53,366 bases of DNA from contig MGQW01000082.1 of the NCBI GenBank assembly GCA_001798885.1, positions 1 through 53,366 on the forward strand. The letters run 5' to 3'. This document shows, in pieces, positions 1-53,366 of this stretch. Below the pieces are notes generated by a model, which saw nothing but the letters and a program-made list of their open reading frames with translations, made no database searches and was not told the origin of the DNA. The DNA comes from Deltaproteobacteria bacterium RBG_16_64_85 (GTDB lineage: Bacteria; Desulfobacterota; Deferrimicrobia; Deferrimicrobiales; Deferrimicrobiaceae). The position numbers were made by a program, and so were the translations under genes. Each line of letters opens with the position of its first letter. Position 1 is the first letter of the stretch.

Positions 1-353
1 TGGAGCGCATCTTCGCACCCCAGCAGTTTCTGCAGGTCCCTGTCGGAGCGGGGGAAAGCCTCCGTCGGGTAACGGTCTGCGTCCTTCTCGAAGACCAGGA
101 GAGCCGGCACGTTCTTCCCGAAATCTTCCTGCAACGCACCCTTCGCGCCGAACACTCCGCGGACCTGCGCCTTCGGTCCCGTCACCGATGAGTTGTACGT
201 CATGAACGCGACCTGCTGGCCCTTGAGATCGAAAGCCTTCGCGTTCACCCCCTTGGCTGCCAGCTGGCCGACGAGCCCGACCGCCTTGGCGTTGTCGCAG
301 GGAAACGCCTGTCCGGGGGCCACTGTGCTGTCGTAATAAAATTCCACCTTCAT
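1..353 (-). CDS. unknown protein, cut by the window edge
   Basis: The N-terminal 117 residues of a minus-strand gene run off the left edge. The ATG at 353-351 is preceded by AAGGAGGG at good spacing, so the start is well supported. I do not recognise the family. An N-terminal beta-strand-like stretch (KVEFYYDS), an alternating pattern and a VPALLVFEKD segment near residue 83 are compatible with a thioredoxin-like fold, but there is no CxxC. It follows the CoA-transferase operon in the same direction, separated from it by a strong hairpin terminator, so it may be a separate unit or read through at low level. Confidence 0.7.
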   Translation of the reverse strand, partial: MKVEFYYDSTVAPGQAFPCDNAKAVGLVGQLAAKGVNAKAFDLKGQQVAFMTYNSSVTGPKAQVRGVFGAKGALQEDFGKNVPALLVFEKDADRYPTEAFPRSDRDLQKLLGCEDAL

Positions 354-402
354 CGCCGAAAACCCTCCTTGGAGTAAATGATGTTTAGCACCATACCATC
401 AT

Positions 403-458
403 AAAAAGGCAAAATCCACGGCCGCGTGAGGCTTCCCCGCGGCGGCCGTGGATCTTTG
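403..458 (-). terminator. intrinsic terminator ending the CoA-transferase operon
   Basis: A perfect 12-bp inverted repeat (414-425 with 442-453, ATCCACGGCCGC and its complement) is followed on the minus strand by TTTTGCCTTTTT. It lies about 50 bp past the stop of the Cys-rich 65-aa gene and before the next start. Confidence 0.85.
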
Positions 459-505
459 CCGTTGCCTGCTGCTGGCGGATCAGCGACAGCCTGTGCCGGG
501 TCTCC

Positions 506-703
506 TTACTGCACCTGGGAGAAGGCCGGCCCGGGCCCTTCGTAAAATCCGCACTCGCCCTCGATCCCTTGCTCCTTCGGGATGTTGATCGCATAGGGCC
601 ACTCCAGCTTGGAGCACTGCCCCATGTACACCTTTACGATCTGCGGGTCGGTCGCCTTATAGAAGTTCTTGCACGTCGGGCAATTCGGTACGGTTTTCGC
701 CAC
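506..703 (-). CDS. 65-aa four-cysteine protein, resembling BssB/BssC-type FeS small subunits
   Basis: I place the start at GTG 703-701, because AGGAGGAGC lies just upstream; an ATG at 724 would add seven residues with poorer spacing. The protein has the pattern CPTCKNF, then GQC, then GECGFYEG, which are four cysteines with an aromatic residue after the second and fourth. The small subunits of benzylsuccinate synthase carry a CxxCxxF...GxC...C-x-F pattern that binds a HiPIP-like [4Fe-4S] cluster. The resemblance is by pattern only; I could not align it. It is the last gene of the CoA-transferase operon, and no glycyl radical catalytic subunit is visible in the window. It could instead be a small zinc or FeS partner of the transferase. 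Confidence 0.6.
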   Translation of the reverse strand: MAKTVPNCPTCKNFYKATDPQIVKVYMGQCSKLEWPYAINIPKEQGIEGECGFYEGPGPAFSQVQ

Positions 704-760
704 GGTAGCTCCTCCTGTCTTCATGTTATCGTTCCTACCTCCTCTACCGCCAGCCGATGA

Positions 761-1156
761 TCAGACGCCGGTGTAGAAGAACTTCGGCACGCTCCCGACC
801 AGTTCCTCGGGCTTCAGCGGCGAACCGGAGACCAGCTTTCCGCGGACGCTCTTGGTGATCGGGATCGGCTTCCCCTGGAAGTCCTCACGCGCCTGGGGCG
901 CAGGCGCCACCTTCCCTGGGGTTGTGATGGGCTTCCAGTCCTTGGTCTGGGCGAACCCCGGAAGCCGGTCGTGCGGCCCCTTGGCTTCGACCGGGGAACC
1001 CTGCCGGACCCCTGCATTCAGCTCATATGCGAAGACCGCGTCGCAGCCCGCGCACTTGACCTTCCCCTTGAAGTTCCAGAACGAGAATGGATCGAGATAA
1101 TTGATCGTCCCGCACTTCGGGCAATCCAGTATCAATGAAGCATCTTTGAAAGACAT
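761..1156 (-). CDS. 131-aa zinc-ribbon protein of the CoA-transferase operon
   Basis: The protein starts at ATG 1156, 22 bp after the stop of the upstream CoA-transferase subunit, with AAAAGGGGG as a ribosome site. Residues 10-42 hold two Cys pairs (CPKC and CAGC, about 25 residues apart), a treble-clef or zinc-ribbon layout that could bind zinc or an FeS cluster. The rest is Pro/Lys-rich, with no recognisable enzyme motif. The longer open frame upstream overlaps the transferase gene and is not real. Position in the operon suggests an accessory or electron-carrier-like partner of the transferase pathway, but no function can be assigned. Confidence 0.7.
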   Translation of the reverse strand: MSFKDASLILDCPKCGTINYLDPFSFWNFKGKVKCAGCDAVFAYELNAGVRQGSPVEAKGPHDRLPGFAQTKDWKPITTPGKVAPAPQAREDFQGKPIPITKSVRGKLVSGSPLKPEELVGSVPKFFYTGV

Positions 1157-1178
1157 CGTTTCCCCCTTTTCGTTTCGT

Positions 1179-2546
1179 TTAAATGATCGACTCCGCCTCC
1201 AGCCGGGCGATTTCGGTCGCACCGAGGCCGCACAGCCTTGCCAGGACGTGCTCGTTGTCCGCGCCGACCGGTTTGAACGCCCACCGGACGCGGGGCGGGG
1301 TTTCCGACATGAGGGCCGGGTGCACCTGCGTCTGGACGTCCCCGAACGTCGGGTCGTCGATCCACGCAAGCGTCCCACGGAGGTGGAAGTGCTCCTGGCT
1401 GGAGACCTCCTTGGAGTTCCACACCGGCTGGGAAACGAGCCCCGCCGCCTTGAACGCCTTGTCGGCCTCTTCCTTCGTCTTGTCGGCCGCCCACTTCTCG
1501 AGCTCGGGGTAGATCGCCATCTGCGCGTCGGCCCCCACCCGGTCCGCGTGGGTCGGGTATTTCTTGGCGAGGTCGTCCCTGTTGATGAGCTTGCACAGCT
1601 TCGCGAAGTCGTCGTCCTTGTAGGCCGAGACAAAGCAGAAGCCCTTTTCGATCTCCTGCGGGTTCTTCGAGCCGGGGTAGGACGACTTCCCGCACTTGAG
1701 GATCCCATGGACGCACAGCAACGGTTCGAAGTTCCCCCACCGCTGCCCCACGACGCCGTACCGGCCGTAGAGGGCGATGAAGTCGGTCAGGTGCCTCTGG
1801 GCGCCGTGGACCTGGGAGTATTCGAGGAAGTTCCCCTTGCCCGAGACGTTGTCGCGCCAGTAGAGGCAGGCGATGATGTTGAACGCGGAGATGGCGCCCC
1901 CCCAGTAGTCCATGATCCAGATCGTCTGCTTGGACGGGAGTCCGCCGTACTCCTTCGACCAGCCGGTGACGGAGAAGCATCCGCCCTGGGCCTGTCCGAG
2001 GATGTCGTAGGAGGCGCGGTTCCTCCCCGGCCCCCAGCCTCCGAACCCGCCCATCCACTGGTAGACGACGCGGGGGTTGGTCTGCAGGTGTTGCCTTGCG
2101 CCGATCCCCCACCGGTCGAACGTGCCCGCCCGGTAGTTCTCGCAGAAGACGTCGCTCTTGGCGGCCAACTGCTTCATGATGTGGATCGCTTCCGGCTTGT
2201 GGAAGTCGAGCGATACGAAGTACTCGTTCGGGTTCGCGCCGAAGAAGCCCAGTCCCGTCCCCTTGTCCGGCATCCACCGGGAGAGCGGGTAGAGGAACGG
2301 CTCGTTGAACGGCGTGGTGTGCCGCATCGGCTCGCCCCGGCGGGGCAGCTCGACCTTGATCGTGTCGGCGCCGAGCTCCGCCAGGTAGCAGGCGCAGGAT
2401 GGGCCGAGGATGTACTGCGTGGTGGAGATGGCCCGGATCCCTTTGAGAACCTCGGGCTTCTCGTACCGCTTCGTCGTGTCGAAAACGGTTCGACAGAAAT
2501 CCTCAAATGTCATGTCCTTCAGGTTTTTCGTAACGGCTGCCGTCAT
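1179..2546 (-). CDS. class III (CaiB/BaiF) CoA-transferase subunit, BbsE/BbsF-like
   Basis: This 455-aa protein belongs to the family III CoA-transferases, which move CoA between carboxylic acids through an aspartyl-CoA intermediate. The family core starts near residue 31 (EVLKGIRAI) and includes LGADTIKVE (about 58-66), SDVFCENYRAG (131-141) and GFGGWGP (167-173). The segment ASYDILGQA places a candidate catalytic Asp at 181. The ATG at 2546 shares a base with the stop of the upstream subunit (TAATG), so the two are translationally coupled and probably form a heteromer, as BbsEF (succinyl-CoA:benzylsuccinate CoA-transferase) does. The N-terminal extension of about 30 residues makes it longer than the usual 400 aa. 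The substrate is unknown; a dicarboxylic or aromatic acid is only an inference from the neighbours. Confidence 0.88.
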   Translation of the reverse strand: MTAAVTKNLKDMTFEDFCRTVFDTTKRYEKPEVLKGIRAISTTQYILGPSCACYLAELGADTIKVELPRRGEPMRHTTPFNEPFLYPLSRWMPDKGTGLGFFGANPNEYFVSLDFHKPEAIHIMKQLAAKSDVFCENYRAGTFDRWGIGARQHLQTNPRVVYQWMGGFGGWGPGRNRASYDILGQAQGGCFSVTGWSKEYGGLPSKQTIWIMDYWGGAISAFNIIACLYWRDNVSGKGNFLEYSQVHGAQRHLTDFIALYGRYGVVGQRWGNFEPLLCVHGILKCGKSSYPGSKNPQEIEKGFCFVSAYKDDDFAKLCKLINRDDLAKKYPTHADRVGADAQMAIYPELEKWAADKTKEEADKAFKAAGLVSQPVWNSKEVSSQEHFHLRGTLAWIDDPTFGDVQTQVHPALMSETPPRVRWAFKPVGADNEHVLARLCGLGATEIARLEAESII

Positions 2547-3973
2547 TAGATCACCCCTCCCTTCTTCATCTTGCCAAGGCCTTCACGGTCAAGGCCTGCG
2601 AGACGCCGGTAGACGTCTTCGTTGTCCTGCCCGACCGTGCGGCCGATCCATTTGATCCGGCCCGGCGTGTTCATGCCGATGAAGCTGGACGCGCCCAGCA
2701 GGACTTTTCCGTAATTTACGTCATCGCAGATCTCGATGTGCCCGCGGTACTTGTAGTGCGGGAACTCGCACACCTCGTCGATGAACGAGACGCCGCCCGA
2801 GGCCACTTCCTCCTCCTGCAGCGCGGTCTCGCACTCGAACCGGGTGTGGTCCTTCATCCACTCGACCAGGGTCGTGTAGGTCTCGACCTGCATGTAGTGG
2901 GGAAGACGATCGGTGACCACGCGGAGCTTCGGATCCTCGCAGATGTGCTGCTCGAGCTCGGGCCTTTCCTTGCCGACGGTCCTCCAGATCCGGAACCAGA
3001 GCCGGTCGTGCCCGCCGCCCACCATGATCTGCCCGTCGGAGCAGGGGTTGACCGCGTAGATGTTGATCGCCAGGTCCCAGTTCCCGTAGCGGGGCCGGAC
3101 GGAACCGTCCATCCCGTACCAAGCCCAGTTGTAGTCGATGATCCGCATGACGCCCTCGGACGCCGTGCACTCGACGAACTGCCCCTTGCCCAGGAACGAC
3201 TCCCTGGCGTAGATGGCCGCCATCACGCCCATCGCCGCGAAGGTGCCGCCGACCTGGTCGGCCAGCCACCAGCCGGACCGCGTCGGGGTGCCGCCGAACG
3301 ATTCCGGCGCGCCCGTCCCGTGGACGAAGCCCATCGAAGCCTGTCCCACCGGGTCCATCACACCGGGATCGTCCTTCAAGGGGCCCCACTGGCCGCGCTC
3401 GCCGACCCAAAGGTACACGAGCCGCGGGTTGATCTCCGACAGCTGGCGGTAGCCGATCCCCAGTTTGTCGTAGTGCCCCGGAGGAGCGTTCTCGATGAGA
3501 ATGTCGACCTGCGGGATGATTTTCTTCAGGAGCGCCCGACCTTCCTCTTTCTCAAGGTCGAGCGTGACGGCGAGCTTGTTCCGTGCTTCGGCGAGGAAAC
3601 GCGCGCCGACCTTCTCTCCGTTCTTGGCCTCGAACATGTACTCCTCGCGGCCGAAGGGGGTCAGCTTCCGGAGCGGATCGCCGCCCGGCGGCTCGACCAT
3701 GATGACCTCGGCGCCCAGCTCCGAGAAGTGCGAGGAGCACCAGTGCCCGATGATTTGATTCGTCGTGCAGTCCAGGACCCGTAGGCCGAACAGCGACTCG
3801 GGCTTGTCCGAGTTGAACTTCTGCCGGACCGCGGCCTCCACCCACAGGTTGTACTCCTTCTTCTTCTCGTCCACTCCCGCGTAGACCTCGTCGACCGTCG
3901 GGACCGGAACGGCGGGCCACGGAAGGACTCTGATCTTGGGCCGTTTCTTCTCTGTACGCCACTTTTCAGCCAT
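2546..3973 (-). CDS. class III (CaiB/BaiF) CoA-transferase, partner subunit
   Basis: This is a 475-aa family III CoA-transferase and the first gene of its operon. The start at ATG 3973 is chosen because GAGGAGGGG sits immediately upstream; the open frame extends six codons further to a TTG. Family blocks are GLRVLDCTTN (about 63), LGAEVIMVEPPGGDP (about 86), QVDILIENAPPGHYDKLGIGY (about 155) and GPLKDDPGVMDPVGQA, where D207 aligns with the catalytic Asp of the partner. Both subunits therefore keep the Asp, which is compatible with two active subunits. An unusual N-terminal extension of roughly 60 residues precedes the core. The two subunits are divergent, so this is not a recent duplication. 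The family call is certain; the substrate is open. Confidence 0.88.
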   Translation of the reverse strand: MAEKWRTEKKRPKIRVLPWPAVPVPTVDEVYAGVDEKKKEYNLWVEAAVRQKFNSDKPESLFGLRVLDCTTNQIIGHWCSSHFSELGAEVIMVEPPGGDPLRKLTPFGREEYMFEAKNGEKVGARFLAEARNKLAVTLDLEKEEGRALLKKIIPQVDILIENAPPGHYDKLGIGYRQLSEINPRLVYLWVGERGQWGPLKDDPGVMDPVGQASMGFVHGTGAPESFGGTPTRSGWWLADQVGGTFAAMGVMAAIYARESFLGKGQFVECTASEGVMRIIDYNWAWYGMDGSVRPRYGNWDLAINIYAVNPCSDGQIMVGGGHDRLWFRIWRTVGKERPELEQHICEDPKLRVVTDRLPHYMQVETYTTLVEWMKDHTRFECETALQEEEVASGGVSFIDEVCEFPHYKYRGHIEICDDVNYGKVLLGASSFIGMNTPGRIKWIGRTVGQDNEDVYRRLAGLDREGLGKMKKGGVI

Positions 3974-4117
3974 TCTTCCCCTCCTCATCAAATTTTGCAG
4001 AAAACCCTCACAACCGGTCGTGCAAAACCCGACTTCCTGTTTTCGTTTTCCCTCATCCCTCCTTTCTGACTTTCCGGTCTGGCTTGCCGGAAATAAAAAA
4101 AGGCTGACACCGACGAC

Positions 4118-4217
4118 AAAAAAAACTATAAAGATGCCGACCGAGGCATCGAAAAAGCAAAAACCGTTTTTAAATTCAGGGGTTTTTGCAGGAACCGGTG
4201 CAAATTTCTAGAAACAG
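4118..4217 (-). ncRNA. candidate short RNA or attenuated leader
   Basis: Transcription from the promoter at 4252-4224 should begin near 4217. Within 100 nt the transcript meets two terminator-like structures. The first is GCAAAAACC (4189-4181) pairing with GGTTTTTGC (4165-4157), followed by TTTTT. The second is GATGCC (4150-4145) pairing with GGCATC (4138-4133), followed by TTTATAG and eight Ts. This is the layout of either a small RNA of about 65-100 nt or a leader whose termination controls the downstream CoA-transferase genes. I see no match to a known riboswitch class. The hairpins could also simply end read-through from the upstream DUF4177-like gene. Confidence 0.4.
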
Positions 4218-4223
4218 GTTCTA

Positions 4224-4252
4224 TTTATAACCACCGGCGCCACGAATGTCAA
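4224..4252 (-). promoter_or_regulatory. sigma-70 promoter upstream of the CoA-transferase operon
   Basis: On the minus strand TTGACA (4252-4247) is separated by exactly 17 bp from TATAAA (4229-4224). This is close to the full consensus and the best promoter match in the window. An inverted repeat TAGAA-N5-TTCTA touches the -10 box on its downstream side and could be an operator. Confidence 0.75.
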
Positions 4253-4274
4253 GAGAAAAAAATAATAAAACGAT

Positions 4275-4481
4275 TTATAAAACCTTTTTTTGTCTTTTCA
4301 GTATTATATGGCTTCCCACCGTCCCGTAGGCGATCCCGTCACGATTCGGCGCGATCAGCGGGATGGCCGCTGCGACCTCCCAACCGTCTTCGCCCGCATC
4401 GTGCAGCCAGGCCATGTCGGCGGCAAGCCCCTCGGGGGTTTCTTTGAACATGACAAGTTTTTCCATATATTCAAAGATCAT
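4275..4481 (-). CDS. 68-aa DUF4177-like protein
   Basis: This short protein has the pattern of DUF4177 family members: an N-terminal strand (MIFEYMEKLV), a central DGWEVAAAIPLI strand and a C-terminal HIILKRQ strand. The role of the family is unknown. GGAGGAG precedes ATG 4481. The gene follows the 455-aa unknown gene with a spacing of three bases, so the two are cotranscribed. No membrane segment or signal peptide is visible. Confidence 0.7.
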   Translation of the reverse strand: MIFEYMEKLVMFKETPEGLAADMAWLHDAGEDGWEVAAAIPLIAPNRDGIAYGTVGSHIILKRQKKVL

Positions 4482-4484
4482 CTC

Positions 4485-5852
4485 CTACGCTCCTCCCTCC
4501 ATTATTGTCCCGGGAATCGGAATCCCCGCGAAATCCGCAATCTTTTCTCTTATTTTCCGAAACATTTCCTCCCTCTCCCCCTCCGGCAGGGCCATCACCC
4601 GGAGGGAGAGCACCGTCACCTCGTCGTAGAGGCGCCCGACCCCTTCCAACGTGGAGTCCCCCCCCCCTTTTTTCAGTATCAAACCGTGATTCGAAATGAA
4701 TTGCCCGTCCGTGAGGAGTGAGATCTGCCTCCCCGCGTCGGATAGCTCTCCCGTTGTGGAGGAGTGGAGGTATCGCGCCAGGTGGCGGGACATCATCGCC
4801 TGGTCCATTTTCTCGTTGTCCTCCCGCAGGCGGAGCCGCTTCTCCTCCTCCGGCATCAGCTTCCACACCAGGAAGGATACCGGCGGGGTCATCGCCATCC
4901 GTCCCGCCGAATACCGGTCGAAGAAAAACGAGATTGCCCGGTCGGCGATCTTGTCCGCTATCGCGAGGAGGATCTCCCGCAATCCGTTGGAGGGGATCTC
5001 GTAGAAGGAGGGGAAGCGCGAGAGGAAGGGGGTGACGATCTCTCGGGTCTCCTCCGTGGTCAGGAGGTCGAGGTGGACCAGTGCGGAAAGCCGCAAGTCT
5101 TTCAGGGACATTGAGTTAAGAGTCTTTCCGAGCTCGCGCAGCTTCCAGCCCGGGGGTGCCTCTCGGGGGTACCGTTCCATCCCGGGGCCGAGCAGCGTCT
5201 CCGGGTCGGCCGTGATTCCCGCCGCCCGGGAGGCCCGTTCGCGGATCTCCCGCAGTATCGGCTCGCATTCCTGCGGCGTCTTGGCGGAAACGGCCCGATC
5301 GATCAGGAGTGCGATCTCGGCGGTGGCGGCGCGAAGATCGTCCGTGGAAAGCTTCGCGAGCCGGTCCAGAAGGTCGAAATAGAGAGCGAACTCGAGAGCC
5401 CCCTCGTTGAAACCGGGGTCCGACAGCATGTAGGGGCGAAAGAGCAGCGCCGCTTTCGCGATCTCCCGGCGCAGCTGCAGGGGCGTCATATGCTCCAGGT
5501 GACGGGCGACCCTGGGCCACTTCTCCCGGACCGCCATCTCCTGGTACTCCTCCTGGGTAAGGTAGGGGGGATCGAACCGCTCGCCGCCCTCTTTCTTCTC
5601 GAGAAGTTCCGCGATGGCGTACTCCAGGTAGGCCGGGAGGAAACTCCTTACGAATTCCGTCAGTTCGGACTGGCTCCAGTACTCGGTGTAGTTGCCGAAC
5701 AGCTCCTTGCGCTTCTCTTCATCGATGCAGTCCCCGAAGATGCGTACCGTGAACCGGAGCTGGGCCTCGTCCAGCTTTTCGATGTTCCCCATGATGTTGG
5801 CATGCCGGTCCTCGAACCGGTGCCGGACCAGCTCGACGTATGTTTCCATCAT
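4485..5852 (-). CDS. 455-aa all-helical protein of unknown function
   Basis: I do not recognise this protein. It is soluble, rich in Glu, Arg and Leu, and predicted by composition to be almost entirely helical. A motif of the form (L/M)-(S/T/D)-x3-LR-x8-LL appears four times: LDEAQLRFTVRIF, MTPLQLRREIAKA, LSTDDLRAATAEI and MSLKDLRLSALVH. It may therefore be built from degenerate helical repeats, a scaffold-like architecture. The start is taken at ATG 5852 behind GAGGG; an in-frame TTG at 5873 has no better support. It is followed at once by the DUF4177-like gene and preceded by another unknown gene in the same direction. No catalytic motif, signal peptide or membrane helix is evident. Confidence 0.75.
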   Translation of the reverse strand: MMETYVELVRHRFEDRHANIMGNIEKLDEAQLRFTVRIFGDCIDEEKRKELFGNYTEYWSQSELTEFVRSFLPAYLEYAIAELLEKKEGGERFDPPYLTQEEYQEMAVREKWPRVARHLEHMTPLQLRREIAKAALLFRPYMLSDPGFNEGALEFALYFDLLDRLAKLSTDDLRAATAEIALLIDRAVSAKTPQECEPILREIRERASRAAGITADPETLLGPGMERYPREAPPGWKLRELGKTLNSMSLKDLRLSALVHLDLLTTEETREIVTPFLSRFPSFYEIPSNGLREILLAIADKIADRAISFFFDRYSAGRMAMTPPVSFLVWKLMPEEEKRLRLREDNEKMDQAMMSRHLARYLHSSTTGELSDAGRQISLLTDGQFISNHGLILKKGGGDSTLEGVGRLYDEVTVLSLRVMALPEGEREEMFRKIREKIADFAGIPIPGTIMEGGA

Positions 5853-5910
5853 GAAAGACCCTCGCACGGACAAACGAATTGTTTTATTGCGCCCAGGAAG
5901 GCGAAAAAAC

Positions 5911-6306
5911 CTATCCGGAAGGAGGGTCTTCCTCCCCCTGGATCTTCCGGCGGAGCAGCTTCACCATATTCCCCGCGAAAAAGGCCTCCATCCCGCTGCC
6001 GTAATACTCCTCCTCGAGCCACTCCGCGATGTGGGCGCGCAGCTCCCGGGTGATGTTCAACTCCTCGTCGAAGACGAACACCACGACGCAACGGTCGTCC
6101 CCGTCGTAGAAGCGAAAGGCATACCGTCCATCCGCAAGAACATGGAGGTCGATGCCAACGATGTCATCAGCCACCAGGTCAAAGGCCCGTTTCAACCCCA
6201 TCACGGTGAAGACCTTGTCACCGATCAGGATCGAGTCCACCCCCGACCACAGGGGCCCGAACTCCCTCTCAATCAATATTTTCTCATTATATTCAGGCAC
6301 TTCCAT
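5911..6306 (-). CDS. 131-aa protein of unknown function
   Basis: This protein has an N-terminal part of alternating strands (SILIGDKVFTVMG, GRYAFRFYDGDDRCVVVFVFDEE) and a C-terminal helical part ending in a charged tail. I recognise no family. It is the first gene of a probable three-gene unit with the 455-aa and DUF4177-like genes, 58 bp upstream of the former. A promoter with TTGACA lies about 70 bp upstream, divergent from hemL. The ATG start at 6306 has only a distant GGAGGG, so the exact start is less certain. Confidence 0.65.
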   Translation of the reverse strand: MEVPEYNEKILIEREFGPLWSGVDSILIGDKVFTVMGLKRAFDLVADDIVGIDLHVLADGRYAFRFYDGDDRCVVVFVFDEELNITRELRAHIAEWLEEEYYGSGMEAFFAGNMVKLLRRKIQGEEDPPSG

Positions 6307-6372
6307 AGGACGCCCGCACCCTCTCCCTCCGGCGGTAACGACATCGAAAACCTCCGCCGCGAACGAAACATG

Positions 6373-6401
6373 CTTTTACACTTCCCCCCCCGGGATGTCA
6401 A
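6373..6401 (-). promoter_or_regulatory. promoter for the unknown 5911-6306 unit
   Basis: On the minus strand TTGACA (6401-6396) and TAAAAG (6378-6373) are 17 bp apart. It is divergent from the hemL promoter. Between the two lie two direct copies of AATTACGT (6413-6420 and 6426-6433), which could bind a shared regulator. Confidence 0.55.
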
Positions 6402-6467
6402 GCCATAAATATAATTACGTTTTGCAATTACGTGGGAAACCCTTTGCATTTCCAGAGGATGGTTTCC

Positions 6468-6497
6468 TTGACACTCCGCCCCGCACGCAGATACAAT
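6468..6497 (+). promoter_or_regulatory. hemL promoter
   Basis: TTGACA (6468-6473) and TACAAT (6492-6497) are separated by 18 bp, and hemL begins about 35 bp downstream. Confidence 0.65.
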
Positions 6498-6533
6498 TCG
6501 CCCAACCTTTTCACTTCCCCAGGAGGCATGCGG

Positions 6534-7838
6534 GTGGCCCGGCTCCGGACGAAGCAATCGGAAAAGCTGTTTCGCGCGGCGAAAAAGGTGATCCCCGGAG
6601 GGGTGAACTCCCCCGTCCGTGCCTTCCGCTCGGTCGGCGGGACGCCGTTGTTCATCGCGAGGGCGCAAGGGGCGACGGTCACCGACGTCGACGGAAACAC
6701 CTTTGTCGACTACGTCTCCTCCTGGGGCCCGATGATCCTCGGGCACGCCCACCCGAAGGTGGTCGCCGCCATCCGCCGCGCCGCCGGAAAAGGGACAAGC
6801 TACGGAGCTCCCACGGAAGGGGAGGTCGTCCTGGCAAACCTCATCCGGAAGGCGTTCCCTTCCATGGAAAAGGTGCGGCTGGTCTCTTCGGGCACCGAGG
6901 CGGCGATGAGCGCCGTCCGGCTGGCGCGGGGATTCACCGGGCGGGACAAGATCGTCAAGTTCGAGGGGTGCTACCACGGCCACGCCGACGCCATGCTGGT
7001 CAAGGCAGGTTCGGGGGCGCTCACCTTCGGGCAGCCCGATTCGCCGGGAGTCCCGAAGGATTTGGCCAGGCATACCCTAACCGCAACCTTCAACGACGCC
7101 GCCTCCGTCCGCCACCTGTTCGAGAGGAACAAGGGGCAGATCGCCGCGGTCATCGTCGAGCCGATCCCCGGCAACATGGGGGTCGTCCTCCCGGCCCCGG
7201 GGTTCCTCGACGAACTGCGGAAGACGGCGAGACAGGAACGGGCGCTTCTCATCTTCGACGAGGTGATCTCGGGGTTCCGTGTGGCGTTCGGCGGTGCGCA
7301 GGAGCTCTTCGGGATCGACCCCGACCTTACCATCCTCGGCAAGATCATCGGCGGGGGGCTTCCCGTCGGGGCGTTCGGCGGGCGCGGGGAGGTGATGGAC
7401 GCCCTGTCGCCGATCGGCCCCGTCTACCAGGCGGGCACCCTGTCGGGAAACCCTCTCGCAGTCACGGCCGGGATCGCCTGCCTGAACGAGCTGGCCGGGA
7501 AGGGGACGTACAAAAAGCTCGGGGAGAAAGCCGACTACCTGGCGGAAGGGCTCCACGGGGCGTTCGAGAAGTCCGGCGTCCCGACCTGGACCAACCGCGT
7601 CGGCTCGATGTGGACCACCTTCTTCCAGAAAGGGCCGGTCGTCGACTACGCGACGGCGAAGCGGAGCGACACGGCCATCTACGCCAAATACTTCCACGGG
7701 CTCCTCGACCGGGGAATTTACATCGCACCCTCGCAGTTCGAGGCCGGCTTCGTCTCCCTTGCGCACACCCGAAGGGAGCTGGACCGGACGATCGCCGCGG
7801 CGCGGGAGGTCCTGGGGGCGATGCGGTTTTCCGGTTGA
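6534..7838 (+). CDS. hemL: glutamate-1-semialdehyde 2,1-aminomutase
   Basis: This PLP enzyme converts glutamate-1-semialdehyde to 5-aminolevulinate in the C5 route to tetrapyrroles. The 434-aa length is normal. Visible signatures are the N-terminal [12 protein letters not shown] block, the [12 protein letters not shown] region, FDEVISGFR, and the PLP lysine K270 in [16 protein letters not shown], followed by [15 protein letters not shown] 6534 is preferred because AGGAGG lies seven bases upstream; the ATG two codons earlier directly abuts that site. It has its own promoter. A weak promoter-like sequence for the atp genes overlaps its stop. Confidence 0.96.
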
Positions 7839-7863
7839 CGACCTCTTCGAATCTGTGTTAAGA
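7835..7863 (+). promoter_or_regulatory. possible promoter for atpZ-I-B-E
   Basis: TTGACG (7835-7840) and TTAAGA (7858-7863) are 17 bp apart and overlap the end of hemL. The -10 match is poor, so this is tentative. Confidence 0.3.
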
Positions 7864-7882
7864 AAACTAGGTTTTTAACGCC

Positions 7883-8149
7883 GTGACCGATAAACAGGAC
7901 CGCAAAGAGTTCTTCCGGGAACTGGGCAAGTACAGCGCCCTGGGCCTCGAGATGGCCCTTTCGGTCGTCATCGGCCTGGCGGTCGGGTACTACCTGGACA
8001 AGTGGCTCGGGACCAGCCCCTGGCTGACGATCGTCTGGCTCGGGATCGGTTTCGCGGCGGGAGTGCGGAGCCTGTACCGGTCCGCCGTCCAGTCGGAAAA
8101 GGACCTGGAAAAGATCGAAGAGGAGAAGAGGAAGCCCGGTGGCAAGTGA
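7883..8149 (+). CDS. atpZ: AtpZ/AtpI-type ATP synthase accessory membrane protein
   Basis: This 88-aa protein has two membrane helices (about 23-41 and 47-65) with the family pattern GLEMALSVVIGLAVGYYLDKWLGT and a basic, charged tail. It belongs to the small F0F1-ATPase accessory family (AtpZ/AtpQ-like, sometimes described as a Ca/Mg transporter component) thought to help c-ring or Fo assembly. The start is a GTG with a weak ribosome site. Its end overlaps the start of the next gene by 11 bp. The exact role among AtpZ and AtpI paralogues is inferred from position. Confidence 0.8.
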   Translation: MTDKQDRKEFFRELGKYSALGLEMALSVVIGLAVGYYLDKWLGTSPWLTIVWLGIGFAAGVRSLYRSAVQSEKDLEKIEEEKRKPGGK

Positions 8150-8534
8150 CGGGGCCAGGGAAGAACCGGGCGCCCTGTCCCTTCGGTCCGCGGAGAGGAA
8201 TATCCAGATCTCCGCCGCCGTGGTCCTTGCCGGGATCGCACTGGTTGGCCGCTTCCGGATGCTCCCCGGCGCCGCGGTCGGCGCCGCCATCGCCTACGGG
8301 AACTTCTTCCTGATCCGTAAGATCCTGGAGAAGGCGTTCCACGGGGAGGGGACGATCCGGAAAGGGTTCATCGTCCAGTACGTTCTCAAGTTCCTCGGGC
8401 TGGTGGCGGTCGTTTACCTTGTCGTACGCTCCGGCTGGTTCGACGTACTTGGGTTTCTGCTCGGGCTGTCCTGCCTTTTCCTGGGGATCCTCCTCGAAGG
8501 GCTGACGCGGGCGGCGGCCGTGAAGATCAAGTAA
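8139..8534 (+). CDS. atpI: ATP synthase protein I (AtpI family)
   Basis: This 131-aa membrane protein has about four hydrophobic helices (roughly 23-43, 47-62, 78-97, 102-122) and lies directly before atpB. AtpI proteins assist assembly of the c-ring. The GTG start at 8139 lies inside the end of atpZ behind AGAGGAAG, so translation is coupled. The family is divergent and the call rests on topology and position. Confidence 0.78.
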   Translation: MASDGAREEPGALSLRSAERNIQISAAVVLAGIALVGRFRMLPGAAVGAAIAYGNFFLIRKILEKAFHGEGTIRKGFIVQYVLKFLGLVAVVYLVVRSGWFDVLGFLLGLSCLFLGILLEGLTRAAAVKIK

Positions 8535-8548
8535 GGAGGGATTTCGCG

Positions 8549-9310
8549 ATGCGGAGATGGCTGGCGGGGGCGGCGGCGATTCTCTTCGTGCCGGCGATGG
8601 CTTGGGCCGCCGAGGAGCACGGGTTTTCGTTCTTCATGCGCCTGCCCGGCGGAAAAGAGTTCTTCTACTTCTACGCGGCGCTCTTCGTGGCCGCGTTCAT
8701 CGCCGTCGGAAGCTTCCTTGTCGTCGGGCGCAGGAAGCCCGAGGAGATGGTCATCCCGGAGCCGCGGCTCACCCTGCGCAACTTCCTCGAGCTGGTCCTC
8801 GGATTCCTGGTCGGCATCGGCGAAGACATCCTGGGGCATCACGCGAAGAAATACATGCCGCTTCTGGCGACCTGCTTCGTCTTCATCCTCTTCATGAATC
8901 TCATGGGGCTCATCCCCGGCCTGCTGCCGCCGACCCAGAAGATGAACATCACCGTCGGCCTCGCCGTCGTCATCTTCCTGTCCACGCACTTCTTCGGGGT
9001 CAAGGAGCACGGGCTCCCCTACTTCAAGCACTTCCTGGGGCCGGTCTGGTGGCTGGCGCCGATCATGCTGCCGATCGAGATCATCTCCCACCTCGCACGG
9101 CCGCTGTCGCTCTCTCTGCGTCTCATGGGCAACATCACCGGGGACCATGCCGTCGTCGGCGGGTTCATGGCGCTGGCGTTCGTCGGCTGGGCGGTCCCGT
9201 CGGTGTTCATGGGGCTCGGCGTTTTCGTCTCGTTCATGCAGGCGTTCATCTTCACCGTGCTCTCCATGATCTACATCTCGGGCGCGGTGGCGCACGAAGA
9301 GGAGCACTGA
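8549..9310 (+). CDS. atpB: ATP synthase Fo subunit a
   Basis: Subunit a forms the ion half-channels against the c-ring. The 253-aa protein has the family helices and the essential arginine, R191, in LSLSLRLMGN. The last helix has QAFIFTVLSMIYISGA and a short acidic tail. AAGGAGGG precedes the ATG. Residues 1-20 (MRRWLAGAAAILFVPAMAWA) look like a cleavable signal peptide, which E. coli subunit a lacks. The gene lies 14 bp after atpI and 81 bp before atpE. Confidence 0.96.
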   Translation: MRRWLAGAAAILFVPAMAWAAEEHGFSFFMRLPGGKEFFYFYAALFVAAFIAVGSFLVVGRRKPEEMVIPEPRLTLRNFLELVLGFLVGIGEDILGHHAKKYMPLLATCFVFILFMNLMGLIPGLLPPTQKMNITVGLAVVIFLSTHFFGVKEHGLPYFKHFLGPVWWLAPIMLPIEIISHLARPLSLSLRLMGNITGDHAVVGGFMALAFVGWAVPSVFMGLGVFVSFMQAFIFTVLSMIYISGAVAHEEEH

Positions 9311-9391
9311 TCCGGTTTCGGCAGGGCATCACCCGCGCCGGGAAGGCAGAACCTCCCGGCAGGATCTCATCATTCGAAAGGGGGAACCCCG

Positions 9392-9724
9392 ATGTTCCGC
9401 AGACTCACCTTCTCTTTTCTGCTGGCGCTGCTCTTCGTAGCAGTCGCCTCCGTGGCCTTCGCGGAAGAAGGGGCTGCCGCCGCAGCGGGCGGGAGCAACG
9501 TCAAGACCTTCATCGCACTGGCCGCAGGATTCGGCATAGCGATCGCATCCTTCGGGGGGGCGCTCGGCCAAGGCAAAGCCATTGCCGCCGGCCTGGAGGG
9601 GATTGCCCGCAATCCTTCCGCCCAGAACAAGATCTTCATCCCGATGATCGTCGGCCTCGCGCTGATCGAGTCCCTGGTCATCTACACCCTGGTCATCGCG
9701 TTCATCCTCGTCGGGAAGCTGTAA
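9392..9724 (+). CDS. atpE: ATP synthase Fo subunit c, with signal peptide
   Basis: Subunit c forms the rotor ring. The mature part has two helices joined by the polar loop ARNP (72-75). Residues 1-24 look like a signal peptide (cleavage near AFA|EE), making the precursor 110 aa rather than about 80. The ion-binding carboxylate is E93 in GLALIESLVIY. Q60 in LGQG, E93, S94 and Y98 align by spacing with Q32, E65, S66 and Y70 of the Na+-binding Ilyobacter tartaricus c-ring; T67 there is L95 here. GGGGG precedes the ATG, and a strong terminator follows. Confidence 0.96.
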   Translation: MFRRLTFSFLLALLFVAVASVAFAEEGAAAAAGGSNVKTFIALAAGFGIAIASFGGALGQGKAIAAGLEGIARNPSAQNKIFIPMIVGLALIESLVIYTLVIAFILVGKL

Positions 9725-9760
9725 GCATCAGACCGCGAACCGGGTGCACCGTTTCGGAAA

Positions 9761-9786
9761 AGGGCTCCTTCGGGAGCCCTTTTTTC
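9761..9786 (+). terminator. intrinsic terminator after atpE
   Basis: AGGGCTCC, a TTCG loop and GGAGCCCT are followed by a run of T. It lies 37 bp after the atpE stop and also ends at the stop of the convergent pilus operon, so it may work for both strands. Confidence 0.92.
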
Positions 9787-10246
9787 ATGGGGTGATCGTC
9801 ACCGTAAGTCGGTCGCTGTAGGAGCCGGACGCGACGCTCTGCAAGGGAGGAATCCTTCCGTAGATCGTCGCCGTCTCCGGATGGTTCCGGTTGATCTTCC
9901 GGAGGAAGACGGTCGCCGTCCCACCTGTCCCGTCCCCCCAGATGACGTTCCGGGAGGCATTGGTAAAGAGATTGTAGTTCAACCTGCCCGGCCGGGATGC
10001 CTGCCCCATCATTCTTGGGGTAAATCCGCCCGAGGTTCCCGAAGGCCCGATCGCGACGGTGACGTCCGTAGGAGGGTTCCTGTCGCAGGATACCGTAATG
10101 CTGCCGGTCGAATCGAGCGGCGTGACCGCGAAGGTGTCGTAAACACCGAAGTTGATGCCCGTTGCGGACACCGTACAGGCGGCCTGGGCCCGTCCGACCA
10201 GGAACAGGCAAAGAAGGATCGCCCACGCGCTACCGGATGCTTTCAC
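9785..10246 (-). CDS. spore-coat-U domain pilus subunit, last gene of the Csu-type operon
   Basis: A 153-aa secreted protein of the spore coat U / CsuA-B family. It has a signal peptide (1-22, ending RAQA-A), the ACTVSATGINFGVYD opening, a Cys pair (C24, C54) expected to form the subunit disulfide, and the C-terminal SGSYSDRLTVTITP strand. In Csu-type operons the gene after the usher encodes the tip adhesin CsuE, which has an extra N-terminal binding domain. Here only one pilin-type domain is present, so a tip role is uncertain. The GTG start at 10246 overlaps the usher gene by 17 bp. Confidence 0.88.
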   Translation of the reverse strand: MKASGSAWAILLCLFLVGRAQAACTVSATGINFGVYDTFAVTPLDSTGSITVSCDRNPPTDVTVAIGPSGTSGGFTPRMMGQASRPGRLNYNLFTNASRNVIWGDGTGGTATVFLRKINRNHPETATIYGRIPPLQSVASGSYSDRLTVTITP

Positions 10247-12575
10247 AGGTCACCACCCCAAGATCGACGATCATCTCGTCCGTCTTCGGAACCGTCAAGT
10301 CGAAGGAGCACGACTTCCCCGGGATCTCCGCGAGGGAGCGGTAGGTGCCGGGCGGGACGTTCTCGAGATAGAACTCCCCTCCCTTCCCCGTGGGAAAAAT
10401 GATCTCCTTCTCTCCCGTCTGCATCTTCACCTCGAAATATTCAGCCGGGGATACCGCCTCCCCCGATTGTACACGGAGAATTCCGGTGACAGCCTGGATC
10501 TTTCGGACATCGAACGGGATCACCGACCCGCTCCGGAGCGGGGGCGACACATATTTCGTCACCTCGGAGAGGGAGTACTCGATCGGAATGTCCCGGTCGC
10601 CGATGGAGACCTGGTTCTCGTAGTAGGAGGCCAGGTCCGGCACGAAGACCCTTCCCTTCGCGTCGGTACGGCCGATCTCCTGGTTGTTCTGGTATACCCG
10701 CACCCCTTCCAACCCCCCCACCGTCACCAGTCCGAAGCTGTCCTGGATCGGCCGGCTGAACCCGAGGGTTCCCCCGACATACGCCACACCTCCCGAAACG
10801 GAGAGGCGGGACGTCTCCAGGTCTCCCCCCGCGCCCCCGAACTCCCCGAGGTATTCCGCGGAATAGATCCCGTACTTCCCGTTGTACTGGAGGAACGGGT
10901 TGACCAGGGTCGAGGAGTCCGATGACGAGTCTTTCCGTTCCAGGGTTCCCCGGAATCCGACCCCTTCCCCCACGGGTGGATTCTTCTGCACCTGGATCCT
11001 TTCCGTGCTCGTACCGCCGCTTCGCTGGAAGCTCGCCGAGGCCGAGGTGTCAAGCCACGGGTAGTAGGTCAAGCCGATGAATGCTTCGTTGGTCACCCTC
11101 TCCTCCCGGACGTGCCGGTAGGTCAGGAGAAGCGAGCTCTTCCGGGCGATGTTCCGGGAATAGTTGAGCGAGAGGATGCTCCGGTTCACTCCGGCGTATT
11201 TCCTTGTCTCGTCGGCATTCAATGACAGGAACCCGAGCTCCGGCGTTCCGTAGCCGATCCCCGCCCCCGCGTCGTACCGGGTCCGCTCCGCCGTCTCCGA
11301 TCCGGCGATCGCATACTCCTTCGTGAATCCCCGGAGGGAGACCCGCGTGCTGAACCGCGGGTTCTGGTAGACGTGGCTGAGCAGCCCCGCCGCGCCGCCG
11401 TGGCCCCCCTTCGCGAGACTGCCCGCGAGGGACGCGGTGACAATGCCCGGGAGGCCGAAACGGAACGTCATCGTGGGACCCGCGTTCATGCCGTCCCGAT
11501 CCCCTTCCCCCCGGAATCCCAGGGAAAGGGAATCGGCGGCCCCGTACCGGTGGAAGAAGGAGAACGCCGGCCCCCCGTATTCGTTGCTCCGGAATCCGAA
11601 CTCCCGCCGGAGGAAGCCGGCATTGTAACTGTACTCGTGGATCCCCTCCCGAAGCAGCGTATCCGTGAAATAGTACGGATAAGTGATCCGCTGTTCCTTC
11701 CCGAAGGGGTCCTTGATCACCACGGAGACGATCCCCGCACCCTCGTAGGAGGAGAGGTTCCGGAGATCGAACTCCCCGGGAGAGAGTCTCTCCGTGCGGA
11801 TCCGGTTCCCGTCGAGGTAGATCTCCGCCTGGGACGGGTAAGCGACAAGGCCCGAGAAATCCGCCAGGGGGTAGCGGATGAAATACGGGTCGATCCGGTA
11901 GACCTTCGACACGCTCACCCCGCCGAGGTTCAGGCTGTTCCCCAGGTCGCCGGAGGATGCGAAGAAATCTCCCGCAACGAGCCGCCGCAGATCCTGCCGC
12001 CGGTCCCAGGTCAGGCTGGACAATAGCCGAATGAACCTCTCTTCCTTGGGGGTCTTCGAGAAGGTGGAGTCAGACTGGAGGAGGAAGTCGCCGGCCCGGA
12101 CCCCCAGGGTGTTCGTTACGTCGAAGCTCTGGAACTCGAAGGAGCGGCCCGCGGTGTAGTGGATCCCGTAGTTCAGGAAACCGCCGGTGTCCCGCGGATA
12201 GTAGACCGTGGGCTGCCGCTGCGAAGAGAAGTCGATCGTACGCCGCGGCAGGAGGGAAGGGGGCGCGGTGATCCGAAGCGTGAGGGTCTTCTCGTCGTAT
12301 TCGGAAACGACTCCGCGGATCGAACGAAGGGATACGTACGACTCTCCTCCGACCAGGGTGATGTCCCCGGCAAGCTCGCGGAACCCCATGGCCCTCAGAT
12401 CCTCCGACCGGAGCAGGATCTCCCCTTCCTCGGCGAGGCTTACGAAGAACTCCCCTTTGTTCTCTTCGTTCAGGACGATTCCGAGGATGGCGGTCTCCGC
12501 GCACCATGCGGAAAGCGGAGGGAGAAGCAGCACACTCGCCAGGAGGAGGAAAGCCGGTACGCGGGACGGTCTCAC
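10230..12575 (-). CDS. outer-membrane fimbrial usher, archaic (Csu-type)
   Basis: The usher is the outer-membrane pore that assembles and secretes chaperone-bound pilus subunits. The 781-aa protein has a signal peptide (1-25), an N-terminal periplasmic domain, a long beta-rich barrel region from about 130 to 640 that includes the plug-domain region (AEIYLDGNRIRTERLSPGEFDL), and C-terminal domains. Its C-terminal part has GGLEGVRVYQNNQEIGRTDAKGRVFVPDL, typical of the family. It is shorter than FimD/PapC (about 830-870), as archaic ushers often are. The start is GTG 12575 with a weak ribosome site, 20 bp after the chaperone gene. Confidence 0.93.
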   Translation of the reverse strand: MRPSRVPAFLLLASVLLLPPLSAWCAETAILGIVLNEENKGEFFVSLAEEGEILLRSEDLRAMGFRELAGDITLVGGESYVSLRSIRGVVSEYDEKTLTLRITAPPSLLPRRTIDFSSQRQPTVYYPRDTGGFLNYGIHYTAGRSFEFQSFDVTNTLGVRAGDFLLQSDSTFSKTPKEERFIRLLSSLTWDRRQDLRRLVAGDFFASSGDLGNSLNLGGVSVSKVYRIDPYFIRYPLADFSGLVAYPSQAEIYLDGNRIRTERLSPGEFDLRNLSSYEGAGIVSVVIKDPFGKEQRITYPYYFTDTLLREGIHEYSYNAGFLRREFGFRSNEYGGPAFSFFHRYGAADSLSLGFRGEGDRDGMNAGPTMTFRFGLPGIVTASLAGSLAKGGHGGAAGLLSHVYQNPRFSTRVSLRGFTKEYAIAGSETAERTRYDAGAGIGYGTPELGFLSLNADETRKYAGVNRSILSLNYSRNIARKSSLLLTYRHVREERVTNEAFIGLTYYPWLDTSASASFQRSGGTSTERIQVQKNPPVGEGVGFRGTLERKDSSSDSSTLVNPFLQYNGKYGIYSAEYLGEFGGAGGDLETSRLSVSGGVAYVGGTLGFSRPIQDSFGLVTVGGLEGVRVYQNNQEIGRTDAKGRVFVPDLASYYENQVSIGDRDIPIEYSLSEVTKYVSPPLRSGSVIPFDVRKIQAVTGILRVQSGEAVSPAEYFEVKMQTGEKEIIFPTGKGGEFYLENVPPGTYRSLAEIPGKSCSFDLTVPKTDEMIVDLGVVTCESIR

Positions 12576-12595
12576 CGATCAGAAGACCGGGGGAA

Positions 12596-13339
12596 TTACG
12601 GTTCACACATTGTCTTGTCCGGGGAAAGCACGCCGGTAAGGGAGAACCGCTCCGCTTTCACTTCGGCCGTGATCCTGGCCAGCTCTCCGCAGACCTCCAT
12701 CGGGAGCTCCGTCGTGTACAGGCGCGAAACGCCTTCCAGGAGATACCATCCGCTGATGTCCCGGGCGAACACCTTCTCCCCTTTCGCGTTCTCCCCCGTG
12801 ACGGCGACGGACTGGATCACGAAGTGCGCGTTCCCCGCATTCCGGACCAGGATGCGAACCGTTCTTTTTGCCATCTCCAGGTTTCCAATTTCCCCCTTAC
12901 TTTCCTCCTTCAAGGGTTTCACGAACACGGGGACGCCGAACCGGATGGCGATCGCGACGTTGACTCCCTCGGACTTTCGGGGGCCCGGGATCTCCTCGAT
13001 GAACAGGCGGTAGGCTTTCTCCTTCACCGCCGCGGGAACCCGAATCCCCACCCGCAGGATCCGATTCTCCTTTTTCGCGAAGATCATGATCCGGGGAAAG
13101 AAAAGAAGGTCCTCCGTCTCCGTGTACCGGTCCTTCCCCTCGCTGTCCTGGGTCCATTCGAAGGCCTTCATCTGCACCTGCAACGGCTCTTCCGCTTCGT
13201 TGTAAAGGGTGATCACGCCGCTTTTCGCGTCCCGGCCCAGTTCCAGCCGGATGGGAGACACCCGCCATTCGCCGGAGAACGCATCCACAGGTACAAGAAG
13301 TAGAAGGAAAAGATAAACCGGGAGCCGACTGTTCTTCAT
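12596..13339 (-). CDS. periplasmic pilus chaperone, PapD-like (CsuC type)
   Basis: This chaperone binds pilus subunits in the periplasm by donor-strand complementation. The 247-aa protein has a signal peptide (1-22) and two Ig-like domains. Family marks are the WRVSPIRLEL first strand, the ITLYNEAEEP segment, the KEKAYRLFIEEIP block and the IRFGVPVFVKP strand that opens the second half. It lies between the fusion-protein gene and the usher gene, the usual order of Csu-type operons. ATG 13339 has only a weak ribosome site. Confidence 0.92.
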   Translation of the reverse strand: MKNSRLPVYLFLLLLVPVDAFSGEWRVSPIRLELGRDAKSGVITLYNEAEEPLQVQMKAFEWTQDSEGKDRYTETEDLLFFPRIMIFAKKENRILRVGIRVPAAVKEKAYRLFIEEIPGPRKSEGVNVAIAIRFGVPVFVKPLKEESKGEIGNLEMAKRTVRILVRNAGNAHFVIQSVAVTGENAKGEKVFARDISGWYLLEGVSRLYTTELPMEVCGELARITAEVKAERFSLTGVLSPDKTMCEP

Positions 13340-13430
13340 CGGGGAACCGTTTCGCGGAGGAAAAGTTTTGCGTTACTATAGCAGATCGCGGAAAAAGAAA
13401 AAGCTGGTTTCGCGGGAATGACCGGTTCTC

Positions 13431-14519
13431 TCAAATCGGGCGGGAGGAGAGGAAAAGCGGCCAGTCGTAGACGCCGGCCCGGGCATCCTTGTCCAGCAGG
13501 AAGCGGTAGGAGAGCTCCACCTGGATCGGAACCTGTGCACACGGCATGGGGATGAAGCCGCCGCCCGAGCCGAGTTGGACCTCCCGGCCCAGTCCCCGGA
13601 CATGGACTTCCCGGAACAGTCCGCCGGTCCCCTCGAAGACCAGCAGATACCCATGCAGGTTATTGTTTTCCAGTTCGAGCCGGGTGGCGGAACGGACATC
13701 CACATACCCGCGGAGGACGTCTGCGTCCGTAACGGCGATCCGGGCCTGCTGCCAGAGTACCCGGTGCGTCGCTCTCGCCGGGACGCGGGCACTCACCTCG
13801 ACATGGGCGATGGAGGAGCCAGGCGCTGCACGGGCGGCGTCCTGGGCGGAGGCCCCGCTCGCCAGGGAGAGGACCGCTACGAGAGACGCGGTGATGAGCT
13901 TTTTCTGGATCCTGAGCCCGCGATCGACCTGCTCCGGCCGGAGGTCTCCCGCCTCCACGAGGAGGTCCCCGATCCTTTTCGGGGAAAGCCGGTTCCGGAG
14001 CAGGGCGGCATCGAGCTGGGCCCTGGTGATCTGACCCGTTGCGACCAGGATCTCCCCGAGGCGGAGCCGTTCGGAGGAGGACCTTCCCCCGCCCTGGTGC
14101 TGCTGGAACGCGAGGACGGCGTCGAGCTCCTGGCGGGTGATCCATCCTCTCCGGACCAGGATCTCCCCGATCTTGTCGCCGGTCCGGCGCTGCTCGTCCA
14201 GGGCGGCATCGAGCTGTTCGCGGGTGACCCGGTTCGCCGTGAGGAGCAGTTCGCCCAGCAGCATCCGAACGCCCGCGGCCGCCAGGATGGCGCTTTGGAT
14301 GGAGCCGAGCTCCCCCTGGATGGAGAGGGCTGCCCGGAGGTCGACGGGGTCGAGAATCCCCATACGGACCAGCACCTCGCCCAGCATCTCGTTGGTGCGC
14401 TTCTGCTCCTCGAGCGCGCGGGCGAGGTCTTGGGGGGAGATGAAATCCCCGTCCACCAGCACCTGCCCGAGCAGGCGCCTGCCGGTAACCGGATTCATCG
14501 CATTGTTCTTTTCCGGCAC
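13431..14519 (-). CDS. MshEN-type repeat protein fused through a signal-like segment to a secreted pilus-associated domain
   Basis: The 362-aa product has an odd architecture. Residues 15-206 contain six copies of a roughly 24-residue unit of the type LGE-(L/I)LV-x2-G-x-(I/L)-x4-LD-x-AL-x2-Q (starts near 17, 46, 88, 117, 154 and 183), the pattern of MshEN/GspE-N domains, some of which bind cyclic di-GMP. Residues 207-225 (KLITASLVAVLSLASGASA-Q) look like a signal peptide with a cleavage site. Residues 226-362 are beta-rich and end like a pilin (AGVYDWPLFLSS). No in-frame start codon occurs near residue 207, so this appears to be a true fusion. GTG 14519 has AAGGAG seven bases upstream. It occupies the minor-subunit position of a Csu-type operon. 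Confidence 0.8.
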   Translation of the reverse strand: MPEKNNAMNPVTGRRLLGQVLVDGDFISPQDLARALEEQKRTNEMLGEVLVRMGILDPVDLRAALSIQGELGSIQSAILAAAGVRMLLGELLLTANRVTREQLDAALDEQRRTGDKIGEILVRRGWITRQELDAVLAFQQHQGGGRSSSERLRLGEILVATGQITRAQLDAALLRNRLSPKRIGDLLVEAGDLRPEQVDRGLRIQKKLITASLVAVLSLASGASAQDAARAAPGSSIAHVEVSARVPARATHRVLWQQARIAVTDADVLRGYVDVRSATRLELENNNLHGYLLVFEGTGGLFREVHVRGLGREVQLGSGGGFIPMPCAQVPIQVELSYRFLLDKDARAGVYDWPLFLSSRPI

Positions 14520-14757
14520 GCCGCTTCTCCTTGGCTCACGAGTGGTTCCCCCTTCTACTCATTTCGGAGCGGGAGGGATAAAAATTTGCTGCGAAATTCC
14601 CCGGTTCTTTCTATCCGGCGGCATTCTGGCACGGGATAAATTACAAATGGATTACAGGTTCGCCGTGGATCAACAGAATTCCAGGGGAAAAAGGGTGCCG
14701 GGACAGCTTGGATTTACCTGTTCCGTCCGGATCCCCAGCGACGGAAGGCAGCAGGGG

Positions 14758-15321
14758 CTACGGATTGATGGTGAGGAGCACGGTGTCCGAGTAATTTCCC
14801 GGGCTGGCGCCCAGGTAGTCCGCTCCCCGGACGGTCCCGGTTATCGTAAGCGTGCGCAGGACGAGCGGGTTCCCGGAAACGGTGGCCGAGCGCGGGCTGA
14901 CGTCCATGCTGTACGGCAGGTAGGCCGCCGGGGCGGCAGTACGCCGCATCCGGTTCCGGTCGGGACCGGTCTCGTATAGGCCGTCATCATCAGTCACTGC
15001 GTAGGTCACGCTGGAGAGCCCGAGGCAACGGAAATCCAGGGTGGCAGTCCGGGTAACATCCATCGGGTTGCCCGGGTCTAGAACCCCGAAGCCTAAATTC
15101 GCGTTGTTCGCGGTGATCCAGCAGAACCCTCCCGAAACGATCGTAGCGCCCACCGAAACCGTTGCGGTTCCGGTAAATCCGGCGGAAGCCGACAGCAGGA
15201 GGGCAGAAAGAGCAACGATCGTTCGGGAGAAGACACCTTTCCGGAACCGTCGCGGAAAAAGGGAAGGGGTGCCGTGACCGTCACCCCTTCCCCGGCCTTT
15301 CTCTCCCGCGAACCGCGTCAC
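14758..15321 (-). CDS. spore-coat-U domain pilus subunit (second)
   Basis: A 187-aa pilin-type protein of the spore coat U family. The core starts at about residue 52 with TATVSVGATIVSGGFCW, has a Cys pair (C67, C99), the family block DDDGLYETGPDRNRMRR and ends with GNYSDTVLLTINP. The only in-frame start is GTG 15321, seven bases after the stop of the preceding pilin gene, with no clear ribosome site. This gives an unusually long basic N-region (1-32) before the hydrophobic signal core (34-48). Translational coupling is likely. It is related to but distinct from the first subunit. Confidence 0.85.
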   Translation of the reverse strand: MTRFAGEKGRGRGDGHGTPSLFPRRFRKGVFSRTIVALSALLLSASAGFTGTATVSVGATIVSGGFCWITANNANLGFGVLDPGNPMDVTRTATLDFRCLGLSSVTYAVTDDDGLYETGPDRNRMRRTAAPAAYLPYSMDVSPRSATVSGNPLVLRTLTITGTVRGADYLGASPGNYSDTVLLTINP

Positions 15322-15328
15322 AATTCGG

Positions 15329-15796
15329 TTACGGGTTGATCGTCAATGTCACTGTGTCCTGGTACACATCCCCGGGGAGGGTCGCATAGGCTGCGGCGAG
15401 CACCGTGCCGGTGATGTTCAGGTTGATCGGGGTGGACGGACCGGTCCCGGTCCCGGCTGCAGGGGCGTAGGAGAACGAGTACGGCATGAATTGGGCCGGC
15501 CCGGGCCCCGTGCTTCTCATCCGGTTGGCATTCACCCCGGTTTCATACGATCCGTCGTCATCCGTGATGGTGTAGGCCGCCCCGGTCGTGCACCAGAAGT
15601 TCAGGGTCGCGCTCGCCGACGTATCCGCGGCGGGTACCGGGAGCACCCCGAATGCCAGCGCGGCCGTCGGACTGGAGAACCGACAAGTTGGAGATACCGT
15701 TGCCGACACGGTGACCGTCGCCGTGTCCACCGCCATTGCCGTCCCGCCGATCGCGATCAAGGCGATGGCAATTGCTGCTACAGAGAACCTTTTCAT
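15329..15796 (-). CDS. spore-coat-U domain pilus subunit (first, probably major)
   Basis: A 155-aa secreted pilin-type subunit with a clear signal peptide (1-22, ending TAMA-V), a Cys pair (C38, C69), the family block DDDGSYETGVNANRM and the C-terminal strand VYQDTVTLTINP. The start is ATG 15796 with AAGGAGGAAGA upstream, the best ribosome site of the operon, as expected for the major subunit. The frame is open for another 59 codons upstream, but those residues show no protein-like features. It is the first gene of the pilus operon. Confidence 0.9.
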   Translation of the reverse strand: MKRFSVAAIAIALIAIGGTAMAVDTATVTVSATVSPTCRFSSPTAALAFGVLPVPAADTSASATLNFWCTTGAAYTITDDDGSYETGVNANRMRSTGPGPAQFMPYSFSYAPAAGTGTGPSTPINLNITGTVLAAAYATLPGDVYQDTVTLTINP

Positions 15797-16173
15797 TCTT
15801 CCTCCTTCTTGCCCGGGGTCTTGCCCCGATGGCAGGTATTGTACTGCAAACAAAACCGGCGATCGCCAACCATGCATCCGACGTTTTCCCGAACGGCAGA
15901 ACGCTGACCGTCGGGTTACCAGGATTCCGGAGAATGTGCCTTTCCTCCTCCCGGAGGCCTTTTTTATCGGCATGAAGATCTTTAATCTTTAGTGCGGAAA
16001 CCGGATTTTTCTCTTGTGGTTGAAAAAAACCGGTTCGGGGAAGAGCCCGCTTGATGTCAAATGGTTGACATTCTTCTCCTGTAAAGTTTCCCGATTTCCT
16101 GCCGATATAGACAATTGCTTGACGTTGGGGAGAGAAACCCACCAGGCATTCCTTCCGGAAAGGGGGAAGCGAA
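15797..16173. other. 377-bp divergent intergenic region between pilus operon and lipoprotein gene
   Basis: There is no gene here. It serves as leader and promoter region in both directions. On the minus strand, towards the pilus operon, CCGACG can pair with a downstream CGTCGG or, alternatively, CCCGACGG with CCGTTCGGG (within about 15876-15915), so two exclusive folds are possible. A CGGGG/CCCCG hairpin (15814-15828) sits just before the ribosome site. On the plus strand CCTCC-TCCC-GGAGG followed by CCTTTTTT (about 15946-15965) is terminator-like. An inverted repeat ATGTCAA-ATGG-TTGACAT lies near 16055-16072. No good -10/-35 pair was found. Confidence 0.5.
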
Positions 16174-18564
16174 ATGAACAAGGTTCCGGGCTTTTTGGCA
16201 CTGGGGATTCTTCTTGCGGGTATTTTGACTGCATGCGGAAGCGGGGGCAGTTCCGGGACCGGTAGCCCAGGCCCTGCGAGTCCCCTGACGGTCGCAGAGA
16301 AGGTCAGCGTCGTGGACGCGCAGGCCGAGGGCGGATCGGGCGCCCCCGCAAGGGTAAGTGCCGCCGTGCGGGCGCTGTCGCTGCCTGCCGATTCCGACTA
16401 CAACACCGACAGATCCATCGTTTACGTGCAGGAGCGCTCGGTCGAGGCCTTCAACACCGTGAACGAGATCCTCTGCATGATCGCCCAGACCCGGTACGAC
16501 GCGATGCTGAACCAGGGAGCCTACAAGGCCCAGGTGGACACGAACCAGTGCAAGGGGCGGGACGACGCCTCGGCGGGGGGCCAGCAGTCGGCCAACCAGT
16601 CCTCGGGCTCCAACATGCCCAAGTACGAGTTGTGGACGGTGGAGTCCTCCCGGGCCGACAACATTTCGCCCCAAATCCTCAAGGCATGGATCCACGAGGC
16701 GGCCGACGAGCACGAACCCGCGAAAATCATCTACGCCAAGGCGGTGATCACGGAAGCGGTCAGCGGCACCAACCCGTACGGGCTCTTCGCGATCAACTTC
16801 AAGGCGTTCCCGGTGGTCGGCGGGGTCGAGCAATCCACATCGATGTTCCGGGGGGTCCTTAAGGCGGATATGGACTCCAGTAGCGGAAAGGTGGTCCTCA
16901 AGTTCTTCGACGTAGGGGGGTTCGGCGACGAGACCTTCACCGAAAAGGTTGCCGTGGACAGGAGTTCTGACTCCAGCGGGGGTGGGAAAATTTACACTGC
17001 ACAGGTCTCCCCCGGCGGGACGCAGTCCAAGGCGTTCAGCATCGCCTTCAACAACAACTATTTCCTCCGGGTGGGCAACCAGAGCATCTGCCTGGACCGG
17101 AAGAACTTCGACTCCTCCGCTTGGCGGTATGGAGTTTATGACAGCAACGGCACCCGGGTCGCCCTCGAATCGGGGTTCCCGGTCCGGTTCGGTACCGTCC
17201 ACGGGTATATCGGCTACTGGGGCCCGTGGTTCCCCGACAACGTTACGCTCGCAAACGGGGATACCGTCTACAAGCAGACGTTCGGCCCCGGCGGCGGAAC
17301 GGAGACGGCCTACCAGGTCCTGGTCTCCGGCGGAAAGCTCAAGAAACACACCCGGAAGCTCCTGACGCTCGGGAACATCGTCAACATCCCGCTCGACCTT
17401 GGCGAGTTCGACCCGGTCTCCGGCACGGACAACCAGTTCCGCGTCCTTTGGAACGGATCGCAGTTCCTGAAAACGGCCAAGATGAACAAGAGCACCTGGA
17501 CGTGGGAGGACATGACCCCCGTCGCCATCGACCCGACGTCGCTCAGATACCCCGAGCTGAACTTCTGGTCGCAGGCGCTTGGCGGAAGCGTGCAGGCGAA
17601 ACTGGAGAACTGCACACCGGTCGGCACGCCGCCCAACAGTACGTTTTCCTGCACCATCGACAACGCCACGCCGGTCATCTCCTACACCGAGGTGACCGTA
17701 AGCCCCGGCGACACGATCCCGGCGACCCTGGCCTGCATGGAGAACTGCCCGGACTACAGCCTGCTCGGGGCAATCCCCTTCCCGTTCGATAACAACGTAT
17801 CGAACTTCCAGCAGGCGGCCCCTTCCTCGGCCTCCTACGTCCAATACACATTCGACAGCGGGAGCATGGTCCTGCTGGACAACAGCTCCCGGGCCCTCAC
17901 GACCGCTTCCACCCTCTACAACTGGGGGCTGATGAGCGGCCCGCTCTTCGACCCGACCTCGGCGAATCTGAACCTGCTGGCTTGCGGATGGGACAACACC
18001 GGCAACACCACCTGCGGGTGGCAGGCGCGCAGCAACCTGCCCGTCTATTACACCTGGGAGACGGGGCCCAATACCTGGAACCGGTTCGTGGCCCTGCGGT
18101 CGGGCAGCACGTTCCTAAGCTTCGATCCTCCCCTCCAGATGGAATATACCCACCAGGATCCGGGCGGAAAGTACAACAACGCAAAGTTCTACCTCGAGTA
18201 CGCGGGGTTCGGCGACCTCCACGGCATCCCGGGCATGTGCGTGAACATGGATACCGGGGCAGCCACGGACTGCGCACAGGGAGGGCCGGGCTCCCCGATT
18301 CGCTGGGTCCCCGAGTTCACGATCCCGGACGGCAGCACGATGACGTCCGGAGGAGCCACTTACTACGTGAAGTCGCTGGAGAAGGAGCAGCGGATGAGGG
18401 CGGTGTCGGCGAGCTACTGCTCCGCGCTCGATATCACCCCCTACGCTGCGCTGACGCTACCCGACCTCTCCGAGTTCACCGACCCGACCACGGGCTCCGG
18501 GTCGATCGGCTCCGAGCCCCCGGTCTCCGGTGCGCCCGCGGTCATCGGCGGCGTGCTGCAGTAA
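16174..18564 (+). CDS. large lipoprotein of unknown function
   Basis: The 796-aa product has a lipoprotein signal with lipobox LTAC (Cys21) and a Gly/Ser-rich linker after it (GSGGSSGTGSPG), so it should be anchored to a membrane, probably the outer one. The rest is rich in Gly, Thr, Asn and aromatic residues with beta-strand periodicity and several Cys pairs, consistent with a large extracytoplasmic beta-rich domain. I recognise no family or catalytic motif. GGGGGAAG precedes ATG 16174. It stands alone with its own terminator and is divergent from the pilus operon, so a surface role alongside the pili is possible but unproven. Confidence 0.85.
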   Translation: MNKVPGFLALGILLAGILTACGSGGSSGTGSPGPASPLTVAEKVSVVDAQAEGGSGAPARVSAAVRALSLPADSDYNTDRSIVYVQERSVEAFNTVNEILCMIAQTRYDAMLNQGAYKAQVDTNQCKGRDDASAGGQQSANQSSGSNMPKYELWTVESSRADNISPQILKAWIHEAADEHEPAKIIYAKAVITEAVSGTNPYGLFAINFKAFPVVGGVEQSTSMFRGVLKADMDSSSGKVVLKFFDVGGFGDETFTEKVAVDRSSDSSGGGKIYTAQVSPGGTQSKAFSIAFNNNYFLRVGNQSICLDRKNFDSSAWRYGVYDSNGTRVALESGFPVRFGTVHGYIGYWGPWFPDNVTLANGDTVYKQTFGPGGGTETAYQVLVSGGKLKKHTRKLLTLGNIVNIPLDLGEFDPVSGTDNQFRVLWNGSQFLKTAKMNKSTWTWEDMTPVAIDPTSLRYPELNFWSQALGGSVQAKLENCTPVGTPPNSTFSCTIDNATPVISYTEVTVSPGDTIPATLACMENCPDYSLLGAIPFPFDNNVSNFQQAAPSSASYVQYTFDSGSMVLLDNSSRALTTASTLYNWGLMSGPLFDPTSANLNLLACGWDNTGNTTCGWQARSNLPVYYTWETGPNTWNRFVALRSGSTFLSFDPPLQMEYTHQDPGGKYNNAKFYLEYAGFGDLHGIPGMCVNMDTGAATDCAQGGPGSPIRWVPEFTIPDGSTMTSGGATYYVKSLEKEQRMRAVSASYCSALDITPYAALTLPDLSEFTDPTTGSGSIGSEPPVSGAPAVIGGVLQ

Positions 18565-18592
18565 ACCAGACAAGAAATAATCGTTGAAAAGT

Positions 18593-18618
18593 CGGGGCGA
18601 AGAGCCCCGCCTTTTTTT
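18593..18618 (+). terminator. terminator after the large lipoprotein gene
   Basis: CGGGGC, a five-base loop and GCCCCG are followed by CC and seven T. It lies 29 bp after the stop. Confidence 0.9.
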
Positions 18619-18706
18619 CCCCTTCAGGAATTTCCCCGATCCTTGCAGCCCTGGTTGTCATCCAAGGACAAACGGCAATTCTTGACGCAACCGAAAGGAG
18701 GCGAGC

Positions 18707-18910
18707 ATGCCGTACGTGAACATCAAGATCACAAGGGAAGGGACCACACCGGAACAGAAGGCAAGGCTCATCGATGGGGTCACCCGGCTGCTCCAGAACC
18801 TCCTGGGGAAAAACCCCGCGACCACCGTCGTGGTCATCGACGAGGTCGACACGGATAATTGGGGGATCGGTGGTGAAACCGTCACGGTGCGGCGAAAGCG
18901 CGGATCGTGA
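18707..18910 (+). CDS. 4-oxalocrotonate tautomerase family protein
   Basis: This is a 67-aa member of the tautomerase superfamily, small enzymes that use an N-terminal proline as general base in keto-enol isomerisation. After Met removal the chain starts with Pro (MPYVNIKITREG), and it continues with TPEQKARLIDGVT, VVVIDEVDTDNWGIGG, all family-typical. Arg at position 10 of the mature chain corresponds to a conserved active-site arginine. AAGGAGG lies five bases before the ATG. It is a single gene; the physiological substrate cannot be told. Confidence 0.9.
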   Translation: MPYVNIKITREGTTPEQKARLIDGVTRLLQNLLGKNPATTVVVIDEVDTDNWGIGGETVTVRRKRGS

Positions 18911-18928
18911 CGGGCGAAAAACGGGACG

Positions 18929-18958
18929 GCCGCGAAAAAGTGTGCCGCGAAAAAGTGT
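18929..18958. repeat. perfect 15-bp tandem duplication
   Basis: The unit GCCGCGAAAAAGTGT occurs twice in direct succession, ending at the -35 region of the next gene. Confidence 0.9.
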
Positions 18959-18985
18959 TGAGCGCTCCCTGAAAGTCTGTATAAT
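18958..18985 (+). promoter_or_regulatory. promoter of the Cys-rich YkgJ-like gene
   Basis: TTGAGC (18958-18963) is 16 bp from a perfect TATAAT (18980-18985). The gene starts about 30 bp further on. Confidence 0.6.
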
Positions 18986-19014
18986 TTTTGTGCTCTATCC
19001 CCGCAGAGGAACGG

Positions 19015-19545
19015 ATGAGAATCGATCCGCTTGTATTTCACGCGAAGTTCCCGGAGTGTTGCCGGCCCGACCAATGCCGGAACCGCTGCTGCCGGTTCGG
19101 AGTCTGGACGGACGCGGGGGAGGTGAAGATCATCCTCGCGAACCGGGACCTCTTCTTCCCCTACGTGCGCCCCGAGGCCGCCGACCCGGCCCTCTGGTTC
19201 GGCCGCACCGAGGAGGACCGGGACTTCCCGAGCGGAATGGCGGTGGAGACCCGGGTGATCGGCGGCGCCTGCTCGTTCCTTCATCCCGACCACGGCTGCG
19301 CGCTGCAGAAGGGTGCCATCGAGGCGGGGATCCACGAATGGCGGTTCAAGCCGAGGTTCTGCGTCATGTTCCCCCTTGTGCTCAGCGAAGGGACGCTCAC
19401 CGTCGACGAGGAGATGAAATCCCTCTGGTGCATGAAGGAGAAGAACCGGACCCACCCGATCACGGAGGCCGTCCGGAAAGAAGTTCAGTTCCTGTTCGGC
19501 CAGGAGATGGCGCAGGTCCTCACCCGCCAGCTGCTCGCCCGCTAG
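19015..19545 (+). CDS. Cys-rich YkgJ/DUF3109-like protein
   Basis: A 176-aa protein with nine cysteines: FPECC, CRNRCC near the N-terminus (15, 16, 21, 25, 26), GACSF (86), HGCALQ (95), RFCVMFP (116) and LWCM (139). This is the layout of the YkgJ / DUF3109 family, thought to bind zinc or an FeS cluster; the function is unknown. ATG 19015 follows AGAGGAAC. The gene is convergent with uvrA and the two coding ends overlap by 26 bp. Confidence 0.75.
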
Positions 19546-22384
19546 CCTCCGCGACCGGCATCCCTTTTCCCTCATTCAACATCTTCCGGAGAAAACGGCC
19601 CGTGTAGGAGCGCGGGTTCCGGGCCACCTCTTCGGGGGTCCCGCAAGCGATCACTTCGCCTCCCCCATCGCCTCCCTCGGGGCCCAGGTCGATGACGTAG
19701 TCCGCCGTCTTGATGACGTCCAGGTTGTGCTCGATGATGATGACGGTGTTCCCCGCGGACGCGAACATCTGCAGCACCGCAAGGAGCTTCCGGATGTCGT
19801 CGAAGTGCAGGCCGGTGGTCGGCTCGTCCAGGAGATAGACCGTCTTCCCGGTCGCACGCTTGGAGAGTTCCCGGGCCAGCTTCACGCGCTGGGCCTCGCC
19901 TCCGGAGAGGGTGGTGGCGGGCTGTCCCAGCCGGATGTACCCCAGTCCCACCCTCGACAGCGTTTCCAGCTTGCTGCGAACCGGCGGGATGTTCGAAAGG
20001 AATGCGAGCGCCTGGTCGACGGTCAGGTCGAGGACGTCGGCGATCGTCTTGCCCTTGTACGCGATCTCGAGCGTCTCCCGGTTGTACCGCTTCCCCCGGC
20101 AGACCTCGCAGGTGACGTAGACGTCGGGCATGAAGTGCATCTCGATCTTGAGGATCCCGTCCCCCTCGCACGCCTCGCACCGGCCCCCCTTGACGTTGAA
20201 GGAGTATCGCCCGGCCTTGTACCCCCTGGCCTTGCTCTCCGGGAGCATCGCGAAGAGATCCCGTATCGGCGTGAAGGCGCCCGAATAGGTGGCCGGGTTC
20301 GAACGCGGCGTCCGGCCGATCGGCGACTGGTCGATGTTGATCACCTTGTCCACGAGGGCCAGCCCGGAGAGGGAGGCGTGGGCGCCGGGGCGGTCGCGGG
20401 AGCCGAAGATCTTCTGGGCGAGCGCCCGGTAGAGGGTATCGAGGACCAGCGTCGACTTCCCCGAGCCCGACACGCCGGTGACGCAGGTGATCATCCCGAG
20501 GGGGAAGGAAACGTCGATGTTCTTCAGGTTGTTCGCCTGGCACCCGTGCAGCGTGAGGAAGCTCCCGTTCGGCCGCCGCCGGCTGCGCGGCACCGGGATC
20601 TTCTTCTTTCCGGAAAGGTACTGCCCGGTGAGCGACGCTTCGTCCCGGAGGATCTCCTCCGGGGGGCCGGCCGCCACCACCGCGCCGCCGTGCTCCCCGG
20701 CACCGGGCCCCATGTCGATCACGTAATCCGCGGTGCGGATCGTCTCCTCGTCGTGCTCCACCACGAGGACCGTATTCCCCAGGTCCCGAAGCTCCTTGAG
20801 GGTGGACAGCAGCCTGCGGTTGTCCCGCTGGTGCAGCCCGATGGAGGGCTCGTCCAGGATGTAGAGGACTCCCATGAGGGACGACCCGATCTGCGTCGCC
20901 AGCCGGATCCGCTGGCCCTCCCCGCCCGAGAGGGTGGACGAGGAGCGGTCCAGGGTCAGGTAGGAAAGCCCCACGTTGAGCAGGAACGAGAGGCGGGACC
21001 GGATCTCCTTGAGGATTCTCGCGGCGATCTGTCCTTCCCGCGGGCCCAGGGAGAGAGACCGGAAGAACTCCAGCGACTCCTTGACGGAGAGCCTCGTCAG
21101 CGCGTCGATCGAGAGCTCCCCCACCCGGACGCACAGCGCCTCTTTTTTCAGGCGCGCGCCGCCGCAGGCCCGGCACGGCCGGTTGTTCATGTACCGGGAG
21201 AGCTCGTCGCGGATGTCTTCGGAGTCGGTCTCCCGGAACCGCCGCTCGAGGTTGCCGATCACCCCTTCGAACGGCTTCGTGAAGAAGGTCCGCCGTTCGC
21301 CTTCTTCCATGAAGAACCGGACGGGCTCGCCGGAGCCGTGCAGGAGGACCTCGCGCACCCGGGCGGGAAGCTTCTCGAAGGGGGTCTGCAGGGAAAAGTC
21401 GAAATGCTTCGAGAGCGCCTCGAGCATCTGGTAATAGAAGATCGTGGTGCGCTTCTTCCAGGGGTCGATCGCCCCCTCGCGGATGCTCCTTCCCTTGTCG
21501 GGAACGATGAGATCCGGGTCGAAGTAGATCGTCGTCCCCAACCCGTCGCACTCGGGGCAGGCCCCGTGCGGGCTGTTGAACGAGAACAGCCTCGGGGTCA
21601 CTTCCGAGAAGCTGACGTTGCAGTCGGGGCAGGCGAACTTCTCGCTGTAGATCGTCCCCTGCCCCTTCCCGTCCAGGATGCGGACCAGCCCCTCGGAGAG
21701 CGTGAGGGCGAGCGCGACCGAGTCGGCCAGCCGCCCCTGCGACGCCTCCTGGATGCGGATCCGGTCGACCACCACGTCGATGTCGTGCTTCCGGTTCTTG
21801 TCCAGGACGATCTCGTCCTCGAGATCCCGCGACTCGCCGTCCACCACCATGCGGGAGAATCCGTCGCGCTTGAGTCTCGCGAGCTCCTTGCGGTACTCCC
21901 CTTTCCGGCCGCGGACGACCGGCGAGAGCACCTGGACCTTCTCCCCCTCGCCCATCCCCATCACGGCATCCACGATCTGCGTCACGGTCTGCTGGCGGAT
22001 CTCCTTCCCGCAGGAGGGGCAGTGGACGCGCCCGACCGAGGCGTAGAGCAGGCGCAGGTAATCGTAGATCTCGGTGACGGTGGCCACGGTGGAGCGCGGG
22101 TTTTTGCTGACCGCCCTCTGCTCGATGGAGATGGCGGGGGAGAGTCCCTCGATCACGTCGACGTCGGGCTTCTCCATCTGTTCGAGGAACTGTCGGGCGT
22201 AGGCGGAGAGCGACTCGACGTAGCGCCGCTGCCCTTCCGCGTAGATCGTGTCGAAGGCCAGGGAGGACTTGCCGGAGCCGGACACGCCGGTGATGACGAC
22301 CAGGCGGTCGCGGGGGATCTCCACGTCGATGTTCTTTAAATTATGCTCGCGCGCTCCGCGCACGACGATCCGGTCGAGGGCCAT
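19520..22384 (-). CDS. uvrA: excinuclease ABC subunit A
   Basis: UvrA is the damage-recognising ATPase of nucleotide excision repair. The 954-aa protein has both ABC cassettes, with Walker A motifs GVSGSGKS at 33-40 and again near 640, ABC signatures LSGGEGQR and LSGGEAQR, and zinc-binding Cys pairs (CPDC, CRAC, and CEAC...CEVC). The [18 protein letters not shown] segment is typical. It starts six bases after the pdxA stop, so the two genes are cotranscribed. mfd lies in the same run, which puts two excision-repair genes in one leftward block. Confidence 0.98.
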
Positions 22385-22390
22385 GATCGT

Positions 22391-23392
22391 TTACTTCCGC
22401 ATGGCAGCCATCCCGGCGGCCATCCGGATCGCGGCCAGGAGGCTCGCGGGATTCGCCGTCCCCTTCCCCGCGATGTCGTAGGCGGTGCCGTGGTCCACCG
22501 ACGTCCGGATGATGGGAAGGCCCATCGTGACGTTGACGCCGTCCTCGAAATGGACGAGCTTCAGCGGGATCAAGCCGTGGTCGTGCGTCATGGCCACCAC
22601 GACGTCGAACTCCCAGCGGAAGGCGCGAAGGAAGATCGTGTCCGGCGAATAGGGGCCCGTGGCGTCGATTCCCGATCCCCGGCAGGCATCTACCGCCGGC
22701 GCGATCATCGTTGTCTCCTCGCCCCCGAACAGCCCTCCCTCTCCCGCGTGGGGGTTCAGACCCGCCACGGCGATCCGGGGAGCGCCGGTTCCCATGTAGT
22801 TCCGGAAAAAAGCATCCGTAATCCGGATCGTTTTTTCGATGATCGCGGGAGACAGAAGTTCCAGCGCCCGGCGCAGCGCCACGTGGACGGTCACCAGGGC
22901 CACGCGCAGACGATCCCCGGCCAGCATCATCACCACCTCCGCCCCGCCGCAAAGTTCCGCCAGAAACTCGGTGTGCCCCGGGTGCGCGACGCCCGCGAGT
23001 TTGAGCCCTTCCTTCGTGATGGGGCAGGTGACGACGGCGTCTGCGCGCCCCGCGAGAACGTCTGCGGCCGCCGCCCGGATGTACTCCGCCATGGCGCAAG
23101 ACCCCGCGGGGGTCCCCCTGCCGAAGGGGACCTCTTCCGTCGCAAGGGAAGACAGGGGGAGGACCGCGATCCGGCCGGGGCCGACCTCCTCGCCGGCGGC
23201 GTGACGGACGATCCCGGCATCCGTGCCGACAAGGCCGGCGGCGCGGCGCAGGACGCCTTCGTCCCCGTAGACCACAGGCCGGCAGCAGGAGAAGACCTCG
23301 GGTCGGGAGAGCGCGAGGACCGCGATCTCCGGCCCGATTCCCGCCGGGTCGCCCATCGTCACGGCGATTCGAGGCAGTGGCTGCGCGCCCAT
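22391..23392 (-). CDS. pdxA: 4-hydroxythreonine-4-phosphate dehydrogenase
   Basis: PdxA oxidises 4-phosphohydroxy-L-threonine in the DXP-dependent route to pyridoxal phosphate. The 333-aa protein starts at ATG 23392 behind GGGAAGGA and opens with the family block [15 protein letters not shown]. Metal-binding histidines are in HPGHTEF (H137/H140), NPHAGE and THDHGLIP. The open frame extends upstream into the DinB-fold gene, but those residues are not family-like. It lies 17 bp after that gene and just before uvrA. Confidence 0.95.
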
Positions 23393-23409
23393 CCGTCCTT
23401 CCCTGTTCC

Positions 23410-23943
23410 CTAGCTCCGCAGCTTCCGGAGGATCTCCGCGATCTGCCTGTGGTGCTGCTTCTCGTGCCCGAGGACGATGAGGCACGGCCATTCGTAGAGG
23501 TTGATGTTGCCGAAGAGAAGATGCGGAAACTCGACGGTGCGCGGGTCCGCGCCCGCCAGCATCTCCAACGAAACCCGGGTCCGGGTCCGGACTTCCGCCG
23601 CCCGCGCAAACAGTTCTTCCTTGCCGATTTCTCCCTTCGGGATCGCCGCCTCCGGTGCCGTCGTAACCTTCTCGGGGGAAATCCCGGGAGGCCGCACCGC
23701 GAGGACCGAGTCATCGGCGGGATAGGGGGGCAGTTTCCCCGCGTTCTCCTTCAGGCACTTCCGGATCACCTTGCTCGTCCCCGTCTCCGCGATGAGCAGG
23801 TGCTCGAGGATCTCGGCGATCGACCACTCCCCGTCCACGCGAAGCGCGAGCTCGGCCTCGGTGAGCCCGCCCGCCATCTCGAGAGTGCGGCTTCGGGCCT
23901 CCTCCATCTCCTCCCACAGTTCCTTCAACTTGGTCGGCAGCAT
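23410..23943 (-). CDS. DinB-fold metalloprotein
   Basis: A 177-aa protein of the DinB/YfiT-like four-helix family. The expected three metal-ligand histidines are visible: H48 in AEILEHLL, and H160 and H164 in GHEKQHHRQI. Members include thiol transferases and many uncharacterised proteins; this gene name does not imply the E. coli polymerase. It sits between the SurA-like gene (14 bp upstream) and pdxA in one transcriptional run. Confidence 0.88.
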   Translation of the reverse strand: MLPTKLKELWEEMEEARSRTLEMAGGLTEAELALRVDGEWSIAEILEHLLIAETGTSKVIRKCLKENAGKLPPYPADDSVLAVRPPGISPEKVTTAPEAAIPKGEIGKEELFARAAEVRTRTRVSLEMLAGADPRTVEFPHLLFGNINLYEWPCLIVLGHEKQHHRQIAEILRKLRS

Positions 23944-23956
23944 CTTCTTCGTCCCT

Positions 23957-24934
23957 TCAGAGCCGGATGTCGATGGAGGCGGCTTTCTTCAATTCCGCGA
24001 GGAGGTCGGCGTACGCCTTCTCGCTGCGGCGGTCCGCCAGCTCCTCCGTGAGCGTGCCCGAAAGCATTGCGAACTCCGGAAGGACGCCGCCGCGCCGTTC
24101 CTTCACGGTGATCAGGTACGCCCCGCCTTCCGTGAAGAAGGGAGAGGAGGTCTCCCCGGTACGCAGCTTCCGGATCTCCTTCTGGATCTCCGGCAGCAGA
24201 TCGGCCTTCATGACGAAACCGGAGGACATCACGGAGGCCCCGTGGAGAGACGTCGAGAGAAGATCCGCCGCCTCGGCAAACGTTCTTCCGGAACGGACGT
24301 ACTCGCCCGCCTGCTGCGCGGCGATCCGCAGCCGGACGTCCCGCTCGGTGCCCGCTTCATCGGGAGGAACCGGGAGGTGGAGGGTTTCCAGAAGAACCTC
24401 GCCCCCTTCCCGGAAGCGGTCGGCGTTCTCCCGGAAATAGGCCTTGACCTCCTCTTCGGTGACGGTCACGTCCTTGAGCTTTTTCGCCCGGACGATCGCC
24501 CCCCGCTCCATCTGCCAGCGCAGCCGGGCTCGATACCCCTGAAGGGTGATCCCGTCCCGCGCGAGGGCCTCCGAGAACTCGGCCTCCGTCAGGTTGTTGC
24601 TCTTCCGGATCGACTCCAAGGCGCGGGTGATCTCCGGATCGGAGACCGGCTGTCCGATCCTCGTCAGCTCCCGACGGACCAAGACCGAATCGACCAGCAT
24701 CTCGACCCAAAAGAGGATCCGTCGGCTGTCCTTTTCCTCGCGGAGGTAGAGGTCGGCGTCCCCTACCGGGATGCCAAGCCCATCGGCCACTGCGTCGCGC
24801 ACCTCGGAGAAGGTGACCGGATCCTCGCTGACGACGGCCACGACACCATCGATGACTCGCGCGTGGAGGACGGGGACCGGCACCACCGCGACGCCCAGTG
24901 CCATCAGGCCGACCAACAGAAATTTTCCCCTCAT
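23957..24934 (-). CDS. SurA-like periplasmic chaperone
   Basis: A 325-aa secreted protein with a signal peptide (1-25, ending VLHA-R), then the SurA N-terminal helical domain (VIDGVVAVVSEDPVTFSEV opening) and a parvulin-like region near 190-295 that is divergent. SurA helps outer-membrane proteins fold in the periplasm. ATG 24934 shares a base with the preceding stop (TAATG), so translation is coupled. It is the third of three PpiC/SurA relatives in a row after mfd. Confidence 0.85.
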   Translation of the reverse strand: MRGKFLLVGLMALGVAVVPVPVLHARVIDGVVAVVSEDPVTFSEVRDAVADGLGIPVGDADLYLREEKDSRRILFWVEMLVDSVLVRRELTRIGQPVSDPEITRALESIRKSNNLTEAEFSEALARDGITLQGYRARLRWQMERGAIVRAKKLKDVTVTEEEVKAYFRENADRFREGGEVLLETLHLPVPPDEAGTERDVRLRIAAQQAGEYVRSGRTFAEAADLLSTSLHGASVMSSGFVMKADLLPEIQKEIRKLRTGETSSPFFTEGGAYLITVKERRGGVLPEFAMLSGTLTEELADRRSEKAYADLLAELKKAASIDIRL

Positions 24935-25914
24935 TATTTCCTGCCTCCCGCCAGCTGGTCGAGAATCGTCTCCTGGACCCGGATGTCCGCTTTCTCCACC
25001 TTCTGCGTCAGCCACGAGCGGAACGCTTCCTCCCGGCGGTCGCGCAGCAGTTCCTCGCGGATCTCCGGCGCCGCGGCGGCCAGCGTAAGCGTCCCGGCCG
25101 GTTCTTTCCGGACCACCTGGAAGAGGCTGTAACTTCCCTCCCGCGGGACAACCCGGCTGACGCCGCTTTCCGGAAGTAGGAAGAGCTCTGCGGCGATTTC
25201 GGGCGGAAGGTCCTCGCGTGTGACCTCTCCCAGTTCCGCCACCGTGGGCCGCACGGCGGCGTCGGAATTCCGGCGAAGGATTTCCTCCGGCGTCTCCCCT
25301 TCCCGGATCCGCTTGCGCGCATCGCGGGCATCCTCCTTGGAAGGGAACAGGAACTGGCGCACCCGGATCCGCTCCGGCCGGGAGAGCTGCCTGGCCCTCT
25401 GACGATAGGCCGCCTCCACTTCCTCCCCGGACACCGTGACGAGCGAATCGGCGATCGCTCCGGCCGCCTTCCGGTGCAGGAGGGAGCGCACCAGCTCCGC
25501 CCGCCAGCCGTCCATTTCCATACCGGCCTGGAGGAGCGCTTTTTCCAGGCCGCCGGACGGGAAATCGGAGCGGAACCGTTCGATCTCCTTTTCCACCTCG
25601 GAGCCGGTGACGGACACCCCCAGGCGCTCCCCTTCTTTCAAGACGACCGCACGGTCGATCAGGGTCCGCAGAGCCTCCTGAACTTCTCCGCGACTCGCGC
25701 TCCTGGCCGAAATGGAGGGCGTCAACCCGCGTCGGGCGGCAATCTCGCTCTTTAGGTCTTTCAGGGTGATGCGGGCGCCGTCGACGTCGGCGACGGCGAC
25801 GTCGGCATCCGACCGGGGAGCGGGTTCGTGCGAGCATGAAAAAACGAGGGCCGTCAGAGCGGCGGCGGAAATCATCCGGAAAAGGATGCCAAGGGAAGGA
25901 GTGTCCCCCCTCAC
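24934..25914 (-). CDS. PpiC/SurA-type lipoprotein
   Basis: A 326-aa relative of the SurA/PpiC group with a lipoprotein signal ending VFSC (Cys27 from the GTG start). A SurA-like N-domain follows (VAVADVDGARITLKDLKSEI) with a weak parvulin-type region near 185-285. GTG 25914 lies just after the stop of the upstream gene; an ATG 13 codons later would leave a shorter signal without positive charge, so GTG is preferred. Probable periplasmic folding helper, anchored to a membrane. Confidence 0.8.
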   Translation of the reverse strand: MRGDTPSLGILFRMISAAALTALVFSCSHEPAPRSDADVAVADVDGARITLKDLKSEIAARRGLTPSISARSASRGEVQEALRTLIDRAVVLKEGERLGVSVTGSEVEKEIERFRSDFPSGGLEKALLQAGMEMDGWRAELVRSLLHRKAAGAIADSLVTVSGEEVEAAYRQRARQLSRPERIRVRQFLFPSKEDARDARKRIREGETPEEILRRNSDAAVRPTVAELGEVTREDLPPEIAAELFLLPESGVSRVVPREGSYSLFQVVRKEPAGTLTLAAAAPEIREELLRDRREEAFRSWLTQKVEKADIRVQETILDQLAGGRK

Positions 25915-25916
25915 CG

Positions 25917-26834
25917 TCAGCGCCCACCACCCGGGGGGGATCCGGCGGGCTTTGCCGCCGGGCTTCCGGGACCCCGCGGAGACTCTGCCGCGGGCGAGGG
26001 CGACTTCGCTTCCGGCGTCACCAGCATCTGGATCTTTGCCTGTTTCTTCATCTGCGCCAGGAGCGTCTCGAACGCCTCCCGCTGCGCCTGCTCCCGGAGA
26101 TCTGCAGCGATCTGTTCTTTCACCTCTTCGAACGGCTGCACCCCTGCGGGTCGTTTCTCTCTCACCAGAATCAGGTGGTAACCATAGGAGGTCTTGACCG
26201 GTCCCGTCACCTGCCCGGTCGGGGCGGCGAACGCCGCTTCCTCGAAAGCCTTGTCGAATTTCCCTTGCTCAATGAACCCGAGATCGGCCGCGATGCCTCC
26301 CTCCTTCGATGCGGTCTTTACTATCTCATCGAACGGCATCCCGTTTTTGGCCTTCCGGGCCATCTCCTCGGCCTTCGCCCGATTCTTGAACAGCACGTGG
26401 CTCACTTTGACCCGCTCGCCCATCTGGAAGCTCCCCTGGTTGGTGCCGTAGAACTTCTTCAGCGACTCGTCGGAGAGTCCTGGCGCCTTCTCCGTCACGT
26501 CGCGGAGAAGCGCCTCGAGGAGGATCGACCTTCGCGCCATGTTCAGGCGCTCGCGAACGTCTTCCCTGCGGTCCATGCCGCGGCGCAGCGCTTCCTGCAT
26601 CAGGAGATCCCGGGTGATCAGGCTTTCGAGAAACTGCATCCGGCCCGACGGGGTGTCCAGGATCGGCCGGACGTAAGGAGGCAGCGATTTGGCCTCCTCA
26701 TCCAGCATCGCCTCGGTGATGGGCTGGTCGTTGACCATCGCCAGGACCTTCTCCTGCTTCCCCTTCCCCGTCCCGCCGCAGGCCGAAAGGAACGGCACCA
26801 TGAGAACGAGCAGCAGCCAGCCAAACTTTCGCAT
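25917..26834 (-). CDS. PpiC-type peptidyl-prolyl isomerase lipoprotein
   Basis: A 305-aa lipoprotein (lipobox LSAC, Cys19) with a SurA-like N-domain and a clear parvulin domain at about 141-228 (RVKVSHVLFKN... GGIAADLGFIEQG... SYGYHLILVREKRP). It should catalyse prolyl isomerisation in the periplasm. The tail from about 275 is Pro/Ala/Ser-rich. ATG 26834 is chosen because AAGGAG lies nine bases upstream. It follows mfd by 47 bp and begins the three-gene chaperone block. Confidence 0.92.
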   Translation of the reverse strand: MRKFGWLLLVLMVPFLSACGGTGKGKQEKVLAMVNDQPITEAMLDEEAKSLPPYVRPILDTPSGRMQFLESLITRDLLMQEALRRGMDRREDVRERLNMARRSILLEALLRDVTEKAPGLSDESLKKFYGTNQGSFQMGERVKVSHVLFKNRAKAEEMARKAKNGMPFDEIVKTASKEGGIAADLGFIEQGKFDKAFEEAAFAAPTGQVTGPVKTSYGYHLILVREKRPAGVQPFEEVKEQIAADLREQAQREAFETLLAQMKKQAKIQMLVTPEAKSPSPAAESPRGPGSPAAKPAGSPPGGGR

Positions 26835-26881
26835 CCGTGAAATCTCCTTCCCTGGACCCGCAAGGCCCAACCTTCGAAAAA

Positions 26882-30340
<3,459 letters not shown>

Positions 30341-30353
30341 CCGTCGGATCCGT

Positions 30354-31277
30354 TCAGGAGGCGTCGCGGGGGACGCGGAGCATCGCCTCCAGGGCCGCGA
30401 GGGCCTTCTCCCGGATCTCCCGCGGTACCGTGACCTCGGGGGAGAGCGTCGCCAGCGCGTCCCGGACGTCCTCGAGCGTGGTGAGCTTCATGTTGGGGCA
30501 GATGAGAGCGCGGGAGGCCAGATGGAACTTCTTTCCGGGATTCTCCTTCCGGAGCCGGTAGAGGATCCCCATCTCCGTGCCCACGACGAACTCCTTCGCC
30601 GTCGACCGGCGGCAGTAGCCGTACATCCCCGAGGTGGACAGGACGGCGTCGGCCATCGCCACGACCTCCGGACGGCATTCGGGGTGAACGACGAGCAAGG
30701 CTTCCGGGTGCGCTCCCTTTGCCCTTGCGGTATCCGCCACCGTGAGCCGCTCGTGGGTGGGGCAATAGCCGTCCCACCAGGAAAGCCGCCGGCCGGAAAC
30801 CTTCGCGACGTAGTGCGCCAGGTTCCGGTCGGGGACCATGAAGATCTCTTTTTCCGGAGGGACCGACCGGACGACGTTGACGGCGTTGCCCGAGGTGCAG
30901 CAGACATCGGAGAGCGCCTTCACCTCCGCCGACGAGTTGACGTAGGTCACCACGACGGCCCCGGGGTGGACGGTGCGCCATGCGCGCAGGTCGTCCGCCG
31001 TGATCATGTCGGCCATCGGGCAGCCGGCGTCCATCCGCGGCAGGAGGACGGTCTTCGCGGGCGACAAGATGGCGGCGCTCTCCGCCATGAAGTGGACGCC
31101 GCAGAAGACGATCACCTCCGCCCCCGACCGGGCCGCCTCCTGGCTCAATCCCAGGGAGTCCCCGGTGATGTCGGCGATCTCCTGGATCTCGTCCCGTTGG
31201 TAGTTGTGCGCCAGAAGGACGGCATTCCGCCGGGCCAAAAGCTCCCGGATCTCTTTTTTCAGCGCTCCCTGCTCCAT
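30354..31277 (-). CDS. nadA: quinolinate synthase
   Basis: NadA condenses iminoaspartate with dihydroxyacetone phosphate to quinolinate in NAD biosynthesis and needs a [4Fe-4S] cluster. The 307-aa protein has the three ligand cysteines at C86 (DAGCPMAD), C172 (GYCPTHE) and C260 (LICPNMK), spaced as in the family. Other blocks are [12 protein letters not shown] and [11 protein letters not shown]. nadB and nadC are not in the window. It starts nine bases after gpsA. Confidence 0.97.
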
Positions 31278-31286
31278 CGTAGCGTT

Positions 31287-32303
31287 TTAGTCCCTTTCCG
31301 CGCGCAGCGCCCGGGCGAACAGCTCGTCCACCGCGGTTTTGGCGTCCTTCCCCTCGTGCAGGATCCGGTACACCTGCTCGGAGATCGGCATCGGCACCCC
31401 CGTCCGGCGGGACAGGTCGACCGCCGCCCGCGCGGTGTTGACCCCCTCCGCCACCATCTTCATCCCCGACAGGATCCCACGGACGCTCTCTCCCCTTCCG
31501 ACGCGCATCCCGACCGTCCGGTTCCGCGACAAGTCCCCGGTGCAGGTCAACACGAGATCCCCAAGCCCCGAAAGCCCCGCGAACGTTTGCGGGCTGGCCC
31601 CCAGGCGCACCCCCAGCCGGGTGATCTCGGCCAGGCCGCGGGCGATAAGAAGGGAGCGGGCGTTGTGCCCGAACCCCAGCCCGTCGGACATGCCGGCGGC
31701 GATGGCCATCACGTTTTTCAACGCCCCGCCGATCTCGATGCCGACCACGTCGGTCTCCGCATAGACCCGGAACCGCTTCCCGGAGAAGGCGGCCTGCAGG
31801 ACGGCGGTCACCTTTACGCTTGCCGCCGCCACCGTGGCGCCGGTCGGCTTCCCCTCCGCGACCTCCCGGGCGAAGGTCGGCCCCGAGAGCGCTGCCAGCC
31901 GGCCCGAAAACTCCGGCAGCTCTTCCGCGAGGACTTCGGTCATCCTCCGCAGGGTCCCGTTCTCCACCCCCTTGGCGAGCGATACCACGCAGGCGCCGGG
32001 GAAAAGATGTTTCGCTGCACCCCGCACCACCGCTCGCAGGTGATGGGAGGGGACCGCGACGGCCACGATCTCCCGGTCCAAAAGGGCCTCGGCCAGATCC
32101 ATCGTCGGCCGTACCTTCGAGGGGACGGGGAACCCGGGCAGAAAGGTCCGATTTTCGCGCCCCTCCCGGATCTCCGCGTACACCCCCGGTTCGCGCACCC
32201 AGAGGGAGACGTCGCCGTGCCGCTCCGAAAGCATCGCGGCGAACGCGGTTCCCCACGACCCCCCCCCAACCACGGCAATCCGCGCTTCCCTTTCCTGCGC
32301 CAT
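31287..32303 (-). CDS. gpsA: glycerol-3-phosphate dehydrogenase [NAD(P)+]
   Basis: GpsA reduces dihydroxyacetone phosphate to glycerol-3-phosphate for phospholipid synthesis. The 338-aa protein has the dinucleotide motif GGGSWG (13-18), the VVSLAKGVENG block, LSGPTFAREVAEG and the catalytic-lysine region EIGGALKNVMAIAAG. GGGGAG precedes the ATG. It shares the leftward run with nadA and mfd. Confidence 0.97.
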   Translation of the reverse strand: MAQEREARIAVVGGGSWGTAFAAMLSERHGDVSLWVREPGVYAEIREGRENRTFLPGFPVPSKVRPTMDLAEALLDREIVAVAVPSHHLRAVVRGAAKHLFPGACVVSLAKGVENGTLRRMTEVLAEELPEFSGRLAALSGPTFAREVAEGKPTGATVAAASVKVTAVLQAAFSGKRFRVYAETDVVGIEIGGALKNVMAIAAGMSDGLGFGHNARSLLIARGLAEITRLGVRLGASPQTFAGLSGLGDLVLTCTGDLSRNRTVGMRVGRGESVRGILSGMKMVAEGVNTARAAVDLSRRTGVPMPISEQVYRILHEGKDAKTAVDELFARALRAERD

Positions 32304-32340
32304 GTCCGCTCCCCTTCCGCCTTTCCCGCTCGAACGGCGG

Positions 32341-33126
32341 CTACCGGGCCTTCATCCGTTTCTTCAGACGGTCGATCTTCTCCGCGACATACGCCGGGTC
32401 CTCCCAGTCGTTTCGAATCGCCTCGTACTGCTCCACCGCGGCCCCCAGCTGCCCCGACCCCTCGAGCGCCTGCGCCATTCCCCAGCGCGCGCGGGTGATC
32501 GCCTTGCGGTCGGAGACAAGGTAAAAGAGCTTGCGGAATTCCCGGTCGGCCTCGAAGAACTTCCCCTGCGCCAGGTACGCGTATGCCAGCATCCACCGGC
32601 CCTCCGCGGCCCGCGGGAAGTCGGGGAACCTCTCCGTCAGCTCGGAGAGCGCGGCGACCTGCCGGGACGGGTCGGCCATGCCGCCGTAGGCCTTCGCGAG
32701 CAGGAGCAGCACCTCGTCCATCTCCGCGAACCTGGGGAATTGCCGCCGGATCGATTCGAGGTCCTCCGCCGCGGCGGCATAGTCGAGGAAATGCAGGAGG
32801 TGGATCTCTCCCTGGCGAAGCAGGGCCTGCGGCGCCTCCGCGGCTCTGGGGTAATTGAAAACGAGCGACTCGTAGGCCTCGAGGGCCGCCGGGTAGTTCC
32901 GGAAGAAGGACCCGAACAGCCCCCCCTGCCGCAACAATGCGATGGGTGCGTACCGCGACTGGGGGAACTCTTTGGGGATCGACCGGTATCCCGCCAGTGC
33001 GGACTCCATCTTCTGCTCCAGCAGCGCCTTTTCCGCCGCCTCAAACCGCTCCCGGGCCGGGTCCGTGCAGGCCGGGAGGGCGAGGAGACCCAGGCAGAGC
33101 CAGATGACACCGAACGATCTTGCCAT
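32341..33126 (-). CDS. TPR-type lipoprotein, BamD/YbgF-like
   Basis: A 261-aa lipoprotein (lipobox LPAC, Cys20) made of helical tetratricopeptide-like repeats (FEAAEKALLEQKMESALAGYRSIPKEFP, AALEAYESLVFNYPRAAEAPQAL and later ones). Such proteins are BamD-like outer-membrane assembly components or YbgF/CpoB-like factors. The repeat number and the single N-terminal lipid anchor fit BamD, but the context (gyrA upstream, gpsA downstream) does not decide it. Confidence 0.78.
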   Translation of the reverse strand: MARSFGVIWLCLGLLALPACTDPARERFEAAEKALLEQKMESALAGYRSIPKEFPQSRYAPIALLRQGGLFGSFFRNYPAALEAYESLVFNYPRAAEAPQALLRQGEIHLLHFLDYAAAAEDLESIRRQFPRFAEMDEVLLLLAKAYGGMADPSRQVAALSELTERFPDFPRAAEGRWMLAYAYLAQGKFFEADREFRKLFYLVSDRKAITRARWGMAQALEGSGQLGAAVEQYEAIRNDWEDPAYVAEKIDRLKKRMKAR

Positions 33127-33139
33127 CGCGCGTTCCGGC

Positions 33140-35572
33140 CTATTCCTCCTTTTCCGCCAAACGGGCCAGCGAGGCGACGCGCTCGTTCTCCTGCAGCCCG
33201 ATCAGGCGGACCCCCTGGGTGTTCCGGCCGATGACGCGAATCTCATCGACGGCCATCCGGATGATCTTGCCGGAGTCGGTGATCAGCATTACGTCGTCGC
33301 CTTCCGACACCTGCGCCACCCCGACGATCGCCCCGGTCTTCTCGGTGACCTTGAGGGTAATGACCCCCTTCCCGCCCCGGGACTGGACCCGGTATTCCTC
33401 GATGCCGGTGCGCTTGCCGAACCCGTTCTCCGTCGCCGTGAGGAGCATCCCCTGGGGACGGAGGATCTCCATGCCGACGACCGCGTCCCCCTTCTCCAGG
33501 TCGATCCCCCGGACCCCCACGGCGGCCCGGCCCATGGCGCGGACGTCTTCCTCGCGGAACCGGATCGACATCCCGTGCCGGGTGGAGAGGAAGACCTCGT
33601 CCTGCCCCGACGTGATCGCCGTGGCGATCAGCTGGTCGCCCTCGTTCAAGCCCATGGCGATGATGCCTCCCGCCCGCGGCCGGGAGTATTCCATGAGCTC
33701 CGTCTTCTTGATGACCCCCTGGGCGGTCGCCGTCACCACGTGTTTCCCCTCCACGAACTCCTTGACCGGCAGGATCGTGGAGATCGATTCCCCCGGCGAC
33801 AGGGACAGGAGATTCACGATGGCCCGACCCTTGGCGGCGCGGCTGGCCTCCGGCAGCTCGTGGACCTTGAGCCAGTACACCTTTCCGGTGTTGGAAAAGA
33901 ACATGATGTAGGTGTGCATGGAGGCGATGAAGACGCTCTCGACGAAGTCCTCTTCCTTCGTCCCCATCCCCACCTTGCCCCGGCCCCCGCGGCGCTGCGT
34001 CCGATAGAGGCTGATCGGATTGCGCTTGATGTACCCCGTGTGGGATACGGTAACCACCATCTCCTCGTCGACGATGAGGTCCTCGAGCCGGATGTCCTTC
34101 GTCTCCCGGACGATCTGCGAGCGGCGCAGGTCGGCGTAGGCCTTGTGGATCTCCCGGAACTCGTCCGCGACGACCCGTAGAAGCTCCTTCTCCTCCGCCA
34201 GGATCTTTTTCAGCCCGGCGATTTCCGCCTTAACGTCCTTCAATTCCTGGAGGATCTTCTCCCGCTCGAGGCCGGTCAGCCGCTGCAGCCGCATGTCGAG
34301 GATCGCCTGCGCCTGGATCTCCGTCAGGCCGAACTTCGCCACAAGGCCTTCCTTGGCTTCCTTGGGATCCTTCGACCTCCGGATGAGCTGGATCACCGCG
34401 TCCAGGTGGTCCAGCGCGATCTTCAGGCCCTCCAGAATGTGAACCCGGGCCTCGGCTTTCTTGAGCAGGAACAGGGTCCGGCGGGTGACGACCTCCCTGC
34501 GGAACGCCAGGAACTCCTCCAGCATCTGCTTGAGGCTGAGCGTGCGGGGCTGGTTCTGGACGATCGCCAGTAGCTGCACGCCGAAGGAGGTCTGCAACTG
34601 CGTCTGCTTGTAGAGGTTGTTCAAGACCACTTCGGAGATGGCGTCCTTCTTCAGTTCGACGACCACCCGCATGCCGTCGCGGTCGGACTCGTCCCGGATG
34701 TCGGAGATCTCCTCGATCTCCTTGTTCCGCGCCAGGTCCGCGATCTTCTCGATGAGACGCGCCTTGTTCACCTGGTAGGGAATCTCGGTGATGACGATCG
34801 ACTCGCGGTCCCCCTTCTTCGCCTTCTCGATGAACGCGCGGGCCCGGATCTGCACGCTGCCTCGCCCCGTGCGGTACGCCTCCCGGACCCCATCCAGCCC
34901 GTAGAGGATCCCGCCCGTGGGGAAGTCGGGCGCGGGGATGCATTCCATCAGCTCGTCGACCGTGATCTCCGGGTTGGCGATGAGGGCGACCAGGGCGTCC
35001 AGCACCTCCCCGAGGTTGTGGGGCGGGATGGAGGTGGCCATCCCGACCGCGATTCCCGCGCTGCCGTTCACCAGCAGGTTGGGGATGCGCGCCGGCAGGA
35101 CGCGCGGCTCCGTAAGCGACCCGTCGTAGTTGGGGGTCGTCTCGACCGTTTCCTTGTCGAGGTCGGAAAGGAGCTCGGAGGCGATCTTGGCCATCCGGAT
35201 CTCGGTGTACCGCATGGCGGCGGCCGAGTCGCCGTCCACCGAGCCGAAGTTCCCCTGCCCGTCCACCAGCGGGTACCGCAGCGAGAAGTCCTGGACCATC
35301 CGCACGAGCGCATCATAGACCGCGGTGTCTCCGTGGGGATGGTACTTGCCGATGACGTCCCCGACGATGCGGGCGGACTTCTTGTGCGGCTTGCCGTACT
35401 CGTTGCCCAGCTCGTACATCGCGTAGAGGATGCGCCGCTGGACGGGCTTCAGTCCGTCGCGCACGTCGGGCAGTGCGCGGCCCACGATCACGCTCATCGC
35501 GTAATCGAGGTAGCTCCGGCACATCTCGTCCTGGACGGTGCGCCTCTGCGCAGGCCGGCTGAAGAGTTCCAT
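33140..35572 (-). CDS. gyrA: DNA gyrase subunit A
   Basis: GyrA cuts and rejoins DNA during supercoiling. The 810-aa protein carries the catalytic tyrosine Y122 (RYTEIRM), the quinolone region with T83 and D87 (E. coli has S83 and D87; Thr is natural in several genera) and the GyrA box QRRGGRGK in the C-terminal beta-pinwheel. The last residues are acidic (AEKEE). It follows gyrB by 22 bp with GGAGTG and AGGAG upstream of ATG 35572. Confidence 0.98.
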
Positions 35573-35594
35573 CTCCTATGGCACTCCTATCGGA

Positions 35595-38160
<2,566 letters not shown>

Positions 38161-39282
38161 TTAGAAGATCCTCATCGGCATGATGATGGCGAGGTAGCTG
38201 CGGTCCTCCTCCGGGCGGACGATGACCTGGGAGACGTCGTCCTTGAACTCGATGCGCGCCGTCTCCTCTTCGATACCGCTGATTGCGTCCTGTAGGTACC
38301 GACCGTTGAACCCGATCTTCACCGGAGCCCCGTCGTACTCCACCCCGAGAAGATCCCTCGCCTCTCCGAGCTCGGGGCTCGCCGTCGAGATCTCGAGTTG
38401 CTTCCCCGAGAACGAAAGCCGTACGCTGTGGACCTTCTCCGGCGCCATCACGGCAACGCGTCGAAGGGACTCCGCGAACGCCTCCCTCGGCACGCGGGCC
38501 ACCTGCTGATTGTCCTTGGGAACCACCTGCCGATAGTCGGGAAACTCCGCGTCCAGCAGCCGGACCCAGAGCTCGGTGTCCCCTTTCCCGGCAAAGAGAA
38601 ATTTATCGGAGGCGGACAGCACCAGCGACCCCGGTCCTCCTTCCGCAAGCTTTCGGATCTCGAAGAGTCCCTTCTTGGGGACGAGAACCCGCTTCTCAAC
38701 GAGCAGTCCGCCCAATTCGGGAACTTCTCCATCGGCCATCGCCAACCGGTGTCCGTCCGTCGCCACCATTCGAAGAAAAATCTTTCCCTCCACATCCAGC
38801 TTCTCGAGCAGGATGCCTGCCAGGTTGTAGCGGGTCTCATCGGAAGATGAGAACGCTCCCACTCGATCGACAAGTTTCCGGAACACCTCCGAATCCACGG
38901 AAACGGGGTCAGCTTTCGGGACCTCCGGCATCTCCGGAAACTCCTGGCTGGGGAGTCCGGCAAGGCGGAAGTGCCCCTGACCCGCAGAGATGTCCACGGA
39001 ATTCCCTTCCCGGCCGGTGATGGAAACGGGACCCTTTGGAAGAACCTTCGCTATGTCGAACAACTTCCTCGCGGGAAGGGCGATCGAACCGGCTTCCCTC
39101 GCCTCCACCGGCTGCACGCACCGGACGACGATCTCCAGGTCGGACGCCACGAGCGTTACCTCGGACTTTCCCACCGAGAGCAGTGCGTGGGAGAGCACCG
39201 GCATGGTGTGCCGGCGCTCCGAGATGCCCTGCACGCGGGTCAGCAATCCGATCCACTGGTCACGTTCCACGGTAAAGTTCAT
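38161..39282 (-). CDS. dnaN: DNA polymerase III beta subunit (sliding clamp)
   Basis: The clamp holds polymerase III on DNA. The 373-aa length and three-domain pattern are normal: MNFTVERDQWIGLL opening, the ETRYNLAGILLE block, VATDGHRLAMA and the C-terminal YLAIIMPMRI. GAGGAT precedes ATG 39282. It follows dnaA with a 185-bp spacer that contains a near-consensus DnaA box. Confidence 0.98.
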   Translation of the reverse strand: MNFTVERDQWIGLLTRVQGISERRHTMPVLSHALLSVGKSEVTLVASDLEIVVRCVQPVEAREAGSIALPARKLFDIAKVLPKGPVSITGREGNSVDISAGQGHFRLAGLPSQEFPEMPEVPKADPVSVDSEVFRKLVDRVGAFSSSDETRYNLAGILLEKLDVEGKIFLRMVATDGHRLAMADGEVPELGGLLVEKRVLVPKKGLFEIRKLAEGGPGSLVLSASDKFLFAGKGDTELWVRLLDAEFPDYRQVVPKDNQQVARVPREAFAESLRRVAVMAPEKVHSVRLSFSGKQLEISTASPELGEARDLLGVEYDGAPVKIGFNGRYLQDAISGIEEETARIEFKDDVSQVIVRPEEDRSYLAIIMPMRIF

Positions 39283-39467
39283 GTCGATCCTCTTCTGTTA
39301 GGAAGATTTCGAAAACCAGTAGTCATAGTAGAGTCTGTGAAATTGTGGATAGCGGGCGAAACTCCCGGAAGGGTCGGCAGATGCCGGGAGAACAACCTGC
39401 TCGCAACTCGCTCCTGTTGGAATCCGATCCTGTGGAGTAAAAATTCATCCCTCCCCATTCCACAAGG
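39283..39467. other. dnaA-dnaN spacer with one near-consensus DnaA box
   Basis: The 185-bp spacer holds TGTGGATAG at 39344-39352, one base off the DnaA box. No convincing promoter or terminator was found. It may be a secondary DnaA binding site. Confidence 0.45.
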
Positions 39468-40814
39468 CTATCCCTCCAGGTTTTTCCGGAGAGCATCGAC
39501 GGTGTTCCTCAAAGATACATCTTCCAGAACTTTCTTTCCTATCTTTTTTACGGCGTACATCACGGTGGTGTGGTCTCTTCCTCCGAACCGGAGTCCGATG
39601 TCGGGGAGAGAGCAACGGGTCAGGCTTCGCATGAGGTACATCGCCACCTGCCGCGGGAGGGCAACAACCTTGTGCTTGCGGTCGGAGCGCAGGTCGGAAA
39701 TCTTGACGTTGTAATACTCGGCGACGGCCTTTACGATCCTGTCCGGTGAGATCTCCTGTTCCGCATTGTCGATCAGGTGGGAGAGCACTTCGCGGGCCAG
39801 ATCCAGGTTGATCTCCCGCTTGGTAAGCGATGCATGTGCGCCGATCCGGACCAGCGACCCCTCCAGTTCGCGTATGTTCGTCTTGATGGCGGTCGCAAGG
39901 AAAAGCGCGACTTCCTGCGGGAGGGAAATCTGGTCCGCCTCGGCCTTCCGGTTGAGGATCGCCACTCGCGTTTCCATGTCCGGCGCCTGGATGTCGGCCA
40001 CCAGCCCCCACTCGAAGCGGGACTGGATCCTTTCTTCCAGGTCCGGAATCTCCTTGGGGAACTTGTCGCTGGACACCACGATCTGCTTGCGCGAGGAGTA
40101 CAGGTCGTTGAACGTGTGGAAGAACTCTTCCTGCGTGCGCTGCTTGCCGGCGATGAACTGCACGTCGTCCACGAGGAGCATGTCCACGTTCCGGTACTTC
40201 TCCTTGAAAACGGGCATCCGGTTGGTCCGCAGGCAGTAGATCAGCTCGTTGGTGAACTTCTCCGCGGTGATGTAGCAGATCCGGATCCGAGGGTTCCGCT
40301 CGAAGGCGAGATTCCCGATCGCGTGTAGGAGATGGGTTTTCCCGAGCCCCGTGCCTCCGTAAATAAAGAGGGGGTTGTAGCTCTTGGCCGGGTCGGTCGC
40401 TACGGCGAAGGAAGCCGCCTGCGCGAACTGGTTCCCCACACCGACAACGAAGTGGTCAAAGGTGTACCGCGTGTTCAGTACCCCGTTGCGGTTCCTCTGC
40501 CGAGGCGGCACGGCCTTTAAAGGCAACTCAAGATCCAGGTCCTGCGCATCGCGGACCACCTCGCCGTCTTCCTCCCCTCCCACCACGATCTCGATGGAGG
40601 TGTTGCTTCCCAGCTCTTTGCGCGCGGCTTCCTCGATCTGCGGGAAATAATTTTCGTCGATCCACTGTTTGAAGAACTGGTGAGGCGTTGCCACCAGCAA
40701 AAGGGAGCCTTCCTGCGTGACGAAACGAAGGGGCCGCAGCCAGGTCTCATAGACCTGGTCGCTGACCGACTCTTTGAGGCGATCCAGGATCCTCCCCCAC
40801 ACCTGCGAGGTCAT
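39468..40814 (-). CDS. dnaA: chromosomal replication initiator
   Basis: DnaA opens the origin. The 448-aa protein has the N-terminal DnaB-interaction domain, a short linker (about 85-113), the AAA+ domain with Walker A GGTGLGKT (153-160) and Walker B LLVDDVQF, and the C-terminal helix-turn-helix with the signature GRDHTTVMYAVKKI. ATG 40814 has a weak ribosome site. The gene is read away from the DnaA-box pair at 40919-40938, which lies in its own upstream region, so DnaA may control its own transcription. Confidence 0.98.
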   Translation of the reverse strand: MTSQVWGRILDRLKESVSDQVYETWLRPLRFVTQEGSLLLVATPHQFFKQWIDENYFPQIEEAARKELGSNTSIEIVVGGEEDGEVVRDAQDLDLELPLKAVPPRQRNRNGVLNTRYTFDHFVVGVGNQFAQAASFAVATDPAKSYNPLFIYGGTGLGKTHLLHAIGNLAFERNPRIRICYITAEKFTNELIYCLRTNRMPVFKEKYRNVDMLLVDDVQFIAGKQRTQEEFFHTFNDLYSSRKQIVVSSDKFPKEIPDLEERIQSRFEWGLVADIQAPDMETRVAILNRKAEADQISLPQEVALFLATAIKTNIRELEGSLVRIGAHASLTKREINLDLAREVLSHLIDNAEQEISPDRIVKAVAEYYNVKISDLRSDRKHKVVALPRQVAMYLMRSLTRCSLPDIGLRFGGRDHTTVMYAVKKIGKKVLEDVSLRNTVDALRKNLEG

Positions 40815-41090
40815 TGCGGGACCGCCGGAAGGGCGCGGGAAGGGGTGGGGAAATGGAAGAAATATGCGTTCATTCTTGATGCTTTAAGGCCCTTCGCCGC
40901 GGAAAGTTGCCAACATGGTTATCCACAGGTGTGGATAACTTTTTTCTCTTTTATTTACAGCCACTTATCTATATAAAGGCTACAATTTCCCAAGAGCGAC
41001 GCGAGGTTTCACATTGAAAGGGACATCTGCGCTCTTGCCCCCCCTGCGGTTGCAGGGCGAAGGAAGGGTATCACACGCCTCAAATTGGAA
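40815..41090. other. putative oriC
   Basis: Two perfect DnaA boxes face each other, TTATCCACA (40919-40927) and TGTGGATAA (40930-40938), two bases apart. Directly beside them lies an AT-rich stretch (about 40939-40980) that could be the unwinding element. The region separates the leftward dnaA-dnaN-gyrBA run from the rightward rpmH-rnpA run, as expected for replication leaving in both directions. Only one strong box pair is visible, so further weaker boxes may complete the origin. Confidence 0.75.
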
Positions 41091-42005
41091 TCAAGGATAT
41101 TTTCTCGCCGCGCCTCTTTCGGCTATTTTCCCGCGGTAGCGGTCCCAGTCGATGCCCACCCGGAGGGCCGAAAAAGCCCGGTCCCGGAGGCGACGGTATT
41201 CGGGCGACAGAAGATAGCTGCGCAGGGGACCGCGGATCGGCAGGACCTGCTCCGCCGGGTCCCAGGGGAGCGGCTCGTCCGTGTCTGCATGGATCAGGCA
41301 TCCAAAGGAGATCGCCTCGGAGGCCAGCGCCAGGGGAATTCCCTTGAGGTCGCGTGCGATCGCCTGGAAGCGCCCTTCGTTCTCCGGCTCCAGGAACCGG
41401 AAATTGCGGGAGTAGAACAGGGCCGTGTGGAAGTGGTCGGGGACGTCGAGGACTCCATCGAGGGGCAGTTCCCGTCCAAGGTCCTGCAGGAGCGCGATGC
41501 TTTGCGGCAGGAGGCCCAACCCCGGGCGATGCTGGCCCGGGAGGCTGGGGCGCTCGGCCGTGAACGGCCGGTCGGGATCGGAGAGGGAGAGCCAATGGAT
41601 GATCAGCATGCGGAGGGTGCTCTCTTCGGTGAATGGCCCGATGGCCCTGCGGGGATGGAAGCGGCACAGCTGGAGTCTCGCCTCGAGGAGAAGGCGGTCG
41701 CGGGAAGCCGATCCGGCGAACAGGGAGACGCGCTGGTCCGCCGGGTCCTTGCATTCCAAGAGGAGAAACGGATCGGGGTATCTCCTCCGGGAAAGCCCAT
41801 CGAGGATTCCGGCCCGGGCCAGCCGGGATCGAACCTCTTCCGTGTCGAATCGGCCGAAGAGAAGATTTCCGGGGTTCTCGCCCGTCAGTTCGAAGAGGAG
41901 TTCGCCTTCCGAAGGGGACGCGCTGGTCCCCTCCCCCGCTGCCTGAAGCAGCGGAAAGGCGAGAAGCCGGCGCAGGTCGAAGCCACGCTGACGCTTCCGT
42001 TCCAT
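41091..42005 (-). CDS. unknown protein encoded between oriC and rpmH
   Basis: The minus-strand reading gives a 304-aa protein with ordinary residue composition (GELLFELTGENPGNLLFGRFD, DPFLLLECKD, LLPQSIALLQDLGREL, DVPDHFHTALFYSRNF); the overlapping plus-strand frame looks like an antisense shadow. I recognise no family. Start at ATG 42005 is uncertain because no ribosome site is clear and the frame is open upstream to 42131. It is read towards oriC and stops at its edge, divergent from rpmH. No signal or membrane helix is seen. Confidence 0.65.
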   Translation of the reverse strand: MERKRQRGFDLRRLLAFPLLQAAGEGTSASPSEGELLFELTGENPGNLLFGRFDTEEVRSRLARAGILDGLSRRRYPDPFLLLECKDPADQRVSLFAGSASRDRLLLEARLQLCRFHPRRAIGPFTEESTLRMLIIHWLSLSDPDRPFTAERPSLPGQHRPGLGLLPQSIALLQDLGRELPLDGVLDVPDHFHTALFYSRNFRFLEPENEGRFQAIARDLKGIPLALASEAISFGCLIHADTDEPLPWDPAEQVLPIRGPLRSYLLSPEYRRLRDRAFSALRVGIDWDRYRGKIAERGAARKYP

Positions 42006-42041
42006 GACGCCAGCAGTGTACCACAAGGGCGGAAAAGGAGA

Positions 42042-42071
42042 TTGACAGGCGCAAGGGGAAGGGAATAAATT
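42042..42071 (+). promoter_or_regulatory. rpmH promoter
   Basis: TTGACA (42042-42047) and TAAATT (42066-42071) are 18 bp apart, 50 bp before rpmH. Confidence 0.6.
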
Positions 42072-42120
42072 ATCTAGTTCCCATAGGTTCTGGGATCCCA
42101 CGAAGGAAGGAGTGGAAGGG

Positions 42121-42273
42121 ATGAAGCGCACCTACCAGCCGCACAACATCCGGCGGAAACGAACCCACGGGTTCCGCGCTCGCATGGCGACACCGGGAGG
42201 AAAGGCGGTTCTATCCCGGCGTCGCGCCAAGGGGCGCAAGCGCCTTTCCGTGACGGTCAGCGGCAAGAAGTGA
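42121..42273 (+). CDS. rpmH: 50S ribosomal protein L34
   Basis: A 50-aa basic protein with the full L34 pattern: [48 protein letters not shown] lies upstream of ATG 42121. Its stop overlaps the rnpA start by four bases (GTGA). It opens the rightward run from the origin. Confidence 0.98.
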
Positions 42274-42707
42274 CCTTGCCCGAAGGGATGGGTGGACCGC
42301 GAGGGGACGGCGGTGATTTCCGGTTTCTGAAGGAGGAGCGGCTGCGCTCCGATCGCGAGTACCGGGAGGTGGTGCGCAAAGGGGAGCGCGGCGCAACTCC
42401 GCACTTCACCATCTACCGCGATTTCCTCGGCGGGGACGTAAGGAAAGTCGGCATCTCGGTCGGTAAGCGGGTCGGCCGGGCCGTCGTGCGAAACCGCATG
42501 AAAAGGGTCCTGCGGGAGTTCTACCGAATCCACAAATACGAGGTGTTTCCCCGCGGGAGCCGCACGGCCATCGTGGCGAAGAAAGCCCCTTCCAGGCCGG
42601 GACTGGCCGCGGTTTCCGCGGAGCTTCTTCCCGCGATCTTGCGTCGGTGGGGACGGAAGGAGGAACCTTCTCTGTGCGGGCAAGAGATCTCACCGTCGGC
42701 GCCCTGA
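42270..42707 (+). CDS. rnpA: ribonuclease P protein component
   Basis: RnpA is the protein partner of RNase P, which matures tRNA 5' ends. The family motif [23 protein letters not shown] is at 64-86. The GTG at 42270 overlaps the rpmH stop (coupled); an ATG at 42288 would remove six residues and has no better ribosome site. The C-terminal 15 residues overlap the next gene. Confidence 0.93.
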
Positions 42708-42931
42708 AATTCTACCAGCGGGCGATCTCCCCATCCCTTGGGGACTGCTGCCGCTACTATCCGAGTTGCTCCGACTATATGATAGGCTCTATCCGCGAGA
42801 ACGGGTCTGTCTTGGGGATTCTTTGCGGGATTTGGCGGATCCTGCGGTGCCATCCGTTTCGCCCGGGGGGCGTCGATCTGCCGCGGAGGATCCATTTCTT
42901 TGGAACGGGGGCTCAATGGAAAAAAGGATGA
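42674..42931 (+). CDS. yidD: membrane protein insertion efficiency factor YidD
   Basis: An 85-aa member of the YidD family, which helps YidC-dependent insertion. The pattern FYQRAISPSLGDCCRYYPSCSDYMIGSI and CHPFRPGGVDL is diagnostic. GTG 42674 is preferred because GGAGGAAC lies upstream; the frame opens nine codons earlier. The gene overlaps the end of rnpA and the start of yidC. Confidence 0.93.
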   Translation: MRARDLTVGALKFYQRAISPSLGDCCRYYPSCSDYMIGSIRENGSVLGILCGIWRILRCHPFRPGGVDLPRRIHFFGTGAQWKKG

Positions 42932-44601
42932 TCCTGGCGATCGTCTTGTCGGTCGCCATTTTACTGGCCTATCAATACGTGATCGCGCCTCCCCCGAAGG
43001 AGCCGGTGGCCCCGCAGGGAGCGGCACAAGATGCGGGGCGTGACAACGCCGCCCGGGCGGGCACGCAGCAGGAGGTCGCCGCGGTGTCTCCGGCCACGGG
43101 GCCGACGCCCCCGATTTCCGGGAGGCTGGTGACCAGGGCCTCCGCCCCGATACGGCGGATCGACCTATCAACCCCGCTTTACACGGCTGCAATCACCACT
43201 GCCGGGGGGGGGGTCCAGTCGTTCCGCCTGAACGAGTACAAGGATGTCCCCGGTCCGAAGGGGAAGCCGCTCGAGATCATCGGCTCGGGGGGGGGCCGCC
43301 CGCTGCCGCTGGACCTGTATCTCGACGAGAGCCAGCCCTCGTTCCCGCCTGTTCCGGTCTTTTCAACCAGCTCCCCCGATGCCCAGGCCGTCCGGGCGGG
43401 AGAGAAAAGGATCGTGCGCCTTGTCTGGGAGTCTTCCGGCGGCGTGCGAATCGTCCGGGAATACGAGTTTTCAGGCGACCGGTACGACTTCGAGGTCCGC
43501 GAGCAGGTGTCCAACGGCTCGCGGGAGGCGATCCGGCTGCGCCCGGGATTCGAGCTGTCCCAGGAGTTCAAGGGGGAGCTCGAGGCGGATTCGTACACCT
43601 TCACAGGCGCAGTCGTGGAAACGAAGGGGAAGATCGAGCAGCTCGACCTCAAGACGATCGGGAAGGGGAAGGTGGAGAAGTATCCCGTGTCATGGGCCGC
43701 CGCCGACTCGAAATATTTCGGACTGATCCTGCTGCCGGACAAGCCGTGGACGCTCGAGAGGATTGCGCTGGTGGGGGAGACCGGGATCCGGATGTCGGTC
43801 GCGGACGCTCCGGTGACGCTGTCGCCCGGCGAGATGGTCCGCATCCAGGCCCGGGTGTTCGCAGGGCCCAAGAGGTACAGCCTGCTGAAGGAGACGGGAA
43901 AGGGGCTCGAAGATCTTGTCGACTACGGGTGGTTCTCCTTCCTGGCCAAGCCGTTGGTGTGGCTGCTGAACGCCAGCAACCGGGTGACGCGCAACTACGG
44001 GATCGACATCGTCATCCTCACCATCCTGATCAAGATCCTGTTCTTCCCGCTCACCCAGAAGTCGATGGCCTCGATGAAAAAGATGCAGGACCTCCAGCCG
44101 ATCCTGGTCAAGCTGCGGGAGAAGTACAAGGACGACGCGCAGAAGCTCAACCAGGAGACGATGAACCTTTACAAGACCTACAAGATCAACCCGCTCTCCG
44201 GCTGCCTCCCGATGCTCTTGCAGATCCCGGTTTTCATCGCGCTCTACAAGGGACTCCTGGTGACGATCGAGCTGCGCCACTCGCCGTTCTTCCTGTGGAT
44301 CAACGATCTCTCGGCCCCCGAGCGCCTGTGGGACATCGCGGTGGCGGGATACACGATCCCGATCCGGCTCCTCCCGCTCCTGATGGGGATCTCCATGTTC
44401 GTCCAGCAGAAGATGACCCCGTCGGCGGGCGACCCCAACCAGCAGAAGATCATGCTGCTGATGCCCGTCATCTTCACCTTCATGTTCTGGGGGTTCCCGA
44501 CGGGACTGGTCATCTACTGGCTGGCCAACAACGTCCTGAGCATCGGCCAGCAGCTGATCCACAACGCGCAGGCCGAGGCGGCCAAGGCCCACCCCGCGTA
44601 A
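42916..44601 (+). CDS. yidC: membrane protein insertase YidC
   Basis: YidC inserts and folds inner-membrane proteins, including Fo subunits. The 561-aa protein starts with a membrane helix (MEKRMILAIVLSVAILLAYQYV), then a Pro/Ala-rich linker, a large periplasmic beta domain (about 70-330) and the conserved five-helix core. The groove residue that is Arg in E. coli (R366) is Lys here (K373 in ILIKILFFPL), as in several other groups. The NPLSGCLPMLLQIPVFIALY block is typical. The frame is open 50 codons upstream, inside yidD; ATG 42916 behind GGGGG is the real start. Confidence 0.97.
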   Translation: MEKRMILAIVLSVAILLAYQYVIAPPPKEPVAPQGAAQDAGRDNAARAGTQQEVAAVSPATGPTPPISGRLVTRASAPIRRIDLSTPLYTAAITTAGGGVQSFRLNEYKDVPGPKGKPLEIIGSGGGRPLPLDLYLDESQPSFPPVPVFSTSSPDAQAVRAGEKRIVRLVWESSGGVRIVREYEFSGDRYDFEVREQVSNGSREAIRLRPGFELSQEFKGELEADSYTFTGAVVETKGKIEQLDLKTIGKGKVEKYPVSWAAADSKYFGLILLPDKPWTLERIALVGETGIRMSVADAPVTLSPGEMVRIQARVFAGPKRYSLLKETGKGLEDLVDYGWFSFLAKPLVWLLNASNRVTRNYGIDIVILTILIKILFFPLTQKSMASMKKMQDLQPILVKLREKYKDDAQKLNQETMNLYKTYKINPLSGCLPMLLQIPVFIALYKGLLVTIELRHSPFFLWINDLSAPERLWDIAVAGYTIPIRLLPLLMGISMFVQQKMTPSAGDPNQQKIMLLMPVIFTFMFWGFPTGLVIYWLANNVLSIGQQLIHNAQAEAAKAHPA

Positions 44602-44696
44602 CGAAAGATGCTTGACCGGGGACGCAGCCGCCACGGAAGGCGCAGCGTCTTTCGTACAGCGGCGCGCCGAGCATCCAGGCAATGAAGGAGCCTCCC
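44602..44696. other. yidC-mnmE spacer with imperfect hairpin
   Basis: An imperfect inverted repeat ACGAAAGA(T)GC with GC(G)TCTTTCGT spans about 44601-44655. In Geobacter-like genomes the jag gene often stands here; no jag remnant is visible. A 25-codon frame inside has no ribosome site and is not called. Confidence 0.4.
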
Positions 44697-46082
44697 GTGG
44701 ACGAGGGACGATCCCGGGACGAAACGACGATCGTCGCCCCCGCGACCCCGCCCGGCGCGGGAGCCGTCTCCATCCTGCGCCTTTCCGGCCCGGACGCGTT
44801 TCCCATCGTGCGCCGGCTGGCGGATATCGACCCCGCTGCCCAGCCCGCGCGCACGCTCTCCCGCTGCACGATACGCGACGCCGCCGGAATGGAAGTCGAC
44901 ACCGGGCTGGCGGTCTGTTTTCCCGCGCCGCACAGCTTCACCGGCGAGGACGTGGTCGAAATCCATCTCCACGGCAACCCGATCCTCGTGGAGGAAACGG
45001 CGGCCGCGGCGTGTGCCCTGGGCGCGATTCCTGCGGCCCCGGGGGAATTCTCCCGCCGGGCCTTCCTGAACGGGAAGATGGACCTGACTCAGGCAGAAGG
45101 ACTTTGCGACCTCATCGAGGCGAGAACAGCGGCCTCGGCCCGCGCCGCGCTGCGCCAGCTGAAAGGGGGGATCCGGGACGTCGTGGTGAATCTTCGGGAG
45201 CGGATGCTGTCTCTCCTGGTCCGAATGGAGGCCTCCATCGATTTCTCCGACGAGGAGGACATCTCCTCTTTTCCTGTAGCGCAAGTTGAGGAACGGATAT
45301 TAGAAATTAGTGTTTCTCTCTCCCGGTATCTCCAGTCCTACGACCTTGGGCACCGCCTGCGCGAGGGGGCGATCGTCGCCATCGCCGGAGTGGCCAACGT
45401 GGGGAAATCCCGGCTGCTGAACCGGCTTCTGGGGGAGGAGCGGGCCATCGTCACCGAGATCCCGGGGACCACGCGCGACTATCTTTCGGGAGAGCTGACC
45501 CTGTCGGGGATCCCGGTCCGCCTGGTCGACACGGCCGGGCTGCGGGAAACGGAGGACCCGGTGGAGCGGGAAGGAGTCCGGCGAAGCCGCCAGATCCTGT
45601 CGGAGGCGGACTTCGCCCTCTTCCTTCTTGACGCGAGCCGGGCTGCATGCGACGAGGACCGGCGCGCTTACGAAGAGGTGGCCGACCGGCCGCACCTCCT
45701 CCTGCTGAACAAGAGCGACCTCCCGCCCGCGGAGACCGGCAGGGATTTCCACGGGGGGGGGAGCCGGGGAGTGCTCTCCGTCTCCGCGAAGACCGGGGAG
45801 GGAATGGAAGCGATGCTGCAGGCGATGACCCGGGAGCTGGTCCCGGAAGGGGGTGCCAGGATGGCCGAGGCGCCGATGACCCGCCTGCGCCATGTAAACG
45901 CCGTCAAGAAAGCGGTCGATGCGCTATCCCGGGCTTCGCTGGCTGTGGGGGAGGGGCTTTCCCTGGAGTTTCCGGCTGCCGACGTCCGGGAGGCGGCGGA
46001 GGCGCTCTCGGAGCTCACCGGCGAGATTGCTCCGGAAGAAGTCCTCGACGCGATCTTCGGCTCCTTCTGCATCGGGAAGTAG
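44697..46082 (+). CDS. mnmE: tRNA modification GTPase MnmE
   Basis: MnmE works with MnmG to add the carboxymethylaminomethyl (or aminomethyl) group to wobble uridine 34. The 461-aa protein has the N-terminal THF-binding domain, the GTPase domain with G1 GVANVGKS (about 231), G3 DTAGLRE and G4 NKSD, and the C-terminal CIGK whose Cys is essential. GTG 44697 is chosen because AAGGAG lies six bases upstream; an ATG five codons earlier overlaps that site. mnmG follows after a repeat-rich spacer. Confidence 0.96.
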   Translation: MDEGRSRDETTIVAPATPPGAGAVSILRLSGPDAFPIVRRLADIDPAAQPARTLSRCTIRDAAGMEVDTGLAVCFPAPHSFTGEDVVEIHLHGNPILVEETAAAACALGAIPAAPGEFSRRAFLNGKMDLTQAEGLCDLIEARTAASARAALRQLKGGIRDVVVNLRERMLSLLVRMEASIDFSDEEDISSFPVAQVEERILEISVSLSRYLQSYDLGHRLREGAIVAIAGVANVGKSRLLNRLLGEERAIVTEIPGTTRDYLSGELTLSGIPVRLVDTAGLRETEDPVEREGVRRSRQILSEADFALFLLDASRAACDEDRRAYEEVADRPHLLLLNKSDLPPAETGRDFHGGGSRGVLSVSAKTGEGMEAMLQAMTRELVPEGGARMAEAPMTRLRHVNAVKKAVDALSRASLAVGEGLSLEFPAADVREAAEALSELTGEIAPEEVLDAIFGSFCIGK

Positions 46083-46088
46083 GCGGGC

Positions 46089-46170
46089 GGGGACAATCCG
46101 CAACACTGGCGGGGGACACTCATTCGGCTGGAGACTGGAGTTAATGAATGTCCCCCAAAGGAATGTCCCC
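46089..46170. repeat. nested inverted repeat, REP/REPIN-like
   Basis: An outer pair, GGGGACAATCC (46089-46099) and GGAATGTCCCC (46160-46170), matches at 10 of 11 bases as an inverted repeat. Inside it GGGGGACA-C-TCATT (46111-46124) pairs with AATGA-A-TGTCCCCC (46143-46156). The GGGGACATTCC core is like palindromes found as dispersed REP elements in many proteobacterial genomes, mobilised by TnpA-REP (RAYT) transposases. It fills most of the mnmE-mnmG spacer. Only one copy is in the window. Confidence 0.7.
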
Positions 46171-46177
46171 GACGGGA

Positions 46178-46193
46178 TGTTCCACGTGGAACA
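46178..46193. other. parS site 1
   Basis: TGTTCCACGTGGAACA is a perfect 16-bp palindrome and matches the chromosomal parS consensus (TGTTNCACGTGNAACA). ParB, encoded 3.7 kb downstream, should bind it. It lies upstream of mnmG. Confidence 0.93.
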
Positions 46194-46213
46194 GGAGAGA
46201 ATAACCATCTGAT

Positions 46214-48112
46214 ATGACGTATGAATATCCGACAGAATACGAAGTGATCGTCGTCGGCGGAGGGCATGCCGGCTGCGAGGCGGCCCTGGCCGCCGCGCGG
46301 ATGGGGTGCCGCACGCTCCTCCTCACCATCAACGCGGATGCGATCGGCCTGATGTCCTGCAACCCCGCGATCGGCGGGCTGGCCAAGGGGCACCTGGTCC
46401 GCGAGATCGACGCGCTGGGCGGCGAGATGGCGAAAACCATCGACGCTACGGGGATCCAGTTCCGGCAGCTCAACACGAGCAAGGGCCCGGCGGTGCGCTC
46501 CTCCCGCGCCCAGGCGGACAAGCAGCTCTACCGCCTCCGCATGAAGCAGGTCCTGGAGAGCGTCTACGGCCTGGATGTCAAACAGGCGATGGTCGACGCC
46601 GTTCTCACGGAGGGCGGGAAGTCCGTCGGGGTGGAGACGAACCTGGGGGTCCGGTACCGTGGAAAGACCGTTATCCTGTGTCCCGGAACGTTTTTAAAAG
46701 GGCTTGTCCACATCGGGCTGGTCCATTTCCCCGCGGGGCGCGCGGGAGATTTCCCGGCGATGAAGCTCTCCGACTCGCTGCGGTCACTGGGTTTCTCCGT
46801 GGGCCGGCTCAAGACCGGAACGACCCCGCGTGTGGACGGCAAGACGATCGACTTTTCCCGTACGGTCCGGCAGGAGGGCGACTCCGAACCCGTGCCGTTC
46901 TCCTTCGGAAACAGGAAGATCACCCGACCCCAGGTCTCTTGCTACATGACCTACACCAACGCGGCCACGCACGAGGCGATCCGGTCGGGCCTCTCCCGTT
47001 CGCCGCTGTACTCCGGCGTGATCCGGGGGATCGGACCCCGCTACTGCCCGTCGATCGAGGATAAGGTGGTCCGCTTCTCGGACAAGGAGCGGCACCAGGT
47101 GTTTCTGGAGCCGGAAGGGTTGCGTACCGCCGAGTATTACCCCAACGGGGTGTCGACGAGCCTCCCCTACGACATCCAGGTAAAGATGCTGCGAACGATA
47201 CCAGGGCTGGAGCAGGTGGAAATCGTCCGCCCGGGATACGCCATCGAGTACGACTTCGTCGATCCCGTGCAGCTGTACCCGTCGCTGGAGACGAAAATCG
47301 TGGAAAACCTCTTCCATGCCGGGCAGATCAACGGCACCAGCGGGTACGAGGAGGCGGCAGCGCAGGGGATTGCCGCGGGGATGAATGCCGCCCGGAAGGT
47401 CCGGGGCGAGCCGCCGGTGGTCTTTGGACGGGCGGAGGCCTACATCGGGGTCCTGATCGACGACCTGGTCACCAAGGGGGCGCCGGAACCGTACCGGATG
47501 TTCACCTCCCGTGCGGAGTACCGGCTTCTCCTTCGTGAGGACAATGCCGACCTGCGGCTCTCCGAAACCGGGCACCGGGTGGGGCTGCTCCCGGAAGAGC
47601 GCTACCGGGAGTTCCTCCGGAAACGCGACGGGTTGTCCGGATTCCTGCGCCGGCTCGAGGAGACCAGGGTCACACCGGGCCACCCGATCTGCCGGTTGGC
47701 GGAAGAGGGGGGGGGAGGGCCGGTCCGGACCGGGATTACCTACGCGGAGCTCCTCCGCCGGCCGGAGGTTTCCGTGGCGATGCTTCTTTCCTGCGACGGC
47801 GACCTCGCGGGAGCGGAGCCCGGGGTGGCTCTTCAGGCCGAGCTCACCGTCAAGTACGAGGGCTATATCCGCCGCCAGGAGGAGGAGGCCAAAAAACTCA
47901 GCAAGTACGAGGAGATGCGGTTTCCGTCTGGATTCCCCTTCGAGTCGGTCTACGGCCTCTCCGCCGAAGTACGGGACAAGCTGGTCCGCGTCCGGCCCGC
48001 CTCCATCGGGCAGGCGCGGCGCATCCCCGGGGTGACCCCGGCTGCAGTGGCCCTGCTCTTGGTGGCCCTGAAGCGGAACAAAGGGGCGTCGCGTCCTTCA
48101 TCGCCGGAGTGA
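46214..48112 (+). CDS. mnmG: tRNA uridine 5-carboxymethylaminomethyl modification enzyme MnmG
   Basis: MnmG (GidA) is the FAD-dependent partner of MnmE in wobble-uridine modification. The 632-aa protein has the FAD motif GGGHAG (15-20), CNPAIGGLAKGHLVREIDALGG, the GTFLKG block and the C-terminal helical domain ending near KYEGYI and IPGVTPAAV. The ribosome site is distant (AGGAGAG about 16 bp upstream), so ATG 46214 rests on homology. Confidence 0.97.
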   Translation: MTYEYPTEYEVIVVGGGHAGCEAALAAARMGCRTLLLTINADAIGLMSCNPAIGGLAKGHLVREIDALGGEMAKTIDATGIQFRQLNTSKGPAVRSSRAQADKQLYRLRMKQVLESVYGLDVKQAMVDAVLTEGGKSVGVETNLGVRYRGKTVILCPGTFLKGLVHIGLVHFPAGRAGDFPAMKLSDSLRSLGFSVGRLKTGTTPRVDGKTIDFSRTVRQEGDSEPVPFSFGNRKITRPQVSCYMTYTNAATHEAIRSGLSRSPLYSGVIRGIGPRYCPSIEDKVVRFSDKERHQVFLEPEGLRTAEYYPNGVSTSLPYDIQVKMLRTIPGLEQVEIVRPGYAIEYDFVDPVQLYPSLETKIVENLFHAGQINGTSGYEEAAAQGIAAGMNAARKVRGEPPVVFGRAEAYIGVLIDDLVTKGAPEPYRMFTSRAEYRLLLREDNADLRLSETGHRVGLLPEERYREFLRKRDGLSGFLRRLEETRVTPGHPICRLAEEGGGGPVRTGITYAELLRRPEVSVAMLLSCDGDLAGAEPGVALQAELTVKYEGYIRRQEEEAKKLSKYEEMRFPSGFPFESVYGLSAEVRDKLVRVRPASIGQARRIPGVTPAAVALLLVALKRNKGASRPSSPE

Positions 48113-48185
48113 GAAAGGCGAACCTCGGAGGCGAAGCGCCTTCCTTGCAGGCAATCATCCATTCGTATCAAGGGGTTAAAGCGAA

Positions 48186-48201
48186 TGTTCCACGTGGAAC
48201 G
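48186..48201. other. parS site 2
   Basis: TGTTCCACGTGGAACG matches parS site 1 in 15 of 16 bases. It lies directly before the likely rsmG start. Confidence 0.85.
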
Positions 48202-48882
48202 GTGCTGGTGACGAACCCTCTCACGGCGGCGGGGCTTTCGGCCCTCCTCTCTGAAGTGGGGATTTCCCTTCCCGCAGGGGCAGCTTCACTGCTTGTCCGA
48301 CACGCCGGGGAGATGCTGCGGTGGAACCGGTCCATCCGGCTGACCGCCATCACGGCGCCGGAGGAGGTGGCCATAAAGCACATCCTCGATTCCCTGCTTC
48401 TCTTGTCGTTTGCCCCCTTCCCCGGCCGGACGCTGGACTTCGGATCCGGGGCCGGCTACCCCGGCATCCCTCTGGCGGCCGCCCTTCCGGATGCGCACGT
48501 GGTGCTGGTCGAGTCCTCCGCGAAGAAGTGCGCGTTTCTTTCCCACACATGCACGCTGCTGGGCCTGCGCAACGCAGAGGTGGTCCGCGGCCGGCTCGAG
48601 CCCCGGAGGCCCCTGCCGCTCGGCCGGTTCGAGCAGATCGTCACGCGTGCGACGCGATCTCCCCAGGAAGCCGCGAAGGTTCTGGTTCCGTATCTTCTGC
48701 CGGGGGGGCGCCTGCTCCTGATGACCGGGCCGGGGGAGATGGTCCGCCGCCCAACGCGGGGGAGGGCGGTGGAGGAACTTCCTCCCGGCGCACGGCACGG
48801 CGCGCGCCTGCCGTTCACGCTTCCTCACGGAATGGGGGTCCGCGAGATCCGGGAGATCCGGCTGGCGGGGGACGCTACGTAG
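48202..48882 (+). CDS. rsmG: 16S rRNA (guanine-N7) methyltransferase RsmG
   Basis: RsmG methylates G527 of 16S rRNA. The protein has the SAM motif LDFGSGAGYPGIPLA and the RWNRSIRLTAITAPEEVAIKHILDSL block. The frame is open from GTG 48109, overlapping the mnmG stop, which would give 257 aa. I prefer GTG 48202 (226 aa, closer to the usual 210-220), where the GTGGAAC of parS site 2 could serve as ribosome site; GTG 48208 is equally possible. The parS site would then lie right at the translation start. Confidence 0.9.
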   Translation: MLVTNPLTAAGLSALLSEVGISLPAGAASLLVRHAGEMLRWNRSIRLTAITAPEEVAIKHILDSLLLLSFAPFPGRTLDFGSGAGYPGIPLAAALPDAHVVLVESSAKKCAFLSHTCTLLGLRNAEVVRGRLEPRRPLPLGRFEQIVTRATRSPQEAAKVLVPYLLPGGRLLLMTGPGEMVRRPTRGRAVEELPPGARHGARLPFTLPHGMGVREIREIRLAGDAT

Positions 48883-49068
48883 CGCGGGGAACACTTGCAG
48901 TAATACAAGCGGCCATGAATCCGCATCCGCGGAGGCGATCGGCGCTCGCGCTGACGAGTCTCTTTCCCTTTGACGCGGAAGTTTTTCGTTCCCTCTCCCC
49001 CCCACCGCGTGGTACAAGATACCGTTGTTTTCCATAAATAATATCTGAACCGCCGGAGTGCGCAGGGA

Positions 49069-49854
49069 TTGGCCCGGATCATCACCGTTGCGAACCAGAA
49101 GGGGGGGGTGGGGAAAACCACCACCGCGATCAACCTTGCCGCTTCCCTTGCGGTCATGGAGAAGAAAACGCTCCTGGTCGACCTCGACCCGCAGGCCAAC
49201 GCGACCTCTGGCGTGGGGGGCGAGCCCGGGGGAGAGGAATCCGGCAAGAACATTTACCGTGTCCTTCTTGCAGAGATCCCTGCCGCTGAGGCCGTCCGGG
49301 AAACGGAGCTCCCGTTCCTCCAGGTGATTCCCGCCTCGGCGGATCTGATCGGTGCGGAGATCGAGCTCGTCTCCCTTCCGCGGCGCGAGTCGAGGCTTTC
49401 CGAGGCTCTTCGCCCGATCGAGTCGGCATACGACGTGATCCTCATCGACTGCCCGCCGTCCCTGGGGCTGCTTACCGTGAACGCCCTGTGCGCAGCGCGA
49501 TCGGTCCTCATCCCGCTCCAATGCGAATATTACGCCCTCGAGGGGCTGACCAGCCTCTACCGGACGATCGCGAAGATCCGGGAAGGATTGAATCCCCACC
49601 TGTCCATTGAAGGAGTGGTCCTCACGATGTTCGACGCCCGGAACAACCTCTCCCACCAGGTCGCCGCCGAGGCCCGCGAAAACCTAAAAGGTCAAGTATA
49701 TCGGGCGGTTATACCGCGCAACGTGCGCCTGTCCGAGTCTCCGTCCTTCGGGAAGCCGGCCCTTTTGTACGCCGTCAGTTCCCGCGGGGCGCAAAGCTAC
49801 CTCGAGCTGGCGAGAGAGATGGTGAGCCGATGGAACGAAAGCCCGATCCGCTGA
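49069..49854 (+). CDS. parA: chromosome partitioning ATPase ParA
   Basis: ParA (Soj-type) is the ATPase that moves ParB-parS complexes. The 261-aa protein has the deviant Walker A KGGVGKTT (11-18), the [10 protein letters not shown] block and [14 protein letters not shown]. The start is TTG 49069, with GGAG about ten bases upstream. The 186-bp spacer from rsmG shows no clear promoter. It overlaps parB by 25 bp. Confidence 0.97.
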
Positions 49855-50687
49855 AGAAGAAAGTATTGGGGAGGGGGCTCTCCGCTCTTCTGCCGGGGAC
49901 CGTCGAGCGCGATGCGGAGTTCCTGTGGATCCCCGTCGGCCAGATCCGGACCAGCCCCTGGCAGCCACGGCGGACCTTCTCCCAGGAAGATCTCCGCGAG
50001 CTGGTCGATTCGGTCCGCGAAAAGGGGGTCCTGCAGCCGGTGCTCGTCCGGTCGACCCCTGAGGGGTACGAACTGGTCGCGGGGGAGCGCAGGCTTCGCG
50101 CAGCGCAGGCGGCCGGCATCGAGACGGTGCCCGCGGTTGTGAGGAAACTGTCCGACCGCGAGTCCCTCGAGGCGACGATCGTGGAGAACGTCCAGCGGGC
50201 CGACCTGAACGCCATCGAACTGGCGGAGGGGTACCACCGGCTGGCGCACGAGTTCTCCCTCTCGCAGGAGGAAATCGCCAAACGGGTGGGGAAGGACCGG
50301 GTCACCGTGTCCAACAGCCTGCGGCTCCTCAAGCTCCCGGCGCAGGTCAAGCAGGCCGTCATGGACGGTAGGCTGTCGGCAGGCCACGCGCGAGCGCTGC
50401 TCTCCGCCCCGCCGGAGAGGCTCTCCGGCATCCTCGCCGCCGCCCTGCGCAAGGGGCTTTCCGTTCGGGAGGTGGAGCGGCTGTGCCAGGAGGACGGGAG
50501 GAAGAGACCCGCGCGGAGGCCGATCCGCCACGATCCGCACCTGAAGGACCTGGAGGAGAAGTTGTCCCGCCGGGGAGGGACGAAAGTCCGGATCCGCGGG
50601 ACTCAGAAAAAAGGGATTTTCGAGGTAGCGTACTTTTCCGAAGGGGAGTTTATTCGGCTGTGCGAGCTTCTCTTCGGAGGACGGTAG
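49830..50687 (+). CDS. parB: chromosome partitioning protein ParB
   Basis: ParB binds parS, spreads on DNA and uses CTP. The 285-aa protein has the CTP-binding motif GERRLRA (85-91), the ENVQR box (120-124) and a helix-turn-helix at about 145-167 ([24 protein letters not shown]). The C-terminal dimer domain follows. Both parS sites lie within 4 kb upstream. Confidence 0.97.
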
Positions 50688-50713
50688 CGGAAGAAAGGAA
50701 GCAAAAAAAATGA

Positions 50714-50741
50714 TTGCATCGCGGCTTTCTTGTGCTATATT
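50714..50741 (+). promoter_or_regulatory. promoter of the small lipoprotein gene
   Basis: TTGCAT (50714-50719) and TATATT (50736-50741) are 16 bp apart, about 70 bp before the gene. Confidence 0.6.
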
Positions 50742-50812
50742 TCGCCGCAGAAGAAACCCAAACCTTGTATCCGGTAACGGATAAATCCTAGAAGGGAAAG
50801 GAGTGACAAGAA

Positions 50813-51007
50813 ATGCGTAAGTACTGGGCACTGTTCCTCGGGCTGTTGCTCGCGGCGACGATCGGCCTCTCCGCCTGCGCGGAGCAAAAGGCACCGCCTC
50901 CTCCCCCGCCGGCTCCGCCTGCGGCGGCACCGGCTGATAACGCTGCCAAGCCAGCACCGGCCGCTCCGGCCGAGGCTCCGAAGCCAGCCGAGGCGCCGAA
51001 GAAGTAA
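50813..51007 (+). CDS. small Pro/Ala-rich lipoprotein
   Basis: A 64-aa protein with a lipoprotein signal (MRKYWALFLGLLLAATIGLSAC, lipobox LSAC, Cys22). The mature part is about 42 residues, almost all Pro, Ala, Lys and Glu, including APPPPPPAPP and repeats of the type PAEAPK. It should be an unfolded, extended tether on a membrane. AAAGGAG precedes the ATG. It stands alone with its own promoter. Function unknown; spacer-like or Lpp/EcnB-like small lipoproteins are possible analogues. Confidence 0.85.
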   Translation: MRKYWALFLGLLLAATIGLSACAEQKAPPPPPPAPPAAAPADNAAKPAPAAPAEAPKPAEAPKK

Positions 51008-51014
51008 CCTCGCG

Positions 51015-51100
51015 GACGGCTTGCCGTCCATGAAAGAAGCCTCCCGAACCCGGGAGTGCGACGAGGGGTGACGAGGGCGCCGGGGGAAACCCCGGCGCCC
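51015..51100. other. three successive hairpins after the small lipoprotein gene
   Basis: GGACGGC-TT-GCCGTCC (51015-51030), CTCCCG-AACC-CGGGAG (about 51043-51058) and an 11-bp perfect stem GGGCGCCGGGG-GAAA-CCCCGGCGCCC (51075-51100) follow one another. None has a T-run. They could stabilise the short lipoprotein mRNA or act as a Rho-independent-like block. Confidence 0.55.
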
Positions 51101-51149
51101 GCGACATTAATACGCCCGGACCTTCTTGTATACGGTATACATAAACCGC

Positions 51150-51179
51150 TTGACACGCTGTTCCTTCGCGTGATATCAA
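51150..51179 (+). promoter_or_regulatory. promoter of the atpF'-F-H-A operon
   Basis: TTGACA (51150-51155) and TATCAA (51174-51179) are 18 bp apart, 67 bp before atpF'. A GTATAC-G-GTATAC repeat (51128-51140) lies just upstream and could be a regulator site. Confidence 0.6.
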
Positions 51180-51245
51180 TTTTTTCGTTTCACGTTATTC
51201 CAGCCGACCGCTTGCCTGTTTGGGAAATCCGGGGGAAAGGGATTC

Positions 51246-51701
51246 ATGGAACTTGTTGGCAAAATTTTCGAGACGCTGGGAATCACCCAGCTCGCCCTCC
51301 TCCAGATGGTCCTCGTGGTGGCCCTGGTGTCCATCCTATCGGTGACGATGGTCCGGCCGATCCTCTCCACGTTCCAGGAGCGCAAGAACCGCTCCGACAA
51401 GCCGGTGGAGGAGTCGAAAACACTTCTGGCGGAGGCGGAAGGCCTGACGGCGCGATACGAGGAGTCCCTGCGCAAGGCCGCCGTCGAGTCGCTCGCGGCC
51501 AAGAGGAAGAAGATGGAGGAGGCCGGCCGCCTCGAGCGAAAGCGGGTCGAGGCCGTGCTCGAAGAGAGCAACCGCCACGTAGAGGAGATGAAGGCCCGCA
51601 TCGAAGCCGAGAAAATCGATGTCGCGAAGACGCTGCGCGCCGAGGTATTGCGACTTTCCGTCGAGATCGCCGGCAAGGTGCTCGGGAGACCGGTGGCGTG
51701 A
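51246..51701 (+). CDS. ATP synthase Fo subunit b'
   Basis: A 151-aa b-type stator subunit: one membrane helix (about 17-37, LALLQMVLVVALVSILSVTMV) followed by a long charged coiled coil and ending EIAGKVLGRPVA. Together with AtpF it should form a heterodimeric stalk, as in Geobacter and other groups with b and b'. Unlike AtpF it has no signal peptide. The stop overlaps the atpF start (GTGA). Confidence 0.92.
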   Translation: MELVGKIFETLGITQLALLQMVLVVALVSILSVTMVRPILSTFQERKNRSDKPVEESKTLLAEAEGLTARYEESLRKAAVESLAAKRKKMEEAGRLERKRVEAVLEESNRHVEEMKARIEAEKIDVAKTLRAEVLRLSVEIAGKVLGRPVA

Positions 51702-52264
51702 AACGGTTCCTCCCCCTGGCGTTCCTTGCCTTCGCCGCGGTTGCCGCCGCATCCGAAGGGGCCGCCGGCCACAGCGAAGGGATTCCCTGGGCGGACCTAC
51801 TCAAACAGGCCGTGAACTTCGCCATCCTGGCCGGGGTGCTCGTCTTCTTCCTGAAAAAACCGATTTCCTCCTTCCTGAAGGAAAGGAGCGAGCAGCTGCG
51901 CAAGTCGATCGAGGACGCCGCCCGCGCCCGGGAAGACGCAGCCGCGAAGCTCTCCGCCATTGAGGCACGGATGGCCAGGCTCTCCGACGAGGTTGCCGGG
52001 ATGAACCGGAAGATGGAGGGCGAGGCCGAGGAGGAGGCGCGGCGCATCCGCGAGACGGCGCAGGCCGAGATCGAACGGATGCGGATCCAGGCCCAGTTCG
52101 CCGCGGACCAGGAAGTGAAGAAGGCCCGCAAGGAGCTTCGGAAAGAGGCGGCAAGTCTCGCCACCAGCACGGCCGAGGAGATCGTGAAGAAGGCGATCAC
52201 CCACGAGGACCAGGAGCGGCTGGTGCTGGAGAACGTCGAGAAGATCCGGGAGATCCTGCAATGA
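51698..52264 (+). CDS. atpF: ATP synthase Fo subunit b, with signal peptide
   Basis: A 188-aa stator subunit. Residues 1-18 (MKRFLPLAFLAFAAVAAA) look like a signal peptide, followed by the true membrane helix (about 36-52, QAVNFAILAGVLVFFLKKP) and a long coiled coil ending [12 protein letters not shown] 51698 overlaps the b' stop; the frame is open further upstream but the b' gene occupies that space. The stop overlaps atpH (ATGA). Confidence 0.94.
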   Translation: MKRFLPLAFLAFAAVAAASEGAAGHSEGIPWADLLKQAVNFAILAGVLVFFLKKPISSFLKERSEQLRKSIEDAARAREDAAAKLSAIEARMARLSDEVAGMNRKMEGEAEEEARRIRETAQAEIERMRIQAQFAADQEVKKARKELRKEAASLATSTAEEIVKKAITHEDQERLVLENVEKIREILQ

Positions 52265-52803
52265 TCGGAAGCGCCCTGGCCCGAAGGTACGCCCGCGCGC
52301 TGCTCGACATCGGGCAGGAGGAGCGGCAGGTCCGAAGGGTCCTCTCCGAGGTCGAGCGGTTCGCCCGCCTCCTCGCGGAGGGCACCGATCTGCGCGAGGT
52401 CCTGGAAGCCACGCACATCAACCGCCGCGACAAGCAGGCCGTCCTCGAGGCCACGTTTTCCCCGGCAGGCTTCCTTCCCGTCACGATGAACTTCCTGCGC
52501 CTGCTCGTCGACAAGCGCCGGATGAACATCCTCCCCCAGATCCTCCCCGAACTGCGCCGCATGGTCGAGGAGCTGGAGGGGATCGAGCGGGTCGAGGTGA
52601 CCGTCCCGGAGACCCTTTCGGACACGCAGAGGGACTTTCTGAGGGCCCTCCTGGAGCGACAGACGGGAAAGCGAATCGAGCTGGAAGAGAAGCTGGATCC
52701 CGCCGTATTGGGCGGGATGGTGGTGAAGGTGGGCTCCACGGTGTACGACGGGAGCGTTCGCACGCAATTGTCCCAGATCCGGGAAAATTTACAAAAGGGG
52801 TGA
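52261..52803 (+). CDS. atpH: ATP synthase F1 subunit delta
   Basis: Delta links the b stalk to the top of F1. The 180-aa protein has the family opening [14 protein letters not shown], the [21 protein letters not shown] region and the C-terminal [26 protein letters not shown]. The ATG overlaps the atpF stop by four bases. Confidence 0.97.
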
Positions 52804-52813
52804 GGCAGGCGCC

Positions 52814-53366
<553 letters not shown>

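Follow-up and report, generated by a model that had tools for sequence, protein, structure and literature searches.

Results

Gene content of the locus

The window, that is, the whole 53,366-nucleotide stretch of DNA analysed (contig MGQW01000082.1 of Deltaproteobacteria bacterium RBG_16_64_85), carries on its minus strand at 13,431-14,519 a gene for a fusion protein of 362 amino acids. The open reading frame (14519..13431) begins with GTG, and a ribosome-binding site, AAGGAG, was read off the upstream sequence 7 nt 5' of it (14,527-14,532, minus strand). A Pfam scan of the window placed the gene within an operon on the same strand, in the order SCPU, SCPU, fusion, PapD, usher, SCPU. The two upstream genes encode SCPU-domain subunits, one at 15,329-15,973 (PF05229, E=3.6e-13), the real start of which is probably downstream of the listed ORF start, and one at 14,758-15,321 (PF05229, E=2.7e-7). 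Downstream are a PapD-type chaperone at 12,596-13,339 (PF00345, E=1.6e-14), an outer-membrane usher at 10,230-12,575 (PF00577, E=6.6e-25) and a single-domain SCPU subunit at 9,785-10,246 (PF05229, E=6.1e-29). Set against the order csuA/B-A-B-C-D-E, these three occupy the csuC, csuD and csuE slots and the fusion gene that of csuB, and the neighbours thus bear out the original prediction of a minor-subunit position in a Csu-type operon. The fusion gene shares its operon with genes for a PapD-type chaperone and an usher, as is expected of a chaperone-usher subunit. Adjoining the pilus operon is a divergent ORF of 796 amino acids (16,174-18,564, plus strand) with a lipoprotein-like N-terminus, for which no Pfam or NCBIfam match was found.

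The MshEN array

Six 24-residue units, starting at residues 16, 45, 87, 116, 153 and 182, make up the N-terminal part of the fusion protein, as had been proposed from the sequence. They form three pairs in which the unit starts are 29 residues apart (24+5), and two 24-residue motifs with a 5-residue spacer are the reported spacing of MshEN (PMC5013675). Pair A spans residues 16-68 (units beginning LLG and MLG; 14,316-14,474), pair B residues 87-139 (LLG and KIG; 14,103-14,261) and pair C, which abuts the signal segment described below, residues 153-205 (RLG and RIG; 13,905-14,063), all on the minus strand. The NCBIfam model NF053729 (c-di-GMP-binding MshE motif) matched three stretches of the protein, that in pair B being best at residues 88-139, with an E-value of 1.2e-47 and 159.5 bits against a curated cut-off of 38 bits. 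This match is far beyond chance, and three matches were also found in the orthologues. The proposed MshEN identity is therefore upheld by the NCBIfam motif but not by the Pfam family: PF05157 (MshEN, 90 positions) gave no match in the protein at E<=1 with hmmscan, and in a PF05157 search of its own genome the fusion locus was not among the matches listed. A scan of genome contigs gave a single MshEN match, which was irrelevant. In the predicted model, pair A (residues 14-70) superposes on the c-di-GMP-bound GSPII-B domain of PilF (8pfa_B) with Z 6.2 and an rmsd of 1.2 Å over 56 residues at 39% identity.

Two further Pfam hits were set aside. DUF4388 (E=7.8e-9, residues 138-225) lies over pair C together with the signal segment, and we took it as repeat similarity and not as a separate domain, although the helical part of DUF4388 may be related to MshEN motifs; a FumaraseC_C match (7e-6) fell under its cut-off.

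Conservation of the putative c-di-GMP contacts was uneven. Position 1 of units 1 to 6 is L, M, L, K, R and R, in agreement with the earlier reading that the arginine is kept only in units 5 (RLG) and 6 (RIG); it is missing in four of the six units, one of which has lysine instead. Gly3, Leu or Val at position 17 and Leu at position 21 are present in all six units, and Gln24 in five, unit 5 having Asn. Among 14 orthologues, Gly3, Gln24 and the hydrophobic core positions are retained in nearly all units, while Lys or Arg at position 1 occurs chiefly in units 4 to 6. The caution drawn from the arginines was correct as to the residues, but weaker than it looks: in the GSPII-B domain of Thermus PilF, Lys and Leu replace two Arg and c-di-GMP is still bound with a Kd of 6 nM (PMC11731258), so that a missing Arg is not disqualifying. 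In MshE, mutation of Arg9 or Gln32 costs at most about fivefold in binding, whereas mutation of hydrophobic residues costs more than tenfold (PMC5013675). Ten GGDEF domains are encoded in the source genome and c-di-GMP is therefore probably made. These residues are compatible with c-di-GMP binding without proving it, and at least one of the MshEN pairs probably binds the nucleotide.

The junction and the internal signal segment

The last MshEN unit ends at Q205 and is followed directly by a signal-peptide-like segment (residues 206-225; 13,845-13,904, minus strand). It consists of KK, the 14-residue hydrophobic core LITASLVAVLSLASG (mean KD 2.2) and ASA|QD, and so has the traits of a secretory signal peptide, namely a positive n-region, a hydrophobic core and an AxA site, although it is internal and not N-terminal. 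The segment previously given as residues 207-225 is hence confirmed with a minor shift of its start. In all 30 MshEN fusions the last unit passes into Q-x-x-[LVF] (H once) with no insertion or deletion, unlike the linker after the segment, which varies across these fusions. Of 33 fusions, 24 have an AxA or VxA site after the core, only modestly more than shuffled sequences (p ~0.03 in both tests). In one relative (G424; L127 2508-3221, minus strand), one MshEN pair and the C-domain are present with no clear hydrophobic segment between them.

It had also been stated that no start codon lies near the junction. This was nearly right: the only in-frame candidate is a GTG within unit 6 (codon 188). 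Since G020 and G324 lack it, this codon is not conserved, and a separate start for the C-domain was rejected on that ground. In the three pairs of sequences compared, the signal segment is 85-90% identical with a dN/dS of 0.06-0.19, the MshEN pairs are below 0.4 and the C-domain is at 0.08-0.23; the highest value, 0.47, belongs to the linker after the signal segment in the window pair. Across these three pairs the fusion is thus one gene under purifying selection, junction included.

The C-domain

The C-terminal part had been described as beta-rich, and the AlphaFold2 model, which is confident (pLDDT 91.3), supports this. The body of the domain occupies residues 249-362 (13,434-13,775, minus strand). 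The first 24 C-domain residues lie outside the sheet, and among them is an unpaired stretch with alternating hydrophobic residues, AHVEVSARVPA (residues 238-248; 13,776-13,808, minus strand); an alternating strand is found in nearly all 47 members examined. Such a free N-terminal strand in the model is as expected for a donor strand, and we take it as a putative one.

Sequence comparison gave no support for the domain being an ordinary SCPU pilin. No Pfam or NCBIfam family matches it, PF05229 was absent from the C-domain alone and from all 22 family members searched, and profile comparison with SCPU subunits gave non-significant hhalign probabilities of 1.6 and 0.8%. It lacks a conserved cysteine. 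A search of PDB sequences with its profile yielded nothing useful, and no C-domain was found in a plasmid collection. With the model as query, Foldseek gave no match at E<0.001, the matches listed including the chaperone-usher subunits FimG, FimF, PapA and CsuA/B. VIA-align placed FimG at Z 6.4 (112 residues, 3.4 Å), with FimA, PapA and PapH nearby, and the archaeal CanA/Hyper2 tube proteins level with these pilins at Z 6.8-7.9; matches in this range (Z 6-8) may reflect merely a common beta-sandwich arrangement, as can any Z below 8. CanA/Hyper2 tubes are donor-strand fibres too, and their tie with the pilins is not taken to mean any closer kinship. Donor-strand subunits are among the best fold matches, and we regard the C-domain as a family of its own whose predicted fold resembles FimG, FimA and PapA and may be pilin-like.

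Distribution of the fusion family

Searches of related genomes recovered 48 C-domain proteins, with six MshEN units in 24, two units (one pair) in six, a CheY-like receiver instead of the array in three, and neither in 15. Each of the 24 full-length six-unit fusions comes from its own genome; most of these genomes belong to different genera, and several families are represented. All 24 are adjoined by SCPU, PapD or usher genes. Among 395 genomes of the phylum taken as one sample, the C-domain was found in 17 and SCPU in 24, all 17 falling within the 24; the probability of this by chance would be ~1e-24 were the genomes independent, an assumption that does not hold. Most of the relatives that lack MshEN start with an ordinary signal peptide, and distant C-domain relatives are plain secreted proteins, several of them in Csu-type operons. 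In two C-domain proteins (L126 415-948, plus strand; L080 5746-6246, minus strand), all that is left of MshEN at the N-terminus is the end of the last unit, ahead of the signal segment. Elsewhere, an MshEN array that stops just past the hydrophobic segment looks like a remnant (L043 6326-7012, minus strand), and its genome gave no C-domain or SCPU match.

In the C-domain tree, nine sequence-distant standalone proteins fall on one side (support 100/100) and the other 39 proteins hold all of the fusions. Of these nine, six lack chaperone-usher genes, wholly or in part, in the stretch examined; such genes lie beside L138, L139, L144 and L145, and in part beside L140. Among the 39, the array was lost several times, the two-unit form requires two changes, and the receiver form arose once, its clade (support 97/92) lying within the MshEN fusions. 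The receiver fusions (L070 5762-6658, minus strand; L077 5442-6335, plus strand; L123 5252-6105, plus strand), from genomes G354, G320 and G428, consist of a receiver (PF00072, CheY-like, at about 1e-20), a hydrophobic segment and the C-domain. A PAS histidine kinase gene lies directly upstream with an 8-bp overlap in all three genomes, the kinase of G428 having been identified by eye. No chaperone-usher genes were found beside these fusions in the stretches examined. Two unrelated signal inputs, an MshEN array and a receiver, have thus become fused to a C-domain that follows a signal segment.

Discussion

The reading that we consider best, at a probability of about 0.45, is that the protein is a sensor-subunit preprotein whose cytosolic MshEN array gates the delivery of a chaperone-usher subunit. 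The three MshEN pairs would remain in the cytosol and bind c-di-GMP, while the signal segment behind the last unit would be used by Sec to bring the C-domain into the periplasm. Signal peptidase I would then free the C-domain at ASA|QD, and the PapD chaperone would take it up for building into, or setting on, a Csu-type pilus. Depending on its c-di-GMP state, the array would leave the signal segment accessible or cover it and in this way gate the amount of subunit delivered, which is conceivable because the last MshEN helix continues into the signal helix in a fixed register. The steps differ in strength. Domain order, its conservation, the operon setting, the pilin-like predicted fold and the exchange of the array for a receiver are observed, whereas nucleotide binding, export, cleavage, incorporation and gating are inferred. 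We judge that the C-domain is very probably exported and that the signal segment is probably cleaved; that the cytosolic part controls the C-domain is slightly less probable than cleavage, yet still favoured. The strongest argument for such control is that the MshEN array has been replaced by a receiver with the C-domain kept. Several points weigh against this reading. Fast co-translational cleavage would leave the sensor little time to act; PF05157 finds no match, and the Arg of four units and the Gln24 of unit 5 are missing; AxA sites exceed shuffled sequences by only a modest margin and the fold matches are at Z 6-8; and the G424 relative is without a clear hydrophobic segment, while the receiver fusions are away from pilus genes.

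An alternative, to which we would give about one chance in four, is that residues 206-225 are an uncleaved signal anchor, with MshEN on the cytosolic side of the inner membrane and the pilin-like domain on its outer side, allowing inside-out signalling like that of LapD. The output might then be a docking subunit or a donor strand offered to, or withheld from, the chaperone or usher. The fixed register between sensor and segment, the strong conservation of the segment and the continuous helix at residues 195-227 of the model would suit a permanent transmembrane helix. As the receiver paralogues lie away from pilus genes, their output may be something other than a built-in subunit, and LapD is a precedent for c-di-GMP signals crossing the membrane (PMC3032553). 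Against an anchor, the hydrophobic core of ~14-16 residues is short, most members have an AxA-like site after it, and a tethered subunit could hardly get to the outer-membrane usher. Slightly less probable still is a reading in which an ordinary minor pilin, the C-domain, carries an MshEN part that is passive or serves targeting without nucleotide control, for instance by localising synthesis at a c-di-GMP-rich pole or by slowing folding. In several lineages the arrays have shrunk from six units to two to none with the C-domain kept, and the Arg has been lost at most motif-I positions, as a passive part might allow. However, 14 orthologues retain the core c-di-GMP contacts apart from Arg, PilF GSPII-B does not need that Arg (PMC11731258), and what replaced the array is another signalling input, a receiver with an adjoining kinase.

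It is very improbable that the fusion is an artefact of sequencing or assembly that merged two separate genes. The locus can break in draft genomes, the fusion being split over frames in G019 and interrupted by a stop codon after the signal segment in G014. The finding of 24 full-length six-unit fusions in separate genomes, together with the low dN/dS of the junction segment, nevertheless refutes an artefact, and the frameshift that had been named as a possible refutation of the fusion does not survive the orthologues and the selection on them. The other refutation named, a profile search without an MshEN match, fails as well, since NF053729 matches although PF05157 does not. The prediction of a real single gene stands.

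The component parts are of known kinds. The array resembles the MshEN domains of MshE, PilB, PilF and NfrB in its tandem motifs and spacing and in scoring above the NF053729 cut-off, and PilF, besides the superposition of its GSPII-B domain on pair A, likewise carries three of these domains in tandem (PMC11731258). It differs from the Pfam MshEN family in lacking a PF05157 match, and from those four proteins in its partner: theirs are fused to ATPases or glycosyltransferases, whereas in the fusion protein the array stands before a signal segment and a pilin-like domain that is probably exported. With the minor subunits CsuA and CsuB of archaic chaperone-usher systems, the protein shares operon order and slot, PapD, usher and SCPU neighbours and a donor-strand-like N-terminal strand, but its C-domain has neither an SCPU match nor a conserved Cys, and a putative cytosolic sensor stands before the signal segment. 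LapD, a cytosolic c-di-GMP receptor with a periplasmic output through the membrane (PMC3032553), is similar in joining a c-di-GMP receptor, putative in the present case, to a periplasmic output. It works by a degenerate EAL domain and protease control, in contrast to MshEN repeats, a pilin-like output and a probably cleavable segment, and the Pfam scan found no EAL, HAMP or periplasmic output domain of LapD in the fusion protein. The receiver variants are like CheY-like response regulators in their receiver and the PAS histidine kinase beside it, but their output is a pilin-like domain, probably exported, and not a DNA-binding or enzymatic one.

The combination of MshEN with a chaperone-usher subunit was not found in the open-licence papers searched, none of which joins MshEN to chaperone-usher systems, nor was a c-di-GMP receptor inside the Csu pilus system found in the literature searched. 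A diguanylate cyclase raises CsuA/B and pilus-dependent biofilm in the case of Csu pili (PMC7005169). The fusion family offers a putative c-di-GMP receptor covalently joined to a subunit-like domain, and the change from MshEN to receiver makes the gating idea testable in two signalling settings. It is tempting, though rather unlikely on present evidence, to extend the idea to a general device in which a cytosolic input, either MshEN or a phosphorylatable receiver, placed before an internal cleavable signal peptide gates the export of chaperone-usher subunits. If true, second messenger or phosphorylation state would set pilus composition without transcription, and secretion would be controlled in an unusual manner, by a sensor that precedes an internal signal peptide. 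Since the fusion has been kept in many related bacteria and the sensor swapped in some, these cells may control pilus building directly by an internal signal.
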